Assembly (NCBI GenBank): GCA_030432565.1
Contig: JAUIGV010000010.1
Location: forward strand, 1-64,000
Length of the DNA stretch: 64,000 nt
Direction: 5' to 3'
Origin: Verrucomicrobiia bacterium
Lineage (GTDB): Bacteria; Verrucomicrobiota; Verrucomicrobiia; Verrucomicrobiales; Akkermansiaceae
Of this stretch, positions 1-64,000 are shown piece by piece. Below the pieces are notes generated by a model. That model saw only the letters and a list, made by a program, of their open reading frames with translations. It was not told the DNA's origin and searched no databases. Position 1 is the stretch's first letter. Each line of letters opens with the position of its first letter. Both the position numbers and the translations under genes were made by a program.

Positions 1-90
1 TGGCGGAGGGTGTGGGATTCGAACCCACGGATACTTTCGCATCACTCGATTTCGAATCGAGCGCCTTAAACCGAGCTCAGCCAACCCTCC
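1..90 (-). tRNA. tRNA-Ser(CGA)
   Basis: The minus strand folds as a class II tRNA. The GGAGGGT acceptor strand pairs with the ACCCTCC 3' strand, a genomically encoded CCA lies at positions 1-3, and the anticodon stem CTCGA/TCGAG closes a TTCGAAA loop with anticodon CGA. There is a long variable arm, as expected for serine, and a T-arm carrying GGTTCGAATCC. It reads UCG codons. The gene touches the window edge but appears complete. Confidence 0.96.
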
Positions 91-111
91 TGGGAGCACT
101 TCGGCGGGCGC

Positions 112-139
112 AAGCTACCAAAGAAAGGGCCCCGGTCAA
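112..139 (-). promoter_or_regulatory. Candidate sigma-70 promoter of tRNA-Ser
   Basis: On the minus strand TTGACC (134-139) is followed after 16 bases by TAGCTT (112-117). Transcription would start near 105, about 15 bases before the mature tRNA 5' end. Support is positional and by consensus only. Confidence 0.45.
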
Positions 140-194
140 GTGCTCTCTGGCTCTTCCTGAAATCCGCGATAAGCTAAAGAAGAACTAATACAAG

Positions 195-2612
195 TTGACC
201 GAGCTACATCCCAAGATTCCCGAATGGTTCCAATCCAGAAATTGGAAGCCTTTTTCGTTCCAGTGCGAAACGTGGCAACGCTATCTCGAGGGTGATTCAG
301 GATTACTTCACGCGCCCACGGGGTTTGGCAAAACTCTCTCGGTTTGGCTGGGGCCGGTCTCCGAGACCCTGAGGACCGGTCGGTCGCCCCGAAATTGCGA
401 AGTCCTTTGGATCACTCCCCTGAGAGCCCTCGCTAACGACACCCTGGAATCCTTGCGCAAGCCACTGGCAGGAATGGGCCTTGGTTGGTCCGTCGAAGCA
501 CGGACAGGCGACACCTCATCCTATCGTAAGGCCAAGCTGAGGGAGAAATTCCCCTACTGCCTTGTCACCACACCCGAGTCCCTCTCACTCCTCCTGACCT
601 ATGCCGACACCCGGCAGAAGCTTTCGAACCTAAAGTGCGTTATTGTTGATGAATGGCATGAGCTCCTAGGAACCAAGCGTGGCGTCCAAACCGAGCTTTG
701 CCTGACCCGGCTCCGCACTTGGTTGCCCGAGCTGCGAATCTGGGGACTTTCGGCAACTCTGGGGAATCTTGAGGACGCAGCCAAACCGCTCATGGGTTCG
801 AACCAATACCGTTTGGTGGCCGCAAACCAGAACAAGCAAATCGAGATCAAAACACTCATTCCGGATGAGATCGAATCCTTTCCTTGGTCGGGCCATCTGG
901 GGACCAAATCAGTCAAGAGAGTCGCGAAGCAATTGGAGAAAGCGCGGACTACCCTCGTCTTTACCAATACCCGCTCCCAGGCCGAAATCTGGTATCAGGA
1001 AATTCAAGAAGCCAGGCCCGAGTGGTCGGACGAGATCGCAATCCATCACGGCTCGCTCAGTCGCGATGAGCGCGGCATCGTCGAAGCAGGTCTCAAAGAC
1101 GGCTCGCTCCGTTGTGTCATTTGCACTTCCTCCCTTGATCTGGGGGTCGACTTCTCACCGGTGGATCAGGTGATCCAAATCGGTTCACCAAAAGGGATTG
1201 CCCGCCTGACGCAACGTGCCGGACGAGCCGGCCACTCGCCGGGAAAAGTCTCGAAAATCATTTGTGTGCCGACCAACGCTCTGGAGCTGGTCGAATTCTC
1301 GGCGGCCCGCGATGCCTGGAACAACAAGGAAATTGAATCCCGGACCTTGCTCAAGAAGCCGCTCGATGTTCTTACCCAACATCTCACGACCCTCGTTCTT
1401 GGAGAACCGGCTTCACCGGAGGTTCTGAAGAAAGAGATCTTCTCAGCCTTCAGCTACTCCACCCTCACCGAAGCCGAGTGGAATTGGGCCATCATGTTCC
1501 TGACCAATGGCGGCCCACTCTCAGCATATCCCCAGTATCAAAAGGCGGAACTTATCGATGGACTGCTGACCGTTACCAATAAAAGGACCGCCCAACTTCA
1601 CCGGATGAACATTGGGACGATCACCTCCGACACTTCCGTCCTGATCAAGTTTGCCAGTGGGCGAACGCTCGGGAGTGTTGAAGAAGGTTTCGCTTCCCGA
1701 TTGAAGGTGGGGAAACAATTTGTCTTCGCAGGCCGGCGTCTTGAGCTCATTCGGTTTCATAAGCTCACCGCTACAGTGCGGGCAGCGACAAAGGTGAGCA
1801 AAGGCGAAGTCGCCATTTGGGGTGGAAGTAAAATGCCACTCTCTACCGAGCTCTCGCACGCTGTGGCCCGCAGTCTCCACAGCACGATCGAAAGTCCGGA
1901 ACTCAAAGCAGTCGCTCCAATTCTTAAAATTCAAAAATCGTGGTCGACGTTGCCTTCGGACAACGAGTTGCTCATCGAGTTCACGCGCACCAGAGAGGGA
2001 GAACACTTGTTCGTATACGCCTTCGCAGGCCGATTGGTGAACGAGGGACTGGGGGCCTTGGTGGCTTTTCGCCTATCCCGTAACTCCGGAGAATCAATCA
2101 ACGTGACCCAGAACGATTACGGCTTTTGCCTCGGTTCACCGAGAGGACTTCCTCTTGACGAGGAAATCCTCCGTGAAGCGCTAACCATCGACCAACTTTT
2201 GGAAGATCTTCTCGAGTGTATGAATACCGCCGAGATGGCACGGCGGCAGTTTCGCTATGTCGCGAGAGTGGCAGGCCTTCTCATTCCGGATATGCCCGGC
2301 AAAAGGAAACCAACCCGCGATCTTCAGGTATCGGCCAATCTCCTTTTCGAAGTTTTCAGCCGTTATGACCCAGACAACCTTCTTCTGGAGCAAGCCCGGC
2401 GCGAAATTCTTGAACACCAGCTTGAACTGGAGCGCTTGAAGAAAACTCTCGCTTCGATTCAAGATCGCCCGTTTCGGCTTATTGAAACACGCCGACTGAC
2501 CCCAATGGCATTTCCACTTTGGGCTGATCGCCTAAGTGCCTTCCTTCCCGCAGGTGATGCCGCGACCCGGCTTGAGAAAATGCTCGCAAAACTTCAGAAG
2601 AGCAAAGAGTGA
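195..2612 (+). CDS. Ligase-associated DEXH-box DNA helicase (Lhr-like)
   Basis: This is an 805-residue superfamily 2 helicase of the type linked to DNA repair with an ATP-dependent ligase. Walker A is PTGFGKT (residues 41-47), the Walker B box is DEWH (152-155), motif III is SAT (186-188), and motif VI QRAGRAGH lies at 340-347. The long C-terminal half matches the Lhr-core type extension. The start is a TTG at 195; no Met occurs before the Walker motif, and the sequence from the TTG gives a normal helicase N-terminus. The usual partners (ATP-dependent ligase, metallo-beta-lactamase-fold exonuclease, metallophosphatase) are not downstream, where lepB converges 3 bases away. They could lie to the left only beyond the tRNA, so the gene looks isolated. 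Repair function is inferred from family. Confidence 0.9.
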   Translation: MTELHPKIPEWFQSRNWKPFSFQCETWQRYLEGDSGLLHAPTGFGKTLSVWLGPVSETLRTGRSPRNCEVLWITPLRALANDTLESLRKPLAGMGLGWSVEARTGDTSSYRKAKLREKFPYCLVTTPESLSLLLTYADTRQKLSNLKCVIVDEWHELLGTKRGVQTELCLTRLRTWLPELRIWGLSATLGNLEDAAKPLMGSNQYRLVAANQNKQIEIKTLIPDEIESFPWSGHLGTKSVKRVAKQLEKARTTLVFTNTRSQAEIWYQEIQEARPEWSDEIAIHHGSLSRDERGIVEAGLKDGSLRCVICTSSLDLGVDFSPVDQVIQIGSPKGIARLTQRAGRAGHSPGKVSKIICVPTNALELVEFSAARDAWNNKEIESRTLLKKPLDVLTQHLTTLVLGEPASPEVLKKEIFSAFSYSTLTEAEWNWAIMFLTNGGPLSAYPQYQKAELIDGLLTVTNKRTAQLHRMNIGTITSDTSVLIKFASGRTLGSVEEGFASRLKVGKQFVFAGRRLELIRFHKLTATVRAATKVSKGEVAIWGGSKMPLSTELSHAVARSLHSTIESPELKAVAPILKIQKSWSTLPSDNELLIEFTRTREGEHLFVYAFAGRLVNEGLGALVAFRLSRNSGESINVTQNDYGFCLGSPRGLPLDEEILREALTIDQLLEDLLECMNTAEMARRQFRYVARVAGLLIPDMPGKRKPTRDLQVSANLLFEVFSRYDPDNLLLEQARREILEHQLELERLKKTLASIQDRPFRLIETRRLTPMAFPLWADRLSAFLPAGDAATRLEKMLAKLQKSKE

Positions 2613-2615
2613 CTC

Positions 2616-3206
2616 CTAATCGATTCGCACTCGCCCCCTTACCAGCTCGAAAGTCACGGTGCCCCAGTAGCGGCTATCGAGAGCATTGGCCCGGTTATCT
2701 CCGGAGACGAAGAACTGATCGACGGGAATCTTCACCGGAAATTTCACCGGAACCGCGAGCGATAGACCTCTGCTGATGGCACGTGAACCTCCGGCTGAGA
2801 TCTCATACCAATCATCAGCCTGACGCTCGAAAACTCGATCACCTCGAAGTGCGAGTTCAATGGGTTCTCCATTGACCGTATAGTTGTTTTTGGAATCGAA
2901 ATCAATCGTATCGCCCGGCAGCCCAATGACCCTGAAGACAAAGATCGCAGAAGCATTGCGAGAGATCTTTGAATAGGATTCGGGGGTCTCGAACGAGACC
3001 ACATCACCACGCCGAATTTGACCAGGAGAAGAGTAAGCAAATTCGTCAACAAAGACATGGCTTCCAGGAGGGATAGCTGGTGCCATCGATCCACTTGGAA
3101 CGCGATAAGGGCGAAAGGATTTCCAGGCCAAAAACATCAGCCCGCCCAAGGCAATCACGATGCCGAGACTGGTCAGGAGGACTTTGTTGCTTCGCGAAAG
3201 AGCCAC
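2616..3206 (-). CDS. lepB: Signal peptidase I family protein lacking the catalytic lysine
   Basis: This is a 196-residue S26 family protein with one N-terminal membrane segment (about 8-27). The nucleophile box PSGSM is at 37-41 (Ser40), followed by the conserved RGDVVSF, GLPGD and SGDNRANALDSRYWG boxes. In active bacterial enzymes the general-base lysine lies directly before the Arg of the K-R-x-x-GLPGD box. Here that position is Phe91 (FVFRVIGLPGD), read as the codon TTC. The fold and serine are kept but the Ser-Lys dyad is not. It may be a second, altered paralogue, use another base, or be inactive. It starts 3 bases after the htpG stop codon and is probably cotranscribed with htpG. Confidence 0.88.
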   Translation of the reverse strand: MALSRSNKVLLTSLGIVIALGGLMFLAWKSFRPYRVPSGSMAPAIPPGSHVFVDEFAYSSPGQIRRGDVVSFETPESYSKISRNASAIFVFRVIGLPGDTIDFDSKNNYTVNGEPIELALRGDRVFERQADDWYEISAGGSRAISRGLSLAVPVKFPVKIPVDQFFVSGDNRANALDSRYWGTVTFELVRGRVRID

Positions 3207-3209
3207 GAC

Positions 3210-5045
3210 TTATTTTATCAATGAGCCGAGCAGCGAGTTCATTCCTGCAATAATCGACGATGGATCTTTGACCATTCCAGCGGCCATCAACGCGTTGTCA
3301 GCCAACTGACCTGCCACCTTGGCTGCGACCTCTTCGTTTTCCATGCGAAGGGAATTCAGCTTGGCGACCAATTCATGATTTGGGTTGAACTCGAGGCGGG
3401 CTTTCAACTCCGGAGCACCTTGCCCCATTGCTTCCATCATCGCACGCATCTGGCCACTTGGAGCGTCCTGGGGAGTCAGGGCCACCACCGGGTGCGACAC
3501 TAGACGCTTGCCCATGTCCACACTCTCAACTTTGTCACCAAGTGTCTTGCCGAGCCATTCCACGAGTTCTTTGCTTTCTTCTTCACTCAGTTTGGCTTCT
3601 TCGTCCGGCAATTCATCAAGATCAATCTCAGCGCGGTCGGCGCTTACAAGCTTCTTACCCTTGAACTCACGAAGCGTCTCCATGATGTAGTCATCAATGT
3701 TATCGGTGAGGAAAATAACCTCGATTCCCCGTTTCTGGAAGGCCTCGACGTAAGGACCTGCTTCCATCGACTTGCGATCAATACCGACAAGATAGTAGAT
3801 GGAATCCTGATCTTCTTTCGCACGAGTCAGGTATTCATCAAAGGAGGTCTTTTTGCCTTCGTCTGTCATACTCGACTCGAAACGTAGAAGCCCGGCGAGT
3901 GCCTCGTGATGTTCAAAACCGGTCGCGATACCCTCCTTGAGAAAACGGCTGAAGCGCTCATAAAACTCTTCATGCTTCTCGGGATTGCTTTTCGCTTCCT
4001 TTGCGACGTGCTTGATAAACCGTTTCGTCAGGAGAGTGTTGAGCTTCTTTACAAGCGCGCTGTCCTGCATCGACTCGCGGGAAATATTCAGAGGCAGATC
4101 CTCGGAATCCACGACTCCTTTAACGAAGCGCATCCACTCGGGAAGAAGGCCCTGAGGCTCGGCGTCGATTAAGACCTTGCGACAATAGAGAGAGACGCCA
4201 GCCTTCATTTGGCCGAAACCAAGACGCTCGTGGTTTTCGTCGGGAGTAAAAAGAAGTGCGTTAATATTGATCGGAGCATCAGTGCTGAAGTGCAGCGTGT
4301 GGCGGGGCTCATCAATGGCATGCGCACAGTATTGATAAAACTCTTTGTAATCCTCTTCTTTAATGTCGTTTTTCGACTTGAGCCAGATTGCTTCGACCGT
4401 GTTGACCCGATCGCCATTCAGGCTGAGTGGGAATGAAACGAAGCGGGAATGCTTATCGATGATTCTTTTCAGGGTATCTCCTTTTGCGAAGTCTTTTTCA
4501 TCCTCCTTGAGGTGCACAACGATACGGGCACCGCGCTTTTCATCCTCAACTTCGGTGACGGTATAGCCACTCTGGCCATCACTTTCCCACTTCAGACTTT
4601 CGGCGGATTCATCCCAGGAGTGGGTGTAAACCTCCACCTTTTCGGCCGCCATAAAAGCCGAGTAAAAACCCACGCCAAACTGTCCGATGACGGACGCGTT
4701 GGCATCGCCCTTTTCCTTGAGAGCTTCCAGGAATTCCTTGGATCCGGAACGTGCAATCGTTCCGAGGTTCTCGGTCAATTCATCACGGGTCATCCCAATT
4801 CCATGATCAGTGATGGTGATGGTCCCGGCTTCCTCATCGGTTGTGATATTAATCTCGAGAGGTAAATCGCCCTGATAGATTCCCTTCTCGGTCAACTCTT
4901 TGAGACGCAGCTTTTCGAGGGAGTCGGAAGCATTCGAAATGAGCTCGCGGACAAAAATCTCCTTATCGGTGTAAAGAGAGTGGATGACGATATCAAGGAG
5001 TTGACGGACTTCGGCTTGAAACGATTGTGTTTGAGGTTCGCTCAT
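3210..5045 (-). CDS. htpG: Chaperone protein HtpG (bacterial Hsp90)
   Basis: The 611-residue ATP-dependent chaperone is full length for the family. The N-terminus carries the GHKL ATPase boxes: ELISNASDSLEKLR (helix with the Mg-binding Asn), DHGIGMT, and GQFGVGFYSAFM. The middle domain includes the LPLNISRE box, followed by the C-terminal dimerisation region. It helps fold client proteins in the cytosol, notably under heat or oxidative stress. It is the first gene of a short unit with lepB, and a good sigma-70 promoter lies just upstream. No CIRCE element was seen. Confidence 0.98.
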   Translation of the reverse strand: MSEPQTQSFQAEVRQLLDIVIHSLYTDKEIFVRELISNASDSLEKLRLKELTEKGIYQGDLPLEINITTDEEAGTITITDHGIGMTRDELTENLGTIARSGSKEFLEALKEKGDANASVIGQFGVGFYSAFMAAEKVEVYTHSWDESAESLKWESDGQSGYTVTEVEDEKRGARIVVHLKEDEKDFAKGDTLKRIIDKHSRFVSFPLSLNGDRVNTVEAIWLKSKNDIKEEDYKEFYQYCAHAIDEPRHTLHFSTDAPININALLFTPDENHERLGFGQMKAGVSLYCRKVLIDAEPQGLLPEWMRFVKGVVDSEDLPLNISRESMQDSALVKKLNTLLTKRFIKHVAKEAKSNPEKHEEFYERFSRFLKEGIATGFEHHEALAGLLRFESSMTDEGKKTSFDEYLTRAKEDQDSIYYLVGIDRKSMEAGPYVEAFQKRGIEVIFLTDNIDDYIMETLREFKGKKLVSADRAEIDLDELPDEEAKLSEEESKELVEWLGKTLGDKVESVDMGKRLVSHPVVALTPQDAPSGQMRAMMEAMGQGAPELKARLEFNPNHELVAKLNSLRMENEEVAAKVAGQLADNALMAAGMVKDPSSIIAGMNSLLGSLIK

Positions 5046-5075
5046 GATTTTTTGGTGAAAGATTAAAACTGGCGG

Positions 5076-5103
5076 AAAATAGCGCTACGGCTCCCAGTGT
5101 CAA
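5076..5103 (-). promoter_or_regulatory. Sigma-70 type promoter of htpG
   Basis: The minus strand has a perfect TTGACA (5098-5103), a 16-base spacer and TATTTT (5076-5081), ending about 30 bases before the htpG start codon. The -35 match and the position make this one of the clearer promoters in the window. Confidence 0.6.
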
Positions 5104-5147
5104 TGCCTCCAATGAGATACCTGATATCCCCGGTCCACCGCTATTTC

Positions 5148-5588
5148 TTATTCCGCCGACAAGGGGCTTCCTTCGGAGGAATCACCGCAACACCGTTGCT
5201 GAAGTAAAACGAGAAAACACTGGCTGCTGACCGGTTCGGCCTTCTTCGTTTTTGAGCTTTCCCTCAAATACGCAGGCAAGCTCCCAAAGCAGAACTCCTT
5301 GTCATCAGGAAACTCGTAAAGACGAGATGGACCCACGCGCCGAAGCTGCGGAGTCGGGAGGTCGTATTTTTTCTGGAACTTCTCGATCTCAGGCAAAGCA
5401 CACTTTCCTGCCTTTGCAGAGTCAGGTAAAAGACTCGACCCACTCAGCGGTCTGATTTTTACGAGTTTAAGAAGCTTCTCCAAAATCAGCTTAATCCTAA
5501 ATCGCCGATCACCAAAATAGTCGGATCGATTGATGGAACCAGGAGCCGTCGACGCAGCAAGAACCCATGGAGTCAAAGCGACCTGCAT
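5148..5588 (-). CDS. Uncertain orphan open frame downstream of nuoC
   Basis: A 146-codon frame opens 27 bases after nuoC and would continue the nuo strand. I recognise no domain. It contains a basic segment near residues 30-45, several cysteines (including CC near the C-terminus) and no clear signal peptide. It may be a small real gene, a decayed remnant or a chance frame. The whole stretch from 5104 to 5615 holds nothing else I can identify. Confidence 0.3.
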   Translation of the reverse strand: MQVALTPWVLAASTAPGSINRSDYFGDRRFRIKLILEKLLKLVKIRPLSGSSLLPDSAKAGKCALPEIEKFQKKYDLPTPQLRRVGPSRLYEFPDDKEFCFGSLPAYLRESSKTKKAEPVSSQCFLVLLQQRCCGDSSEGSPLSAE

Positions 5589-5615
5589 TACACCGTAAAT
5601 GGTAGGCCTCGAACC

Positions 5616-6161
5616 CTAGCTCTCTCCCTTGGCCCGGGGCTCGCCCGTTTCGCGGGTCGATCCAGGACTGGTCACGAAAGGACCGCCTTCAAGTGGAGCC
5701 ACCCCACTGAAAGCCACATCCGGCATCTCGCTCTCTTTCCCGGCAAGTGGGAAATCCTTACGAAGAGGAAAGTAAGGAAATCCTTCCCACATCAATATCC
5801 GTTCCATATTCGGATGATTGGAGAATTTAATCCCCATCATGTCGTAAACTTCGCGCTCGTGCCAGTTTGCGGTCTTCCAAATCGAGACCGCACTGGGGAC
5901 ATCAACACCTTCGGCAACCTTGGTCTTCACACGCAGATGCTTGGAATCGTCGAGAGTGGCCAATTCGTAAACCATCTCGAACCGGGGCTCCTCGCCCATA
6001 TGATCAAGGCTCGAAATATCGAGAAGCATCTCGTAACCCAGTTCCTTGCAGCGTTCGAGAATTGGATAGAGAGCAGAAAGTCCCACATTGATCGTGGTTT
6101 CGCCGCGGAATTCCACGGACTTCGTCTGCCCGAGAGCCTGGAGGTCGGATTCGATACTCAT
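5616..6161 (-). CDS. nuoC: NADH-quinone oxidoreductase subunit C
   Basis: This 181-residue protein matches the 30-kDa subunit of respiratory complex I, part of the peripheral arm. The diagnostic run WHEREVYDMMGI, followed by HPNMERILMWEG and PLRKDFPL, is present. The C-terminal 25 residues are Pro/Gly/Glu-rich and not part of the core. It lies 11 bases after nuoB and is surely cotranscribed with it. The usual nuoD does not follow; an unrecognised frame comes next. Confidence 0.97.
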   Translation of the reverse strand: MSIESDLQALGQTKSVEFRGETTINVGLSALYPILERCKELGYEMLLDISSLDHMGEEPRFEMVYELATLDDSKHLRVKTKVAEGVDVPSAVSIWKTANWHEREVYDMMGIKFSNHPNMERILMWEGFPYFPLRKDFPLAGKESEMPDVAFSGVAPLEGGPFVTSPGSTRETGEPRAKGES

Positions 6162-6172
6162 GAAAGTTGGAT

Positions 6173-6703
6173 TTAAGCGTTAACCGGCTCCTGCTTTTGG
6201 GCTTTGAGAGATTCTTCGCCCTCAATCTTGCGCTGGAGCTTCATCAAACCTTCGATCAAAGCTTCAGGCCGGGGCGGGCAGCCGGAAATGTAGACATCGA
6301 CCGGAATCAAGCGGTCGATTCCCTGAAGAACCGCGTAGCTGCGATACATTCCACCGGACGAAGCACAGGCACCCATCGCGATGCACCATTTTGGCTCCGG
6401 CATTTGATCCCAAATCCTTTTCACAGCAAGGGCCATTTTGTAGGTCACCGTGCCCGCGACGATCATGACATCCGCCTGACGAGGCGAAAATCGCATCACC
6501 TCGGCTCCGAAGCGCGAGATGTCGAATCGCGAAGATGCAGTCGCCATGAGCTCGATCGCGCAGCAGGCCAACCCCATTGGCATGGGCCAGAGCGAGTTTT
6601 TCCGCATCCAATTGATTGCGGCGTCAAGTCGCGTAAAAATAATGTTTCCTTCGATCTTGGAATCGTAGGCGGCGTGAGAGACCGTAAGATTTTCTTCCGT
6701 CAT
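6173..6703 (-). CDS. nuoB: NADH-quinone oxidoreductase subunit B
   Basis: NuoB carries the N2 4Fe-4S cluster that passes electrons to quinone in complex I. The ligand cysteines are visible in [16 protein letters not shown] and SGCPPRPE. I start at the ATG at 6703 (MTEENLTV), giving 176 residues. A TTG 33 bases upstream would add an unconserved 11-residue tail. nuoA is absent: the upstream neighbour is pyruvate kinase, separated by two hairpins. Only B and C of the complex are here, so the other subunits must be elsewhere. Confidence 0.97.
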
Positions 6704-6745
6704 GGCTTCGGGAGGAGAATAGCCTTGAAGCCTCAAGCCTCAAAC

Positions 6746-6802
6746 ACTTTGTGAAATTTTTCACAAAGTCGCGAAGCAGGCCTGAGAATCAAAAATTCAG
6801 GC
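6746..6802 (-). terminator. Tandem hairpins between pyk and nuoB
   Basis: Two inverted repeats fill this short gap. One (6780-6802) pairs GCCTGA with TCAGGC and overlaps the pyk stop codon. The other (6746-6769) is a perfect 11-base repeat, ACTTTGTGAAA/TTTCACAAAGT, separated by two bases. Neither has a long T tract after it, so they may be an RNA-stability element or a weak terminator rather than a classical one. nuoB begins 43 bases beyond. Confidence 0.45.
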
Positions 6803-8194
6803 ATGTTCAACCAAGATGGCATCAACCGAGGTGCCCTCGCGATGAATTTCCGAAACAACGATAATCGGAGTTCCTTCCTCAAGCTCCCTTTCCTGCTGCA
6901 AAAAGGTGACCGCGTTGGCAATGGTCTTACGGGGTTTCTCGTCAAATTTCACCTTAAAGGATCTCACTCCGCGAGAGAGTGTGAACTTGGAACAGAGTGA
7001 GGATTGGGGCGTGAAGGCGAAAATCGGGCTGCGAGGACGAAGAAGAGCCGCTTGGTGCGCCGTGAGTCCAGATCGGGTGAAAACCATGAGCAAAGCCTTC
7101 GGAATGGAATCGGCCAAGCCACACGCTGCCTGAATCACTTTTTGCTTCTCTGTTCGGAGAGTGGCTTCCTTGCCATACCCCAGACCTCCGGAACGTTCGA
7201 TCCGCCTTGCCACTCGATCCATCAACTGGACGCAGCGAATGGGATATTTCCCCACGGTGGTCTCACCGGAGAGCATGATGGCATCCGCTTCCTCGTAAAC
7301 CGCGTTGGAGACATCGGTCACTTCGGCGCGGGTCGGAGTTGGATTCTCCGTCATGGATTCCAACATGTGGGTAGCCACGATGACCCGACGGCCCAGTTGG
7401 TGACAGCGCTTGACAATCCGGCGCTGGATGATCGGAAGTTCCTCGATGTGAACTTCAATTCCCAGGTCTCCCCGAGCGACCATGATGACATCGGATTCGC
7501 GGATAATATCGTCGAGATGGCGAATTGCCTCCTGATCTTCCAGCTTTGAAACGATCTCGGCATCGCTTCCCTCGGCTTTAAGAGCAGCTCGAAGTTCGCG
7601 AACATGTCCGGCATCGCGAACGAAGGAACCAGCCACAAAGTCAGCGCCGCATTCCGCCGCAATCTTGATGTCGGATTTATCTTTATCAGTGAGCGCGGGA
7701 AGCTTGAGGCGAACTCCCGGCAGATTAATGTGGCGTCGCGACCCCATGCTGCCCGCCGTCACCACGCTGCAAATGACACGATCTTCCTCGATCCTCTCAA
7801 TCTTCATCAGAAGCTCACCGTTATCGACGGTTAATTGGTCTCCTTCATGAACATCCGACATTAGGCCGGGGTAATTCATGGTGGTCGATTTTTCGAGCTT
7901 GGCCTCGGAGCCCTCATTACGGAATTCCACGAGATCCCCTTTATCCAGCCCGATCTTTTCCTCCACATCACCGGTTCGGATTGATGGACCTTGCAGGTCA
8001 AAGAGGACCCCAACCGTCCGCCCGACTTCATCAGAAGCCTCCCGGATCTGCGGAACCACCTTACGACACCAATCATGCGTGGCATGACTCATATTCAAAC
8101 GAAAGACATCCGCTCCGGCAGTGAGCATCTTACGTAACATTTCCGGAGACTCGGTCGCGGGCCCGAGGGTGCAAATAATCCGCGTTTTTCTCAT
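6797..8194 (-). CDS. pyk: Pyruvate kinase
   Basis: Catalyses the last step of glycolysis, phosphoenolpyruvate plus ADP to pyruvate plus ATP. The chosen ATG at 8194 gives MRKTRIICTLGPATES, the standard N-terminus, and 465 residues. An upstream frame extension of 19 residues is unconserved. The family signature around the active-site lysine reads IVSKLEDQEAI, followed by IMVARGDLGIEV, and the VATHMLESMTENPTPTRAE box is intact. The C-terminal allosteric domain is present. The pyk-serine dehydratase pair on one strand puts two pyruvate-producing enzymes side by side. Confidence 0.97.
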   Translation of the reverse strand: MRKTRIICTLGPATESPEMLRKMLTAGADVFRLNMSHATHDWCRKVVPQIREASDEVGRTVGVLFDLQGPSIRTGDVEEKIGLDKGDLVEFRNEGSEAKLEKSTTMNYPGLMSDVHEGDQLTVDNGELLMKIERIEEDRVICSVVTAGSMGSRRHINLPGVRLKLPALTDKDKSDIKIAAECGADFVAGSFVRDAGHVRELRAALKAEGSDAEIVSKLEDQEAIRHLDDIIRESDVIMVARGDLGIEVHIEELPIIQRRIVKRCHQLGRRVIVATHMLESMTENPTPTRAEVTDVSNAVYEEADAIMLSGETTVGKYPIRCVQLMDRVARRIERSGGLGYGKEATLRTEKQKVIQAACGLADSIPKALLMVFTRSGLTAHQAALLRPRSPIFAFTPQSSLCSKFTLSRGVRSFKVKFDEKPRKTIANAVTFLQQERELEEGTPIIVVSEIHREGTSVDAILVEHA

Positions 8195-8254
8195 GGTAAC
8201 CACGCGGAGAGCATACGGACACTTGCTTCCGCTACAAGTGAAGTTCTGCAACGA

Positions 8255-9622
8255 TTAGCATTCGACAATATTTACGGCCAATCCGCCACGCGCCGTCTCC
8301 TTGTATTTGGACAACATGTCAGCCCCCGTCGCCTTCATCGTCGCGATGACCTTATCAAGCGAGACGTGATGAATCCCACCGCTTTTCAGGGCCAGGCGGG
8401 AAGCATTGATCGCCTTGATTGCGCCCATGGCATTCCGCTCGATGCACGGAATTTGCACCAGGCCGCCAATTGGATCACAAGTCAGTCCCAGATTGTGTTC
8501 CATCCCAATTTCCGCGGCGAACTCGACCTGCCTTGGCGTCCCGCCGAGGTATTCGGTCAAGGCCCCTGCTGCCATCGAACATGCGACTCCTACCTCGCCC
8601 TGACAGCCGACATCAGCTCCTGAAATCGAGGCGTTCTTTTTGTAAAGAGATCCAATCGCACCCGCTGCCAGAAAAAAACGATATCGCCCGTCCGGATGGG
8701 GTGATTTTCGAAATTGTGTCGCATACCGGAAAACCGCCGGAATCACACCGGCTGCTCCGTTGGTAGGCGCCGTGACGACCCGGCCACCGGCGGCATTTTC
8801 CTCGTTCACCGCCAAGGCAAAAAGATTCACCCAATCCATCACGGACAGACTGTCTTCCTCGTCCGAATCCAGCAGAGCGCGGTGATAATCTTTGGCACGC
8901 CGCCTTACTTTCAACCCACCGGGCAAAGTTCCCTCGGACTTCAAACCCCGCTGGATACATTGATCCATCGCCTGCCAAATTCTGTCGATCTGGGCCATGG
9001 TCTCCGGCCAGGACCGAAAGGCTGCCTCATTGGCTTTGACCACCTCACTGATCGAAAGTTGCTCTCGTTCGCAGATCTCAAGAAGTACCCCGGCACTATG
9101 AAATGGAAGGGAAACCTCCACCGCCTCCGCTTCAACCACCTCCTTTTGCCCCTCAATCAATGTGAATCCACCTCCGATCGAGTAAACGACTTCTTCTTTT
9201 AAAATTCTTCCATCCTCCGACGACGCAATAAAATGCATGGCATTGGGATGACTTCCCAGATTCTTTCCGCGATGGAAAACCAGATGATCCTGTCGAACAA
9301 AGGGAATTTTGGTTCCATCCGGGAGGCACAGCTTGGAATCGCTTTTCACCTTCCCAAGAAGACTCTCGACTTCATCAACCGGCACGGTTTGCGGGTCGTG
9401 CCCCATGAACCCTAAAATCACAGCGGTGTCGGTCCCGTGCCCCCGCCCGGTGTCAGCAAGGGATCCAAAAAGATCACATCGGATCGTCTCCACCGGGAAG
9501 CCATGCAAGGAGGTCGCAAAAGCCGCTGCCGCTCGCATCGGCCCGACCGTGTGCGATGACGAGGGGCCGATACCGATCGTAAAAAGATCCAGAACGGAGA
9601 AGGATGAGGAAGAGGCTTTCAT
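8255..9622 (-). CDS. sdaA: L-serine ammonia-lyase, iron-sulfur type, single chain
   Basis: A 455-residue single-chain L-serine dehydratase that converts serine to pyruvate and ammonia. The N-terminal domain opens with [22 protein letters not shown]. The catalytic domain holds [16 protein letters not shown] and [17 protein letters not shown], which contain the cysteines that bind the oxygen-sensitive 4Fe-4S cluster. Length and domain order match SdaA/TdcG of proteobacteria. It lies 60 bases upstream of the pyk start codon on the same strand and may be cotranscribed. Confidence 0.96.
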
Positions 9623-9729
9623 ATGATGGAATGGCGACCTGTTCTCAAGTGGCCCCGCGGAACTCTCGACTCTGCGATTCGCTTTGAAAAGGTCTCGTCA
9701 GGCCATCTTCAATTTTTTAAGCAGTTGTC

Positions 9730-10749
9730 ATGCAAACTTGGCACTACGCAGATCAACAGAACCGCCCGAAGCAAATTCTTGACGAAGAAATTCTTCCGCT
9801 CGTGAACTCCGGCGAAATTGACCGGCAGACCCGCCTTTGGACCGACGGGATGGACGATTGGGTCCCTGCCGGCGAATTAATGCCACAACTTTTCCATGAC
9901 GGAAGTGGCGCAACACCACCTCCGCCACTTCCACCCGGAGGAGGAGCGATCTCCCCTGCGGGTCAACAATGCCACGAGATCGATTATGAAATCATGGGCG
10001 GCGACATGCAGATCGTCGAAATCGAGCTTGATCCCCGCGAAACGGTCATCGCGGAAGCGGGCGCCATGAACTACCTCGAAGAAGAGATTACCTTTGAAGC
10101 CAAGATGGGAGATGGATCCGAACCCAATCAGGGCATGATGGGCAAGCTCCTTTCAGTTGGAAAACGCGTCATCACCGGAGAATCAATTTTTATGACCCAC
10201 TTCACCCATGCCGGAACTTCGGGCAAGCGTCGGGTCGCTTTTGCCGCCCCCTACCCGGGTAAAATCATCCCCATCAATATGGCCGAATTCGGGGGGGAAC
10301 TTCTCTGCCAGAAGGATGCCTTCCTCTGTGCCGCGCATGGCACGCGCGTCTCGATCGCCTTCAATCGCAAAATCGGGGCAGGCTTTTTTGGCGGTGAAGG
10401 GTTCATCCTTCAAAAGCTGCAAGGCGATGGGATGGCCTTCATTCATGCAGGAGGCCACGTCATTAAAAAGGAACTCAAGGGAGAAACCCTCCGGGTTGAT
10501 ACCGGCTGTCTCGTCGGATTCTCTCCATCGGTGGATTATGACATCGAGCGGGCCGGCAGCTTGAAGAGCATGTTCTTCGGCGGAGAAGGACTCTTCCTTG
10601 CGACCTTGCGAGGACACGGGACCGTCTACCTCCAATCCCTGCCGTTTTCGCGAATGGCCGATCGGATTATCGGAGCGCGCGGAGCTTCCGGGAAAGGTGA
10701 AGGATCCGTCCTTGGTGGTCTTGGGAACCTCCTCGATGGAGATTCCTAG
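9730..10749 (+). CDS. GYF_2 domain fused to an AIM24 (TIGR00266) protein
   Basis: The 339-residue protein begins with a GYF_2 (DUF4339) module (about 1-55, with [14 protein letters not shown]). A proline/glycine linker with [10 protein letters not shown] follows, then an AIM24/TIGR00266 domain (about 78-320) with repeated GGEG motifs. AIM24 domains are beta-rich and of unclear bacterial function; the mitochondrial relative helps organise the inner membrane. GYF-type modules bind proline-rich peptides, so the linker could be an internal ligand. The gene ends overlapping by 4 bases the convergent peroxiredoxin-like gene. Confidence 0.9.
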
Positions 10750-11690
10750 GTCCGCGCACCGAAAAGAGCTTCCACACTTGGAAGGTCAGCGGCCGACCCC
10801 GCCTTTTGTTCTTCCAGGATCTTGCCGTCCTTGAAGAGGAAAGCCCCGGGCATTTGCAGGCCGTCTCCTTTAAGCACTCCGACGCCACAGCCCCGGAAAA
10901 AAGCCATTGCCCCGCGATACCAGACTTTCGGGCCGAAGAGTTCAAGAAAACCACCCTTGCCCAGGCCAAAGGCCCGATAAAGATCGCATCGGGGGTCGGC
11001 AATTCGTGCCACTCCGTCGGTGTCGACAAACTCCTTCTCTTCCCCTTCCTGCAGCATGTGAACGAGGATCAACCTCGCCCCCTCCTCCTCGGCACGCTCG
11101 TGCATCTCGCGGAGATTCATCAGTAGCTGCCTTGTAAAAGTGCAGCCAAAATGTCGGAGAAAGACGATCGCCAGCTGGTCTTTTTGAGACGCTTCGAGGA
11201 GAGTTTCCCCGGAAGTCAGGCGAAAGACCTTCACCGCGCTTTCCAGGGGCATCGGTTCTCCTACCGCAGGACGGCCAACCATGAGGCAGGCCGCCGCCCA
11301 GAGGATCATGGCGAAGGGGGCAAGCCAGATGAGATCGTTAAAAATGATCATCCAGCCTGCCTGCCAAGGTAATTCCCCCTGCGAGGCTGCCCAAACGAAG
11401 CCAATCGGACCGAAAACCTTCCCCAAAAATCCAACCAACACGATCGGCCAGTGTCTGAGTGGTGCCGCCGCTGCCGCAAGATATCCAACTCCATAAACCC
11501 CGACAATCATTCCTACACATTGCCAAAGGAAGGGATATCGGGGCAATTCCATCCCTGAAATCTCAAACCAAGCCCCAGGCCACCCGATCACCCAGATTCC
11601 AAAGAGGATATTGTAAAAGCCGGCAAGCTTCAGGACGGATCCCATCCAGTCCGGGGCCTTGCAACTTTGCGCCGTGCATTCAACTGTCAT
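10746..11690 (-). CDS. Four-helix membrane domain fused to a peroxiredoxin-like domain
   Basis: This 314-residue protein has about four membrane helices (roughly 18-135) followed by a thioredoxin-fold domain (about 150-314) of the AhpC/TSA-like 'SelL-related / FAM213' kind. The redox site is in [15 protein letters not shown], where a single cysteine follows the first strand. A second Cys appears in [14 protein letters not shown] and an MPGAFLF strand carries the cis-proline. It probably reduces peroxides or disulfides at the cytoplasmic membrane. The substrate is not inferable from sequence. The membrane half resembles no transporter I can name. Confidence 0.8.
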
Positions 11691-11795
11691 GGCAGATCAT
11701 AAGCGCCTTTTCCCAGCCTGCAAGGGACTTAGGAAATCTAAAATACCTCCGTTTCAAGGCTTGCGGCGCAAGCATTCATCGCCTTCACTCCGCCC

Positions 11796-12782
11796 ATGAC
11801 ACACGGAGTCACTATCGCGGGAACCGGAAGCTATCTTCCAGAAAAAATCCTGACCAACGATGACCTCTCAAAATTTGTTGAAACTTCGGACGAGTGGATT
11901 GTGACCCGGACCGGCATCAAAGAGCGTCGCATCGCGGCCGACGGCGAGTCCACTTCCCATCTGGGATCAAAGGCTGCCACGAAGGCCCTCGAGCAAGCTG
12001 GCATGGCTGCGGAGGACCTCGATCTCATCATCGTGGCCACCATCACTCCGGACACCCTCACCCCGGCAACGGCCTGTTATGTGCAACAACAGCTTGGAGC
12101 GACGAAAGCCGTTGCCTTTGATATCTCGGCAGCCTGTTCCGGCTTTCTTTACGCAATGAAGATCGCCAAACGCATGATCGAATCCGGTGCTTTTGAAAAC
12201 GCACTCATCATCGGAGCGGAAAAACTCTCTGCCTTCGTGAACTGGAAAGACCGGACCACCTGTGTTCTTTTTGGTGATGGCGCTGGAGCTGCCGTCCTCC
12301 GGGCATCGAGGGAAGATGAAGGCCGAATTCTGGCCACCGACATCGGGACGGATGGAAAACAAACCCACCTCTTGAATATTCCAGGCGGAGGTTCGGCCTG
12401 CCCGATTACCATCAACAATGCCGGAGAGGGACTTGCGACTCTCGCCATGCTTGGCAAGGAGGTCTTCAAACATGCCGTTACCCGCATGAAAAACTCGGCC
12501 AATCTCGTCATCGAGCGAGCTGGATTACAACCCGACGACATCGCGGTTGTCATCCCCCATCAGGCCAATTTGAGGATCATCGATGCCATCGCCTCACGTC
12601 TCGCCGTTCCCAGCGACCGGGTCTTTGTAAATCTTCACAAATACGGCAACACCTCGGCCGCCGCCATTGCCATTGCCTTGGACGAAGCCAACCGCGAAGG
12701 GAAAATGAAGCGCGGCGACAAGATCGTCATGGTCGCTTTTGGAGCCGGATTGACCTGGGCCGCCGCCGCCATTGAGTGGTAG
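11796..12782 (+). CDS. fabH: 3-oxoacyl-[acyl-carrier-protein] synthase III
   Basis: FabH condenses acetyl-CoA (or a branched starter) with malonyl-ACP to begin type II fatty acid synthesis. At 328 residues it is full length. The catalytic triad is complete: Cys114 in AACSGFLYA, His255 in IPHQANLR and Asn285 in HKYGNTSAA. The substrate-gate sequence DEWIVTRTGIKERR is standard. It starts a rightward run of genes reaching tatD; no other fab gene is nearby. Confidence 0.97.
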   Translation: MTHGVTIAGTGSYLPEKILTNDDLSKFVETSDEWIVTRTGIKERRIAADGESTSHLGSKAATKALEQAGMAAEDLDLIIVATITPDTLTPATACYVQQQLGATKAVAFDISAACSGFLYAMKIAKRMIESGAFENALIIGAEKLSAFVNWKDRTTCVLFGDGAGAAVLRASREDEGRILATDIGTDGKQTHLLNIPGGGSACPITINNAGEGLATLAMLGKEVFKHAVTRMKNSANLVIERAGLQPDDIAVVIPHQANLRIIDAIASRLAVPSDRVFVNLHKYGNTSAAAIAIALDEANREGKMKRGDKIVMVAFGAGLTWAAAAIEW

Positions 12783-12786
12783 GAAG

Positions 12787-13179
12787 ATGGCGACGACGAT
12801 CACCAGAAAAGGAGAGACCGCATTCAGCATCGCCTTCTGTCTCATTGTTGGTCTCAATACGGTCTCTTGTTTCAAGGACGGCAAGGACCTCATGGTGATC
12901 TTTGGATCAGCGCTGATTGTTTGGCAGCTTATTTGGGCCGTGAGAAATTACCGCCAGGTCTGGGAAATCACCAAAGACGGAAAAATATTCAAAGTCGTTC
13001 GCAACAACAAAGTCCTCTTCGAAGGCCGTTCAATGGACCTGGCCTCGGTGACGACTGATTTCGGGGACTATTTCCTGGATCCCCTTAGTGGACGCATGAT
13101 CAAGGTTCCCAGGACAGTTGCCAATGATGCCTTCCTTGATCTGATCAAATCAAGGGACAGAGATGTCTCCATTCCTTGA
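12787..13179 (+). CDS. Small membrane protein of unknown function
   Basis: About 130 residues, with two probable membrane helices near residues 11-25 and 35-52, then a hydrophilic C-terminal domain with RNYRQVWEI and a beta-rich tail. The layout recalls proteins with a PH-like domain after two helices, but I do not recognise the family. The ATG at 12787 is 4 bases after the fabH stop; a TTG at 12772 would overlap fabH. It is probably cotranscribed with fabH. Confidence 0.7.
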   Translation: MATTITRKGETAFSIAFCLIVGLNTVSCFKDGKDLMVIFGSALIVWQLIWAVRNYRQVWEITKDGKIFKVVRNNKVLFEGRSMDLASVTTDFGDYFLDPLSGRMIKVPRTVANDAFLDLIKSRDRDVSIP

Positions 13180-13228
13180 ATTCATTTAACGGGTCACAAT
13201 TCCGTGGTTGACCAAAGGGCCGGATAAC

Positions 13229-14941
13229 ATGAAATGCCTCCAACCGCATTTTACGCCCTTGAGTTCCGAATATCGTTCCACCCCGACAGAGAGCACCGGC
13301 ATGCCCGGTGGAATTCCCTACATCATCTCAAACGAAGCCGCCGAGCGATTCTCCTTTTACGGGATGAAAGCGGCTCTTGCCATTTTTCTCGCCAACTATC
13401 TTGGAGTTCTTGGTGGTTCTGATCTCAATCAAAGTCAGGCGACCTCCTATGTCTCCTACTTCACAGGGGCCGTCTATTTCACGCCATTACTCGGAGCCCT
13501 GATTGCTGATACCTTTTTTGGGAAATATCGGACCATCGTCACTCTCTCCATCGTTTACTGTCTCGGTCACCTTTCCCTGGCCTTCATGGGGGTTGGAGGT
13601 GTGGTTCAGGGCTGGTTGCTTGCAGGATTGGGAATGATTGCCCTTGGCGCCGGAGGGATCAAACCATGCGTCTCTGCCCACGTCGGCGATCAGTTCGGGA
13701 AAGAAAACCAACACCTTCTTCCTCGCATTTTCAACATCTTCTATTTTTCCATCAACACAGGCGCGGTCATTTCCAACCTTCTCATTCCGTGGGTCTTGAA
13801 ATGGTATGGACCTCACTGGGCATTCGGGATCCCCGGCGTCTTGATGGCGCTTGCCACAGTCTGCTTCTGGATGGGACGTCACAAATTCGTCCACATTCCG
13901 GCGCAAGGAATTTCCTTCCTTAAGGAAGTTTTTAGCCGGGAAGGCATGATCGTCTTGCTTAAATTAATGGTCCTTTTTTACGTCTTTGTCTCGATGTTTT
14001 GGTGCCTCTTCGACCAAACGGCGACCACACTGGTTTTCCAAGCCGAAAAGATGGACCTAAATCTTCTTGGAATCGATCTACTCCCATCGCAGATCCAGGC
14101 GTTTAATCCTTTCCTGATTTTGGTCCTGATCCCACTTTTCACCTTCGTGATCTATCCAAAGATGGGAAAGATCGTCAATCTCACCCCACTGCGGAAAGTA
14201 GGCGCCGGCTTGTTTCTAACGATCCTTTCGTTTGCCATTGTTTCATGGGCCCAGGAAGCGATCGACCGGGGAGAGACACCAAGCGTCGCGTGGCAACTTT
14301 TGGCCTATCTCATTCTGACTTCAGCCGAGATCCTAATCTCTATTGTCTGTCTGGAATTCGCCTACACCCAGGCCATGCCAAAGATGAAATCTTTCATCAT
14401 GTCGATCTTCCTACTTTCCGTCTTCGTTGGCAACCTGATGACAGGGCTTATCAACGATTTTATTCGAATCCCCGAGTCCGATTCCAAGCTCACCCAAACT
14501 GAATTCACCGAACCGACAAAACAAATCGCCGCTTACTTCGAAGAGAATCAAAAACTCCCGGTCGATTTTGAACCCAATGCAAAGGGACCGGAAGGAAACG
14601 CGATCACCTACCAACTCCTCCATGCCGGGGCCGCGAGACTTTCTTCCGCCGGACCTGATGGAGAACTCAAAACCGAGGATGACTTCAACACCATTATTAG
14701 CGTCAAAAAGAAGGAGCAGGAGGAAGAAGGGACCTGGCTCTACAACGAGAAAAACAAGCTTGGAATGCTTCAAACAGACGATCCTGATTCGCCTCTCGAA
14801 TTGACTCATAAAATTGGAGGAGGAACGAAACTTGAAGGGGCCGCTTACTTCTGGTTTTTCACCGGGCTTATGGCGACCGTTGCGATCCTGTTTGTCCCCT
14901 TCGCCTATTTTTACAAAGAGAAAACCTACCTTCAATCTTGA
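13229..14941 (+). CDS. POT/PTR family proton-dependent oligopeptide transporter
   Basis: A 570-residue major-facilitator protein. The first helix carries GGIPYIISNEAAERFSFYGM, with the ExxERFxYYG-type motif of proton-coupled peptide transporters, and FNIFYFSINTGAV is the PTR2 signature. It should import di- and tripeptides. An ATG at 13229 is preferred over an in-frame TTG at 13208. Between the last helices lies a hydrophilic insertion of roughly 130 residues with GPDGELKTEDDF, a motif more usual in calcium-binding pseudopilins. The C-terminal helix follows that insertion. Confidence 0.93.
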   Translation: MKCLQPHFTPLSSEYRSTPTESTGMPGGIPYIISNEAAERFSFYGMKAALAIFLANYLGVLGGSDLNQSQATSYVSYFTGAVYFTPLLGALIADTFFGKYRTIVTLSIVYCLGHLSLAFMGVGGVVQGWLLAGLGMIALGAGGIKPCVSAHVGDQFGKENQHLLPRIFNIFYFSINTGAVISNLLIPWVLKWYGPHWAFGIPGVLMALATVCFWMGRHKFVHIPAQGISFLKEVFSREGMIVLLKLMVLFYVFVSMFWCLFDQTATTLVFQAEKMDLNLLGIDLLPSQIQAFNPFLILVLIPLFTFVIYPKMGKIVNLTPLRKVGAGLFLTILSFAIVSWAQEAIDRGETPSVAWQLLAYLILTSAEILISIVCLEFAYTQAMPKMKSFIMSIFLLSVFVGNLMTGLINDFIRIPESDSKLTQTEFTEPTKQIAAYFEENQKLPVDFEPNAKGPEGNAITYQLLHAGAARLSSAGPDGELKTEDDFNTIISVKKKEQEEEGTWLYNEKNKLGMLQTDDPDSPLELTHKIGGGTKLEGAAYFWFFTGLMATVAILFVPFAYFYKEKTYLQS

Positions 14942-14944
14942 GCC

Positions 14945-15310
14945 ATGGACCTTTGGGATATCCGTCAACAAGGACAAATCCATGCCGCGCAAGCGGGGGT
15001 GGATCAGGCCAATAGCAAAGCACGAAACGCCGAGAGAAAAACCGAATCGCTGCAGCAGCAGATCGATCATCTCACCCTTCTTTGCCAGTCGATGTGGGAG
15101 CTCCTTCGCGACCATTCCAACCTTACCGATGATCTACTCCTGGCCAAAGTCGCCGACATTGACACCCGTGATGGCAAGGCGGACGGCAAGATCGGCAAGC
15201 AGGTCTTTCCCTGCCCGTCTTGTGGGGCCAACTGCAATACCGCCAGTCAACATTGCACGATGTGCGGCGAGGACTTGAAAAGACACAAGCCACACATTTT
15301 CGAGGCCTGA
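14945..15310 (+). CDS. Small coiled-coil zinc-ribbon protein
   Basis: 121 residues. Residues about 10-60 are a predicted coiled coil (heptads around NAERKTESLQQQIDHL). The C-terminus is a zinc ribbon of the CPSCGANC...CTMCGEDL type. No enzyme motif is present. It sits 3 bases after the POT gene and 3 bases before tatD, so the three are one operon. It may act as an adaptor; its partner is unknown. Confidence 0.82.
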   Translation: MDLWDIRQQGQIHAAQAGVDQANSKARNAERKTESLQQQIDHLTLLCQSMWELLRDHSNLTDDLLLAKVADIDTRDGKADGKIGKQVFPCPSCGANCNTASQHCTMCGEDLKRHKPHIFEA

Positions 15311-15313
15311 TCT

Positions 15314-16129
15314 GTGAATGCTCCAATCACCGACTCCCACTGCCACCTCGGCTCCCACAAATTCTCCCCGGCCGAATTGCCGGAGATCATCGCGCGCGCG
15401 AGGGAGGCCGGGATTCATCGCATGATCACCCTTGCGACTGACGAAAGCGATCTCGAGGTCAATCTTCAGATCGCCGAAGCCCACACCGGGGTTTCCGCCT
15501 GTATTGGCATTCATCCTTGTGACGTTCACACCACACGCGATGACTTTGAATCACTTCTGCTCCCCCATCTCGAAAATCCAAAAGTTGCAGCCCTCGGGGA
15601 AACAGGATTGGATTACTTTCACCCAGCGCCGGAAGGGTGGTCCGATGAAGGTTACCATGCGCGGCAGCGGGATTTCCTGAGGCGACATTTTGAATTGGCG
15701 AAATCAGCGGGGCTAAATCTCGTCATCCACACCCGGGACCGGGCAGGAACCGGCAGCTTTGATGATGCTCTCCAAATCTATGCCGATTACGCAAGTGATG
15801 TGAGGGCGGTTTTTCACTGCTTCCCCGGACCTCCCGAACTTGCAGAACGAGTCTTCGAGGCCGGCGGCGTCATTTCATTTACGGGAATCGCGACCTTCAA
15901 AATTGCCCACGCTGTCGTTGACACGGTCAAAGCGGTTCCAGCCGGATCTTTCATGCTGGAGACAGATGCGCCCTACCTTGCACCAACTCCCCACCGGGGA
16001 AAACGATGTGAACCTGCCTTCACCCGCCTCACCGCAGAGGCCGTCGCAGCTCTCCGTGGCGAATCTCTCGGGCACATCGCAGCAACAACCGAGAATCTTG
16101 TAGAGAAGTTTTTCCGGCTGCCCGCTTAG
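15314..16129 (+). CDS. tatD: TatD family metal-dependent deoxyribonuclease
   Basis: A 271-residue TIM-barrel hydrolase beginning at GTG. Metal ligands are visible in DSHCHLG (N-terminal HxH), GETGLDYF, VIHTRD, VFHCFPG and ETDAPYLAPTPHRGKRCEP. TatD enzymes have 3'-5' DNase activity linked to DNA repair and DNA turnover. Length is normal. It ends the rightward operon and converges on the giant LamG gene, whose terminator lies between them. Confidence 0.94.
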   Translation: MNAPITDSHCHLGSHKFSPAELPEIIARAREAGIHRMITLATDESDLEVNLQIAEAHTGVSACIGIHPCDVHTTRDDFESLLLPHLENPKVAALGETGLDYFHPAPEGWSDEGYHARQRDFLRRHFELAKSAGLNLVIHTRDRAGTGSFDDALQIYADYASDVRAVFHCFPGPPELAERVFEAGGVISFTGIATFKIAHAVVDTVKAVPAGSFMLETDAPYLAPTPHRGKRCEPAFTRLTAEAVAALRGESLGHIAATTENLVEKFFRLPA

Positions 16130-16170
16130 CAAAAAAAATGCACCACCCTTCTTTTGAAGAGCGATGCATT
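16129..16170 (-). terminator. Rho-independent terminator of the LamG/PA14 gene
   Basis: On the minus strand the RNA from 16170 to 16137 can form a 15-pair stem (AATGCATCGCTCTTC with GAAGGGTGGTGCATT, several G-U pairs) closed by an AAAA loop and followed by eight U. It lies 29 bases after the stop codon. The plus-strand version loses the wobble pairs and has no T tract, so it serves the leftward gene. Confidence 0.8.
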
Positions 16171-16198
16171 GTAAATGAAAAGGTTTTTACCCTTTCAA

Positions 16199-19100
16199 CT
16201 ATTCTTCAAAGACACGGAAGAACCGCTTCGAACCGGCATCAGGAATGAAGGACAAAGGCAGGATATAAGTTGTCTCATCTCCTTGGGATTCGATCCCATC
16301 GGTCACTTCGGTCCAGGCCCCACCAAGGTCGAGATTGGTTTCGAGGGAGTAGTTTTGGTTCGCCCTTGAATTCCAAGTCAAAACGATTGCTGTTTCACCA
16401 ATCTCAATCGAAGTGATCGTCAGCGGAGTTGCAGGCCCGGAGATGGTCGTTGGAGACTCTCCCTCGGCAAGACGGAGAATCTCTTCCTCGGAGAGAAAAC
16501 TTCCAAAGACTGCGAAATCATCAATGAGACCACGAGTGGCGTTGTGTGCAGTATCGCCGGCCCGATATTCCGCACCAATGGTAAGGCGAAAGAAGTCATC
16601 AGCCAAAGGAGCGGCTAAATCACCGGAAAGCACCAGAACTCCGTCTTTCCAAACTTCCTTGCGGCTTCCACTCTTCTGATAGACGAAGTGATTCCATTCA
16701 CCAGCAATCACATCCGAGGGCCCAAAGAGGCGCTGGGTGTCGGCAGCCGTGCCCCCGGTGTCGAAGTAGTAATTTCCATCACTCCAGGGATTGTGGGCCT
16801 GGAAACCGCGGACGTTGGCTCCGCTGGACGTCGAGGAGGCCCAGAAGGCACTGCTGTTGCTCGTGGAATCGAGTTTTTGCCAGAAGGAAACTGCCACTTG
16901 ATCTGGTCCGGGAACCGGATCGTCCGAGGTCATCCGCCAGTATGCGAGCGGGGAATCACCCAGAACCACCGAGGCGTAGGGTTCCGCCCGTGCCGGGTTC
17001 ACGGCGTTATCGAAGTGTTCCTTCACTTGCTCTGCAGTCAACTCGGCACCATAGAAGGCCACTTCGTCAACATCGCCGGCCCACTGGAAGGGACCATCGG
17101 AACGGGCGCCCAGAGTGAAGCCACCGGCGATTCCCGGAACGTAGGTCTGCGGAATACTGGTTGAACGAAGTTCACCATCAACGTAGAGCTTTCCTACGGT
17201 GCCGTCCCAGGTGGCGACGAGGTGGTTCCATTCTCCGGCGACCGGAGGAGTGCCGTTGTTGCCGGTGATGTTGACTGCGGTAGCGAGTCCATCGTTGTAG
17301 TAGGTCCGGAAGTTCCAGCCGGAGTCCGACTGGTAAATCAACCAGCCTTTTCGAGGATTGGCGAAGTCGCCATTGGCAATCGCGCAGGTCAGTTGGCCGG
17401 CGTTCATGGCCACAGCGGGTTTGAGCCAAACCTCGGCAGACCACGGACCCTCAATATTCAGGGCCGGATCGTAGACCGCGCGGGTGGCACTCTCGCTGGT
17501 GGTCAGAGCAGTGTCGGAATCTCCGGCGATCGCCCCGGTAGCCCCGAGGGTACCGCTTCCCACCGCCATATCGACGGAGGAGCCAACCGAACCAAGGTTA
17601 TTGATGAGTTGGTCCTGGGGAATGCCCAGGCCAAACCAGCGGGCATTTTCTACGTGGGCCCCGTTGCTACCCCCATTCGGGCCGAGGTTCATGGCCCGGT
17701 CACCGGGACTTTCGGTCCGCCCCAAACCATCGTCACTGAAACCGGTATCGGCTCCGACAAAGTTGGCCAGGAATCCCCGCACGACGTCAGGCGAGCGATC
17801 CGGATCGGTATTGTCGTTGAAATCCCAGAAAGCCAGAAGACTCGTATTGTCTGGATCGATGGAGGGCAAACTCTCGCTGTCGTTTGGATCGGAAGGCCAG
17901 TTGACTTCGCTGAAGTCATCCCAGCGGTCTCCGTCGGTATCCGCCACGTTGGGATCGGTGCCGGTCTCGGCGGCACTGACAAAGGTGCCGGTTCCACTTT
18001 CCACCCCATCAAGCAGTCCATCGCCATCGCTGTCGGCATTCAAAGGGTTGGTACCGGTCTCAGTAGTGCTCACGAAAACTCCGCTCCCATCTTCACTACC
18101 GTCCAGCAAACCGTCGCCATCGGTGTCGTCGACCGATGGGTCGGTATTGGCTCCCAGTTCTTCAAGATTGGTGAGGCCGTCGCTATCGAAGTCACCATCA
18201 GGCCCCTCGGCGAGATCCCCGAAGAAGAAGGTTTCCCAACCATCTTCGAGTCCGTCGTCGTCGCTGTCTTCAGCGGGCCTAAAGGAGGTTTGCAGCAGCT
18301 CGTAGTCGGCGATATCGAAGGCCGTGCCGGTCAGGTCACCGGGCCCGCTGCCAACAAAAAGTTGACACTGGGCCCCGCCGCCGCGTTCCCAGTAGACAAA
18401 CTCGATGAGATGGTTTCCGTAGGGCAGAAAGACCGCTCCCAGGCTGGTGGTGGAACCACGGTTGCGATCATCGACGATCACAGGATTGCCGTTAATGAAA
18501 ATTCCACCTCCGTCGTCCGAGTTGAAGCCGAAGGTATAGACCCCGGGCTCTTCAACGAAAATGGTTCCGTTGGCAATGAGGCCGTGGTCATTGGCATCGA
18601 TATCCTGGGCCCCGAGAAGGGGGAAGGCCCGTGCACCGGGGAAGGGGCCGTTGGCATTGTCGCGGAAGTTGATGTCAGCTTCAATGGTCAGCGATTGTTC
18701 GATGTTGCTCGTTCCGGCGAAGAGAGCCCGGGTTTGGGCGATGTTATTGAGAGCGACACCGGATCTGTCATTTCGGACCACCCAGCCCGAAGGGAGGCTG
18801 TTGGAGTCGGTGGGGTCGGTGCTCAGGGTAATTTCGACACCATCGGGAATGCTGTCGCTATCACTGTCGGGCGAGAAAGGATCGGTTCCCGTGTCATTGG
18901 CATCGACAAAAATTCCGGTATTCGTCTCGGCACCGTCCAGCACGCCGTCGGAATCGGCATCAGGATTCAGCGGGTCGGTGCCGCGGTCGCTGCTGCTCAC
19001 CCACACACCTGTATTTGTTTCCTCGCCATCGAGGGCACCGTCTCCGTCCGAGTCATTACTGGTGGGGTTGGTGCCTCCCGCCAATTCATCTTCGTCGAGG

Positions 19101-19942
19101 ATCGAATCGCTGTCGGCATCGCCTCCGGGTGCCAGTGTGGTGAGGTCGCCGGCCAACCGGAGTTCCCAGGCATCAGGGAGCCCGTCTCCGTCGGTATCAT
19201 TGTCGCCCACCAGACTGAGAGGGGAATCTCCGTTGAAGAGATCAGTCACCTCCTGGGCTGTCAATTCCCGGCTGAAAATAGCGAAATCATCAAGGGTTCC
19301 ATTGAGGGCCTCGTTGAAGCTGGTGGTGTTGTTGCCGATGACAAATTCGGTGAAATCAGTGGGCAGGGCTGCGGTGTTGACCCCATTGGTGACCTCCGCT
19401 CCGTTGACGTAAATTCGTTTGGTATCTCCGCTTTTGGTCACCACAACGTGCACCCATTCGGAAAGCCAGGTTTCCGCCGGAACTGCCGTGAGTCGATTGA
19501 CGCCGTCGACAAATCCGCCCCCCGTGTCCCAGTAGACGACACTGTCCCCCCAGGGAGAGGCCAGGGCGAGAGCCCGGGTTTGGGTCTCTGAGTCAGCCCA
19601 GAAGGTAAACTGGTTGCGCACCTGGCTTAGAGTCTGCCAGTAGGAGATCGAAATGGCATTCGCTGCGCCTGCCGCGTTGAGAAAAGAAGCGTCTGCAATG
19701 CGCATGCGGTGTTGTCCGTTGCCGAAGAGCATGGCCCGGTCGCCTGCTGCTCCGGTATGACCGCTGCCGTCATTGGTGAACTGGGCTCCATTGAGGAGAA
19801 TCCCGGCATTTCCACCGTATTCGTCGAGCACCAGTCCATCGGTAAAGGTGTCGAAGGACCAATAAGCAATCAAGTCGCTCGCCTCCACGAATTGGGCAGT
19901 TCCAAAAGCAAGGAAACTGCTGAGTTTAACTATCGTTTTCAT
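16199..19942 (-). CDS. Giant secreted LamG / PA14 / thrombospondin-3 repeat protein
   Basis: A 1247-residue exported protein with a signal peptide (1-21). The order is LamG-like domain (about 25-230), thrombospondin type 3 calcium repeats (about 245-385, DTDGDGLPD and DSDGDGALDGEE types), PA14-like domain (about 395-550, with SDDGGGIFINGN), more calcium repeats (about 555-690), and two more LamG-like regions. A short C-terminal beta domain ends in RFFRVFEE, a tail style seen in many verrucomicrobial exported proteins. LamG and PA14 bind carbohydrates, so adhesion to polysaccharide is likely but inferred. No enzyme domain was seen. It has its own terminator and stands alone. Confidence 0.9.
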   Translation of the reverse strand: MKTIVKLSSFLAFGTAQFVEASDLIAYWSFDTFTDGLVLDEYGGNAGILLNGAQFTNDGSGHTGAAGDRAMLFGNGQHRMRIADASFLNAAGAANAISISYWQTLSQVRNQFTFWADSETQTRALALASPWGDSVVYWDTGGGFVDGVNRLTAVPAETWLSEWVHVVVTKSGDTKRIYVNGAEVTNGVNTAALPTDFTEFVIGNNTTSFNEALNGTLDDFAIFSRELTAQEVTDLFNGDSPLSLVGDNDTDGDGLPDAWELRLAGDLTTLAPGGDADSDSILDEDELAGGTNPTSNDSDGDGALDGEETNTGVWVSSSDRGTDPLNPDADSDGVLDGAETNTGIFVDANDTGTDPFSPDSDSDSIPDGVEITLSTDPTDSNSLPSGWVVRNDRSGVALNNIAQTRALFAGTSNIEQSLTIEADINFRDNANGPFPGARAFPLLGAQDIDANDHGLIANGTIFVEEPGVYTFGFNSDDGGGIFINGNPVIVDDRNRGSTTSLGAVFLPYGNHLIEFVYWERGGGAQCQLFVGSGPGDLTGTAFDIADYELLQTSFRPAEDSDDDGLEDGWETFFFGDLAEGPDGDFDSDGLTNLEELGANTDPSVDDTDGDGLLDGSEDGSGVFVSTTETGTNPLNADSDGDGLLDGVESGTGTFVSAAETGTDPNVADTDGDRWDDFSEVNWPSDPNDSESLPSIDPDNTSLLAFWDFNDNTDPDRSPDVVRGFLANFVGADTGFSDDGLGRTESPGDRAMNLGPNGGSNGAHVENARWFGLGIPQDQLINNLGSVGSSVDMAVGSGTLGATGAIAGDSDTALTTSESATRAVYDPALNIEGPWSAEVWLKPAVAMNAGQLTCAIANGDFANPRKGWLIYQSDSGWNFRTYYNDGLATAVNITGNNGTPPVAGEWNHLVATWDGTVGKLYVDGELRSTSIPQTYVPGIAGGFTLGARSDGPFQWAGDVDEVAFYGAELTAEQVKEHFDNAVNPARAEPYASVVLGDSPLAYWRMTSDDPVPGPDQVAVSFWQKLDSTSNSSAFWASSTSSGANVRGFQAHNPWSDGNYYFDTGGTAADTQRLFGPSDVIAGEWNHFVYQKSGSRKEVWKDGVLVLSGDLAAPLADDFFRLTIGAEYRAGDTAHNATRGLIDDFAVFGSFLSEEEILRLAEGESPTTISGPATPLTITSIEIGETAIVLTWNSRANQNYSLETNLDLGGAWTEVTDGIESQGDETTYILPLSFIPDAGSKRFFRVFEE

Positions 19943-19961
19943 AATGTGCTTTTTATAAATA

Positions 19962-20042
19962 GTTCCGAACGAACTACAGCTAACACACTGTCAGATGCAT
20001 TCCGCTTGTCACGAAAAAGTGTGTCTTTCGTTCATAAACGAA
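19962..20042. promoter_or_regulatory. Inverted repeats in the divergent LamG/nuclease intergenic region
   Basis: The 203-base gap between the two divergent secreted-protein genes carries TTCGTT-CATA-AACGAA (20027-20042) and GTTC-C-GAAC followed by a repeated GAAC (19962-19974). The shared GAAC/GTTC words could be operator half-sites for one regulator controlling both genes. This rests on symmetry alone. Confidence 0.25.
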
Positions 20043-20145
20043 CAAATCCCTTCGCATCCGGGGAGGTCTCAGAGTAGGTTCCGCCCGTCCATCGGACCCA
20101 GGGTTCAAGTCCCCCTGCCCCTGATGGCCCTTGTTAAGCTTTTCC

Positions 20146-22815
20146 ATGAATTTTTTTCATCTCACTCTACTATCTCTCTTCTCGATTTTCGCCCTACCCC
20201 GTCTGGCCGCTGTCGAGATCAGGATTGCCACCTACAATGTCCTCACCGGCATCGGAAACGTTGGCGAGGAAGGTCGGGCGGAATTGGAAGCGGTCATCTC
20301 GAGAATCAATCCTGATGTTTTAGCCCTTCAGGAAATTACCGGCAATGACTTCGACGGCCCCCTGAGCGGGCTTGCTGTCAATCTGGGGTATCCTTTTGTT
20401 TTTGCTCCCGTAACAGCTCTCGATACAGGAAGCCGGGTCGTCATAATGTCCAGGTTCCCGATCAGTGGAAATTCCAGTGAAAGCATCGTTTCCCCGCCCG
20501 GAGCAAATGACATGACCCGGGCAGCCGCAGCAGTCGTCGTCGACGTTCCGGGCACCGATAGCGATCCCACTATTATTACCGCCCACCTGAAGTGCTGCTT
20601 CGATCCGGACGACCCCTTTCGAAGAGCGGTTGAGATGTTGCGAATCCGGAAATACCTCGAAGACAAAGGGCTCGGTGAAAACGACAACGTGTTTGTGATG
20701 GGCGATTTTAACCTCCTGGGAAACGACCTGATCTTCCGCACCCTTCCTCCCGGACTGCCACAGAGTTACAGCTTGGGAAGCGACATTACTTTCCCGGTCA
20801 ATTATTACAGAGACCCGACCGACTACTTTACCGGGCTGGGGCTCGTCAATCCCGGCTATCGCCAACAAGATGGAGTCACCTCCGACACCTTCATGGGCTC
20901 GGATACCATTCTCGACTATCTCCTTGTCTCCAACTCAGTTGCAAGCCGCATGCCCGGCACCGAGATTTACAACAGCACGCTCGATACCTCCACGTCCGGC
21001 CTTCCAAAAGCGGGCAGCCCACTCGCAAGCGGAACCAGCGCGGGTGCCTCGGATCATTATCCGGTTTTTGGCGACTTTGAACTGGATGGTGGCCTTCAGC
21101 TCGAACTCAGTGTGGATCAATCAACCCTCAATGAAAATTCTCCCGCCTCCTTCATCACGGTGACCTTGGCGGAACCAGCGTCGAACCCTGTTCAAATTTC
21201 TCTGCAATCGAGCGATCCCTCCGAAGCCACCATTACCGATACGACTCTCACCATTCCTGTCAATGGCACCCGGGCGTCCACGACCCTCCTGCCAAAACAA
21301 GACAAAATTAGCGATCCGGATCAAACAATTGAAATCAGGGCCACGGCTCCAGGATTCACCGGAAGTGTCGCCGCAGTCACGATCCGGGATTCAGATCCAA
21401 CATTTTATACCTTCTCGGATAAAGGCTCCCCTGTTGTCGAAGACTTCGAAGGATTTGAAGGTGAACAGTCTCTTGCGGCATGGGTTGATGGCGGTGTCAC
21501 TTGGATTGGGCGTGACGATGGCAGTTCCAGTCTCAAAGGAGCCCGATCCTACCAGGGTGCCTTGGGGATTTTAACAGCTGCCGAGACCTCGTTCCAAACA
21601 AGCTTTCGCAACCTTTCCGGCAAGGTCATTCCCGCCTTGCGGATTGAATTCGACGCGCAGCTCTGGAGACGGTTCACCAATGGTTCAGGAGATCTCCTGC
21701 AGGTATCGCTCGTAAAAGATGGTAGCATCGTCGACATCCCAATTCTCGATTACCAACCCCTCACAACGGGCCCCTCCGGTCAACTTTCCCCTCCCGAGAC
21801 TCAATCGAAATCGGCTTACGTTCGAAACCTCAATCTTGCGGATGGAGATGAAATCGACCTCTTGGTCGAGGTCATCCCGGGAGCAAAAGGCGGTGTCGAG
21901 ACCTCGGATGTTTTTATCAACGAATTTCACTACGACAACGGCGGACAAGACGTCGGCGAATTTATCGAGGTCGTTGTGGGACAGGCCTTCGCCGGTGAGT
22001 TATCATCGATCGCGGTCCACCTTTACAATGGAAACAATGGAAGGATCTATGGATCAAGAATCTCACTCGACGACTTCACACTCGGGCCATCAAACACACC
22101 CGGGGCACCGGCCTTCTACTTTAAGGAAATCCCCGGGATTCAGAATGGTGCACCGGATGGAATCGCCCTCGAGATTAACGGCATCGTTCGTGAATTTTTA
22201 AGCTATGAAGGAAGCTTCACCGCGATCGACGGAATTGCCGCCGGAATGACATCCACCTCGGTGGGCGTCACGCAAGGCCCCGGCACCCCGGTCGGCCAAC
22301 AGAGCATCGCGCGTACTGGATCCGCCGGGGTTGGCGAAGACTTCAATTGGAGCATTCAACCCGGCAGTCACACCCCGGGTGAAATCAACATTGGTCAAAT
22401 TTTTGGAGCCAGCCCTCAACCCCAGGGAATTGGCATGGACAATCTCGTCGTTACGCCTCTCGCCGACCAGGACGGAGATCGAATTCCAGATCAGGAGGAG
22501 GTTGAACTTGGCACAAATCCCGCACTTGCAGACAGCGATCAGGATGGGCAGGACGACTTTTTTGAGATCTTCCTGGCAGGAACCGACCCACTTTCGGGGG
22601 CATCCGCTTTCCGCCCAAGCTTATCGCTTGAACAAGATGAGTTCCAAATCGCCTTCCCGTCGCTTGTCGGCCGCCTTTACGAAATCGAGACCAGCAATGA
22701 CCTTGTAAACTGGTTCCCCGGCGCCCAATTAGGCGGGACTGGTGACGAAATGAACTTCTCATTATCGTTCCAGGACAGATCGTATTTCCGGATTCGTATC
22801 TCGCTGATGGAATAA
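20146..22815 (+). CDS. Secreted endonuclease/exonuclease/phosphatase family protein with accessory domains
   Basis: About 889 residues from the ATG at 20146, with a signal peptide ending near LAAVE. The catalytic EEP fold (about 20-305) shows TYNVLTG, LALQEI, HLKCC, GDFNLLG and DHYPVFGDFEL, the usual metal and His/Asp residues. Next come a Calx-beta-like domain (about 315-405), a beta-rich region, and a lamin-tail-like stretch (VFINEFHYDNGGQDVGEFIEVV). A calcium repeat pair (DQDGDRIPD, DSDQDGQDD) and the verrucomicrobial C-terminal beta domain (YEIETSNDLVNWFPG) follow. It probably degrades extracellular DNA or phosphoesters; the substrate is not decided by sequence. Confidence 0.88.
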   Translation: MNFFHLTLLSLFSIFALPRLAAVEIRIATYNVLTGIGNVGEEGRAELEAVISRINPDVLALQEITGNDFDGPLSGLAVNLGYPFVFAPVTALDTGSRVVIMSRFPISGNSSESIVSPPGANDMTRAAAAVVVDVPGTDSDPTIITAHLKCCFDPDDPFRRAVEMLRIRKYLEDKGLGENDNVFVMGDFNLLGNDLIFRTLPPGLPQSYSLGSDITFPVNYYRDPTDYFTGLGLVNPGYRQQDGVTSDTFMGSDTILDYLLVSNSVASRMPGTEIYNSTLDTSTSGLPKAGSPLASGTSAGASDHYPVFGDFELDGGLQLELSVDQSTLNENSPASFITVTLAEPASNPVQISLQSSDPSEATITDTTLTIPVNGTRASTTLLPKQDKISDPDQTIEIRATAPGFTGSVAAVTIRDSDPTFYTFSDKGSPVVEDFEGFEGEQSLAAWVDGGVTWIGRDDGSSSLKGARSYQGALGILTAAETSFQTSFRNLSGKVIPALRIEFDAQLWRRFTNGSGDLLQVSLVKDGSIVDIPILDYQPLTTGPSGQLSPPETQSKSAYVRNLNLADGDEIDLLVEVIPGAKGGVETSDVFINEFHYDNGGQDVGEFIEVVVGQAFAGELSSIAVHLYNGNNGRIYGSRISLDDFTLGPSNTPGAPAFYFKEIPGIQNGAPDGIALEINGIVREFLSYEGSFTAIDGIAAGMTSTSVGVTQGPGTPVGQQSIARTGSAGVGEDFNWSIQPGSHTPGEINIGQIFGASPQPQGIGMDNLVVTPLADQDGDRIPDQEEVELGTNPALADSDQDGQDDFFEIFLAGTDPLSGASAFRPSLSLEQDEFQIAFPSLVGRLYEIETSNDLVNWFPGAQLGGTGDEMNFSLSFQDRSYFRIRISLME

Positions 22816-22888
22816 ACCCTCGTTTTTATCGAATCTCAGGCTCGATTTATTCCCAAAAAGGTCTAAACGTCTGTCTAACACATTTCCG

Positions 22889-23350
22889 ATGCGAACCTTC
22901 CTCCTGCTTCTCACTGCGATTGCCACGCCGGTTTTCGCCCAGGAAAAGGTGTTTGGTGACGGTTCTCTGCCGGATTTCCTGAAGCATTTTGATACCAACA
23001 CCGATGGGATCATTGATGAAGAGGAGCGTCAGGCCATTCGGGATCTTCGGGCGAAACTACGAGAGGAAAAGCGAACCTCCATTGACCTCAATCAGGATGG
23101 TGAAATCTCCAAAAACGAAGTGGCTATCGCCCGCGCAACCCTAAGGGAGCAAATTGAGCAACGGAGACTGGAAAAATTCTCATCGATCGCCGGCGAGGAC
23201 GACCTGATCTCACCCGAGGAATACATGACCATCCCAGGGGTCAATACGCTTCCCGATTTCATATTTGACGCAATTTGGAGCCGTCTTGATGCCGACGGAA
23301 GTGGTGCCATTTCGCCGGAAGAGTTTCTCCTCCGGCTTCGCACACACTAA
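22889..23350 (+). CDS. Exported EF-hand calcium-binding protein
   Basis: A 153-residue protein with a signal peptide (1-18, cleavage near VFAQ). Three canonical EF-hand loops are visible: DTNTDGIIDEEE, DLNQDGEISKNE and DADGSGAISPEE. Helical linkers are Arg/Glu-rich. It should bind calcium outside the cytoplasm. It follows the secreted nuclease on the same strand after 73 bases, and both carry calcium-binding repeats. It converges on cdd with a 3-base gap. Confidence 0.9.
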   Translation: MRTFLLLLTAIATPVFAQEKVFGDGSLPDFLKHFDTNTDGIIDEEERQAIRDLRAKLREEKRTSIDLNQDGEISKNEVAIARATLREQIEQRRLEKFSSIAGEDDLISPEEYMTIPGVNTLPDFIFDAIWSRLDADGSGAISPEEFLLRLRTH

Positions 23351-23353
23351 GAG

Positions 23354-23740
23354 TCAGAGCGACTGCGGACCAAATGCCCGAGGCAGGAGTTCCGCCAAAG
23401 TGGTTTCAGAGGAAATCCTACCAAGTTCATCGACCATAAGGACAGGGAGCTCGGGAGCAAATTCATTGAGGACCTGGCGGCATGCTCCACATGGACTCCC
23501 TCCTCCTCTCACAACGACCACTAGTTTTTCAAACTTTCGTTCTCCCGCTGCAATCGCAGAACCGACCGCAACCCGTTCGGCACAGATCGTAAGACCATAA
23601 GAAGCATTTTCCACATTCACTCCGGTGTAAATTTTCCCGGATTCGGCTAGCAACGCGGCGCTGACCGGGAATGATGAATACGGGCAGTAGCAATTGGCAC
23701 GGGCGGCCATCGCCGCCTCAATGAGAAGTTCGTCACTCAT
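23354..23740 (-). CDS. cdd: Cytidine deaminase
   Basis: A 128-residue homotetrameric-type cytidine deaminase that converts cytidine and deoxycytidine to uridine forms. Zinc ligands and the catalytic glutamate are in [11 protein letters not shown] (C-A-E) and PCGACRQVL. The N-terminal [15 protein letters not shown] box is typical. Its ATG overlaps the deoD stop by 4 bases, making it the last gene of the deoB-deoD-cdd operon. Confidence 0.97.
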
Positions 23741-24459
23741 GATCCTATCTTCACGCTCGCTTCGAGGGCCACTTCCATCATGGCAGTAAAACTCACCTCC
23801 CGCTCTTCGCTGGTGGTGCTTTCCCCGGTTCTAATATGATCGCTCACGGTGCAGATCGCCATCCCTCTCGCTCCAAATTCCGCGCAAACACCGAAGAGTC
23901 CGGCAGCCTCCATTTCCACACCGAGAACTCCCATCCTTTCCATCAAGTCAAACATCCCGCCATCCGGGGTGTAGAATAGATCAGCTGAAAAAAGATTGCC
24001 GATTCTTACCGGCACCTCAAGCTCGCCAGCCGCGGCCACGTGGGCTGAAAGCAGATCGAAATCTGCAATCGCAGAGAAGTCATGACCTCCAAATCGAGTC
24101 CGGTTGACCCCGCTGTCCGTGCAAGCTCCCATGCCAATTAGAACATCACGAACTTTGACCGTTTTTGACACTGCTCCGCAACTCCCCACCCGGATGAGGT
24201 TCTTGACGCCATATTCCGTGATTAGTTCTTTGGCATAAATCGAAATTGATGGAATCCCCATTCCTGACCCCATCACCGAGACGGGCACGCCCTTGTAGGA
24301 TCCGGTGTAAGCAAACATGTTACGCACTGAGTTGATTTTTCGGCAGTCATCCAGAAAATGATCAGCGATAAATTTCGCGCGTAATGGATCGCCCGGCAAA
24401 AGAATGGTTTCAGCAAAACCATCGGGAGCTGCTTCAAGGTGAGGAGTTGGCATATCCAA
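23737..24459 (-). CDS. deoD: Purine-nucleoside phosphorylase, DeoD type
   Basis: 240 residues, hexameric PNP family. It splits purine (deoxy)nucleosides with phosphate into base and (deoxy)ribose 1-phosphate. Conserved motifs: [13 protein letters not shown], the [16 protein letters not shown] phosphate site, [16 protein letters not shown], and VSDHIRTGE with the catalytic Asp. The ribose 1-phosphate it makes is the substrate of the adjacent deoB product. The gap to deoB is 3 bases. Confidence 0.97.
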
Positions 24460-24462
24460 GGA

Positions 24463-25665
24463 CTACTCAATTACCGTTCCCTCGTCCATCTCGACGCCGA
24501 AGAAGTTGCCAACGGTAGCGCCGATATCGGCAAACGAACTACGGATCCCCGCGTTCCCCGGACCGGTCAAACCTCCACCTGTGATTAGGACAGGAACACG
24601 CTCACGAGTGTGATCGGTTCCACTCCAGCAAGGATCATTCCCGTGATCAGCGGTCACTACGATGGCATCGCCCGGTGATACCTCTTTTAGAAAATGTTCA
24701 AATTCGCGATCCCATTCCTCAAGTGCCAAGCCATATCCTTGGGGATCCCTGCGATGACCATAGAGCATGTCGAAGTCTACAAAGTTGGTCATGATCAAGC
24801 CACCATTTCCCGAAGCCTCCCGCGTCTTCTCCCAGAGCTGGTCATGACCACTGGCCTTCACTTCGCTGGTCATTCCGACATGCGCAAAGATGTCGCCAAT
24901 CTTACCGACTCCGGTGACCGGAAAACCGGCATCTTTGATCACTTCCAGCACGGTTGGCTTGGGCGGCCGGACAGCAAAGTCACGACGGTTTTTGGTCCGC
25001 GTGAATGCTCCCGGCTCACCAATAAATGGACGGGCAATGACCCGCCCCACCAAGGGGTCCAGAGTGAGCTCCCGCACCAGTTTACAAAGCTCGTAGAGTC
25101 TCTCCAAACCAAAATGATCCTCATGGGCGGCGATCTGGAAGACTGAATCGGCCGAGGTATAAAATATGGGCTTTCCGCTCTCGATACTTTCCCTGCCAAA
25201 CTGCTCGATAACGGCCGTCCCCGAGGCATGCTGATTGGCGAGCGATCCGCGGAGGCTTCCTTTCGAATAAATCTCACCCAGCAAAGCTTTCGGGAAACAT
25301 TCATCGGTATCCGGATAATACGCCCACTCCCACCTGACCGGCACGCCCGTCATCTCCCAATGCCCGCTTGGTGTGTCCTTCCCTGTGGAAACCTCGGTGG
25401 CTGCCGCGAATGTTCCCGAAACTTCCCCCTCCAACCATCCCGCAGGTTGCCGGTGATGGACAAGTTGGTAAGCTTCCCCGAGACCCAAGCGACCCAGATT
25501 TGGAAGATTTAAGGCCCGACCTTCGTTATTCAAGAACCACGCAGCGATGTGTCCCAGAGTATCACTGCCTGCATCTCCAAACCTTTCAGCATCCGGTGCG
25601 CCGCCAATCCCAAACGAATCCAGAACAAACCAAAACAGTCTTCTCACAACCGCGAGCCTAGTCAC
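24463..25665 (-). CDS. deoB: Phosphopentomutase
   Basis: 400 residues, alkaline-phosphatase-superfamily mutase converting (deoxy)ribose 1-phosphate to the 5-phosphate. Manganese ligands and the phosphorylated residue sit in DSFGIGGAPDAERFGDAGSDTLGH, DTPSGHWEM (Thr nucleophile region), NFVDFDMLYGHRRD and VTADHGNDP. It is the first gene of the salvage operon. The aldolase deoC and thymidine phosphorylase deoA are not nearby. Confidence 0.97.
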   Translation of the reverse strand: MTRLAVVRRLFWFVLDSFGIGGAPDAERFGDAGSDTLGHIAAWFLNNEGRALNLPNLGRLGLGEAYQLVHHRQPAGWLEGEVSGTFAAATEVSTGKDTPSGHWEMTGVPVRWEWAYYPDTDECFPKALLGEIYSKGSLRGSLANQHASGTAVIEQFGRESIESGKPIFYTSADSVFQIAAHEDHFGLERLYELCKLVRELTLDPLVGRVIARPFIGEPGAFTRTKNRRDFAVRPPKPTVLEVIKDAGFPVTGVGKIGDIFAHVGMTSEVKASGHDQLWEKTREASGNGGLIMTNFVDFDMLYGHRRDPQGYGLALEEWDREFEHFLKEVSPGDAIVVTADHGNDPCWSGTDHTRERVPVLITGGGLTGPGNAGIRSSFADIGATVGNFFGVEMDEGTVIE

Positions 25666-25740
25666 GCCATGCCAGATTGTAAACGCAGCTAATTTTCAAC
25701 GCCTGGTTTCTACCAATAAAACTGAATCCTCCTCAAGAAA

Positions 25741-26898
25741 GTGTCCGAGAAAGAAGTCATCAGATTTACCTGCCCTCACTGCGAAACACGCCTGACCGTG
25801 CCGGCAAACCTGGGTGGAATCGTTGGCCCCTGCCCAAAATGCCGGGTATCAATCTCAGCCCCAAAGCCTCGCATTCCGATTCCAGCGAAGCCAAAACCGG
25901 CCTCCCCGCCTCCGGTCGAGCGCCCGCAACGGGATGAAAAACCTATTCCCTATCCCCAAAGTCAACCTTACACCCCTCAGCGAAGCTCCTGGGTTGCACT
26001 CCTCATCCCGCTATTCTTCCTGGTTCTCACCATCGGAGTTGTCGTTTCCCTTTTTTATGGAGTTTCAAAAAAGAATTCGGAGAATCCTCCTCGCTATTCG
26101 GAGTCCAGAGCAGATCGCACCAATTCGACCACGCAAAACGAGTCGTCGGAAGCTGTCGCGGTCGAGCCTCCGGGGCCTGAAATAGAACCATTGCCTTCTG
26201 AAATCGTTTTTGATCCGGTGGAAGATGAAGCACAAGAGAATGCAGAATTCGTCCTTAAATCCCGTGAAGTCTTGGCAGCCTTTTTGGAAGCTCGCGATCT
26301 GACTCAACGCCAACCTTTTCTATCACCCAGTGATCGCAGCGAGGAAGATCTCTCCAAGAGTATCTTGGCGAATACATTGCCAAACCACAGCACCCCTGCG
26401 CTGGTGCTTACGCAACTGAACGGACCATTTTTAAATGCCTATTTTTCGATCGCATTTAAAGACGACCAGAGTGAAATTCCAAGTCCTCTCATTCTCCAAA
26501 CCATCAGTAGTCCAGATGGCAATCAGACAAAAGTGAACACGGATGCATTTCTTGATGCTTACCAACAGAAGGTTTTAAAGCTGTCTCAAACTCCCACAGC
26601 GAAAATTGAAACGACCACCTGCCTGATCAGTTATTCCAGCTTCAGTTTCGACGATATTCCCTTCTCTGACAAAATGGCCCTCATTGAATTTCACAAGGAC
26701 TTCGCCAAAGATTCACCGCCGATTGCCAAGGCATACGTGACTCGAGCTTCGGAAGTCTTCCTCAACATCAAGGCTATGGGAAGCCCCGGAGAAGTGATTC
26801 CCTGCACCCTTACTCTGGGATGGGAATTGGAGACCGATCCGGAAAGACCTTTTTTAAAGGTTCTTCAACTCGATTCCACAAGCTGGATGAGGCATTAG
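25741..26898 (+). CDS. Zinc-ribbon membrane protein of unknown function
   Basis: 385 residues from a GTG start. It opens with a CPHC...CPKC zinc ribbon (about 10-33), then a proline-rich linker (about 38-80), one membrane helix (about 84-106) and a roughly 275-residue extracytoplasmic domain I cannot assign. This 'zinc ribbon + Pro linker + TM + unknown domain' plan recurs in Planctomycetota and Verrucomicrobiota. It converges on the rhodanese gene with one base between. Confidence 0.75.
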   Translation: MSEKEVIRFTCPHCETRLTVPANLGGIVGPCPKCRVSISAPKPRIPIPAKPKPASPPPVERPQRDEKPIPYPQSQPYTPQRSSWVALLIPLFFLVLTIGVVVSLFYGVSKKNSENPPRYSESRADRTNSTTQNESSEAVAVEPPGPEIEPLPSEIVFDPVEDEAQENAEFVLKSREVLAAFLEARDLTQRQPFLSPSDRSEEDLSKSILANTLPNHSTPALVLTQLNGPFLNAYFSIAFKDDQSEIPSPLILQTISSPDGNQTKVNTDAFLDAYQQKVLKLSQTPTAKIETTTCLISYSSFSFDDIPFSDKMALIEFHKDFAKDSPPIAKAYVTRASEVFLNIKAMGSPGEVIPCTLTLGWELETDPERPFLKVLQLDSTSWMRH

Positions 26899-26899
26899 A

Positions 26900-27352
26900 C
26901 TATTTCTCCTCCCTGAGGGCGTTCACTCCGCCTTCAAGAACAAAGACTTGAAAGCCCAGGGCTTCGGCATGCTTCTGCCTTAACTGATTGGCAACATATT
27001 TGGACGACCCGCAACCGGATTGATTGCAGTATACCACAACGATCGGTTTAAGCTGTTCGATCATCTTACTCATGAAACCGACTTCAAGATCGATCCAATC
27101 TTCCTGATCGTTCACAAGAACCGAGCCTTCAATTCCATCCTCCTCCCATTGCTCGCGCGGACGGGCATCGACCCATAAGATATCACTCTCATCCCATTTC
27201 CGGACGGTCGAAAGACAAACGAAATGCTCGGGCAAAGCAGCCTGATCACAAGCAACAGAACGGTCCGGTCCCCCGATCACCTGGAAAGTTATAAAGGCCG
27301 CCAGCGAGCTGAGCAGGCTCACGCAAAAAATGGTAACAGCCAGACGCTTCAT
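26900..27352 (-). CDS. Exported or anchored rhodanese-like protein
   Basis: A 150-residue protein: N-terminal membrane helix or signal (about 5-25), then a rhodanese fold with LWVDARPREQWEEDGIEGSV and the active-site loop YCNQSGCGSS. The cysteine at the start of the loop is the expected sulfur carrier. Two further cysteines (VACDQ, HFVCLS) lie just outside the membrane. It probably handles sulfur or redox chemistry in the periplasm. It is the last gene of the five-gene sigma-factor operon. Confidence 0.85.
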   Translation of the reverse strand: MKRLAVTIFCVSLLSSLAAFITFQVIGGPDRSVACDQAALPEHFVCLSTVRKWDESDILWVDARPREQWEEDGIEGSVLVNDQEDWIDLEVGFMSKMIEQLKPIVVVYCNQSGCGSSKYVANQLRQKHAEALGFQVFVLEGGVNALREEK

Positions 27353-27353
27353 C

Positions 27354-28055
27354 TCACTTGATCTTCACCGGAGCTCCGGCTGTCTTGGGCCGTATCACGG
27401 CGTAAAGAATCTTCCGCTTAAAACGAGGGAATGAAGAATCGGTCCGCAGGCTGATCATCCCCATACCCGAATTCTCGGTGCTGGTTGGTTTGATCCGAAG
27501 TTCATACTCCCAACCTTCCTTGATCGTCTTGAGTTCATAGGGAAACACCTTGTCGTTATTTCCCATGTCAGAAATGATCTTGATGGGCTTTGCATGATCC
27601 ACGGTGATCTTAACCACACGTTCATCTGCAGGCTCCCCTTTGTCCCACTTCAAAGTGGCGGGCTCAAGCTTGATCAGTTCCGGAATAATCACGCGAAAAT
27701 TCAATGTCACTTTTTTCCCGCCGGCCAGGGTCAGTTCAATTGCCTTTTCAACGGTTCCAAGAAATTGCTTGGTTTCAAACCGCCCCTTGATCACTCCCTT
27801 TTCTCCAACCTTCCAATGAAGCTTTGGCGTCCGATCCGGTCCGAGGGGAATTTGTGGTTCGAGGCAGGTGCAGAAAACATCCGCCTTAATGATTGTCTCG
27901 TCTTCGCCCACGATCTTGAACGGGAACAGCCCCATCGCTAGGTTTTGGCCGGGCTTGACGACCACTTCGATCGTCTTTTTCTCAAAAACGATCTCAGCGG
28001 AAAGCGGTAAACACACCGCGAACAAGACGACAAAAAAGTAGCTGAATTTCTTCAT
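27354..28055 (-). CDS. Secreted DUF1573-like protein
   Basis: 233 residues with a signal peptide (about 1-20). The first half resembles DUF1573 (an Ig-like fold): KIVGEDETIIKADVFCTCLEP has the central Cys-x-Cys of that family (usually CGCT). A second beta-rich domain follows (about 125-225). It overlaps the next upstream gene by 4 bases and precedes the rhodanese gene by one base. The family has no proven function. Confidence 0.7.
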   Translation of the reverse strand: MKKFSYFFVVLFAVCLPLSAEIVFEKKTIEVVVKPGQNLAMGLFPFKIVGEDETIIKADVFCTCLEPQIPLGPDRTPKLHWKVGEKGVIKGRFETKQFLGTVEKAIELTLAGGKKVTLNFRVIIPELIKLEPATLKWDKGEPADERVVKITVDHAKPIKIISDMGNNDKVFPYELKTIKEGWEYELRIKPTSTENSGMGMISLRTDSSFPRFKRKILYAVIRPKTAGAPVKIK

Positions 28056-28543
28056 GATTTTTGAAGCTTTTCAATTTTCACCGCCAAAATCAAGCGCCCC
28101 TTTCTCCACTCGGGACCAAGCAAATACAGGGGCTTACCAACGGTGAGAGTCGGATTAACGGTGAACATTTTCCGCTGGGACTGCCAATACTGGAGAACCA
28201 TTTGCACCCTGCCATCCTTGGCCCTCTTGATCGTCTCGAAGCTCACTAGAATCTCCTTGGAAGGACGCAGTGGTGTGGCCCAGCTTTCATATCCCTTGAG
28301 GATATCAGGGGTGTCTACTCCGATCAGGCGGTAGTGCTCAAATTCGAGACCCGGGATCGATTGAAGCCTCTTGATCTCGTCTTCCGGAAGTTCTTTGGCG
28401 ATCCCACCCGCAGAGGCAGGATCTTCATTGGTCGCGAAAAGAAGGCGAACGCTCATCGAGCCAATCGACTTCATTGCCGGATCCTTCGCCCACAAGCCGG
28501 GGGCCAGAAAACAGAGAATCAAATAAAGCAGGGAAATCTTCAT
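28052..28543 (-). CDS. Secreted protein of unknown function
   Basis: 163 residues with a signal peptide (about 1-19, cleavage near LWAK). The rest is mixed alpha/beta with no motif I recognise. Position in the sigma/anti-sigma operon, six bases after the anti-sigma gene and overlapping the DUF1573-like gene by 4 bases, implies it belongs to the regulated envelope function. Confidence 0.75.
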   Translation of the reverse strand: MKISLLYLILCFLAPGLWAKDPAMKSIGSMSVRLLFATNEDPASAGGIAKELPEDEIKRLQSIPGLEFEHYRLIGVDTPDILKGYESWATPLRPSKEILVSFETIKRAKDGRVQMVLQYWQSQRKMFTVNPTLTVGKPLYLLGPEWRKGRLILAVKIEKLQKS

Positions 28544-28549
28544 GAGGAT

Positions 28550-29149
28550 TTAATCGAAACGACGAGCCTCGGACTTGGAATAACTCTTCGGCAACACGGT
28601 GCTTGTGGTCACGGTGGCCACATCAATGTCATCGCGAATGGCTGAAAGGCCATTGACAACAATCGCCGAGACCTCCCCGTTGCTGTCGGCGATCACCTCG
28701 GCATCCAGAGACTCGCCCGTGAAATAAACCGTCGGCAGGGATTCGATCCGGATGGTTTCCGCCTGCCCCTGCACGATCGGAGCATCTGCGGGCCGGGCAA
28801 CCCGATGGCCGGCAAAAAACGAGAGTACCAGGGCCAGCGCACCAGCCGGGGCCCAGGCCCAGCGGAACGATTCCCACCAGCGTTCCACTTTTCTGGCCGG
28901 AGTCCTCGACTCAATCTCAAGATCCACCTTGCGCATCAGCTGACTGTTGAAGAAATCACCATAAGGTGGCTCAACTGAGGCCGGAATCTCCGCCGATACC
29001 GATTCAGAAAGAGCCTTCATTTCCTGAAGTTCCTTTTCAAGGTCCGGGTCCTCCTGAAACAAGGCCGAAAGCTGCCTCTCTTCGTTAGAGTCGAGCTGGC
29101 CATCAATCCATTTTACGATTAGTTCTTCAGTCTTTTCCTTTTTCATCAC
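28550..29149 (-). CDS. Putative membrane anti-sigma factor
   Basis: 199 residues. Residues 1-65 are a helical, acidic, cytoplasmic region (LIVKWIDGQLDSNEERQL) typical of RseA-like or FecR-like anti-sigma N-termini. One membrane helix is near 95-113, followed by an 85-residue outer domain. No HxxxCxxC zinc motif is present. It overlaps the ECF sigma gene by 23 bases, the usual sign of a translationally coupled sigma/anti-sigma pair. Confidence 0.78.
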   Translation of the reverse strand: MMKKEKTEELIVKWIDGQLDSNEERQLSALFQEDPDLEKELQEMKALSESVSAEIPASVEPPYGDFFNSQLMRKVDLEIESRTPARKVERWWESFRWAWAPAGALALVLSFFAGHRVARPADAPIVQGQAETIRIESLPTVYFTGESLDAEVIADSNGEVSAIVVNGLSAIRDDIDVATVTTSTVLPKSYSKSEARRFD

Positions 29150-29792
29150 CGAGTAGGGCTTGGAGTTTTTTGCGGGCGTAATAGAGGCGGCTCATCACCG
29201 TTCCGAGAGAGCATTCCATCACTTTGGCGATCTCCTTGTAATCGAAGCCCTGGACTTCCCTTAGAAGGATCGTTTCGCGATGTTCTGCGTTTAAAGTTGC
29301 GAGAGCGGCATTGATGCGTTCTCCGAGTTCCGAATTGGCCAGAGCCTGGTCAGGTCTCGCCACTGTCGTCGGAGTGGTCCGGGCACCGGCCGCGATATCA
29401 CTCTCGTTAAGAATTCCATCGTCCAGCTCACCAGCTGAGTCGATTCTGCGTTTCCTCAACCAGTCGTAAACAACGTTGTGGGTAATACGATAGAGCCAAG
29501 TCGAAAACTTCGCCCGAGCCTCAAACCTGGGTAGAGCTTTCCAAACCTTCAGGAAGACTTCCTGGGACAAATCCCAGGCGTCAGCCTCATTTTTGATCAT
29601 ATTTTGAACCATCGCATAAACCTTTCCTCGATGGCGCGTCACCAGAGTCTCGAATGCCCGGGTGTCTCCCTTTTGGCATGCTTCAATGAGCTTGTGATCA
29701 GGAATTTCTCCATCACCAGCTCCAGCATCAGAAGAGGCCCCGGCGGGTGCCATCAACTGTTTAAACGCAAGCCATCGGAAAAAATTCATCAA
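29127..29792 (-). CDS. ECF-type RNA polymerase sigma factor
   Basis: 221 residues. Region 2 spans about 45-115 (FETLVTRHRGKVYAMV, DLSQEVFLKVWKALPRF, FSTWLYRITHNVVYDWLRKRR) and region 4 about 155-210 (LNAEHRETILLREVQGFDYKEIAKVM). There is a 30-residue N-terminal extension with a hydrophobic stretch and a linker insertion. It heads an operon with an anti-sigma and three exported proteins and probably responds to an envelope signal. The target promoter is unknown. Confidence 0.93.
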   Translation of the reverse strand: MMNFFRWLAFKQLMAPAGASSDAGAGDGEIPDHKLIEACQKGDTRAFETLVTRHRGKVYAMVQNMIKNEADAWDLSQEVFLKVWKALPRFEARAKFSTWLYRITHNVVYDWLRKRRIDSAGELDDGILNESDIAAGARTTPTTVARPDQALANSELGERINAALATLNAEHRETILLREVQGFDYKEIAKVMECSLGTVMSRLYYARKKLQALLGDEKGKD

Positions 29793-29834
29793 CGAAACTA
29801 AAATTTAGGGGACTTATCTCAAATTGACCAGCAT

Positions 29835-31277
29835 TTAGCCTTTTTCAACCTCGACCAGCACCGAAACGAGCTCCCGGAAGACCTCGGGGTCAAAGCTTCG
29901 CTCTACGCCCTTGAGTTGGCCGATGACCCATTTTTGGATCAAAGTCCGTCGTTCCCTGCCAAATTTCCGCACCCAGCCCTCCCCTTCGCCATCAATCGTG
30001 CCTTCGTCACGCCTTCCGTGCGACCTTGTGACAATCTCCTGATAATGGTGCAAGACCCGGTCCAAAAGAACCCATGCAAAGTTGTCGCTCTCGGGAGGCC
30101 CCATGATGAGAGCCTTGCGCCGGTCACCGTCGAAGGTCACCCCTTGAGCCGTGATTTTAAGCTCAGGAAGGCTATCGCCCTTAAAGAAGGCTCCCCCGGC
30201 CCCCGTTAAGGCACCAAACACCGTCCCAAATCCATGAGTCAATCCAGCCGTCCCAATATCGATCGCCGCCCCCGCGGCCCCTCCGGCCAAGCCCCCGGCA
30301 ATGGCTAGCTGCGATCTTGAAAGCCCCCACTTCTGCCAGGTCTCCTCGGAACTCAAATCAACACCATGAAATTTTTCTTCCACCACCTCGACTTTGAGCA
30401 ATTTGTGACGATAGAGCTTCAACAACTTACGATAGGTCTGTTCTTCAAAGGTGGCGATACTTGAATAATAGCGCTTCTTCAGCTGCTCCTTGGCCCGTTC
30501 CTTTCGATGTTCCAGCTCCTCCTCTTTCTCGTCGATCTTCTCGGTCTCACGGTGTTTCAGTGCCTTCGCCAGAAAATCCATGATAAATTCAGCACTTTCT
30601 TCGCGACGCTGTTCCCACTCACTGTCAATCAAACGAATGGTCTGCTCAATCCGGCCCTTGTTTTTTTCGTCAATTTCAAGAAGCGATTTCAGGAGACTCC
30701 GCCGCTCCTCAAACCGGGCGTGATGGGCATTGAAGGTACGGACGAGGTTAAAATAGCTACCGAGACGAGCCTTCCACTCCTCTGTTCGATCCGAATGTTC
30801 CGCTTTCTCATTTAGCAGGGCCATCCGGGGCGTTCCGGTCCAGCGAAGAATTTCCATCTCAGCGACGAAAGCATCTCGCATGGGCTTCGAAGGATCGACG
30901 ACGTAAAGCACACCGGCCCCCTCGACCACCGGCTCAAGCAGGCGAGCCTCATCCTCAAACTCACCTTTTTCCATTTGCTCGTCCACAAAGCGCCGGATCG
31001 TGGCCCGGTCCGGCGTTCCCTCGCCATGGAGCTCTTGAATCACCCGCATCACTTCCAGGGCCCGGGAAAACCCCGGAGTGTCCACAAAGCGGATCATTTC
31101 CTTGTCATCGAAAGTCAAAGGCAGCGCGTAACAACGCGTCGTTTCCCCTGGCGTCGAACTCACCCGGATCAACTTGTCGTCATCGATCTCCAACAAGGTT
31201 GAAAGCACCGAAGATTTACCCATGTTGATTTTACCAACGACCGCAAAAGTCGGCGCATCTGTCACCCATTCATTCAT
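29835..31277 (-). CDS. GTPase with DUF3482-type C-terminus
   Basis: 480 residues. An Era-like G domain carries G1 GKINMGKSS (about 15-23) and G3 FVDTPGF (about 62-68). The G4 position is a weak LLNEKAEHSD. A long charged helical region (about 210-300) follows, then a glycine-rich hydrophobic hairpin (about 325-375, AGGLAGGAAGAAIDIG) that could insert in membrane. The gene overlaps the DUF2868 gene by 4 bases; the two families form a known conserved pair of unknown role. Confidence 0.82.
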   Translation of the reverse strand: MNEWVTDAPTFAVVGKINMGKSSVLSTLLEIDDDKLIRVSSTPGETTRCYALPLTFDDKEMIRFVDTPGFSRALEVMRVIQELHGEGTPDRATIRRFVDEQMEKGEFEDEARLLEPVVEGAGVLYVVDPSKPMRDAFVAEMEILRWTGTPRMALLNEKAEHSDRTEEWKARLGSYFNLVRTFNAHHARFEERRSLLKSLLEIDEKNKGRIEQTIRLIDSEWEQRREESAEFIMDFLAKALKHRETEKIDEKEEELEHRKERAKEQLKKRYYSSIATFEEQTYRKLLKLYRHKLLKVEVVEEKFHGVDLSSEETWQKWGLSRSQLAIAGGLAGGAAGAAIDIGTAGLTHGFGTVFGALTGAGGAFFKGDSLPELKITAQGVTFDGDRRKALIMGPPESDNFAWVLLDRVLHHYQEIVTRSHGRRDEGTIDGEGEGWVRKFGRERRTLIQKWVIGQLKGVERSFDPEVFRELVSVLVEVEKG

Positions 31278-32665
31278 CCTTCAAAAGCCACACATTCGAG
31301 TTTGGGGTCACGCATTCCATCGACAAATTCCTGCCACGTTTTAAAATCATCCGCATCCGGAGGTGCGATCCCGTCACCCATCACCAGGATCCGCAGGACG
31401 GTGTCCGCTCCCGCCTCTTTCCTGATGCGCGCAATCAAAGCCGTGATCTGTTTTGGGGAAAGATCCCATCCCTCGACCAAAAACACCACCCCGCAGGGAG
31501 CCTCCTTCATCGCTTGCCAGGCCTCACGCTCTTCCGACTCATCGAGAATTCCCACCGCAAAACTCTTCTCCGGATTCACCCTCAGCCGCTGCAAGAGAAA
31601 TGGACGTATAGCGTCAGTCGCTATTCCCAACCCGCCGACATCCAGCAAGACCACACCGTCCTTCATTCCCTCCATCGTCACCGTACGTTCGACCCGGCTA
31701 ATCTCGCGCCAAAGTTTACGATGTTCGACATCCTGGAATTCCAGCGCGGCCAGCGTTTTCCTCTCCTTCGAAACTGCCAATCCCCAAAGCAGCAATCGGG
31801 GCAAGAGGCCCCAAACAAACAAGGCCGCAAAAATGAACCGGAAAAAAGCATCCCAGTTCTCGCCCCCCGAACCGCCTGCAACATCCTTAAGCCCGGCAAT
31901 CTGGGCATCGGAAAGCCCCCCGCCACCCCAGGCCGCTGCCAAAAACCGGGTCACCTTCCCCAAACTTTCCCCGCCAAATTGTGACAAACTCGACTCCCAA
32001 TAAAAATGAACGTTGGTAAACCAAAGCAGGCCAAATAGCCCCGCGATCAGCCCCACATTGAACCCTACCCCGGCCAACTGCAGAAGCCTCGTCAATCGCC
32101 ACGCCAAAGCCGAAGGCTGCTTTCCTTTTCCCTGGATTAAAGATCGCCACGTGTCAGGGCTGATCTTTCCAGCCAGATTACGCACTACCGATGATAACAA
32201 ATCCTTCAGCCAGCCAACGCCACCGATCCAATACCTCGCAAGAAGAAAAGTGATCAACCCGCCCAAAAGCAGCAACCACTGGACACCGATCGTTCCCGCG
32301 AGCAGCACCCAGATATTCAAAGAGGAATTGCCGTCGACCCTTGTCACAATTCCACGAATGACTCCGATTCCCATTAAAAAAGTGATCGCCAGAAGAATCA
32401 CCGCCAGCAGTCTCGTCACCGAAACCACCTTTGCGCCCGCTCCCGTTTTTTTTGAACGAAGCCATTCCTTGAAACCCCATCTCCGCATTGGAAGATCCGA
32501 CAGGTTTTCGGCACGGATCTCATCGCGGATCCGTCGGCCCACCTCGGAGTCGACCCGTGGCGATTGCTGGACCGCCACCTCAAAGTCCACAAGGTTCTCC
32601 AAACTCCACGATACTTTTTTCCCCGCCGCCATTCGTTGGACAAACAGTGTCTCGTCCGGCCCCAA
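31274..32665 (-). CDS. DUF2868 membrane protein
   Basis: 463 residues. About four membrane helices lie near 90-115, 125-150, 200-225 and 285-305. The C-terminal cytoplasmic region (about 330-463) has LLDVGGLGIAT and VVFLVEGWDLSPKQITALIARIRKEAG, resembling a nucleotide-binding alpha/beta fold. It is cotranscribed with the downstream GTPase (ATG/stop overlap), which suggests a membrane-bound GTPase complex. Function is unknown. Confidence 0.8.
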   Translation of the reverse strand: MGPDETLFVQRMAAGKKVSWSLENLVDFEVAVQQSPRVDSEVGRRIRDEIRAENLSDLPMRRWGFKEWLRSKKTGAGAKVVSVTRLLAVILLAITFLMGIGVIRGIVTRVDGNSSLNIWVLLAGTIGVQWLLLLGGLITFLLARYWIGGVGWLKDLLSSVVRNLAGKISPDTWRSLIQGKGKQPSALAWRLTRLLQLAGVGFNVGLIAGLFGLLWFTNVHFYWESSLSQFGGESLGKVTRFLAAAWGGGGLSDAQIAGLKDVAGGSGGENWDAFFRFIFAALFVWGLLPRLLLWGLAVSKERKTLAALEFQDVEHRKLWREISRVERTVTMEGMKDGVVLLDVGGLGIATDAIRPFLLQRLRVNPEKSFAVGILDESEEREAWQAMKEAPCGVVFLVEGWDLSPKQITALIARIRKEAGADTVLRILVMGDGIAPPDADDFKTWQEFVDGMRDPKLECVAFEG

Positions 32666-32772
32666 ATTGCAAACCCATCAGAGCTCCTTTGCTGGCTTTT
32701 CGTTCTCTGATGCGAAAATTTCTTGCCAAATGGAGGATCTCTGGCAAAACGCGCCCGCTGAAAGGCAAGTGT

Positions 32773-32849
32773 CGGGGCGTAGCGCAGCTTGGTAGCGCGC
32801 TTCACTGGGGGTGAAGAGGTCGCAGGTTCGAATCCTGTCGCCCCGACCA
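32773..32849 (+). tRNA. tRNA-Pro(GGG)
   Basis: Acceptor CGGGGCG pairs with CGCCCCG, the D-arm is GCGC..GCGC, and the anticodon stem CTTCA/TGAAG closes a CTGGGGG loop with anticodon GGG. The T-arm carries GGTTCGAATCC and CCA is encoded (32847-32849). It reads CCC and CCU. Confidence 0.97.
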
Positions 32850-33151
32850 TTCCAGCCCCTTTTAAAATAAAGGGGTCGACACCAAATTTTGGGGACGAGG
32901 CTGTTTTTGAGATTTTGAATCAGGTTGCCATCCACATCTCACCCCACCGCTTCTGGTCTACCAAGTCATTCTGTCAGCGATTGGCAGTCATCGACTTTAA
33001 GGCCCATAAGCCGCGAATGGATTCCGGCAAGCTAGCATCGGTCAATGACGACTCGCACGTCCACTGTTTCAAACTTCCAGGGGCGTCTCCTGTCAATCCG
33101 CCTCTGCAGGTTGTTAGACCGTCACATTCTGAATGTGCTCTCTCAGGCTTC
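32850..33151. other. Non-coding gap with hairpins
   Basis: No convincing gene in these 302 bases. A perfect 7-pair hairpin CCCCTTT/AAAGGGG (32856-32875) directly follows the tRNA and may help end its transcript, though no T tract follows. A palindrome CACATTC-T-GAATGTG lies at 33123-33137, just past the lipoprotein stop codon. The rest looks like decayed sequence. Confidence 0.4.
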
Positions 33152-33616
33152 CTATTTCACGATCCACCAACTGCCATTGCTAAGCCTCATGTCTAATCCA
33201 AACGGAGGACCGCCGGATGATGGAGGCTTGGCATTGAGGACAAATACATCCGCCTGAATACCATCGCTCTTCACTTTGACTTTGATCTCAGGATCGTTTG
33301 GGAGAGGTGGCATCCCTTTCTCCATTGCTTCCTCCAACTGTTCGCGTTCTTCCGGGATGACATATTGTGCCGCTTCCTGGGCATTGTTGTTCACCATGGC
33401 AATGATGAACGCCCTGGCAACAGCCTCAGGGTCGGAGGGATCAATTGATGGTGATTTGTTCTCAGTAGTGCCGGTGGAAATCAGCTCCACGTCGGACGTA
33501 TCCTTGGAAGGTTTACTCTCTTCGCAACCGCAAATAAACAGGACAAACATTGCAGCTGTCAGGAAGAAAATCTGATCTCTTCCTCTTTTTCCCGATTGCC
33601 TGTCTCTTTTTTCCAT
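33152..33616 (-). CDS. Putative lipoprotein of unknown function
   Basis: 154 residues. A basic N-terminus and hydrophobic stretch end in a lipobox-like LFICGC (Cys near 31), so the mature protein is probably lipid-anchored. A DPEAVARAFIIAMVNNNAQEAAQYV helix recalls DUF4878-like lipoproteins. The C-terminal strand ends in GSWWIVK, typical of NTF2-like folds. The start is uncertain; the frame begins at an ATG 20 residues before the hydrophobic core. Confidence 0.72.
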   Translation of the reverse strand: MEKRDRQSGKRGRDQIFFLTAAMFVLFICGCEESKPSKDTSDVELISTGTTENKSPSIDPSDPEAVARAFIIAMVNNNAQEAAQYVIPEEREQLEEAMEKGMPPLPNDPEIKVKVKSDGIQADVFVLNAKPPSSGGPPFGLDMRLSNGSWWIVK

Positions 33617-33663
33617 TATGCCAAAATTTTTTGTGATCCGGTGAGATGAATTTCCCCTGCTAC

Positions 33664-33876
33664 TTAAGGGGTTCGGGTGACTTCGTTTCGATTGCTCCGC
33701 AAAGGCCGAATTTCCCTGTTCCGCTCAGGGTTGGGATTCAAACTGATTTCATTATGGTGAAATAAGTCTTTCTTACCGGCGAGGAGGAAATTCTGCATGG
33801 ACTGGAAATACTCCTTAGTCCCGTGAGGCTGCGTCAGTCGGTAACCAGGGCGGGGTCGTTTACATCCTTTCTTCAT
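33664..33876 (-). CDS. Doubtful small frame between trpD and the lipoprotein gene
   Basis: A 70-codon frame starting MKKGCKRPRPGYR, rich in Arg, Asn and Pro, without a recognised domain. It is the only candidate in the 416-base gap 33617-34032. It could be a small protein or the remains of a longer gene. The rest of the gap shows nothing I can identify. Confidence 0.25.
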   Translation of the reverse strand: MKKGCKRPRPGYRLTQPHGTKEYFQSMQNFLLAGKKDLFHHNEISLNPNPERNREIRPLRSNRNEVTRTP

Positions 33877-34032
33877 CGGATGAAGCAAGCCGATTCCATT
33901 GATTGGGATGACAAGAAAATGCCATTAGAAAACAGTTTTTCAGGGTTATTCCAAAAGACTCAGTTCAGTCATCACGATTTGATCCCCATTTCTTCAACGA
34001 TTGACGCGAGTCTTGTGAAGCCCGACGCTCGG

Positions 34033-35076
34033 CTAGCGAGCGCACTCCTGAAGCAGACGAAGTCGCTCCAACGCACTTCCGTCGGCGATCAGCTCGCGTC
34101 CCTTCTTCAATCCATGTTCCAGATTATCGGCAAGCCCGGCACAGGCCATGGCAGCAGCCGCGTTGAACAGCACCATATCCCGCTTGGCCCCTTCTTCCCG
34201 GCCAGCGAGAACGTCTTCCAGTATCCCGGCATTCACGAGGGCATCGCCCCCCTGCAGATCTTCAAGCGCCGCAACTTTGAGACCAAAATCAGAAGGTTTG
34301 ACCTCCTCATCGACCTGACCCTGATACCGGCCGGACTTACAAATGCGGGTTGGGCCCATCAGGCTCATCTCATCAACCGAACGACCATCGGCAGTCGAAC
34401 CATTGACCACCCAGGCGCTGTCACGCCCCAATCTTTGCAAGATCTCCGCGAACACCGGGCAAAGCGCTTGATCAAAGACTCCGACCAATTGGCACTCGGG
34501 ATTGGCCGGATTCAGGAGGGGGCCAATGAGATTGAAAATTGTTCTCTGTCCTTCCTTGGCCAGCATCTGACGGACCGGGACAACGGCCTTAAAAGCCGGA
34601 TGATATTTCGGAGCGAAAAGAAATCCGACCCCCGCTTTTTCAAGACACACGGCCACTTGCTCGGATGGCAGATCAATCGAAACACCAAGAGCCTCCAAAA
34701 CATCCGCACCACCACTCTTGGAAGTGATCCCCCGATTTCCGTGCTTCACCACCACGCCACCGGCAGCAGCCACCAAAAACATGCTTGTTGTTGAAACATT
34801 AAAGAGATCGAGCTTGTCACCTCCTGTGCCACAAACGTCGATTGTGGGACCATCGAACGAGTGATCATAGAAGGAAGGCTTCTCGGCCTTCTCAAGGAAG
34901 ACTGATACAAACTCGGCAATCTCTGCTGCAGTTTCTCCTTTCCCGGCCAAAGCTTTCAAAAGATGCGCCTTCTTCTGAACATCGCCTGATTCATCCAAAA
35001 GAAACCCGGCAGCAGAGGCAACTTCACGAGGGGACAATTCCTCCCCGTTTTCCAAGTGATGTATCAGAGTGTCCAT
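34033..35076 (-). CDS. trpD: Anthranilate phosphoribosyltransferase
   Basis: 347 residues. Joins anthranilate and PRPP in tryptophan synthesis. The PRPP and metal sites are seen in DVCGTGGDKLDLFNVSTTS, KHGNRGITSKSGGADVLEALG and the later NGSTADGRSVDEMSLMGPT. Length is standard. It stands alone; no other trp gene is in the window, so the pathway is split in this genome. Confidence 0.96.
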   Translation of the reverse strand: MDTLIHHLENGEELSPREVASAAGFLLDESGDVQKKAHLLKALAGKGETAAEIAEFVSVFLEKAEKPSFYDHSFDGPTIDVCGTGGDKLDLFNVSTTSMFLVAAAGGVVVKHGNRGITSKSGGADVLEALGVSIDLPSEQVAVCLEKAGVGFLFAPKYHPAFKAVVPVRQMLAKEGQRTIFNLIGPLLNPANPECQLVGVFDQALCPVFAEILQRLGRDSAWVVNGSTADGRSVDEMSLMGPTRICKSGRYQGQVDEEVKPSDFGLKVAALEDLQGGDALVNAGILEDVLAGREEGAKRDMVLFNAAAAMACAGLADNLEHGLKKGRELIADGSALERLRLLQECAR

Positions 35077-35083
35077 AAGCGGG

Positions 35084-35112
35084 ATCCTAACACAAGCTCA
35101 CGCCGGGACCAA
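35084..35112 (-). promoter_or_regulatory. Candidate promoter of trpD, nearly leaderless
   Basis: Minus-strand TTGGTC (35107-35112), 17-base spacer, TAGGAT (35084-35089). The -10 box ends only 7 bases before the ATG (35076), so a transcript from it would start at or next to the start codon. Consensus support only. Confidence 0.35.
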
Positions 35113-35194
35113 GAAGTTCACTCACCTTCTGAAGGCCCGGTCGTGACAGAAAGCGCCATTGGAAATGTCGCGGAGTGATTCCGACAACGATCGC

Positions 35195-35854
35195 CTAATC
35201 ATTGACGACCACGCCATCCCTGATCGTGAGCACGCGATCTCCCATACTCGAGAGACTGGTGTCATGAGTCACAACGACGAGCGTCGCATTTCGTTCCTCG
35301 ACGACTTCCATCAGAATCTTCATGATTTCATCGCCGTTCGCGGAATCGAGATTTCCAGTCGGCTCGTCGGCAAAGATGATCGAAGGAGAATTCACCAAGG
35401 CGCGGGCAATCGCGACACGTTGCTGCTCTCCCCCTGAAAGTTCCGCCGGCAGGTGGGCGACGCGCTTCGAAAGCCCGACCCGGTCCAAGGCTGCTTTAGC
35501 CAATTCAGGATCCGCCTTGGCTCCAATCAGGCCCGGGACCATGACATTTTCAATGGCGGTGAGCTCCGGGAGGAGAAAGTAGTTTTGAAAAATGTATCCG
35601 ATTCTTTCGTTTCGCAAGCGCGCCTGGTTGCTTGATGACAAGCGATAGAAATCGGTTCCATCTATGAGCACCCTCCCCTTGTGAGGATTCTCCAGTCCCG
35701 CAAGAGTATACATGAGGGTGGTCTTTCCGGCACCACTTGGACCACAAAGAAAGATCTTTTCCCCGGCTTCAATTTTCAGATCGATTCCTCGCAGGACTTC
35801 AATCTCCTTCTTGGCCAGAGTATACGAACGATGAACGTTTTCGGCTTCAATCAT
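35195..35854 (-). CDS. LolD/MacB-type ABC transporter ATP-binding protein
   Basis: 219 residues with all ABC motifs: Walker [10 protein letters not shown] (about 38-46), LSGGEQQR signature, [12 protein letters not shown] Walker B, and THD switch. The size and [10 protein letters not shown] pattern fit the LolD/FtsE/MacB group, which works with a separate FtsX-like permease. No permease gene is adjacent. Instead it overlaps the pilC-like gene by 4 bases, as the last gene of the pilB-pilC operon. Lipoprotein release or a link to the pilus/secretion machine are both possible. Confidence 0.88.
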
Positions 35855-37137
35855 CGGCTGCCAATGCTCTCGATGGTTTGGAAGATGGCGGTGATCATGA
35901 GGTAGGCCATCGAGCCAATCAAAACCGCCATAACCAGCAAAACGGCCGGCATAATCAGAGCCATGATTGCCTGGAGGGAATTGTTGAGTTCTTTATCGAA
36001 ACGATCCGCCGCTTTCCGAAGGGATTTGTCGATCTTACCGGTCTGCTCACCCACCGAGACCATATCGATCAGCAGCGGGGAAAAGGCACCGGTTCGACTG
36101 AGCGAGGCAGAAAGTGATCGCCCATCGCCGACCCATTCGAGCATTTCACCAAGATGCTTTCGCAAGTAGAGGTTGGGGGTCGCGTCTTTCGTGAGTTCGA
36201 GAGCCCTCAAAAGTGGAAGCCCATTCCCCACGAGGTTTGCCATTGTTTCAAGAAATTGAACGTAAAAACGGTGTTCGATGACCCTGCCAAATAGCGGCAA
36301 TTTGAGTTTCACCCGATCCCATGTGGGTCGGTTCGCTTCGTTATCCTTCCACGCTTTGAAAAGGATCAAGGCCGCAGCGATGACTAAAATGAGAACGAGC
36401 CACCACTTCGTAAAAAAATCAGAAGCCCCCATAAGGAGCTTGGCTCCAAGCGGGACCTGACCACCCGCACTATTTTCAATCAAGCCGGTCAGCTGTGGAA
36501 TGAGCTGCGTCACGAAAACGATCCCCACTCCGATACCTGCGAGGACGAGGAAGCAGGGATAAATCAACGCGAGGACAACTTTTCCCTGCAGCTCTTGCAG
36601 CGTTTTGAGATAGTGCGCCTGACGCTCAAGAATGGTATCGAGTGCACCACTGGCCTCACCTGCGGCCGCAAGATTACAATAGAGCGACCCGAAGCTCGGG
36701 CTAACTCGCTTCAAAGCCGACGAGAAGCTGTTACCATCACGAACCAGTTGACGGATCTTGGAGGAGACCACCTTGAGATTTCCAAGTTCCTGCCGGTTTT
36801 CCATGGCCCTCAGGGCGGGCTCAAGCTGCAAACCGGCGGCCAACATGTCCGAGAGCTCTTCCGTGAAGAGGACAATCTCACCACGTTTCAGTTTGATTGG
36901 CCCTTCGGGAATGGCTTCTTCCTCTTTAGCCTTAGTTTTTCCGGCTGCAACTGCCGGAGAGCCCTTACCCGGCACTTTCTTCGGAGGAGCCTTGTCGACT
37001 ACCCCCTGGCTGATTGAGACTGGTTGCAATCCCTTTTTGCCAAGTTGGCGAAGTGCCTCACCTCGGTCCCCGGCATCAAGAGACCCCGTCACCACCGAAC
37101 CACTTCCGCTGAGCGCCTTGTAAGTAAAACTAGCCAC
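35851..37137 (-). CDS. Type II secretion / type IV pilus inner-membrane protein (GspF/PilC family)
   Basis: 428 residues. Starts with the usual SFTYKALSGSGSVVTGSLDAGDRGEAL. A basic linker with KTKAKEEE (about 55-75) precedes two T2SSF domains (about 88-210 and 290-415), each with the LxxGLxLxxAL motif, and three membrane helices. It forms the platform that the ATPase drives to add or remove pilins. It lies 23 bases after the pilB-like gene. Confidence 0.94.
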   Translation of the reverse strand: MASFTYKALSGSGSVVTGSLDAGDRGEALRQLGKKGLQPVSISQGVVDKAPPKKVPGKGSPAVAAGKTKAKEEEAIPEGPIKLKRGEIVLFTEELSDMLAAGLQLEPALRAMENRQELGNLKVVSSKIRQLVRDGNSFSSALKRVSPSFGSLYCNLAAAGEASGALDTILERQAHYLKTLQELQGKVVLALIYPCFLVLAGIGVGIVFVTQLIPQLTGLIENSAGGQVPLGAKLLMGASDFFTKWWLVLILVIAAALILFKAWKDNEANRPTWDRVKLKLPLFGRVIEHRFYVQFLETMANLVGNGLPLLRALELTKDATPNLYLRKHLGEMLEWVGDGRSLSASLSRTGAFSPLLIDMVSVGEQTGKIDKSLRKAADRFDKELNNSLQAIMALIMPAVLLVMAVLIGSMAYLMITAIFQTIESIGSR

Positions 37138-37160
37138 GTTTCTAAATCTTTAAGTTCCTA

Positions 37161-38870
37161 TTACTCGGCCCCCAAATCGGTCGCGGTCACCGAGACCACT
37201 TCTTCGATGGTAGTCACGCCCTTCATGACCTTGTGCCAACCATATTCCCTCATGGGCACGTAGCCATCCTTGATTGCCTGGGCCTTCAATGTTGGAGAAT
37301 CAGAATTCTTGGCGACAAGCTCTTCCATGGCGTGACCGATAAGAATTACTTCGTAGATGGCCAATCGTCCCGAGAAGCCGGTATTTCGGCACTTGTCGCA
37401 ACCAACCGGCTCATAAGCCTGTCCCGTGATTTGATCCGGGATTCCCAGTCGCATCCGCTGATCCTGTGGCACTTCCACCGGACGTTTGCAGTTACCGCAG
37501 AGGCGCCTCACCAATCGCTGGGCAAGAAACGCGCGGACCGAAGCTGCCACCAGGAACGGTTCGACGCCCATATCAACCAATCGACTAATGCCCCCGAGCG
37601 CATCGTTGGTGTGCAAGGTCGAGAACACAAGGTGACCCGTCAAGGACGCCCGGATTGCGATCTCTGCAGTCTCAAGGTCACGAATCTCACCAAGCATCAC
37701 GATGTTCGGATCAGCTCGCAGAATCGACCGGAGGCCGCTCGCAAAGGTCAACCCGATCTCACTCTTCACCGCGATCTGCATCACCCCCTCGAGTTTATTC
37801 TCAACCGGATCCTCGATCGTGACGATACGGGTATCGGAAGTGTTCAACTCACTTAAAAAGGAATAAAGACTGGTTGATTTACCGGAACCCGTTGGGCCGG
37901 TAATCAAAATAATTCCGTTGGGAAGACTAAGGATACTCTTAATCTTTTTTAGCACGAAGTCTTCCATCCCAAGGAGTTCCACGTTGAACTTCTCTTGGTT
38001 CAAAAGACGCAAACTGACCGACTCACCTTCCACCGTTGGCACTGTGGCGACACGAACGTCGATCGAGGCTCCCTCGAATTGAAGGTTGATCCGACCATCC
38101 TGGGGAAGCCGACGCTCGGCAATATCGAGCTTGGACATGATCTTAAGACGGGCGATCACTGAAGACTGAAGCGACTTGATCTGATCAGGGACGGCAATAT
38201 CGATCAACCCACCATCAACGCGGTAGCGAATCCGGAGATTGTCCGCCAAAGGCTCCACGTGAATATCCGTGGCCTTTTGATCAAGGGCTTCACGGATAAT
38301 TTGGTTCACAAACTTCACCACGCTGGCCTCCTCGTCCTCGACCTCGTCAATGACGCTGGCTTCGTCTTTCATCTCGAGATTATCGAGATCAAGATCGCGC
38401 CCTTCGAGAAGCTGTTCAAAGGTATCGGCACCAACCCCGTAAAGTTTTCGAAGTGCCTCGTGCACCCGACGGCGAGAGGCCATATGCCAAACAATCGGCA
38501 TGTCGATCGCCTGCGCCGCCGCTTGCCGGGCCATCAGATTCAGCGGATCGTAAGTCGCCATGTGCAAACGGGCGTTTTCGCCTTCGCCCTCGATCTCGAG
38601 TGGAAGAACGCGATGCTTCAGAGCGACCTGTGGCCCGCAAGCAGCCCGGAGCGGCAGTGGACTTTCGAACGCCGCAATCTCGGCAAGCCACTCCATATGA
38701 AGATCCTGTGAGAGGTGCTCCATATAGGGCTCCTCGTCAACCAGACCACTGTCCAGAATATCATCGAGAGGGGAACTTTGGCGATGGCTGGCTTCGTCCA
38801 CCGCTTCTTGGAGGGCGGGAAGATCAGTGCACCCTGTTTCGCGGGCAGGCTTGAGAAGGAGCTCGGTCAT
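37161..38870 (-). CDS. Type II secretion / type IV pilus assembly ATPase (GspE/PilB family)
   Basis: The chosen start is the ATG at 38870 (MTELLLKP), giving 569 residues. A longer frame to 39011 would run into the 6S RNA candidate and is unconserved. It has an MshEN-type N-domain, then the ATPase with Walker A GPTGSGKSTS, the Asp and His boxes (DIHVEPL; LGEIRDLETAEIAIRASLTGH) and a tetracysteine zinc site (CGNCKRP...CDKCRNTG). It powers pilin polymerisation or pseudopilus secretion. Pilin genes and a PilT retraction ATPase are not in the window. Confidence 0.94.
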   Translation of the reverse strand: MTELLLKPARETGCTDLPALQEAVDEASHRQSSPLDDILDSGLVDEEPYMEHLSQDLHMEWLAEIAAFESPLPLRAACGPQVALKHRVLPLEIEGEGENARLHMATYDPLNLMARQAAAQAIDMPIVWHMASRRRVHEALRKLYGVGADTFEQLLEGRDLDLDNLEMKDEASVIDEVEDEEASVVKFVNQIIREALDQKATDIHVEPLADNLRIRYRVDGGLIDIAVPDQIKSLQSSVIARLKIMSKLDIAERRLPQDGRINLQFEGASIDVRVATVPTVEGESVSLRLLNQEKFNVELLGMEDFVLKKIKSILSLPNGIILITGPTGSGKSTSLYSFLSELNTSDTRIVTIEDPVENKLEGVMQIAVKSEIGLTFASGLRSILRADPNIVMLGEIRDLETAEIAIRASLTGHLVFSTLHTNDALGGISRLVDMGVEPFLVAASVRAFLAQRLVRRLCGNCKRPVEVPQDQRMRLGIPDQITGQAYEPVGCDKCRNTGFSGRLAIYEVILIGHAMEELVAKNSDSPTLKAQAIKDGYVPMREYGWHKVMKGVTTIEEVVSVTATDLGAE

Positions 38871-38966
38871 GTGTGGAATAAGTATCGATAAAACGCTCGC
38901 TGTGGAAAGTTCTGTCTGTGCGAATGTCGATGAATTCAAACTTTTCGCAAGCATCGTGATTTTCGT

Positions 38967-38995
38967 TTGCGCAATTGGCGCCAGAAGACTACTCT
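38967..38995 (+). promoter_or_regulatory. Candidate promoter of the 6S RNA gene
   Basis: Plus-strand TTGCGC (38967-38972), 17-base spacer, TACTCT (38990-38995). A start about 7 bases on falls at 39002-39003, exactly where the predicted RNA closing stem begins. That agreement is the main support. Confidence 0.45.
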
Positions 38996-39002
38996 CATGC
39001 AT

Positions 39003-39175
39003 CTGCCTCATACGCCAGAAGTGGTTGATTGGCCGACCCGATATTATTAAAAATGGGGGTGGCCCCGGAGAGTCAATGTCATGCCTTCACTGGAAGACAG
39101 CGACTTGATGGATACCCCCAACCTATTGGGCTTCGGGAATGCGGCTCATGCGCCACGGACGGTGAGGCAGTAAAC
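39003..39175 (+). ncRNA. ssrS: Candidate 6S RNA
   Basis: The stretch folds as one long interrupted rod. The closing stem CTGCCTCA (39003-39010) pairs perfectly with TGAGGCAG (39163-39170). Inside it pair 39021-39024 with 39153-39156, 39032-39034 with 39143-39145, and CCCGA (39037-39041) with TCGGG (39133-39137). A symmetric bubble of 13 bases on each side follows (39042-39054, containing TATTAT; and 39120-39132). An apical arm opens with GGGGGT/ACCCCC (39055-39060/39114-39119). A rod of this length with a central bubble that mimics an open promoter is the hallmark of 6S RNA, which binds the housekeeping RNA polymerase. No covariance search was run. The same pairing could form on the minus strand, but promoter and terminator placement favour plus. 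Confidence 0.62.
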
Positions 39176-39177
39176 TT

Positions 39178-39207
39178 AAAACCCGCTCTGTTATGGAGCG
39201 GGTTTTT
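39178..39207. terminator. Bidirectional Rho-independent terminator
   Basis: AAAACCCGCTC (39178-39188) pairs with GAGCGGGTTTT (39196-39206) around a seven-base loop. A run of T follows on both strands. On plus it lies 8 bases after the 6S RNA closing stem. On minus it follows the 39227-41833 gene by 20 bases, so it probably serves both. Confidence 0.85.
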
Positions 39208-39226
39208 CGTTCTCCGGGACTTGCCA

Positions 39227-41833
39227 CTACCGGACCGGAAACTCTCCGGATTGGAACCGGCGACGCTGTTGGTGGAGCTCCCAGCGGCTTGAGGCACGAC
39301 CTAAAACCTCGTTTTTTATGGAGCGGGCGCTCCACTTCAAGGCCTCTCCCCGGTTCTTGCGGGCAAAATACACCTCGCCCATGGTGTCGAGATAAGCTGC
39401 CGACTGGGGCCTCATCTCCAAAGCCACCTTCAGGTATTCCTCGGCCTCATCCAGGCAACGATTCGCCCGAGATGCCAACCAGGCGAAGTTGTTGTAGGCA
39501 TTGTCATCTTTCGGGAACATCCGGATCACCTCGCGCGCAAATTCCGCCGATTCGGCAAAAAGCTGGTCGTGCAATTCGATCAAACCGACCTCCCGAAGCA
39601 GCGGAAAGAGCTCATTGGCGAGATAACCATCCCGGGGGAGAATCCGGTGGGCTTCTGAAAAAGCCTTCACCGCACCGCTAATATCATCGTTCTCCATTGC
39701 AACCGCGCCCCGGGCCACAAGAACCTGGAATCGATCCCTCATCAAAAAAATCCCCCCGGTCAAACCTGCGTAACTTGATACCACCGAAGCGACCTCGCGA
39801 TACGCCAATGCTTCACGCCATTTGCCCAACGTCGCCGCCCCAGCGGAGAGCCCCTCGACGACATCGTCAATCCCGCTGTAGTCGCCGGGAACAGGAATGA
39901 TCTCGCTCCTCAAAAGCGCCGCCCGCAAGCTTTGGTGGCTCTGATCGAGAAGCCCCACCCGGAGCTGCTGTGCTGCAATCGCCTCGAGTTCCTCCACTGT
40001 CCCTGACGAAAGAATTCGCGAGCGTTCAATCACTTCCTGCCATCCTTCCTTGCGCGCCAATTGGAAGGCGAGCCCCCTTTGCATCATGAAAATGGAACTC
40101 ACAGACCCTGGTTCGAATTCCACCCGCTCCAAACAGGAAATGGCATCATCAACCCTGCCTCCGTCCAGCGCGATGAGGTAACGGAGGAAATTGTTGTCAA
40201 ATCCGAGATTGGCCTGTTCTTCACAGACACGAAGTAAATCATCCTCCCGATTGCGGTATTGAAGAATCTGAAACATGTTCTTGAGGCCATCGAGAGCATT
40301 TTCTGATTTGAGGATGAACGAAACGACCTGATTGAAGACTTCATCGTATCTCTCGGGAGTCACCAACAAGTGACGATTGGAAAATGAACACGTCAGCGCC
40401 AGCCGTTCGCGCATCGGAATCTCCGGCATCATTTCGCCGAGAAGATTGAAGGCCCAAACATGCTCTTCATCACTGTAAAGCATCTCACCCAAAAAGACCG
40501 AAGCGGTCGCCTCGTGCTCTTCAATCTCATTGGCAACCGCAGTCACCACCGCGAGCGGGGCCGAGAAATACATCTCGCGGGCCAAGGCAGAATGACTGAT
40601 GTCGGGTTTCCCTCTGGCGGCATCAAACACGGCCAAAGCCACTTTCCCGGCGTCCCCGACTCTCCCTCGTCCTTCTAGAAATTCCACTGCCGCAATCAAG
40701 CGATCAGTCTCGATCCCGCGCCCTTCGTTTTCCAACTCACCCGCGACCTTGGGAGAATGGGCCGCGATCCAGGCCTCAAGTTTCGAGGAATCCGGAACAC
40801 CAATAAGGTCCTGTGCCTTCACGTAATCCTCCTGCATCAGATAATAGCTAATCTTGACTCCCAGATAACTCTCTCCCAATCCTTCAATGACTTCGTTACC
40901 CCTGCCCATGCGGAATAAATTCATCCGGGCCTCGCGCTCCTCGCTGTCCTGCTTGCTCAGATAGAGAACCGACTCGTAGGCCTTCTGCCTGACTTCCACA
41001 TCCCCTCTGTGATCGGCAAGGGTCCACTTGATGTAATTCTGCATCGGCAAACCAAGTTTCCCGATTTCCAGGAGATACTCGAAGTAGGGCTCATGATCGC
41101 CTTCCACCAGCGCCGCAAGCACCTCGGCGGGACGATCGCCCAATCTCACGGCCTCTTTTCTAAGCAAAGCGGCATCTCCTTTCACCCGCAGATACGCCAG
41201 ATAACGTTCCGAATTCTCCGCCCCCCCTTCTTTTCGAAGGCGCTCCAATTCCTGATCCAGGCCACCCGTCACATCAAGAAGATGCCCAAGTCGGATCATG
41301 TGATCGTACTTCTCGCTCAAACCAAGAGTCTCCTTTGCCTCATCAAACTGATCGTCATTCAGATAATTCCGGACGATTCGAGGCATGTCCTGGGCAATCA
41401 TGACATCCATTCGTGAAACGACTCGAGTACTCTGCTCGCCCCGACGCAACCTCAGGATAAAATCAAACTCCTCGAGCGAGCGTAGTTTCTCAAGCACGGC
41501 AATGCGACCGCGAGGCGACGACTCCAAATACTGATCAATCAACGCCACCACCTCCTCCGGAGTATCCGGAGTAATTCCAAGGCGAAGCTTTTGACTCACA
41601 ACGGATGCCCGCGCCGCAATCTCCGGGTCTTCGGATTTAGAAAGTTCTTCGAGAAAAGAAAGCGCATCCTCCCCACGCTCCCAGACTTCACGCATTGCCT
41701 TCACGCGAACCTCGTAGTCCTGAGACCCCAGGGCCTTGCCCCATTTCGCCTTCTGGCCGGGAGTGATTTCCAATGCCGAAACCAAAAGACCCGATGCAAG
41801 AAGCAGGTTTAGAAAAACGATGACCTTACTCAT
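39227..41833 (-). CDS. Large exported HEAT/TPR repeat protein
   Basis: About 868 residues from the ATG at 41833, which gives a clean signal peptide (MSKVIVFLNLLLASGLLVSA). A 15-residue upstream extension was rejected. The first 100 residues include HEAT-like helices (EVRVKAMREVWERGEDALSFLEEL). Most of the rest is helical repeat sequence, and a clear tetratricopeptide run lies near the C-terminus (AVKAFSEAHRILPRDG, DNAYNNFAWLASRANRCLDEAEEYLKVALEMRPQSAAYLDTMGEVYF). It probably acts as a periplasmic scaffold. Its partner is not evident. Confidence 0.82.
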   Translation of the reverse strand: MSKVIVFLNLLLASGLLVSALEITPGQKAKWGKALGSQDYEVRVKAMREVWERGEDALSFLEELSKSEDPEIAARASVVSQKLRLGITPDTPEEVVALIDQYLESSPRGRIAVLEKLRSLEEFDFILRLRRGEQSTRVVSRMDVMIAQDMPRIVRNYLNDDQFDEAKETLGLSEKYDHMIRLGHLLDVTGGLDQELERLRKEGGAENSERYLAYLRVKGDAALLRKEAVRLGDRPAEVLAALVEGDHEPYFEYLLEIGKLGLPMQNYIKWTLADHRGDVEVRQKAYESVLYLSKQDSEEREARMNLFRMGRGNEVIEGLGESYLGVKISYYLMQEDYVKAQDLIGVPDSSKLEAWIAAHSPKVAGELENEGRGIETDRLIAAVEFLEGRGRVGDAGKVALAVFDAARGKPDISHSALAREMYFSAPLAVVTAVANEIEEHEATASVFLGEMLYSDEEHVWAFNLLGEMMPEIPMRERLALTCSFSNRHLLVTPERYDEVFNQVVSFILKSENALDGLKNMFQILQYRNREDDLLRVCEEQANLGFDNNFLRYLIALDGGRVDDAISCLERVEFEPGSVSSIFMMQRGLAFQLARKEGWQEVIERSRILSSGTVEELEAIAAQQLRVGLLDQSHQSLRAALLRSEIIPVPGDYSGIDDVVEGLSAGAATLGKWREALAYREVASVVSSYAGLTGGIFLMRDRFQVLVARGAVAMENDDISGAVKAFSEAHRILPRDGYLANELFPLLREVGLIELHDQLFAESAEFAREVIRMFPKDDNAYNNFAWLASRANRCLDEAEEYLKVALEMRPQSAAYLDTMGEVYFARKNRGEALKWSARSIKNEVLGRASSRWELHQQRRRFQSGEFPVR

Positions 41834-41914
41834 AATGATTGAACGAACCAAAGGTGCTATTTTTTCCCAACCACGCAAGAAATCATCCGAGAAGTTCGCC
41901 CGGTGGGATTTTAA

Positions 41915-42145
41915 CTACCCGCGGCCACGAATCAGCCGAATCAGAAGGAAAATCACAAAGAGTCCCACCAGAACTCCCGACAGGATCAGGGAATACTTCG
42001 AAACTGGAAAAACCTCCTCAAAAATCCCGAACTCCACCAACTTGGTCTCATATTCGGGCGCAATAAATTTCCCCAGAATGAAGAAAATACCGGCAGACGC
42101 CAAAAGGCCCCACGTGACTGACAACTGACGTTTTTTCATTTTCAT
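41915..42145 (-). CDS. Small two-helix membrane protein
   Basis: 76 residues from the ATG at 42145, whose first bases overlap the mnmE stop (ATGA arrangement). Membrane helices lie near 9-28 and 49-70, with a basic C-terminus (IRLIRGRG). No known family. The coupling with mnmE argues that it is a real gene. Confidence 0.7.
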   Translation of the reverse strand: MKMKKRQLSVTWGLLASAGIFFILGKFIAPEYETKLVEFGIFEEVFPVSKYSLILSGVLVGLFVIFLLIRLIRGRG

Positions 42146-43473
42146 TTCCCGATACAAAAGTTCCCAAAAATCTCGCCCAATATCTCCTCCGTATCAACCA
42201 CTCCGGCAATTTCACCGACCGCAGTGAGGGATTCCCGTAAATCCAGAGCGGTAAATTCGGGTTCATCACCCGCCCGTAAAGAGGCAATCGCCTTCGACAG
42301 GGAGGCCCGCGCTCGCGTGAGGCAGGACTGATGCCTCGCATTAACTGCCACCGAGTGATCCCCCCAATGGGCTTCGTCAAGCGACAGCAATTCAGCAATT
42401 GCCCTTTCCAGATCCTCGAATCCAACGCCAGACTCACAGGAGATTCGCAGCCCCTCCACCTGGGCCCAGCTTGGATCCTCCCGGTCGGATTTGTTCAGAA
42501 TTTGCAGCGATCGCGCGCCCTCGGGAACCTTCATCTCAACCGATTCCGAAAACGGTTCACTGAGGTCACGAATCACCAAAACCAAATCAGCCCGCGCCAC
42601 CTGCCCATGGGTCATTGCGATTCCTTCCTGCTCGATTTCATCGCTCGATTCCCGGACTCCGGCGGTATCGATCAGTCGAAGTGGAATCCCCCGCAGATTG
42701 ACCACCTCCTCGATGGTGTCGCGGGTCGTTCCCTCCTGCGAACTCACAATGGCGCGCTGATATCCCAGGAGACGATTCAACAAGCTCGATTTGCCAACAT
42801 TCGGTTTCCCGAAAATTACCGTCCGCACTCCCTCCCGCAAAATCCGCCCCTGATCAGCGGTTGCCAGGAGCCCGTCAATCGCAGCCGACTGTTCTTCCAG
42901 TGTCTTGCAAAGCGCCTCGCCAACTTCCGGATCAATATCCTCCTCCGGAAAATCAATATAGGCTTCCAAATGCGCCGTCGCCCCCAGTAAACTGCTCCGA
43001 ATCTCCTCACAAGTTCGTCCCAACCGACCTTCCAACTGTTCATTTGCCGAGCGCAATGCCAGCGAAGTTTGCGCTGAAATCAGATCCATAACCGCCTCGG
43101 CCTGGGTCAGATCCATTCGACCATTCATAAAGGCCCGCTGGGTGAATTCCCCCGGACCTGCGGGAGCCGCCCCCGCTTCCACAAATCGCTCCAAAACCCG
43201 CCGGGTTACGACAATTCCGCCGTGCCCCGTAAACTCGACTACATCCTCACCCGTGTAACTTGCCGGCCCCGCAAAGGTGAGGACCAGACCTTCATCGATA
43301 ACGCGACCTTCGTGGTCCTGGATCAAACGCAAGCCAGCACGTCGCGGTTCGGGGAGGCTCCCCCCCTTGATCACCGCACCAGCGATCTCGAACGCGCCAG
43401 GACCCGACAAACGAATCACGGAAACCGCTCCCATTCCGGGGGGGCTGGCAATCGCAACAATGGTCCCGGACAT
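42142..43473 (-). CDS. mnmE: tRNA uridine-5-carboxymethylaminomethyl modification GTPase
   Basis: 443 residues. With MnmG it modifies the wobble uridine of certain tRNAs. The N-terminal folate-binding domain starts TIVAIASPPGMGAVSVIRLSG. The G domain has GKPNVGKSSLLN, a TTRDT switch, DTAGVRE and NKSD. The protein ends in FCIGK with the conserved catalytic cysteine. Length is slightly below the E. coli form but complete. It is 5 bases downstream of hisC. Confidence 0.97.
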   Translation of the reverse strand: MSGTIVAIASPPGMGAVSVIRLSGPGAFEIAGAVIKGGSLPEPRRAGLRLIQDHEGRVIDEGLVLTFAGPASYTGEDVVEFTGHGGIVVTRRVLERFVEAGAAPAGPGEFTQRAFMNGRMDLTQAEAVMDLISAQTSLALRSANEQLEGRLGRTCEEIRSSLLGATAHLEAYIDFPEEDIDPEVGEALCKTLEEQSAAIDGLLATADQGRILREGVRTVIFGKPNVGKSSLLNRLLGYQRAIVSSQEGTTRDTIEEVVNLRGIPLRLIDTAGVRESSDEIEQEGIAMTHGQVARADLVLVIRDLSEPFSESVEMKVPEGARSLQILNKSDREDPSWAQVEGLRISCESGVGFEDLERAIAELLSLDEAHWGDHSVAVNARHQSCLTRARASLSKAIASLRAGDEPEFTALDLRESLTAVGEIAGVVDTEEILGEIFGNFCIGK

Positions 43474-43478
43474 TCAGT

Positions 43479-44573
43479 TTAGCTGGCAAGGATCTTGTCC
43501 AACTCGACGAGGCATCGTTCGTTCTGATCCGGTGTTCCAATGGAGATCCGAACCCACTCGGGAAGCTTGTAGCCTCTCATGGCCCGGACAATCACTCCCT
43601 TTTTCAAAAGCCCGGAGAAGACCCGATCCCCGTCGCCTACATTCACAAGTACGAAGTTTGCATGACTCGGGACATACTCCCAACCACGATCCGCAAAGGC
43701 CGATTCAAAGAAGGTGCGCCCGACCGCGTTATTTTCCACCGTCGCCGAGATATGTTCCTCATCTTGGATCGAGGCGAGCGCTGCGGCCTGGGCAATCGCA
43801 TTGGCATTGAAGGGTTGGCGGGAGCGGTTCAGCAAACCCGCGACTTCAGGATTGGTGATGCCATACCCAATTCTCAAAGCGGACAAGCCCTGGGCCTTCG
43901 AAAAGGTTCTCATGACACAGACATTGCGTCCCTCCTTCACATAACGGATGGCGTCCGGAGCGTCTTCGAGAAACTCGTGATAGGCTTCATCAAAGACGGC
44001 TACAACATGATCCGGCAATCCCGCCATGAATCGATCAATCTCTTCCTGCCCGACCAGAGTTCCCGTGGGATTGTTTGGATTCGCAATAAACACCAAGCGA
44101 GTCTCCGGGGTGATCGCTTCGAGCATCGCATCAAGATCGTGCACGAATCCCGGGTCCGGAACCTCAATATAATCCGCGCCGAAAAGCGTCGCCATTAACT
44201 TGTAAACAACGAAGGCGTGCTCTGCCGCAATCAAGCCGACACCGGGCTTCAAAAAGGAATGGCAAAGCAACTCAATGATCTCATTGGAACCATTCCCAAG
44301 CACGACATTCTCAAATGCCACCCCGTGCTTTTCCGCCAATGCAGTCCGCAAACGATACCCACCGCCATCAGGATAAATGTGGGCGTTCTCGATCGCCTCG
44401 GCCATGGCCAGCTTCGCCTTGGGCGAGGGTCCGAGAGGATTTTCGTTGCTGGCGAGCTTAACGATTTCATCGGGCTTGAGCCCAAGCTCCCGCGCCGTCT
44501 CCTCAATGGGTTTCCCCGGCTCGTAAGGCACCAAATCGCAAACCCACTGATTTCCGTAACCCGTAATACTCAT
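43479..44573 (-). CDS. hisC: Histidinol-phosphate aminotransferase
   Basis: 364 residues, fold type I PLP enzyme. Motifs: KLASNENPLGPSPKA, GNGSNEIIELL, ANPNNPTGT, FDEAYHEF, and the PLP lysine in TFSKAQGLSALRIGYG. It makes histidinol phosphate in histidine synthesis and may also act on aromatic amino acids. No other his gene is near. It leads the run hisC-mnmE-small membrane protein. Confidence 0.94.
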   Translation of the reverse strand: MSITGYGNQWVCDLVPYEPGKPIEETARELGLKPDEIVKLASNENPLGPSPKAKLAMAEAIENAHIYPDGGGYRLRTALAEKHGVAFENVVLGNGSNEIIELLCHSFLKPGVGLIAAEHAFVVYKLMATLFGADYIEVPDPGFVHDLDAMLEAITPETRLVFIANPNNPTGTLVGQEEIDRFMAGLPDHVVAVFDEAYHEFLEDAPDAIRYVKEGRNVCVMRTFSKAQGLSALRIGYGITNPEVAGLLNRSRQPFNANAIAQAAALASIQDEEHISATVENNAVGRTFFESAFADRGWEYVPSHANFVLVNVGDGDRVFSGLLKKGVIVRAMRGYKLPEWVRISIGTPDQNERCLVELDKILAS

Positions 44574-44629
44574 GGCGCGAAGCTAGCGGACTTCCCCTCC
44601 ACCGCAAGCCCGATTGGAAGCAAGCCTCA

Positions 44630-45310
44630 TCAAGCCTTCACTCCGGTATAAATCGAAGCGATCCCGCCGCTCAGTGGACGGCACTGGCAGTCCCGAAAAT
44701 CGGCATTCTCAAAAAGCCCTATCATTTTGTCGCCGTAGGGAAACTCTCCGATCGAACCGGCGAGATATTGATAAGCGCCACCCTGACCGGTCAGCAAGCC
44801 TGCAACTTTTGGCAGCACCTTGTTCAAATAGAAACCATAAGGTTTTTTGAGAAATCCGCGGGGTTGAGAGAAATCGAGCACGAGCAAGTGGCCGCCCGGC
44901 TTGATCACCCGGCCCATCTCGCGAAGCGCCTCCTGCCAATTTTCCATATTCCGCAGACCAAAGGCCACCGTCACGACATCAAAGGTGCCATCCTCAAAGG
45001 AAAGATTCATGGCATCCTCGACCTGCGTCTTCTGAACCCCCCCCTTCGTGGCGTGAGCCAGCATTTCGGGACAAAAATCCGTTCCCAGAACCCTGGCATC
45101 GGGACACTTCTTCTGAATCTCAAGCGCGAGATCACCCGTTCCCGTCGCGACATCAAGCACGTGTTCCGGTTTCCAATCCCGAACAATCCGCCCAACCTTC
45201 TTTCGCCAGAGGATATCCGTCCCCATACTGAGAACGTGGTTGGTCATAACGTATCGGTCCGCGATCTTGGCGAACGCTCCTTTGACGAATTTGGGGTCTT
45301 GTCCGCTCAT
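44630..45310 (-). CDS. menG: Demethylmenaquinone methyltransferase (UbiE/MenG family)
   Basis: 226 residues, SAM-dependent. The signature FAKIADRYVMTNHVLSMGTD opens the protein, the SAM loop is VLDVATGTGDLALEI, and LRNMENWQEALREMGRVIKPGG is the second family signature. It methylates demethylmenaquinone, the last step to the quinone used by complex I and other chains. It overlaps the GNAT gene by 4 bases. Confidence 0.93.
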   Translation of the reverse strand: MSGQDPKFVKGAFAKIADRYVMTNHVLSMGTDILWRKKVGRIVRDWKPEHVLDVATGTGDLALEIQKKCPDARVLGTDFCPEMLAHATKGGVQKTQVEDAMNLSFEDGTFDVVTVAFGLRNMENWQEALREMGRVIKPGGHLLVLDFSQPRGFLKKPYGFYLNKVLPKVAGLLTGQGGAYQYLAGSIGEFPYGDKMIGLFENADFRDCQCRPLSGGIASIYTGVKA

Positions 45311-45801
45311 GAATGATCTTCGGCCGGGGGCTCGGGCAGAATATCCACGTAAATGCCGGGATCGCTACCCGGAATCTCAATCGCCCCCACCGTCTTCGCG
45401 TAAAACTCCCTGGGACCCACTCCGCCGATGAAGGCATAGGCGTATCCCGCTTCCCGTTGGGCTTCGAGAGCTTTCAGCAAAAGGGCCTTTCCCAAGCCCA
45501 GGCCACGGGCCGATTCCGCCACCCCGGTTGGCCCAAAATATCCTTTCGCCGTCGTTTCATAACACGCAAACCCCAAAATCTCCTTATCCTTGGTCGCGAT
45601 GAAGCAAGCCACCGGCTGACGCGAAAAACCCACCTGAATCTCGCTCACCCACTTCGGAGAAAAGTGTTCCCGCACAAAATCCTGAACCAAATGAAGTTCG
45701 TAAGCCCCCGGGCGACGAAGAATCACTCCTGACTCTGCCACCTTTGCATAAAGGTCCTGACTTTCCGGCAAGTCATAAAGCCGCACCAACATGTCGATCA
45801 T
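45307..45801 (-). CDS. GNAT family N-acetyltransferase
   Basis: 164 residues from the ATG at 45801 (MIDMLVRLYDLPE). A longer frame would overlap the 746-residue gene and is rejected. Motif A, with acetyl-CoA binding, is GVAESARGLGLGKALLLKAL, followed by a C-terminal VGPREFYAKTVGA. The substrate is unknown. Translational overlap with menG suggests cotranscription. Confidence 0.85.
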   Translation of the reverse strand: MIDMLVRLYDLPESQDLYAKVAESGVILRRPGAYELHLVQDFVREHFSPKWVSEIQVGFSRQPVACFIATKDKEILGFACYETTAKGYFGPTGVAESARGLGLGKALLLKALEAQREAGYAYAFIGGVGPREFYAKTVGAIEIPGSDPGIYVDILPEPPAEDHS

Positions 45802-45856
45802 TGCCCGAAGAGAGTCGCCTCCAACTCTGAAAAAATCCACCCGTAAAATCGTGAAC

Positions 45857-48097
45857 TTACTTAAGGGAGCGAAGCCACTGCACTGACTCCGTCTCAAAAG
45901 CGGAAACTGATTGGTAAGCCAGCGCTTCTTCAATCCACCTTGCCCGCTCAGTTGAAGACAATTTCTGAACGACTTTCCGAAACCGTTTTTTTAGTTCGAA
46001 CATCGGAAAATGATCATCACCGAAATACCACGCCTGCGTCGTCATCCAGTCAATCCACATCTTGGCCAAGGTTTCACCATCCTCCTCCAACCACATGGCG
46101 GTCAAGAATCTCGCCGAGTGAAATCTCTTCCCCTCCTCCTCTTCCGGCCCACTGGTTGCGAGCTTCTTCATCTCCGGCGCAAATTTACGCAGATCGAAAG
46201 CCAGGCAAATTTTCGCCAATTCATCCATATCAGAAACCCGATGTGCGATCTGATGCTCCATGAACCGCTCCATATGAATCCGCCGCTCATCCGGAATATC
46301 CACCCGCGAAAAAATCAGCTTAATTCCCAGTTCCACATCCAGCTCGGGGAACATTTGCTCGGACCACAGAAATTCAAGATCACCCGGCTCCGGGGCCAGT
46401 TCCAGGAATCCTTGGAATCTGGTCTCAGCAGACAACCATGAGGGAGAGCTCTTAAACATCTTCAAGATGAGTTGTCGTCGCTTCTTTGCAAATCCTCCGT
46501 CCAGTCGCATCCCGGCGAGCAACAGATAGACCTGTTCCTTCTGGTAATCTTTAAGATTCTCGTCACCTAGAAGCTCCAACAGTCCGGAATACATTCCAGC
46601 CAGCTTCTCCGGCTCATTCATCTTTCGAAAAGTCGCAATCTCGAGAAGGAGTTCCTGATAAAGCTTCGCGTCCAAAGTCGAGATCAACAACCGCCCCGTC
46701 TCCCGGCCCACTGCGGTCAGCGTCTCAAAAATCATCTTTCGACTCTCGGGATCTCTGGCTTCCCCAAACTGTTGAAACATCTCGGCGATCCACGCATCGC
46801 GATGATCCCGGGCGAGAGTTCCCAAAGCCCATTGGATGAGGTCTCCCTCGTTCTGCACTTCGGCCACAAGCGCTTCTTCATTTCCGATCATCTCCAGTTT
46901 TCGCAGCGACCGGTTCAAAACCTCTCGCAAAGTATGACCTCGATGAAACTGCAACTTGTCCCATAGCTCGTTTTCAATCTCCCCATCCTCTCCATTGGAA
47001 TTAAACGGATCCGGATTTCGCAATCCCCGCTCTAGCAATCTCTCCAGCTCTTTCTCCTCCGGGTCCGCCTTCTCCGGGATCGTTGACCTCATCTTTTGCA
47101 GATCTGATCGCAATTCAACCAAGCCATGGTTTGCAGTTGCCTTGAGACAACTTTGGAGAAATCGCGCCGGCAATTCGCTTTCACGGTCCATTGCAAAAAT
47201 CCGCTTCAGCAACCGCCCCGTCAATTCGATGGTTTCGGCTGATACTCTTGCCTTAATCCGGTCCTCGGCAAGCGTCATCAAACTATGAGCGGAAATTGGT
47301 TCCGGACGTTGCCACTTTTCAGAAAGCCCCTTCTCGATAAACAAATCCATCAAGCTTGCGATCGCGTCTTCACTCCCCATGAAATTTCCAACCCAGCGAG
47401 CTTTAATACTGCCGCTTACCCAAGCCGTTCCAGCGATCGCTTGCCGCGGCGCCTTGCCATTCTCGTGAATATCCAGCGTGACAAAGCCATCAGCCGTGCT
47501 TGATCCAAAACCTTGATTTGGGGGATCACCGATTTCCCGGGCCTCCAAGCGCCCAAGCCACAGCAAAACCCGACTCGCGAAAGAAAGCTCGTCAGTTGTC
47601 ATTGGAACCTCAAATGCCTGAGAACCACTGAGATCAGCCCACGGATTATGCCCGACCACACCCGGGGAGTTGCTTTCAACAACCAACATCGAAGGCCCCG
47701 AATCACCAAACCCGAGTAAGACATCGCGCGACGAATAGGAATAACAGCTTGAAGAACCAAAGTGAAAATGCAGCAATCCCGACTTGGGCAAAGCCTCATC
47801 GTCACGAAACCCTATGTCGTAGTGCTTTCGATGAATCTCACTTCGATTGGCCTCGATCATTGCCAAGGCCGCCTTTTTCGGGTCTTTGATCTCCCAAAAC
47901 CCTTCCGGCAAGCGGTCATCCAGCCAGTTTCCCAGCGAGTGCAAAAAGGAATCTTCAACATTTCTCTTCCCTGTGAAAAATTCCCGATAAGCCTGATGAC
48001 TACTCCCTTTCAGGCCCTTGAACTCAACCCCCGGAAGAGGGAGGGACAAGAGTAACAGCCACCAACCAACTAGTTTCACGGATGCATCCTGCCTCAC
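45857..48097 (-). CDS. Large exported helical protein of unknown function
   Basis: 746 residues with an N-terminal hydrophobic signal (about 9-24). A region near 105-165 is Ser/Gly/Tyr rich (HFHFGSSSCYSYSSRDVLLGFGDSG) and beta-like. From about 270 onward it is mostly helical and charged, like HEAT or TPR-type scaffolds, but no repeat consensus is clear. No catalytic motif was recognised. It is separated from the ABC exporter start side by 18 bases and may share its transcript. Confidence 0.72.
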   Translation of the reverse strand: MRQDASVKLVGWWLLLLSLPLPGVEFKGLKGSSHQAYREFFTGKRNVEDSFLHSLGNWLDDRLPEGFWEIKDPKKAALAMIEANRSEIHRKHYDIGFRDDEALPKSGLLHFHFGSSSCYSYSSRDVLLGFGDSGPSMLVVESNSPGVVGHNPWADLSGSQAFEVPMTTDELSFASRVLLWLGRLEAREIGDPPNQGFGSSTADGFVTLDIHENGKAPRQAIAGTAWVSGSIKARWVGNFMGSEDAIASLMDLFIEKGLSEKWQRPEPISAHSLMTLAEDRIKARVSAETIELTGRLLKRIFAMDRESELPARFLQSCLKATANHGLVELRSDLQKMRSTIPEKADPEEKELERLLERGLRNPDPFNSNGEDGEIENELWDKLQFHRGHTLREVLNRSLRKLEMIGNEEALVAEVQNEGDLIQWALGTLARDHRDAWIAEMFQQFGEARDPESRKMIFETLTAVGRETGRLLISTLDAKLYQELLLEIATFRKMNEPEKLAGMYSGLLELLGDENLKDYQKEQVYLLLAGMRLDGGFAKKRRQLILKMFKSSPSWLSAETRFQGFLELAPEPGDLEFLWSEQMFPELDVELGIKLIFSRVDIPDERRIHMERFMEHQIAHRVSDMDELAKICLAFDLRKFAPEMKKLATSGPEEEEGKRFHSARFLTAMWLEEDGETLAKMWIDWMTTQAWYFGDDHFPMFELKKRFRKVVQKLSSTERARWIEEALAYQSVSAFETESVQWLRSLK

Positions 48098-48115
48098 CCG
48101 GACAAGAATCCAAGA

Positions 48116-49894
48116 TCAATTCAGAAGCTGGGTTTCAGCCAGCAGGCGGTAAGTGCCGTCTTTCGCCATGAGATCGGAATGGCTTCCAGCCTCGACGACT
48201 TTGCCTTCCTTTAAGACGAGAATCTTGTCGGCGCTCTTCACGGTTCCGAGACGGTGAGCAATGATCAGGCTGGTGCGCCCTTTCATGAGTTCATCGAGCG
48301 CTTCCTGCACCAACCGTTCGCTTTCGGAATCAAGCGCACTGGTTGCCTCGTCGAGAAGGAGGATCTTGGGATCCGCCAACACCGCCCGCGCGATCGCAAT
48401 CCGTTGTCTTTGTCCTCCACTGAGCTTCACGCCGCGCGGACCAACCATGGCATCGTAACCTTCGGGGAATTCGTCGATGAAGTCGTGGGCATTCGCTTTC
48501 CGGGCAGCATCAATGATCTCTTCTTCGCTAGCGCCGGGGCGACCGTATTCGATGTTCTCACGAATCGTCCCGCCGAAGAGAAGAACCTCCTGGGGCACGA
48601 CCGCCATCGCGGAACGACGGGTCGCTACCGGAATTTCCCCGGCACTTTTCCCATCAAAAGAGACGATCCCTTCGTCACCTTCATAAAATCCGAGCAGGAG
48701 CGAGAAGATGGTCGATTTACCGGCACCACTGGGGCCAACAATAGCGACCCGCTCACCTGCGCTCACCTCAAAATCAACGCCATTCAGAACCCGGGTTTCT
48801 TTACGCGAAGGATAGGCGAAGACGAGGTCTTTGGCGGCAATCGCTCCTGTTAATGCTGCGCCACTCTCCTCACGATCATCTTCGATCTCGTGATTGAGAA
48901 TTTCGCGGATCCGCTCGGTGGCTCCCTGCGTTTTCTGGAGCTGGCTCATGATGTCCGGAAGCGAACCTAAGGACGCCCCCACGAAGATACTAAAGAGAAT
49001 AAAGTGAGTGAAGTCTTCACTATCGATCTGCTTCTTGGCCAGCATTCCAGCGCCAAACCAAACCACGACCGAAATCGTTCCGAAAAGAATAAAGATGATG
49101 AAGCTGACAAACATCGCACGCGCTTTCGATCCCTTGATTACGGTGCCCAGGAAAAGATCCAGCGCCCCACGATATCGGTCCTCCTCAAACTCTTCATTGG
49201 AGTACGCCTTCACGTCGGCAATGCCCTGCACCGCTTCTTCTGCGACAATATTGCTCTGCGCCAATTGATCCTGTGCGTCCTTGGACCAGCGACGAATCTT
49301 CCGACCGACGATGGCCACCACGAGCACGACCACTGGAATCATCGCGAGCATGAAGAGTGATAGCTTCACCGAGAAGATGAAAATGAAAATCAATCCACCG
49401 AAGAAAGTAACCGATTGGCGAACCATTTGCGGCACGGTCGTGATCAGGGTTTCCTGCAAAATAGCGAGATCAGCTGAGAACCGTGAACCCACCTCCCCGG
49501 TGCGTCGCTCCATGAACCAAGGCATGGGCAAGCGGACCAACCGGGCAAATACGTCCTGCCGCAGATCACAAAGCGCGCTTTCCCCTGCCTTGATAAAGCC
49601 GCGAACCCGCCAGTAAGCGACAAAAGCCTGAATGGCTAAAATGATGAGGAGTGTCGAGACCACCTTGTTGATCTTTTCGCTGACCTCGGCAAGATTCGCT
49701 CCTCCCTGCATCGCATCTTGAGGAGACCCGATCAGACTGCCCAGATAATACGGAAAAGCCAGCGAGAGACCGCCGGTAACAAACAGTGCAATCACCGAGG
49801 GAATGAAGATCTTGCGATACTTCCCCAGGTAACTGTAGAGACCAAATGTCTTCTTCCAATCGATGCGGCGAGATTTTTTTTCCGTTTCGGGCAC
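48116..49894 (-). CDS. MsbA-type ABC exporter (fused permease-ATPase)
   Basis: 592 residues. An ABC_membrane domain with six helices (about 35-325) is followed by an ATPase domain with Walker A GPSGAGKST, a VPQEVLLFGGTIRENI Q-loop region, LSGGQRQR, ILLLDEATSALD and an H-switch IIAHRLGTVK. It works as a homodimer exporting lipids, lipid A core or drugs. The substrate is not given by sequence. Confidence 0.94.
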   Translation of the reverse strand: MPETEKKSRRIDWKKTFGLYSYLGKYRKIFIPSVIALFVTGGLSLAFPYYLGSLIGSPQDAMQGGANLAEVSEKINKVVSTLLIILAIQAFVAYWRVRGFIKAGESALCDLRQDVFARLVRLPMPWFMERRTGEVGSRFSADLAILQETLITTVPQMVRQSVTFFGGLIFIFIFSVKLSLFMLAMIPVVVLVVAIVGRKIRRWSKDAQDQLAQSNIVAEEAVQGIADVKAYSNEEFEEDRYRGALDLFLGTVIKGSKARAMFVSFIIFILFGTISVVVWFGAGMLAKKQIDSEDFTHFILFSIFVGASLGSLPDIMSQLQKTQGATERIREILNHEIEDDREESGAALTGAIAAKDLVFAYPSRKETRVLNGVDFEVSAGERVAIVGPSGAGKSTIFSLLLGFYEGDEGIVSFDGKSAGEIPVATRRSAMAVVPQEVLLFGGTIRENIEYGRPGASEEEIIDAARKANAHDFIDEFPEGYDAMVGPRGVKLSGGQRQRIAIARAVLADPKILLLDEATSALDSESERLVQEALDELMKGRTSLIIAHRLGTVKSADKILVLKEGKVVEAGSHSDLMAKDGTYRLLAETQLLN

Positions 49895-50031
49895 GCCGCA
49901 GTGAAGCGGCGACTTCCCCTGCCGTCAAATCAGGAGCGCGACCAATTCACGGTAAATTCGCGGCGCCGGATTTTGTCAAATTTCCCGAAGATTGGATTTA
50001 CGGTTAGCATCGACCGGACAAGGCGATCATA

Positions 50032-50811
50032 GTGGCTCCCGTGACAAGGAGAAAACAGCTGATGTTTCTGGGCTTGGGCACTCTCGCTGCGGGCCTCATT
50101 CTCTTCGTCGTCAACCATCGAACAAGCGCGCAAGGTTTGGATATCTCTGACGAAGACTACGAAAACGGGGCGAAGCGGTTCGCGGCGGTCCAAAAAAAGG
50201 TCACCCCGGAGCTCAAAAGACTTTTTGAGGAAAAAGAACTCAAATGGGGGGCGCCAATCTTTATCCGCGCCTTTAAACAGGAACGACAATTGGAGTTATG
50301 GGTCAGGAAAGGAGACTCATTCGTCCTTTTTGAAAGCTATTTCATCGCGGGAACCTCCGGTGGCCCCGGACCGAAGCTGCGGCAGGGTGACGGACAGATT
50401 CCGGAGGGGTTCTACTTCGTGACACCCCGCCAAATGAATCCTCAAAGCAATTTTCATCTGTCTTTCAACATCGGATATCCAAACAAGTTTGATCGGGCCC
50501 ACGCCCGGACCGGCGATTTCATCATGGTTCACGGTTCAGACGTCTCCATCGGTTGCATGGCGATGACGAACACCAAAATCGAACAAATCTACACCCTCGC
50601 GGACGCTGCCCTCAAGGGAGGGCAGAAGTTTTTTCGGATTCATGTCTTTCCTTTCAAAATGACCGATGAAGCCATGATTCAGCACTCCGGCCACAGGTGG
50701 TTCACTTTCTGGCAGAATCTCAAAACCGGCTACGAGATTTTTGAAGACACCAAATTGCCGCCAAACGTGACAGTCAAAGACAAAACATATCACTTCGAAG
50801 AGCAGGATTGA
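50032..50811 (+). CDS. L,D-transpeptidase (YkuD domain)
   Basis: 259 residues from a GTG start, with an N-terminal membrane anchor or signal (about 10-28). The YkuD catalytic motif is HGSDVSIGCM (His167, Cys175). These enzymes make 3-3 cross-links in peptidoglycan or attach lipoproteins to it, and resist most beta-lactams. A C-terminal tail of about 55 residues (WFTFWQNLKTGYEIF) is longer than the core. The next gene, an M1 peptidase, follows on the same strand after 52 bases. Confidence 0.9.
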   Translation: MAPVTRRKQLMFLGLGTLAAGLILFVVNHRTSAQGLDISDEDYENGAKRFAAVQKKVTPELKRLFEEKELKWGAPIFIRAFKQERQLELWVRKGDSFVLFESYFIAGTSGGPGPKLRQGDGQIPEGFYFVTPRQMNPQSNFHLSFNIGYPNKFDRAHARTGDFIMVHGSDVSIGCMAMTNTKIEQIYTLADAALKGGQKFFRIHVFPFKMTDEAMIQHSGHRWFTFWQNLKTGYEIFEDTKLPPNVTVKDKTYHFEEQD

Positions 50812-50863
50812 GGCTGGCATTCAGGAAGAACCGTCATAGGGTCCCGTCAGTTCCTTCCTAAAT

Positions 50864-53293
50864 ATGAAGATTGCCGCCATTCTGATTGGACTCGTGTCCG
50901 CCTGCTTCGCCCACCCCGTCGAGTTCCACAACGATCCCTTCCGCCAGTTGGAGGAGGTTTGGCCGACGCCTACCGAATCAAGGATCGCCTCCGGTGCTCC
51001 CGGCCCGAAATACTGGCAGCAGCGCGCCGACTACGATCTCAAGGTCACGCTCACCGAGAAAAAGAACCTTCTCACCGGAAGCGGGCGGATCGTCTACCAC
51101 AACAAGTCTCCCCACACGCTGAAATACATCTGGATGCAGCTGGACCGGAACAAGTTCACCCCGGGTTCCCTGGGCCACCAGAGCAGCGAAGCTCCCCGCC
51201 TCGGCAAGATGCAATACGATTCGTTCGAAGCCCTGCTTCTCAAGGAAACCTTTGATGGTGGGTTTAAGATCGACAAGCTGACCGATGACGGTGGAGCGGA
51301 ACTAAAGCACCGGATCGTCGATACCATGATGAGGGTTGACCTCCCCCAGCCTCTCAAGCCCGGGGAAAAATTCACCTATCGAATCGACTGGCACTACACC
51401 ATCACCGACTCCCGGACGAGCTGGGGTCGAAGCAACATGGAGCAATTCGAGAAGGGCGGCAAGATCTTCGAAATCGCCCAGTGGTATCCCCGGGTTTGTG
51501 CCTACACCGACGTTCGTGGCTGGCAGAACAAGGCCTTTCTTGGTCGCGGAGAATTCGCGCTCGAGTTTGGAGATTACCGAGTCCAAATCACCGCTCCCGA
51601 CAACCACATCGTCGCTTCGACCGGGGAACTCAAGAATGGCGACAAGGTCCTGAAGCCGGTTTGGCAGGAACGCCTCAAGAAAGCGGAGACCGCCAAGGCT
51701 CCAATGTTCATTGTCACGCCGGAGGAAGCCGCCAAAAACGAAGAGTCGAAATCCAAAGGAACGAAAACCTGGGTCTTTGAGGCCAAGAACGTCCGGGATT
51801 TCGCCTGGGCGTCCTCAAAAAAATTCATTTGGGATGCTGTGCAGCACAAGCTGACGACCAGCCAAAAACCGGTATGGGCCATGTCCTATTATCCGAATGA
51901 AGCGGAGCCGCTTTGGAGCACGTATTCGACCCACTCCATCATCCACACTCTGAACTTTTACTCGAAATACACCTTCGACTATCCCTACCCGGTTGCGATC
52001 TCCGTAAATGGTCCGGTTTACGGAATGGAGTATCCCATGATCTGCTTCAACGGCCCCCGCCCCGAGAAAGATGGCACCTACTCGGAAGGCACCAAAAACG
52101 GACTCATTTCCGTCGTGATCCACGAGGTGGGACACAATTGGTTTCCCATGATTGTCAACTCGGATGAGCGCCAGTGGAGCTGGATGGACGAGGGGCTAAA
52201 CTCCTTCATTCAAATGCTCGCCGAGCAGGAATGGCGGCACAATTATCCTTCACGCCCCACTCCTCGAAATATCATCGGATACATGACCAGTAGCTATCAA
52301 CGTCCGATTATGACCAACTCGGAATCCATCCTTCAGTTTGGACCAAACGCTTACAGCAAGCCGGCTACCGGGCTCTCGATCCTTCGCGAGACCATTCTTG
52401 GCCGCGAAATTTTTGACGATGCCTTCAAGGAATTCAGCACCCGCTGGATGTTCAAGAGCCCCGAGCCCGCCGACTTCTTCCGAACCATGGAAGACGCCGC
52501 TGGTGTCGATCTCGATTGGTTCTGGCGCTCATGGTTTTACACCACCAACCATGTCGACATCGGCGTCACCGGCTTCACCCGTCACTTTCTTGATCTCAAG
52601 GATCCAGATAAGAAAATGGAGGAGAAAAAGGCGAAGAAGGAGGAGAGCGACAAAAAGAACATCGTCGCCGAACGGAATCGTGAGATCCCCAAATACGTCG
52701 ACGAGAATGAGGGGCTCAAGGATTTCTACGACAAGAAAAAGGAAGAAAAAGTTTCAGACAGTGATCGTGAAAAATACAAGAAGATGCTCGCTGACCTGAA
52801 GCCTCGCGAGAAGAAGCTTCTCAAGACGAACAAGCATCTCACCGTTGCCAACTTCGAGAACAAGGGCGGAGCGATCATGCCTATCCTCGTCGAACTTCAC
52901 TTCAAAAACGGGAAGAAGGAGACTCACCAAATCCCGGCCGAAATCTGGAAGAAGAATCATGAGACCGTCAGCAAGCTCTTCGTTACCCGCCATCCCGTGG
53001 TGAAGATTCTTGTCGATCCGACCGAGCAGACTGCCGACGCCAACAAGGCAAACAATGTCTGGCCGCCCCAAATCAAAGAAGAACCCTTCACCCTCGAGCG
53101 CAAAAATGAAAGCTTCAACAACGAGATGAAGCGCGCCCGGGAAAAGAAGGCAGCAGAAGACAAGAAAAAAGCTGAAGCCAAAAAGAAGCAGGAGGCCGAA
53201 AAAAAAGCGGCCGGGGAAAAAGCGAAGGCTGAAAAGGAAAAAAAGGCCAAAAATAAGGACGAAGCCAAAAAAGAGGCCGAGCCTGCCAAGTAA
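50864..53293 (+). CDS. Exported M1-family metallopeptidase with charged C-terminal tail
   Basis: 809 residues with a short signal peptide (about 1-16). The gluzincin zinc site is HEVGH (420-424) followed by the third ligand Glu443 in WMDEG, with the N-W-F after the motif typical of M1 enzymes. The usual exopeptidase GxMEN motif appears as YGMEYP. The protein has a Lys/Glu-rich insertion near 585-660 and ends in a roughly 65-residue Lys/Ala/Glu tail. It probably trims peptides in the periplasm or at the surface. Confidence 0.9.
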   Translation: MKIAAILIGLVSACFAHPVEFHNDPFRQLEEVWPTPTESRIASGAPGPKYWQQRADYDLKVTLTEKKNLLTGSGRIVYHNKSPHTLKYIWMQLDRNKFTPGSLGHQSSEAPRLGKMQYDSFEALLLKETFDGGFKIDKLTDDGGAELKHRIVDTMMRVDLPQPLKPGEKFTYRIDWHYTITDSRTSWGRSNMEQFEKGGKIFEIAQWYPRVCAYTDVRGWQNKAFLGRGEFALEFGDYRVQITAPDNHIVASTGELKNGDKVLKPVWQERLKKAETAKAPMFIVTPEEAAKNEESKSKGTKTWVFEAKNVRDFAWASSKKFIWDAVQHKLTTSQKPVWAMSYYPNEAEPLWSTYSTHSIIHTLNFYSKYTFDYPYPVAISVNGPVYGMEYPMICFNGPRPEKDGTYSEGTKNGLISVVIHEVGHNWFPMIVNSDERQWSWMDEGLNSFIQMLAEQEWRHNYPSRPTPRNIIGYMTSSYQRPIMTNSESILQFGPNAYSKPATGLSILRETILGREIFDDAFKEFSTRWMFKSPEPADFFRTMEDAAGVDLDWFWRSWFYTTNHVDIGVTGFTRHFLDLKDPDKKMEEKKAKKEESDKKNIVAERNREIPKYVDENEGLKDFYDKKKEEKVSDSDREKYKKMLADLKPREKKLLKTNKHLTVANFENKGGAIMPILVELHFKNGKKETHQIPAEIWKKNHETVSKLFVTRHPVVKILVDPTEQTADANKANNVWPPQIKEEPFTLERKNESFNNEMKRAREKKAAEDKKKAEAKKKQEAEKKAAGEKAKAEKEKKAKNKDEAKKEAEPAK

Positions 53294-53322
53294 TTGGCGG
53301 CGTCCGAGAAAAAGATGACCGC

Positions 53323-54999
53323 TTACTCGGTGCGGAGCCTGATGGCTTCGCACACCGCCGGAAATAGTTGTTTCTTGCGTGAAACAACTCCTGAAGCGGA
53401 AAACTCATTCACACCCTTCCGGGTGAAGGGAAGGTTGCAAAGCAGTTCTTCCCGCCCAACCGCGAGTAAAACACTATCGTGTCGCCGAATGTCCGTCACA
53501 AGAATCGCGCACAGCTCGTAACCGTGCTCATGGCGCAGTCGCTCAAGCTCCTCAAGCAGTTCCTCCTGTCGTTCGGAGAGACCTTTAAAGCTCGTCTCCT
53601 CCACTTGCGATAGGCTTAGAAAAACGCCATCCTCGTTAAATTCCTTTCGATCAGTCCCAACGATCGCCTCGGCATCCGCATGCAGCAGTAATGATCCGGA
53701 AGCGAAAAAAGCTTCGGCAAATTGATCAGCATCCACCCCTGCGATCCCTGACAGCCAGAGGAGCATCTCACGGTCAACTTCGGTGGTCGTCGGAGAGGTC
53801 AGATTCAGGGTATCGGAAACCAGACCCGCGCAAAGACAGAGAGCTACGGCAGCCTCCGGCTGCAGCCCTTTCTCGCGAAATCTTCGGGCCACAATGGTGG
53901 AAGAACTCCCGACCGGCTCATTGATGAAGCGAACAGGATCACGGGTGACGAGATCACCGGAAAGCCGGTGGTGGTCGAGAATTTCAACCACCTTGGCTTC
54001 TTCGACGCCTTTAACAGCCTGCGAAAACTCATTGTGATCAACCAGGGAAAGCAGGGTTCGCGGAGGATCAACCAGGTCTGATTTTGAGAAAACTCCCATC
54101 AGGCGGCGGGTTCCAACCTCGACAACGGGAAAGAGGTCCTGTGAAGAAGAGGCCACTTTTCGGCTGAATCGACTCACGACCTCGCTGGAGGCCAGAGCCA
54201 TAAAATCATCGCTGATAATATTTCTGACCTTCCGCGCACACAGGGCCAGTTTTACCGTCGTCGCGGTATCATGGGGACTACAGAGGATAATAATCCCCTT
54301 TTCCCTGGCTTGGCGTGCGATTTCCTCATCCGGCTTGTATCCGCTGGTCACGATCAACGCTCTCGTGCCGCATTCAAGCGCTTGTTTGTGCACAAAGGGA
54401 CGGTCGCCACAAATCACGAGGTATTTGCCCACCAGGCCTTCCTCCTTGGCTGCGTTCAGACGACGACCCACCGTATCCTGACTGGAGGCACCCACCATCA
54501 TAATGAGGTCTTCCTCATCAGAAGGAGGCGTTGCCCCGCAATCATCGGAAGCGCCGAGGACTGCTCCAATATTTTCGAGGCTGGCATGAAGGAGTTTGAC
54601 ATTCCGGCCATCGGTTGCCGGTGGCAGCAGGAGTTGCAACAAATCAAGGAAGTGCAAAAGCCCTCTCACCTCACCTCCATTGTTGAGAACAGGGACAGCA
54701 CGCACGCCATGATCAACCATGAGCCGGTAGGCCATGAGGAAGGTATCGTCCTGCCTCACCGCAACCACTGATTTACGACAAATTGAACCAGCTGTCGGGC
54801 GCACATCATCAACTAAAACCGGAGGTTCCAGACCAGCCTGCTCGAGGACAACCTTGACCCGGGGAGGCACTTCGCCGCAACGGGCTGCCACTACTTCCGA
54901 CTCACCCATGGCCCGCAAGTAGGCGGCATGTCCGATCGCAGCACAAATGGCATCCGCGTCCGGATTTCGGTGTCCCAGCACAAACCAGGACTGCTTCAT
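53323..54999 (-). CDS. CBS-DRTGG manganese-dependent inorganic pyrophosphatase
   Basis: 558 residues from the ATG at 54999 (MKQSWFVLGHRNPDADAICAA). DHH family II pyrophosphatase: metal motifs GHRNPDADA, ILDHHRLSG and LVSDTLNLTSPTTTE. Between the first motif and the DHH core are a split CBS pair (about 75-115 and 280-320) and a DRTGG-type domain (about 160-260). In family members, CBS domains bind adenine nucleotides and regulate activity; the DRTGG domain may bind diadenosine polyphosphates. It hydrolyses cytosolic pyrophosphate. Confidence 0.92.
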   Translation of the reverse strand: MKQSWFVLGHRNPDADAICAAIGHAAYLRAMGESEVVAARCGEVPPRVKVVLEQAGLEPPVLVDDVRPTAGSICRKSVVAVRQDDTFLMAYRLMVDHGVRAVPVLNNGGEVRGLLHFLDLLQLLLPPATDGRNVKLLHASLENIGAVLGASDDCGATPPSDEEDLIMMVGASSQDTVGRRLNAAKEEGLVGKYLVICGDRPFVHKQALECGTRALIVTSGYKPDEEIARQAREKGIIILCSPHDTATTVKLALCARKVRNIISDDFMALASSEVVSRFSRKVASSSQDLFPVVEVGTRRLMGVFSKSDLVDPPRTLLSLVDHNEFSQAVKGVEEAKVVEILDHHRLSGDLVTRDPVRFINEPVGSSSTIVARRFREKGLQPEAAVALCLCAGLVSDTLNLTSPTTTEVDREMLLWLSGIAGVDADQFAEAFFASGSLLLHADAEAIVGTDRKEFNEDGVFLSLSQVEETSFKGLSERQEELLEELERLRHEHGYELCAILVTDIRRHDSVLLAVGREELLCNLPFTRKGVNEFSASGVVSRKKQLFPAVCEAIRLRTE

Positions 55000-55006
55000 G
55001 ATCCGA

Positions 55007-55624
55007 TCAATAGCCACGCCAAGCGGTGAGTCCGAGAGTCACAAATAAAAGGCCGAGAGCAACCCCGCCCAAGGCGAGTCCACGCCAGCGACCATCCGAA
55101 GCCGTTGCCCAAGTCACCCCATCACGAAACAGGTAAGGCATCCCAACGAAATAGAGCCCCTTGATAATCATGATGTAGCAAAATGCAGGCATCACAAATT
55201 GCAGCGGAGCATTTTCGAAATCGGAAGCATAGAGAAGGGGTGCCGCAGCCATCAAAAGACAGAGCCCCAGTCCACGCACGAAAAGAAACTCGCGCACATA
55301 GACGATCATTCCCACGCAGAACACCGGCACCCCGATCATGAGGTATTTTTTCACCTTGTTGAACTCTCCCAGATCCATGGTGATCGCTGAAAAGATTCCT
55401 TTGTCAGGCGGCGCAACCAGCAGCCAAAACCAAACCATTCCAAATCCCATAAAGTAGGTTCCGAGATCTGAATTTCGAGGCAACTTCCTGGCGATCTCCT
55501 TGGCGGCATCCGCCTTCAAAAACATCAAACCATAGAGTGCCACCAGAATGATCCCCAGAACCAACCCGGCAGTTCCGAGTGAGATTTCCTGGTAAGGATG
55601 TGGGCCAGCTTTCATGAGCCGCAA
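55007..55624 (-). CDS. Polytopic membrane protein of unknown function
   Basis: 205 residues with about six membrane helices (near 17-38, 58-75, 95-112, 118-134, 140-160 and 180-202). No transporter or enzyme motif is seen. It ends 7 bases before the pyrophosphatase start and is probably cotranscribed with it. The exact start is unsure: Met1 at 55624 or Met4 at 55615. Confidence 0.75.
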   Translation of the reverse strand: MRLMKAGPHPYQEISLGTAGLVLGIILVALYGLMFLKADAAKEIARKLPRNSDLGTYFMGFGMVWFWLLVAPPDKGIFSAITMDLGEFNKVKKYLMIGVPVFCVGMIVYVREFLFVRGLGLCLLMAAAPLLYASDFENAPLQFVMPAFCYIMIIKGLYFVGMPYLFRDGVTWATASDGRWRGLALGGVALGLLFVTLGLTAWRGY

Positions 55625-55669
55625 AGCTAAGTTCCCCGCTCCAGTGGTAAAGGCTTAAATCAACGCTTC

Positions 55670-57100
55670 CTAATGAATCTCAGGCGTCCCGTAGAGCGTG
55701 TAGCCGGTCGAATCCTCGATCCTGATGTCCAGCAACTGCCCCGCCATTCTCTCGGCGTTGCCGTCAAAGATCACGATCTTGTTCTGACTCGTCCGCCCGC
55801 TGAGGCGCTCTTTGTTGGTTTTACTCGGTCCCTCGCAGAGAACTTGTTGAATGGTACCGATCAATTTCGCGTTTTTCGAGGTGGTCAACTCCTCCTGGAC
55901 CCGAAGCAAGATTTGATTGCGCTCCTCCTTGACCTTGTCACTCAATTGCTCATCCATCCCGGCGGCCGGGGTGTCCTTGCGCTTTGAATAGCGGAAGATA
56001 AAGCTGTTATCGAAACCAATTCGCTTCATGCACTCCACCGTCTGCTGAAAATCCTCCTCGGTCTCGCCAGGGAAGCCCACGATGATGTCGGTGGTAATCG
56101 CCAGATCCGGGCGCGCCGCCTGCATCTTCTCGCAGATCGTGAGGAATTTCTCGTTCTTATAGGGGCGACGCATCTTTTTGAGAATACGATCACTCCCGCT
56201 CTGCATTGGAAAGTGAATGTGTGAACAAAGCTTCGGAAGGTAGGTGAAGGCTGCCACCAAATCATCGCGATACCCGATGGGATGCGGACTGGTGAAGCGG
56301 ATCCGTTCGAGACCATCGATCTCATGCACTGCTTCCAAAAGCTGAACAAAAGGAGATTTCCCATCCACCTTGGGAAACTCCGTTCGCCCATAAAGGTTCA
56401 CAATTTGTCCAAGAAGAGTGACTTCTCTCACCCCCTTGCTCACCAGCTCCCTCACCTCATCGACAATGTCCGGGATGGGCCGGCCCCTTTCCTTGCCCCG
56501 CGTATCCGGGACAATACAAAAGGAACACCGCATGTTGCATCCCTGCATAATACTGACGAAGGCGGTTGCCTGCTGGTTTTCCCGTGGAATATGATCCCGA
56601 ATGGTATTCTGGCTGCCCTCCTCTTCATCAGTGTCAACCATTCTGGCCGAAATGATGCGATCCTGATTGATCTTAATGACCTCGTCCTCGACCCGTCCCG
56701 TGACCATTTCAGGTCCCACCTCGTCCATGCGGGTCTGCAAGCGACGGCTCAGAATACTATCCACGTAGTCGAAAACGCGATGATACTTTTGCGTTCCCAC
56801 AACCAGATCGAGATGTGGCACACGCTCAAAGAGCTCTGCTCCTCGGCTTTGTGCCATGCAGCCCATGAAACCATAAACGACATGATCGCGGCTCTCACGG
56901 TATTTCCCCATCATCCCCATTTTTCCCAAAGCTTTCTGCTCCGCCTGATCACGGACACTACAGGTGTTTATCAGGATCGCATCAGCGTCCTGTTCTTGGG
57001 GGGTGAGAGTGTAACCTCGTTCAGCAAACGTCTGAGCAACCTGCTCGGAATCCCGTTCGTTCATCTGTCACCCGTAGGTTTTGATAAAGACCTTTGGCAT
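55670..57100 (-). CDS. miaB: tRNA-2-methylthio-N6-dimethylallyladenosine synthase MiaB with in-frame TGA (predicted selenocysteine)
   Basis: MiaB is a radical-SAM enzyme that adds a methylthio group to i6A37 of tRNAs. From 57064 a 464-codon frame begins MNERDSEQ. Upstream in the same frame an ATG at 57100 encodes MPKVFIKTYG, then TGA (57068-57070), then Gln-Met-Asn. This restores the family N-terminus KTYGCQMNERD with TGA exactly at the first auxiliary-cluster cysteine (residue 11). The other ligands are intact: Cys47 (NTCSVRD), Cys81 (FMGCMAQ) and the SAM-cluster CxxxCxxC (188/192/195). A C-terminal TRAM-like domain is present. Reading TGA as selenocysteine gives 476 residues, matching the family. 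Alternatives: a nonsense mutation with restart at Met13, or a sequencing error of TGC/TGT. The product call is secure; the recoding is a prediction. Confidence 0.9.
57025..57059 (-). promoter_or_regulatory. Candidate bacterial SECIS stem-loop after the miaB TGA
   Basis: In the mRNA, bases 9-14 after the TGA (CGAACG) pair with bases 38-43 (CGUUUG). After a 7/3-base internal loop, GAGCA (22-26) pairs perfectly with UGCUC (30-34), closing a GGU loop at bases 27-29. Bacterial SECIS elements are stem-loops inside the coding region just after UGA, with a small apical loop containing G (GGU in E. coli fdhF) that SelB binds. Position and loop fit; not tested by a search tool. Confidence 0.5.
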
Positions 57101-57221
57101 GGCGCCCACCGCTTACCCGCCAATTCCGGCTTTGCCAATCCTCAATTCAGTTGGAAGCGTCCCTTTGCGGCTCAATTTAAGCGATTGACGATTATCGATC
57201 AAAAATGATGACTAGACCCGG

Positions 57222-59930
57222 ATGGAGAAACCAAATGTCACGACCTTGGGAGCTCTGGCGAAAGCCCGGGGAGGGAGCGCGACAATCGCTCTGATTGGCC
57301 GGGACGGTTCCGGGTGGTCGATGGCCCGGGTCCATAATGCCCTCGACTCGCTCAAACAAGACAGACTCTCCGGCCGAATCGGTGTTTTGATCGATGACCG
57401 CCTCCTTTCAGGTCTCGCATCCGGTGCCGTCATCCGCCAGGCGACCTGTGTTCCCCTCGATCCAAAAATGACGCTCACGGAGGTTCAAGAACGAATCGAC
57501 CTCCTCGGGATAACGACCATTATTGTCGACTCTGAACGCTGGCGTGATTTGAAAGTCGACTCGCAAGTCCGGGTGCAGTTGGAAAACTTTGAACTCAAGT
57601 GGACCGGAGAATTCCGGCCCGGAGAGCCTTCCGAAGATGCTCTCATCCTCATGACATCAGGCTCAACCGGGAAACCCAAGGTCGTAAGGCTGTCACACGA
57701 AAACCTTGTCCATTCGACCGGAGCCATCATTTCTTCGATGAACCTCAACGAAGAGGATCGCGCCATTAACATGCTTCCGATGGCTCATATTGGCGGACTG
57801 GTGGATCTCTTTCTGGTCCCGCTCATTTCCGGAGGATCGGTGGTGTTTGTGGATCCGACACAACCCAAAGATGTCCTTTCAGCAATTTCAGCCGCGAAAA
57901 TCACTTGGCTGCAAGGCGCCCCTGCGATCCTGCAAAGCCTTCTTCGGACATGCGGAAACACCGCGACCGAGCACAGCCTGAGACTGATTCGCTCGGTGTC
58001 GGCGCCCCTTTCCAATGCCCTCTACCAGGAAATCACCAATCACTTTGGTGTCCCCGTGATTGAAATGTATGGCATGTCGGAAACCGGAGGGGTGATCACC
58101 AGTAATCCACCCGGCCAAGGTGAGCAAAAAGTCGGCTCGGTCGGGAAACCTGTCAACTGCGAGGTTACCATTCAGAACGGTGGCGAAGTCTGGGTTCAAA
58201 GCGCGGGGCTCTTTCGAGGCTATCAAAACGAGGAGGAAAACGAGGGGCTTTGGAAGAACGGAGCATTCTTCACAGGTGATCTGGGTTACCTCGACGGCGA
58301 TGGTTACCTTTTTCTCACCGGCCGGGCCAAAGAACAAATCAACCGGGGAGGACAAAAAGTGGCACCCCGTGAAATCGACCAACTCGTGGAGGCTTGGCCG
58401 GAGATTACCGAAGCTGCCAGTTTTGGATTCCCCCACTCTACCCTTGGCGAGGAAGTCGGCCTGGCTCTGGTCTTCAAGAAAAACCATGACCTATGCGACC
58501 AGGAGATCCGTGAACGCCTCTCAGAACACCTGACCGACTACAAGCTCCCCAAGCGACTCGTCCGGATTGACAAGCTCCCGCGCAATCAAGGGGGAAAACT
58601 CCAACGCCACCTCCTCGCCGAAGTCACCGCCCCGACCTCCCAAAATAAAGAAGCACCTCTCAGTGAAACTGAAAAAAGAATCGTTCCCCTCTGGCAAGCC
58701 GCCCTAGGGGTTAATAACGCCGGAAGAGATCTCGACTTTTTCGACCAAGGCGGCGACTCCCTCAGCGCAACGACACTGCTGGCCTCAGTCGAAAAGACCT
58801 TCAAAATCTCGCTGCTTGGCTTCATCTTTTACGAAAATGCAACGATTGGTGGACTCGCCCGAGCCGTCGATGAGCGGCGGACCGGGAAAAGTGATTCCAA
58901 TCAAAGAAGCCTGGATTTTCCCCGAAGGACCCGTAAAAAGCTTCTCCGCTTTCTCTCCTCCTGGCCGGGCAAGGCTCCATTTCCTGAATCCTACGCCCGC
59001 ATTGATGACCGCGCCAATAACGACACCCCCTACCTGTTCTGGTGCTGCAATAGCGTCAGGGAAATCAGCGTGATCGCTGAAAACGCCCGCTCGTATCTCA
59101 CCTTGGTTTCGTTCCGTACCCTCCGTCTCGTTCAGCACAAAAAGTTGAGAAACTACGACCTCATCACGCAAATTTACCTGGAAGAAATCGAACGGCTCCA
59201 ACCCACCGGTCCCGTTCATCTGGGCGGATTTTGCGAAGGTGCCCGAATCATGGTTCGAATCGGGCGGGAGCTCATCAAAAAAGGCCGTCAAATCCAACTC
59301 CTTGTCTTACAGGATTTCAATCTCGAAGATCCATTCCCGGCGAGAATAGCCATGATCCATTCCGCAGAATGGAAAAGACACCCCGTTAGATCGCATCACG
59401 ACATCCATCTCGGCTGGCGGAAGATCTATCAAAATCGCTATGGGTTAATGGAAAAAGATGGGAATCACTCCCACGCCTTCAACGAGGAATCCCAAAAGAC
59501 ACTCCGCCAATTCCTCAAAGATCAACTCGAGAAATCCGGGGCTGATCGCCCGACCTCCTTCTCCCGTCAAAACCCACAGTGCTCGATCACTTTGATCACG
59601 AGTATCCCCCGCGTTCTTAAATCAAATAAGGACTATCCTGTCCGGGTGAGAATCAGAAACGAGGGAAGCCAAACCATTGCATCGAACGACGGCGTGGTCC
59701 TGCACGCTCGCTGGGTGGATCTCAACCGAGATCCAAAACCGGGCCTACCAATGTTCACTCCACTATCAGCTGATCTCGAGCCCGGTGAGGCCACTGAACT
59801 CGAAATCAATCTCATCTCCCGCAAGGGAAAACGCATCTATCAGATCCAGATCGCGATCCTCGAAGAAGGATGGGGTTGGCAACCTTCCGTTATCGAAAAA
59901 TCTCATCGCCAATGGCGGCTCATCATCTAA
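57222..59930 (+). CDS. NRPS-like adenylation-carrier-thioesterase protein
   Basis: 902 residues. The AMP-forming domain (about 25-470) shows MTSGSTGKPKVV (about 144-155), EMYGMSETGG, TGDLGYLDGDGYLFLTGR and the GGKLQR lysine near the end. A carrier domain follows with DQGGDSLS (Ser513 as the phosphopantetheine site). A thioesterase-like alpha/beta hydrolase (about 590-770) has LGGFCEGA, so the nucleophile would be Cys671 in place of serine, with a later GNHSHAF histidine. The last 100 residues form an unassigned beta domain. No condensation domain is present. It should activate, tether and release one carboxylic acid. It heads a three-gene operon with an amidohydrolase and a P450. Confidence 0.85.
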   Translation: MEKPNVTTLGALAKARGGSATIALIGRDGSGWSMARVHNALDSLKQDRLSGRIGVLIDDRLLSGLASGAVIRQATCVPLDPKMTLTEVQERIDLLGITTIIVDSERWRDLKVDSQVRVQLENFELKWTGEFRPGEPSEDALILMTSGSTGKPKVVRLSHENLVHSTGAIISSMNLNEEDRAINMLPMAHIGGLVDLFLVPLISGGSVVFVDPTQPKDVLSAISAAKITWLQGAPAILQSLLRTCGNTATEHSLRLIRSVSAPLSNALYQEITNHFGVPVIEMYGMSETGGVITSNPPGQGEQKVGSVGKPVNCEVTIQNGGEVWVQSAGLFRGYQNEEENEGLWKNGAFFTGDLGYLDGDGYLFLTGRAKEQINRGGQKVAPREIDQLVEAWPEITEAASFGFPHSTLGEEVGLALVFKKNHDLCDQEIRERLSEHLTDYKLPKRLVRIDKLPRNQGGKLQRHLLAEVTAPTSQNKEAPLSETEKRIVPLWQAALGVNNAGRDLDFFDQGGDSLSATTLLASVEKTFKISLLGFIFYENATIGGLARAVDERRTGKSDSNQRSLDFPRRTRKKLLRFLSSWPGKAPFPESYARIDDRANNDTPYLFWCCNSVREISVIAENARSYLTLVSFRTLRLVQHKKLRNYDLITQIYLEEIERLQPTGPVHLGGFCEGARIMVRIGRELIKKGRQIQLLVLQDFNLEDPFPARIAMIHSAEWKRHPVRSHHDIHLGWRKIYQNRYGLMEKDGNHSHAFNEESQKTLRQFLKDQLEKSGADRPTSFSRQNPQCSITLITSIPRVLKSNKDYPVRVRIRNEGSQTIASNDGVVLHARWVDLNRDPKPGLPMFTPLSADLEPGEATELEINLISRKGKRIYQIQIAILEEGWGWQPSVIEKSHRQWRLII

Positions 59931-59951
59931 TCTATTTTCCTCGTAAGTCAT

Positions 59952-61079
59952 ATGTTCACCGCAAATACCCGTTCGCCTTACTACCAAAACCTTCGCCAGA
60001 CCATTCAGAGCCTTGGAGGCATGGACAACGCCCACCTTCATCTCGACCGGGCAGGAACCTATGAGGACCACTACTTCAGTGAGGCCAACCTTACTCTCGA
60101 TCAAAACAATCACATCTCGCTCCACAAGAAACATGCCTTGATCGCCAAGGTCCACAGTGGCCCGGCCTATGAGACCGAAGATCTCGAAATGCGCGTTCGC
60201 TCGGTTCTCGACACAATGATTGAACTCGGGACCCGCAGGGCCGACACCATGGTCGACGTTACGGCAGACCGGGTGGGCTTGAGCGCGCTCCGCACGCTAA
60301 AGCGCGTCAAATCGGACTACCTCGGACGAATTGAACTCAACAACGCCTCCTACACTCCACTTGGCTTTTCAGACGCGCATCCGGCAATGTGGGAAACGTT
60401 TGAGGAGGGCGTCGCTGAGGCCGACTTCATCGGAGCACTTCCCGAAGCCGATGACATTGTCGACTATCCCGACCACATTGGATTTATGGAGCACTGCCGG
60501 CGGGTTCTTGAGCTTGCCAGGAAACACAACAAAATGATCCACATCCATACCGACCAGCGTAACGATCCGCGTGAAACCGGAACCGAGCAGGTCATCGAGG
60601 CGGTGAAACAATTCGGCGCGCCAGATTCCGAAGATGGCGAGCCCAAAGTTTGGGTGATTCACATGGTTTCCCCCAGCACTTACGATGAAGCCAGATTTGA
60701 GAAGCTGGCACAGGGATTGGTCGAACAAAACATCGGAGTCATTTGCTGCCCTTCCGCAGCCGTTGGAATGCGACAGCTCCGGCCTCTTGAAACACCATCT
60801 TACAACTGCATCCCCCGCGTCCTCGAACTCCTCACAGCCGGTGTTCGGGTTAAAATCGCCTCCGATAACATTGCCGACATTTGCTCGCCGAGTACGACCG
60901 CCGACCTCATCGATGAACTCTTCGTCCTCTCAGCCGCGATCCGATTCTATCATGTCGACATTCTTGCCCACCTTGCTGCAGGAAAACCTCCGACCGACGC
61001 GCATTTGGCTCTCATCAAAGATCACCTCGCCCAAAACAACAATGAAATCCAGCGCGTGATCGACCACTATAATGGCTAA
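59952..61079 (+). CDS. Amidohydrolase of the cytosine-deaminase-like group
   Basis: 375 residues, TIM-barrel metal hydrolase. Metal ligands: NAHLHLD (HxH near 28-30), IHIHTDQ, VIHMVS and SDNIADICSP (the catalytic Asp). The motif set resembles CodA-type deaminases, although the substrate cannot be told. It is 21 bases after the A-T-TE gene and overlaps the P450 gene by 8 bases, so it is likely a tailoring or release enzyme of the same pathway rather than a salvage enzyme. Confidence 0.8.
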   Translation: MFTANTRSPYYQNLRQTIQSLGGMDNAHLHLDRAGTYEDHYFSEANLTLDQNNHISLHKKHALIAKVHSGPAYETEDLEMRVRSVLDTMIELGTRRADTMVDVTADRVGLSALRTLKRVKSDYLGRIELNNASYTPLGFSDAHPAMWETFEEGVAEADFIGALPEADDIVDYPDHIGFMEHCRRVLELARKHNKMIHIHTDQRNDPRETGTEQVIEAVKQFGAPDSEDGEPKVWVIHMVSPSTYDEARFEKLAQGLVEQNIGVICCPSAAVGMRQLRPLETPSYNCIPRVLELLTAGVRVKIASDNIADICSPSTTADLIDELFVLSAAIRFYHVDILAHLAAGKPPTDAHLALIKDHLAQNNNEIQRVIDHYNG

Positions 61080-62298
61080 GTGGTTAAAAAGGCTTCTCGG
61101 AACCGAGATCAAAGCGAACGAGGAGAAGTCCGACCTCTTCCCGAACGATCGTCAGGAATTTCATGACGATCCTTATCCCTTTTACGAAAAACTTCGTGCC
61201 AGCGAGCCCTTTTACCGTACTGCGGACGGGGCTTGGGTGATTTCCCGTTATCGGGACAACAAGACCGCGCTCGATCATCCCGCACTCGGCAATTCTCCGT
61301 CTCGCTTTTCCACGCTCAGCCCCGGGAAGGCTGATCGATACGTTTGCGCCAATCTGGCAAATAATATCATGCCATTTCTTGATGGCACTCCCCATAGGGA
61401 ACAGCGCAGAGCGGTGGCTCGAATTTTCCAAAAAGAGGTGAAGTCCTTCACCGGACGATTGACCTTGTTGGCAGATCAGGCAGTCGCCGGGCTGGGCGAG
61501 GAATTCAACGTCATCGAAGAATTTGCCCACCCCTTTGCGATCAAAATGATCTGCGAAATTCTGGGCATTCACGTCGAGCCACGACTCAGGGATTGGAGCG
61601 CTTCCTTTTTTTACCTCTTCACCAAGATCCCAACCGCAACAGTCCGGGACGAAGTCGATCAGCACCTTGCTGAATTCCGAAATTGGGTCCACGAATGTTT
61701 TCAAACATCCAAACCCACTGGAGTTCTGGCCGGGCTTGCGGACTTGATTTCCGCCGACGAATTGAAGGAGGAGACTGCCATTGACATTGTAATCCTGCTC
61801 TTTGCCGACGGTCTGGAAAACGTTGACTCCGGCATTGGCAATGCTCTCTTCACCTTCTCAAAACATCCCGACCAATGGGGGAAACTTCGCGGAGACGAAT
61901 CACTCGTGAAATCAGCAGTCAATGAGGTCCTTCGTTTCGAATCACCAGCCCAGTATATCGCCCGCACCTGCCTGGAGGATTTCGAATGGGAGGGGAATCA
62001 GTTTAAGAAGGACATCACAGTTATCCTGCTACTGGCCTCTGCCAACCGGGACGAGCAAGCGTTCCCGGACCCTGCCCGCTTCGATATCACGCGATCACCA
62101 AACCCACATCTATCGTTTGGCCGCGGCAAGCATTCCTGCCTGGGCTCCAACCTGGTGGAACTCGAACTTGCCGCGATTCTTACCGCTCTTCGCAAAAAGT
62201 TCTCAGGCTTTGAACTGATTGGTGAAATCAAGTGGCAAAATCGCACCGGACACCGTTGGATGGAGGAAGCCAGGTTCCGGGCCCAGCTGACAGAGTGA
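61072..62298 (+). CDS. Cytochrome P450
   Basis: 408 residues, bacterial soluble class. The heme loop is LSFGRGKHSCLGSNL with ligand Cys356. The ExxR helix is NEVLRFESP, and the I-helix reads FADGLENVDSG, where the usual Thr after Asp/Glu is replaced (ENVDS). No membrane anchor. A ferredoxin or reductase gene is not adjacent. It is the last gene of the operon and probably oxidises the acid or its derivative. Confidence 0.94.
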   Translation: MAKWLKRLLGTEIKANEEKSDLFPNDRQEFHDDPYPFYEKLRASEPFYRTADGAWVISRYRDNKTALDHPALGNSPSRFSTLSPGKADRYVCANLANNIMPFLDGTPHREQRRAVARIFQKEVKSFTGRLTLLADQAVAGLGEEFNVIEEFAHPFAIKMICEILGIHVEPRLRDWSASFFYLFTKIPTATVRDEVDQHLAEFRNWVHECFQTSKPTGVLAGLADLISADELKEETAIDIVILLFADGLENVDSGIGNALFTFSKHPDQWGKLRGDESLVKSAVNEVLRFESPAQYIARTCLEDFEWEGNQFKKDITVILLLASANRDEQAFPDPARFDITRSPNPHLSFGRGKHSCLGSNLVELELAAILTALRKKFSGFELIGEIKWQNRTGHRWMEEARFRAQLTE

Positions 62299-62338
62299 GC
62301 CGTGTGGCGATAGATCCAAGACCCCCTATTGGATTGAA

Positions 62339-63250
62339 TCAAATCCCAATCACCGCGGCGCGGCTCATCAAGTCAACCTCCCTGCAACGAGGTTCGCAGT
62401 AACGACCCGTTGCGCTCTCGCACTCCTCACAAAGAAGAACCTGGGCATTGCAAGGCATCCAGGCACAGTTGCGATATCGGATGCTCGGAACTCCGCAGCG
62501 ACGGCATTTCGAGACAATTTTTGCTCCCTCCGTTCGGTTCACCGGAACGCTCAAGCGCTCATCAAAAACGTAGCACTCGCCCTCATAGCCCTCTCCCCGA
62601 ACCTCTTCGTCCTTACCATAGGTCACAATGCCCCCATCCAGCTGGAAAACATTATCAAACCCCTCATTGAGAAGGAACCCACTAAACTTCTCACATCGGA
62701 TCCCACCGGTGCAATATGTCAGGATCTTCTTCCCCTCCAATTCAGCACGATGATCCCGGATCCACTTCGGGAGATCTTTGAAACTTGGGACCTCCGGGAG
62801 AATTGCCCCCTCAAACCGTCCAATCTCCCATTCGTAGTCATTCCGGGCATCAAGCAGAACGACGTTATCTTCCTTCATCGCCTCCCGCCATTCCGAGGGC
62901 TTGAGATGGGTCGCCGTTAAATCAGCGGGATTGAAATCCTCATCGCCCAACTCAAGAGTCACCACCTCATCGCGAACTTTGATCGAAAGCTTGGGAAAAA
63001 CATGTCCGGTCCCGGAATCAATCTTCCACGCGATTCCAGCTGTGAGCGGGTCGTTATCAAGAACCTCCCGATACTTTGCACAATTCTCCCTCGTTCCTGA
63101 AACCGTTCCGTTGATGCCCTCGGCTGCGATCAGGATCCGGCCGCGGAGCCCCAATTCCCGGCATAAACGACGGTGATCAGCCGCAAAACCATCCGGATCA
63201 TCCAAGTGGGCGTATTTGTAGTAAAGAAGAACCTCGTAGGGAGCACTCAT
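62339..63250 (-). CDS. trhO: tRNA uridine(34) hydroxylase (rhodanese family, YceA-like)
   Basis: 303 residues from the ATG at 63250 (MSAPYEVLLYYKY). A frame extension to 63361 is unconserved. An N-terminal acylphosphatase-like region contains GRILIAAEGINGTVSG. The rhodanese domain has LLDARNDYEWEIGRFEGA and the active-site loop YCTGGIRCEK. A C-terminal cysteine-rich region (CRRCG, CNAQVLLCEEC) follows. TrhO makes 5-hydroxyuridine at tRNA position 34 with oxygen. With miaB and mnmE this is the third tRNA-modification gene here. Confidence 0.94.
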   Translation of the reverse strand: MSAPYEVLLYYKYAHLDDPDGFAADHRRLCRELGLRGRILIAAEGINGTVSGTRENCAKYREVLDNDPLTAGIAWKIDSGTGHVFPKLSIKVRDEVVTLELGDEDFNPADLTATHLKPSEWREAMKEDNVVLLDARNDYEWEIGRFEGAILPEVPSFKDLPKWIRDHRAELEGKKILTYCTGGIRCEKFSGFLLNEGFDNVFQLDGGIVTYGKDEEVRGEGYEGECYVFDERLSVPVNRTEGAKIVSKCRRCGVPSIRYRNCAWMPCNAQVLLCEECESATGRYCEPRCREVDLMSRAAVIGI

Positions 63251-63488
63251 TGCCTGAAGGAGCTTTGCAAAACCATGACTAAAAAGCCAGCTCAGCCCGC
63301 GACCTTTTTCCTGAAAATGAGACAGACAAATTGAAGCGGTCCATACGCTTGCCAAAGGCAATCAGGAATGTAGTGTCTTCGGAAACCTAAATTAGGGGAT
63401 AAAACTGCGACTTGGCGAAGGAAGCTCCGCCTGCTTTACGTTTCATTCCAGAACATTCGACTTCATCCTCTTCACCCTTGCCGACCAA

Positions 63489-64000
63489 ATGACGAACGAC
63501 AAAAAGCCACGGCGTTCAGCCAAGAAAAAGACCGCCAAAAAATCAGCGTCCAAAAAAACGGTCGCAAAAAAGAAGATCGTTAAAAAAACCGCAAAAAGGA
63601 AGGTAGCTGGCAAGAAAACCGCTACGAAGAAAGTGGCGGCAAGGAAAGTCGCAAAGAAAGCGACCCCCAAGAAAAAGGCCGCCAAGAAAGCAGCGAGTAA
63701 AAAACAAGATACGTGGAAGCCGGCACACAAGTTTGCCCGGAGAAAAGTTACTCCCCCAAAGCCCCTTGCTGAAAAACAGGCCAACGCAAAAAAAGCAGCC
63801 CCCAAGAAGAAGGTGGCAAAGAAAGCATCTCCCAAGAAATCGATTCCTAAAAAAACCGTGCCCACTAAATACGTTCCGACTACCCCGCCGACTCCGCGTA
63901 AGATCAATCCGAAACTGGTCCACTATATCGTCAATCTGCCTCCGATCGTCCCTCCTGTTGAGATGCCGCGTGACGAGCCGATTGTCGCAGCCGTCTCTTC
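63489..64000 (+). CDS. Lysine/alanine-rich protein, N-terminal part
   Basis: An open frame from the ATG at 63489 to the window end (170 complete codons, no stop). About 130 residues are Lys/Ala/Pro repeats (KKTAKK, AKKAAPKKK, VAKKA), like bacterial histone H1-like tails. It then changes to ordinary sequence (KLVHYIVNLPPIVPPVEMP), suggesting that a folded domain begins near the edge. The basic tail may bind nucleic acid; the main domain is out of view. The minus-strand frames here are low-complexity shadows. Confidence 0.75.
   Translation, partial: MTNDKKPRRSAKKKTAKKSASKKTVAKKKIVKKTAKRKVAGKKTATKKVAARKVAKKATPKKKAAKKAASKKQDTWKPAHKFARRKVTPPKPLAEKQANAKKAAPKKKVAKKASPKKSIPKKTVPTKYVPTTPPTPRKINPKLVHYIVNLPPIVPPVEMPRDEPIVAAVS

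Follow-up and report, generated by a model that had tools for sequence, protein, structure and literature searches.

Comparative evidence for a divergent, single-copy 6S RNA gene in a member of the Akkermansiaceae

6S RNA is a well-known small RNA that clamps bacterial RNA polymerase when growth stops, and is a global regulator of transcription. It is produced in abundance, and its level typically increases in stationary phase. It is defined as an RNA of ~160-200 nt that forms a rod with a large central bubble between two helical arms (PMC8414754). Members of the family bind the polymerase holoenzyme as mimics of an open promoter and are released through the synthesis of product RNAs (PMC8414754, PMC8876501, PMC11077062). 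The product RNA starts at U44 in E. coli and at nt 40 in B. subtilis, both in the 5' strand of the bubble (PMC8876501). The actinobacterial Ms1 and CoRP are polymerase-binding RNAs that resemble 6S RNA and measure ~300 and ~500 nt, respectively (PMC11077062). Core polymerase is the partner of Ms1 and, for the most part, also of CoRP. Our literature search for 6S RNA together with Verrucomicrobia or Akkermansia found no direct report.

We analysed a 64,000-nucleotide stretch of an Akkermansiaceae (Verrucomicrobiota) genome, referred to here as the window. The region 38999-39176 on the plus strand is very probably ssrS, the gene for 6S RNA, present here in a single copy. These coordinates delimit the modelled core. 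A preliminary description of the DNA had proposed an unannotated 6S RNA here, and a full-length family match, covariation and homologues in relatives all support that identity. The RNA is an ordinary 6S RNA, of a known kind, in a divergent Akkermansiaceae version. Only the gap in annotation is new.

The Rfam 6S model RF00013, the check suggested in the preliminary description, aligned over its full length (model positions 1-187) with 38997-39177, though its 29.3 bits fall below the gathering score of 46.4, which is a curated threshold for annotation and not a biological feature. The E-value was 3.3e-4 in a 471-base scan at a relaxed threshold and 9.8e-4 genome-wide. This was the one RF00013 match in the whole 5.9-Mb genome, across which a search for a second copy found none. 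We attribute the low score to sequence divergence. At the gathering threshold, two tRNAs are the sole Rfam reports in the window. The stricter filters of one search of many genomes with RF00013 also left this copy unreported. The RNA resembles the E. coli ssrS type in its full-length alignment, its ~178 nt, its own promoter and its single copy, and in a rod with the central bubble between GC-rich arms. It differs in its divergent sequence (29.3 bits against the cut-off of 46.4), in a conserved apical motif and in its divergent arrangement with pilB.

At minimum free energy, 38967-39207 folds into a single long rod of -97.6 kcal/mol (z = -4.62), and none of 200 shuffled sequences was as stable. 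The two strands of the closing, or downstream, arm (39003-39041 and 39133-39170) pair with each other, as indicated by the consensus fold and pair counts. At its base, CUGCCUCA (39003-39010) and UGAGGCAG (39163-39170) pair without a mismatch, in agreement with the eight-base pairing of the ends noted earlier. The central bubble is formed by a 5' strand at 39042-39053 (UAUUAUUAAAAA) and a 3' strand at 39121-39132 (ACCUAUUGGGCU), the latter seen in both the minimum free energy and consensus folds. The preliminary description was right about the nested stems, the symmetry of the bubble and a TATTAT on its 5' side, which lies at 39042-39047. It gave the size as 13/13, whereas the fold gives 12/12 because U39054 pairs with A39120. 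The upper, or apical, arm spans 39054-39120, as placed by the alignment and consensus fold, and carries the conserved motif GUCAUGCCUUCACUGGAAGACAG in its tip. The core of ~178 nt, the rod and the large central bubble with two flanking helical arms fit the definition of 6S RNA.

A rod with a bubble does not by itself reveal which form of polymerase is bound, and Ms1 and CoRP share this outline with 6S RNA (PMC11077062). The RNA could then be a 6S-like RNA with another partner, binding wholly or mainly core polymerase. We consider this very unlikely. The sequence is homologous to RF00013, and an Rfam scan with E-values up to 10 matched no other family of polymerase-binding RNAs. Both Ms1 and CoRP are also longer than the RNA described here: its core of 178 nt, with ~205 nt between promoter and terminator, fits 6S RNA and not the ~300 or ~500 nt of the actinobacterial RNAs.

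The 6S RNA is conserved within the genus. DNA similarity searches gave a match in 25 of the 26 other genus genomes, and 24 of them have the RNA. In one genome (G023, 61% complete) the match covers only a terminator-like stretch, and it was not counted as a carrier; another (G011, 81% complete) gave no DNA similarity match. The match starts near the RNA in several genomes, and the spacer upstream is not conserved. We aligned the window with the 24 genus members that carry the RNA. RNAalifold placed 49 pairs in this alignment, again as one rod, and 98.4% of the cells across the 25 sequences and 49 consensus pairs can pair. When the partners were slid, pairing fell to 27-45% of cells. The preliminary description had made the identification depend on covariation in the stems among related genomes. 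Two-sided changes were found in 17 of the 49 pairs, against 7.8 in shuffled alignments, and in 68 cells against 18.6. None of 500 shuffles reached the observed counts, although kinship among sequences can by itself give counts above such shuffles where no structure exists. The slid-partner control and the large excess make an account by kinship alone unlikely. Closing arm, lower arm and apical arm all contain two-sided changes, as does the stem above the bubble.

R1, a covariance model made from the genus sequences alone, allowed a comparison independent of Rfam; it matches the window's copy by construction. The test set consisted of 30 loci elsewhere in the class (L032-L061) with RF00013 scores above the cut-off. 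For 21 of them R1 gave a full-length match at the same coordinates, and E was below 0.01 in 18 of these. The other nine were not recovered at full length, and one of the loci (L046) gave only a short partial match. R1 matched 52 of 60 family genomes, nearly always once per genome. Its matches coincide with sub-threshold Rfam matches in the family (for example in G084, G093, G102 and G032, and in G075, where R1 gives 2279687-2279869 and Rfam 2279686-2279871). RF00013 itself matched 106 of 141 genomes in the class and 60 of 115 in the phylum, 37 of the latter above the cut-off. Several nearly complete genomes in the class and phylum, from the genera g38 and g41 and the family f52 (for example G070, G073 and G232), had no RF00013 match; their 6S RNA may be lost or may only have diverged. 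The reciprocal and class-wide matches indicate that the window's RNA belongs to a class-wide, single-copy 6S RNA family.

The window's own family stands apart in its scores. Matches exceed the Rfam cut-off in 74 of the 141 class genomes, whereas all 18 family genomes with an Rfam 6S match score below it, so that annotation at the cut-off omits the gene. The genus-level model mends detection in this family, whose 6S RNAs the curated threshold misses. Together with a corrected prediction of the product RNA, it provides a concrete target for deletion and a product RNA to look for.

The preliminary description had placed a promoter so that its start coincides with the 5' end of the RNA. We found a -35-like element, TTGCGC (38967-38972), and a -10-like element, TACTCT (38990-38995), separated by 17 nt on the plus strand. 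The pattern TTGC-N16/17-TAnnnT lies equally far from the RNA in all 27 aligned sequences (the window, 24 of the genus and two of the family), and occurs only seven times on both strands of the whole window. Judging from the -10-like element, transcription is expected to start at about 39001-39003, in line with the earlier placement. Measured against the sigma-70 consensus the promoter is weak, and a mechanical sigma-70 scan of the region at 9/12 found no promoter.

The strong terminator described earlier was also borne out. It is an intrinsic terminator at 39178-39207 (plus strand), AAAACCCGCTCT-GTTAT-GGAGCGGGTTTT-T, with a 12-bp hairpin (39178-39189 with 39195-39206), T at 39203-39207 and a folding energy of about -22 kcal/mol in the window's copy. 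The aligned relatives keep the hairpin with differing stem sequences, except for one locus that ends at the contig end (L003) and one that folds weakly there (L031). A consensus terminator scan of the region did not list it, probably because the U-tract is drawn into the stem. Comparative evidence replaced consensus scans for both promoter and terminator, which together bound the RNA at ~205 nt. The next open reading frame, on the minus strand, ends at 39227 and is convergent with the 6S gene. Lying between these convergent genes, the symmetric A-stem-T hairpin may terminate both of them. A series of weak Rfam matches (Thr_leader, Leu_leader and rnk_pseudo) was rejected, as it covers only this hairpin, on either strand.

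On the other side, the 6S gene is flanked by the divergent pilB (37161-38870, minus strand). In the 22 loci where pilB lies next to the RNA, the window included, the alignment always has the methionine at 38870 as residue 1. In many relatives (L004, L007, L008, L010-L015 and others) stops interrupt the frame upstream of 38870. A longer pilB frame, reaching 39011, would run into the 6S gene and is unsupported on both grounds. The start at 38870 given in the preliminary description therefore stands, chiefly because of the upstream stops; the 6S RNA, which was offered there as the explanation, speaks by itself only against starts upstream of ~39003. A conserved block lies upstream of pilB at 38870-38925 (minus strand), with CAGACAGAACTTCC ... 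CGTTTTATCAATACT shortly before the ATG. Most genus members keep this block within an otherwise unconserved spacer. It may be a promoter or leader of pilB.

These surroundings bear on whether the structured RNA instead serves a downstream gene as a cis-regulatory 5' leader or lies within a coding frame. Plus-strand open reading frames of 87-93 aa do overlap the RNA, and the terminator hairpin, with its weak Thr_leader match, is attenuator-like. However, the strong terminator is followed by a minus-strand gene, and no plus-strand gene lies directly downstream. The sequence changes preserve base pairs, and the RNA is kept in three genus members where pilB was not found within 1.5 kb upstream (L016, L025 and L026). 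A leader or coding frame is thus scarcely credible. That the region holds only chance palindromes and a bidirectional terminator, as generic promoter and terminator scans at chance level might suggest, has a negligible probability. Covariation and the reciprocal search with R1 refute it, and the fold z of -4.62 and the single homologues across genus and class also speak against it.

With the locus read as a 6S RNA gene, its mode of action can be proposed from the family. We infer expression from the gene itself, given the conserved promoter and terminator. The RNA would be made from its own sigma-70-type promoter, starting at ~39001-39003 and ending at the hairpin at 39178-39207. The rod with its 12/12 central bubble would imitate an open promoter and, in slow growth, bind the RNA polymerase holoenzyme that carries the housekeeping sigma factor. 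Starting at about U39042, the polymerase would then copy the 5' bubble strand and the lower arm into short product RNAs, whose synthesis would open the lower arm and release the enzyme. Holoenzyme binding and release are both inferred from other 6S RNAs.

The preliminary description had expected product RNAs to start in the 3' strand of the bubble. This does not agree with known 6S RNAs, whose products are copied from the 5' strand (PMC8876501). U39042 does not vary across the genus alignment and lies at position ~40-42 of the RNA, which matches the start at nt 40 in the B. subtilis 6S-1 RNA, also a rod with a central bubble (PMC8876501). U39042 is the expected template start, predicting a product RNA that begins 5'-AUCGGGUCGGCC..., and more fully 5'-AUCGGGUCGGCCAAU.

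A candidate release hairpin was found at 39127-39148 (plus strand), where 39127-39132 in the 3' strand of the bubble pairs with 39143-39148. It forms in a fold constrained to keep the lower arm's 5' strand single-stranded, the state expected in a hybrid with the product RNA. Among genus members 93% of its cells pair; it shows no two-sided changes, and 450 of 500 shuffles were as high. This hairpin may form once the product RNA occupies the 5' side of the lower arm. Such a hairpin on opening of the lower arm would resemble the release hairpin of E. coli 6S RNA (PMC8876501). The B. subtilis 6S-1 RNA is released with a central-bubble collapse helix, whereas the constrained fold here favours the candidate 3'-bubble hairpin.

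The motif in the tip of the apical arm (39076-39104) is nearly invariant. Its consensus, GUCAYGCCUUYAYUGGAAGACWG, is strongly conserved and common to the 6S RNAs of Verrucomicrobiales. It seems rather improbable that the motif marks a lineage-specific contact, with a sigma surface or another protein, beyond open-promoter mimicry. A degenerate 23-base form of the pattern was found in 57 stretches of the genome collection. The titles of the matching records that name a lineage are all from Verrucomicrobia, including Prosthecobacter and Chthoniobacter, and one title reads only 'Bacterium'.
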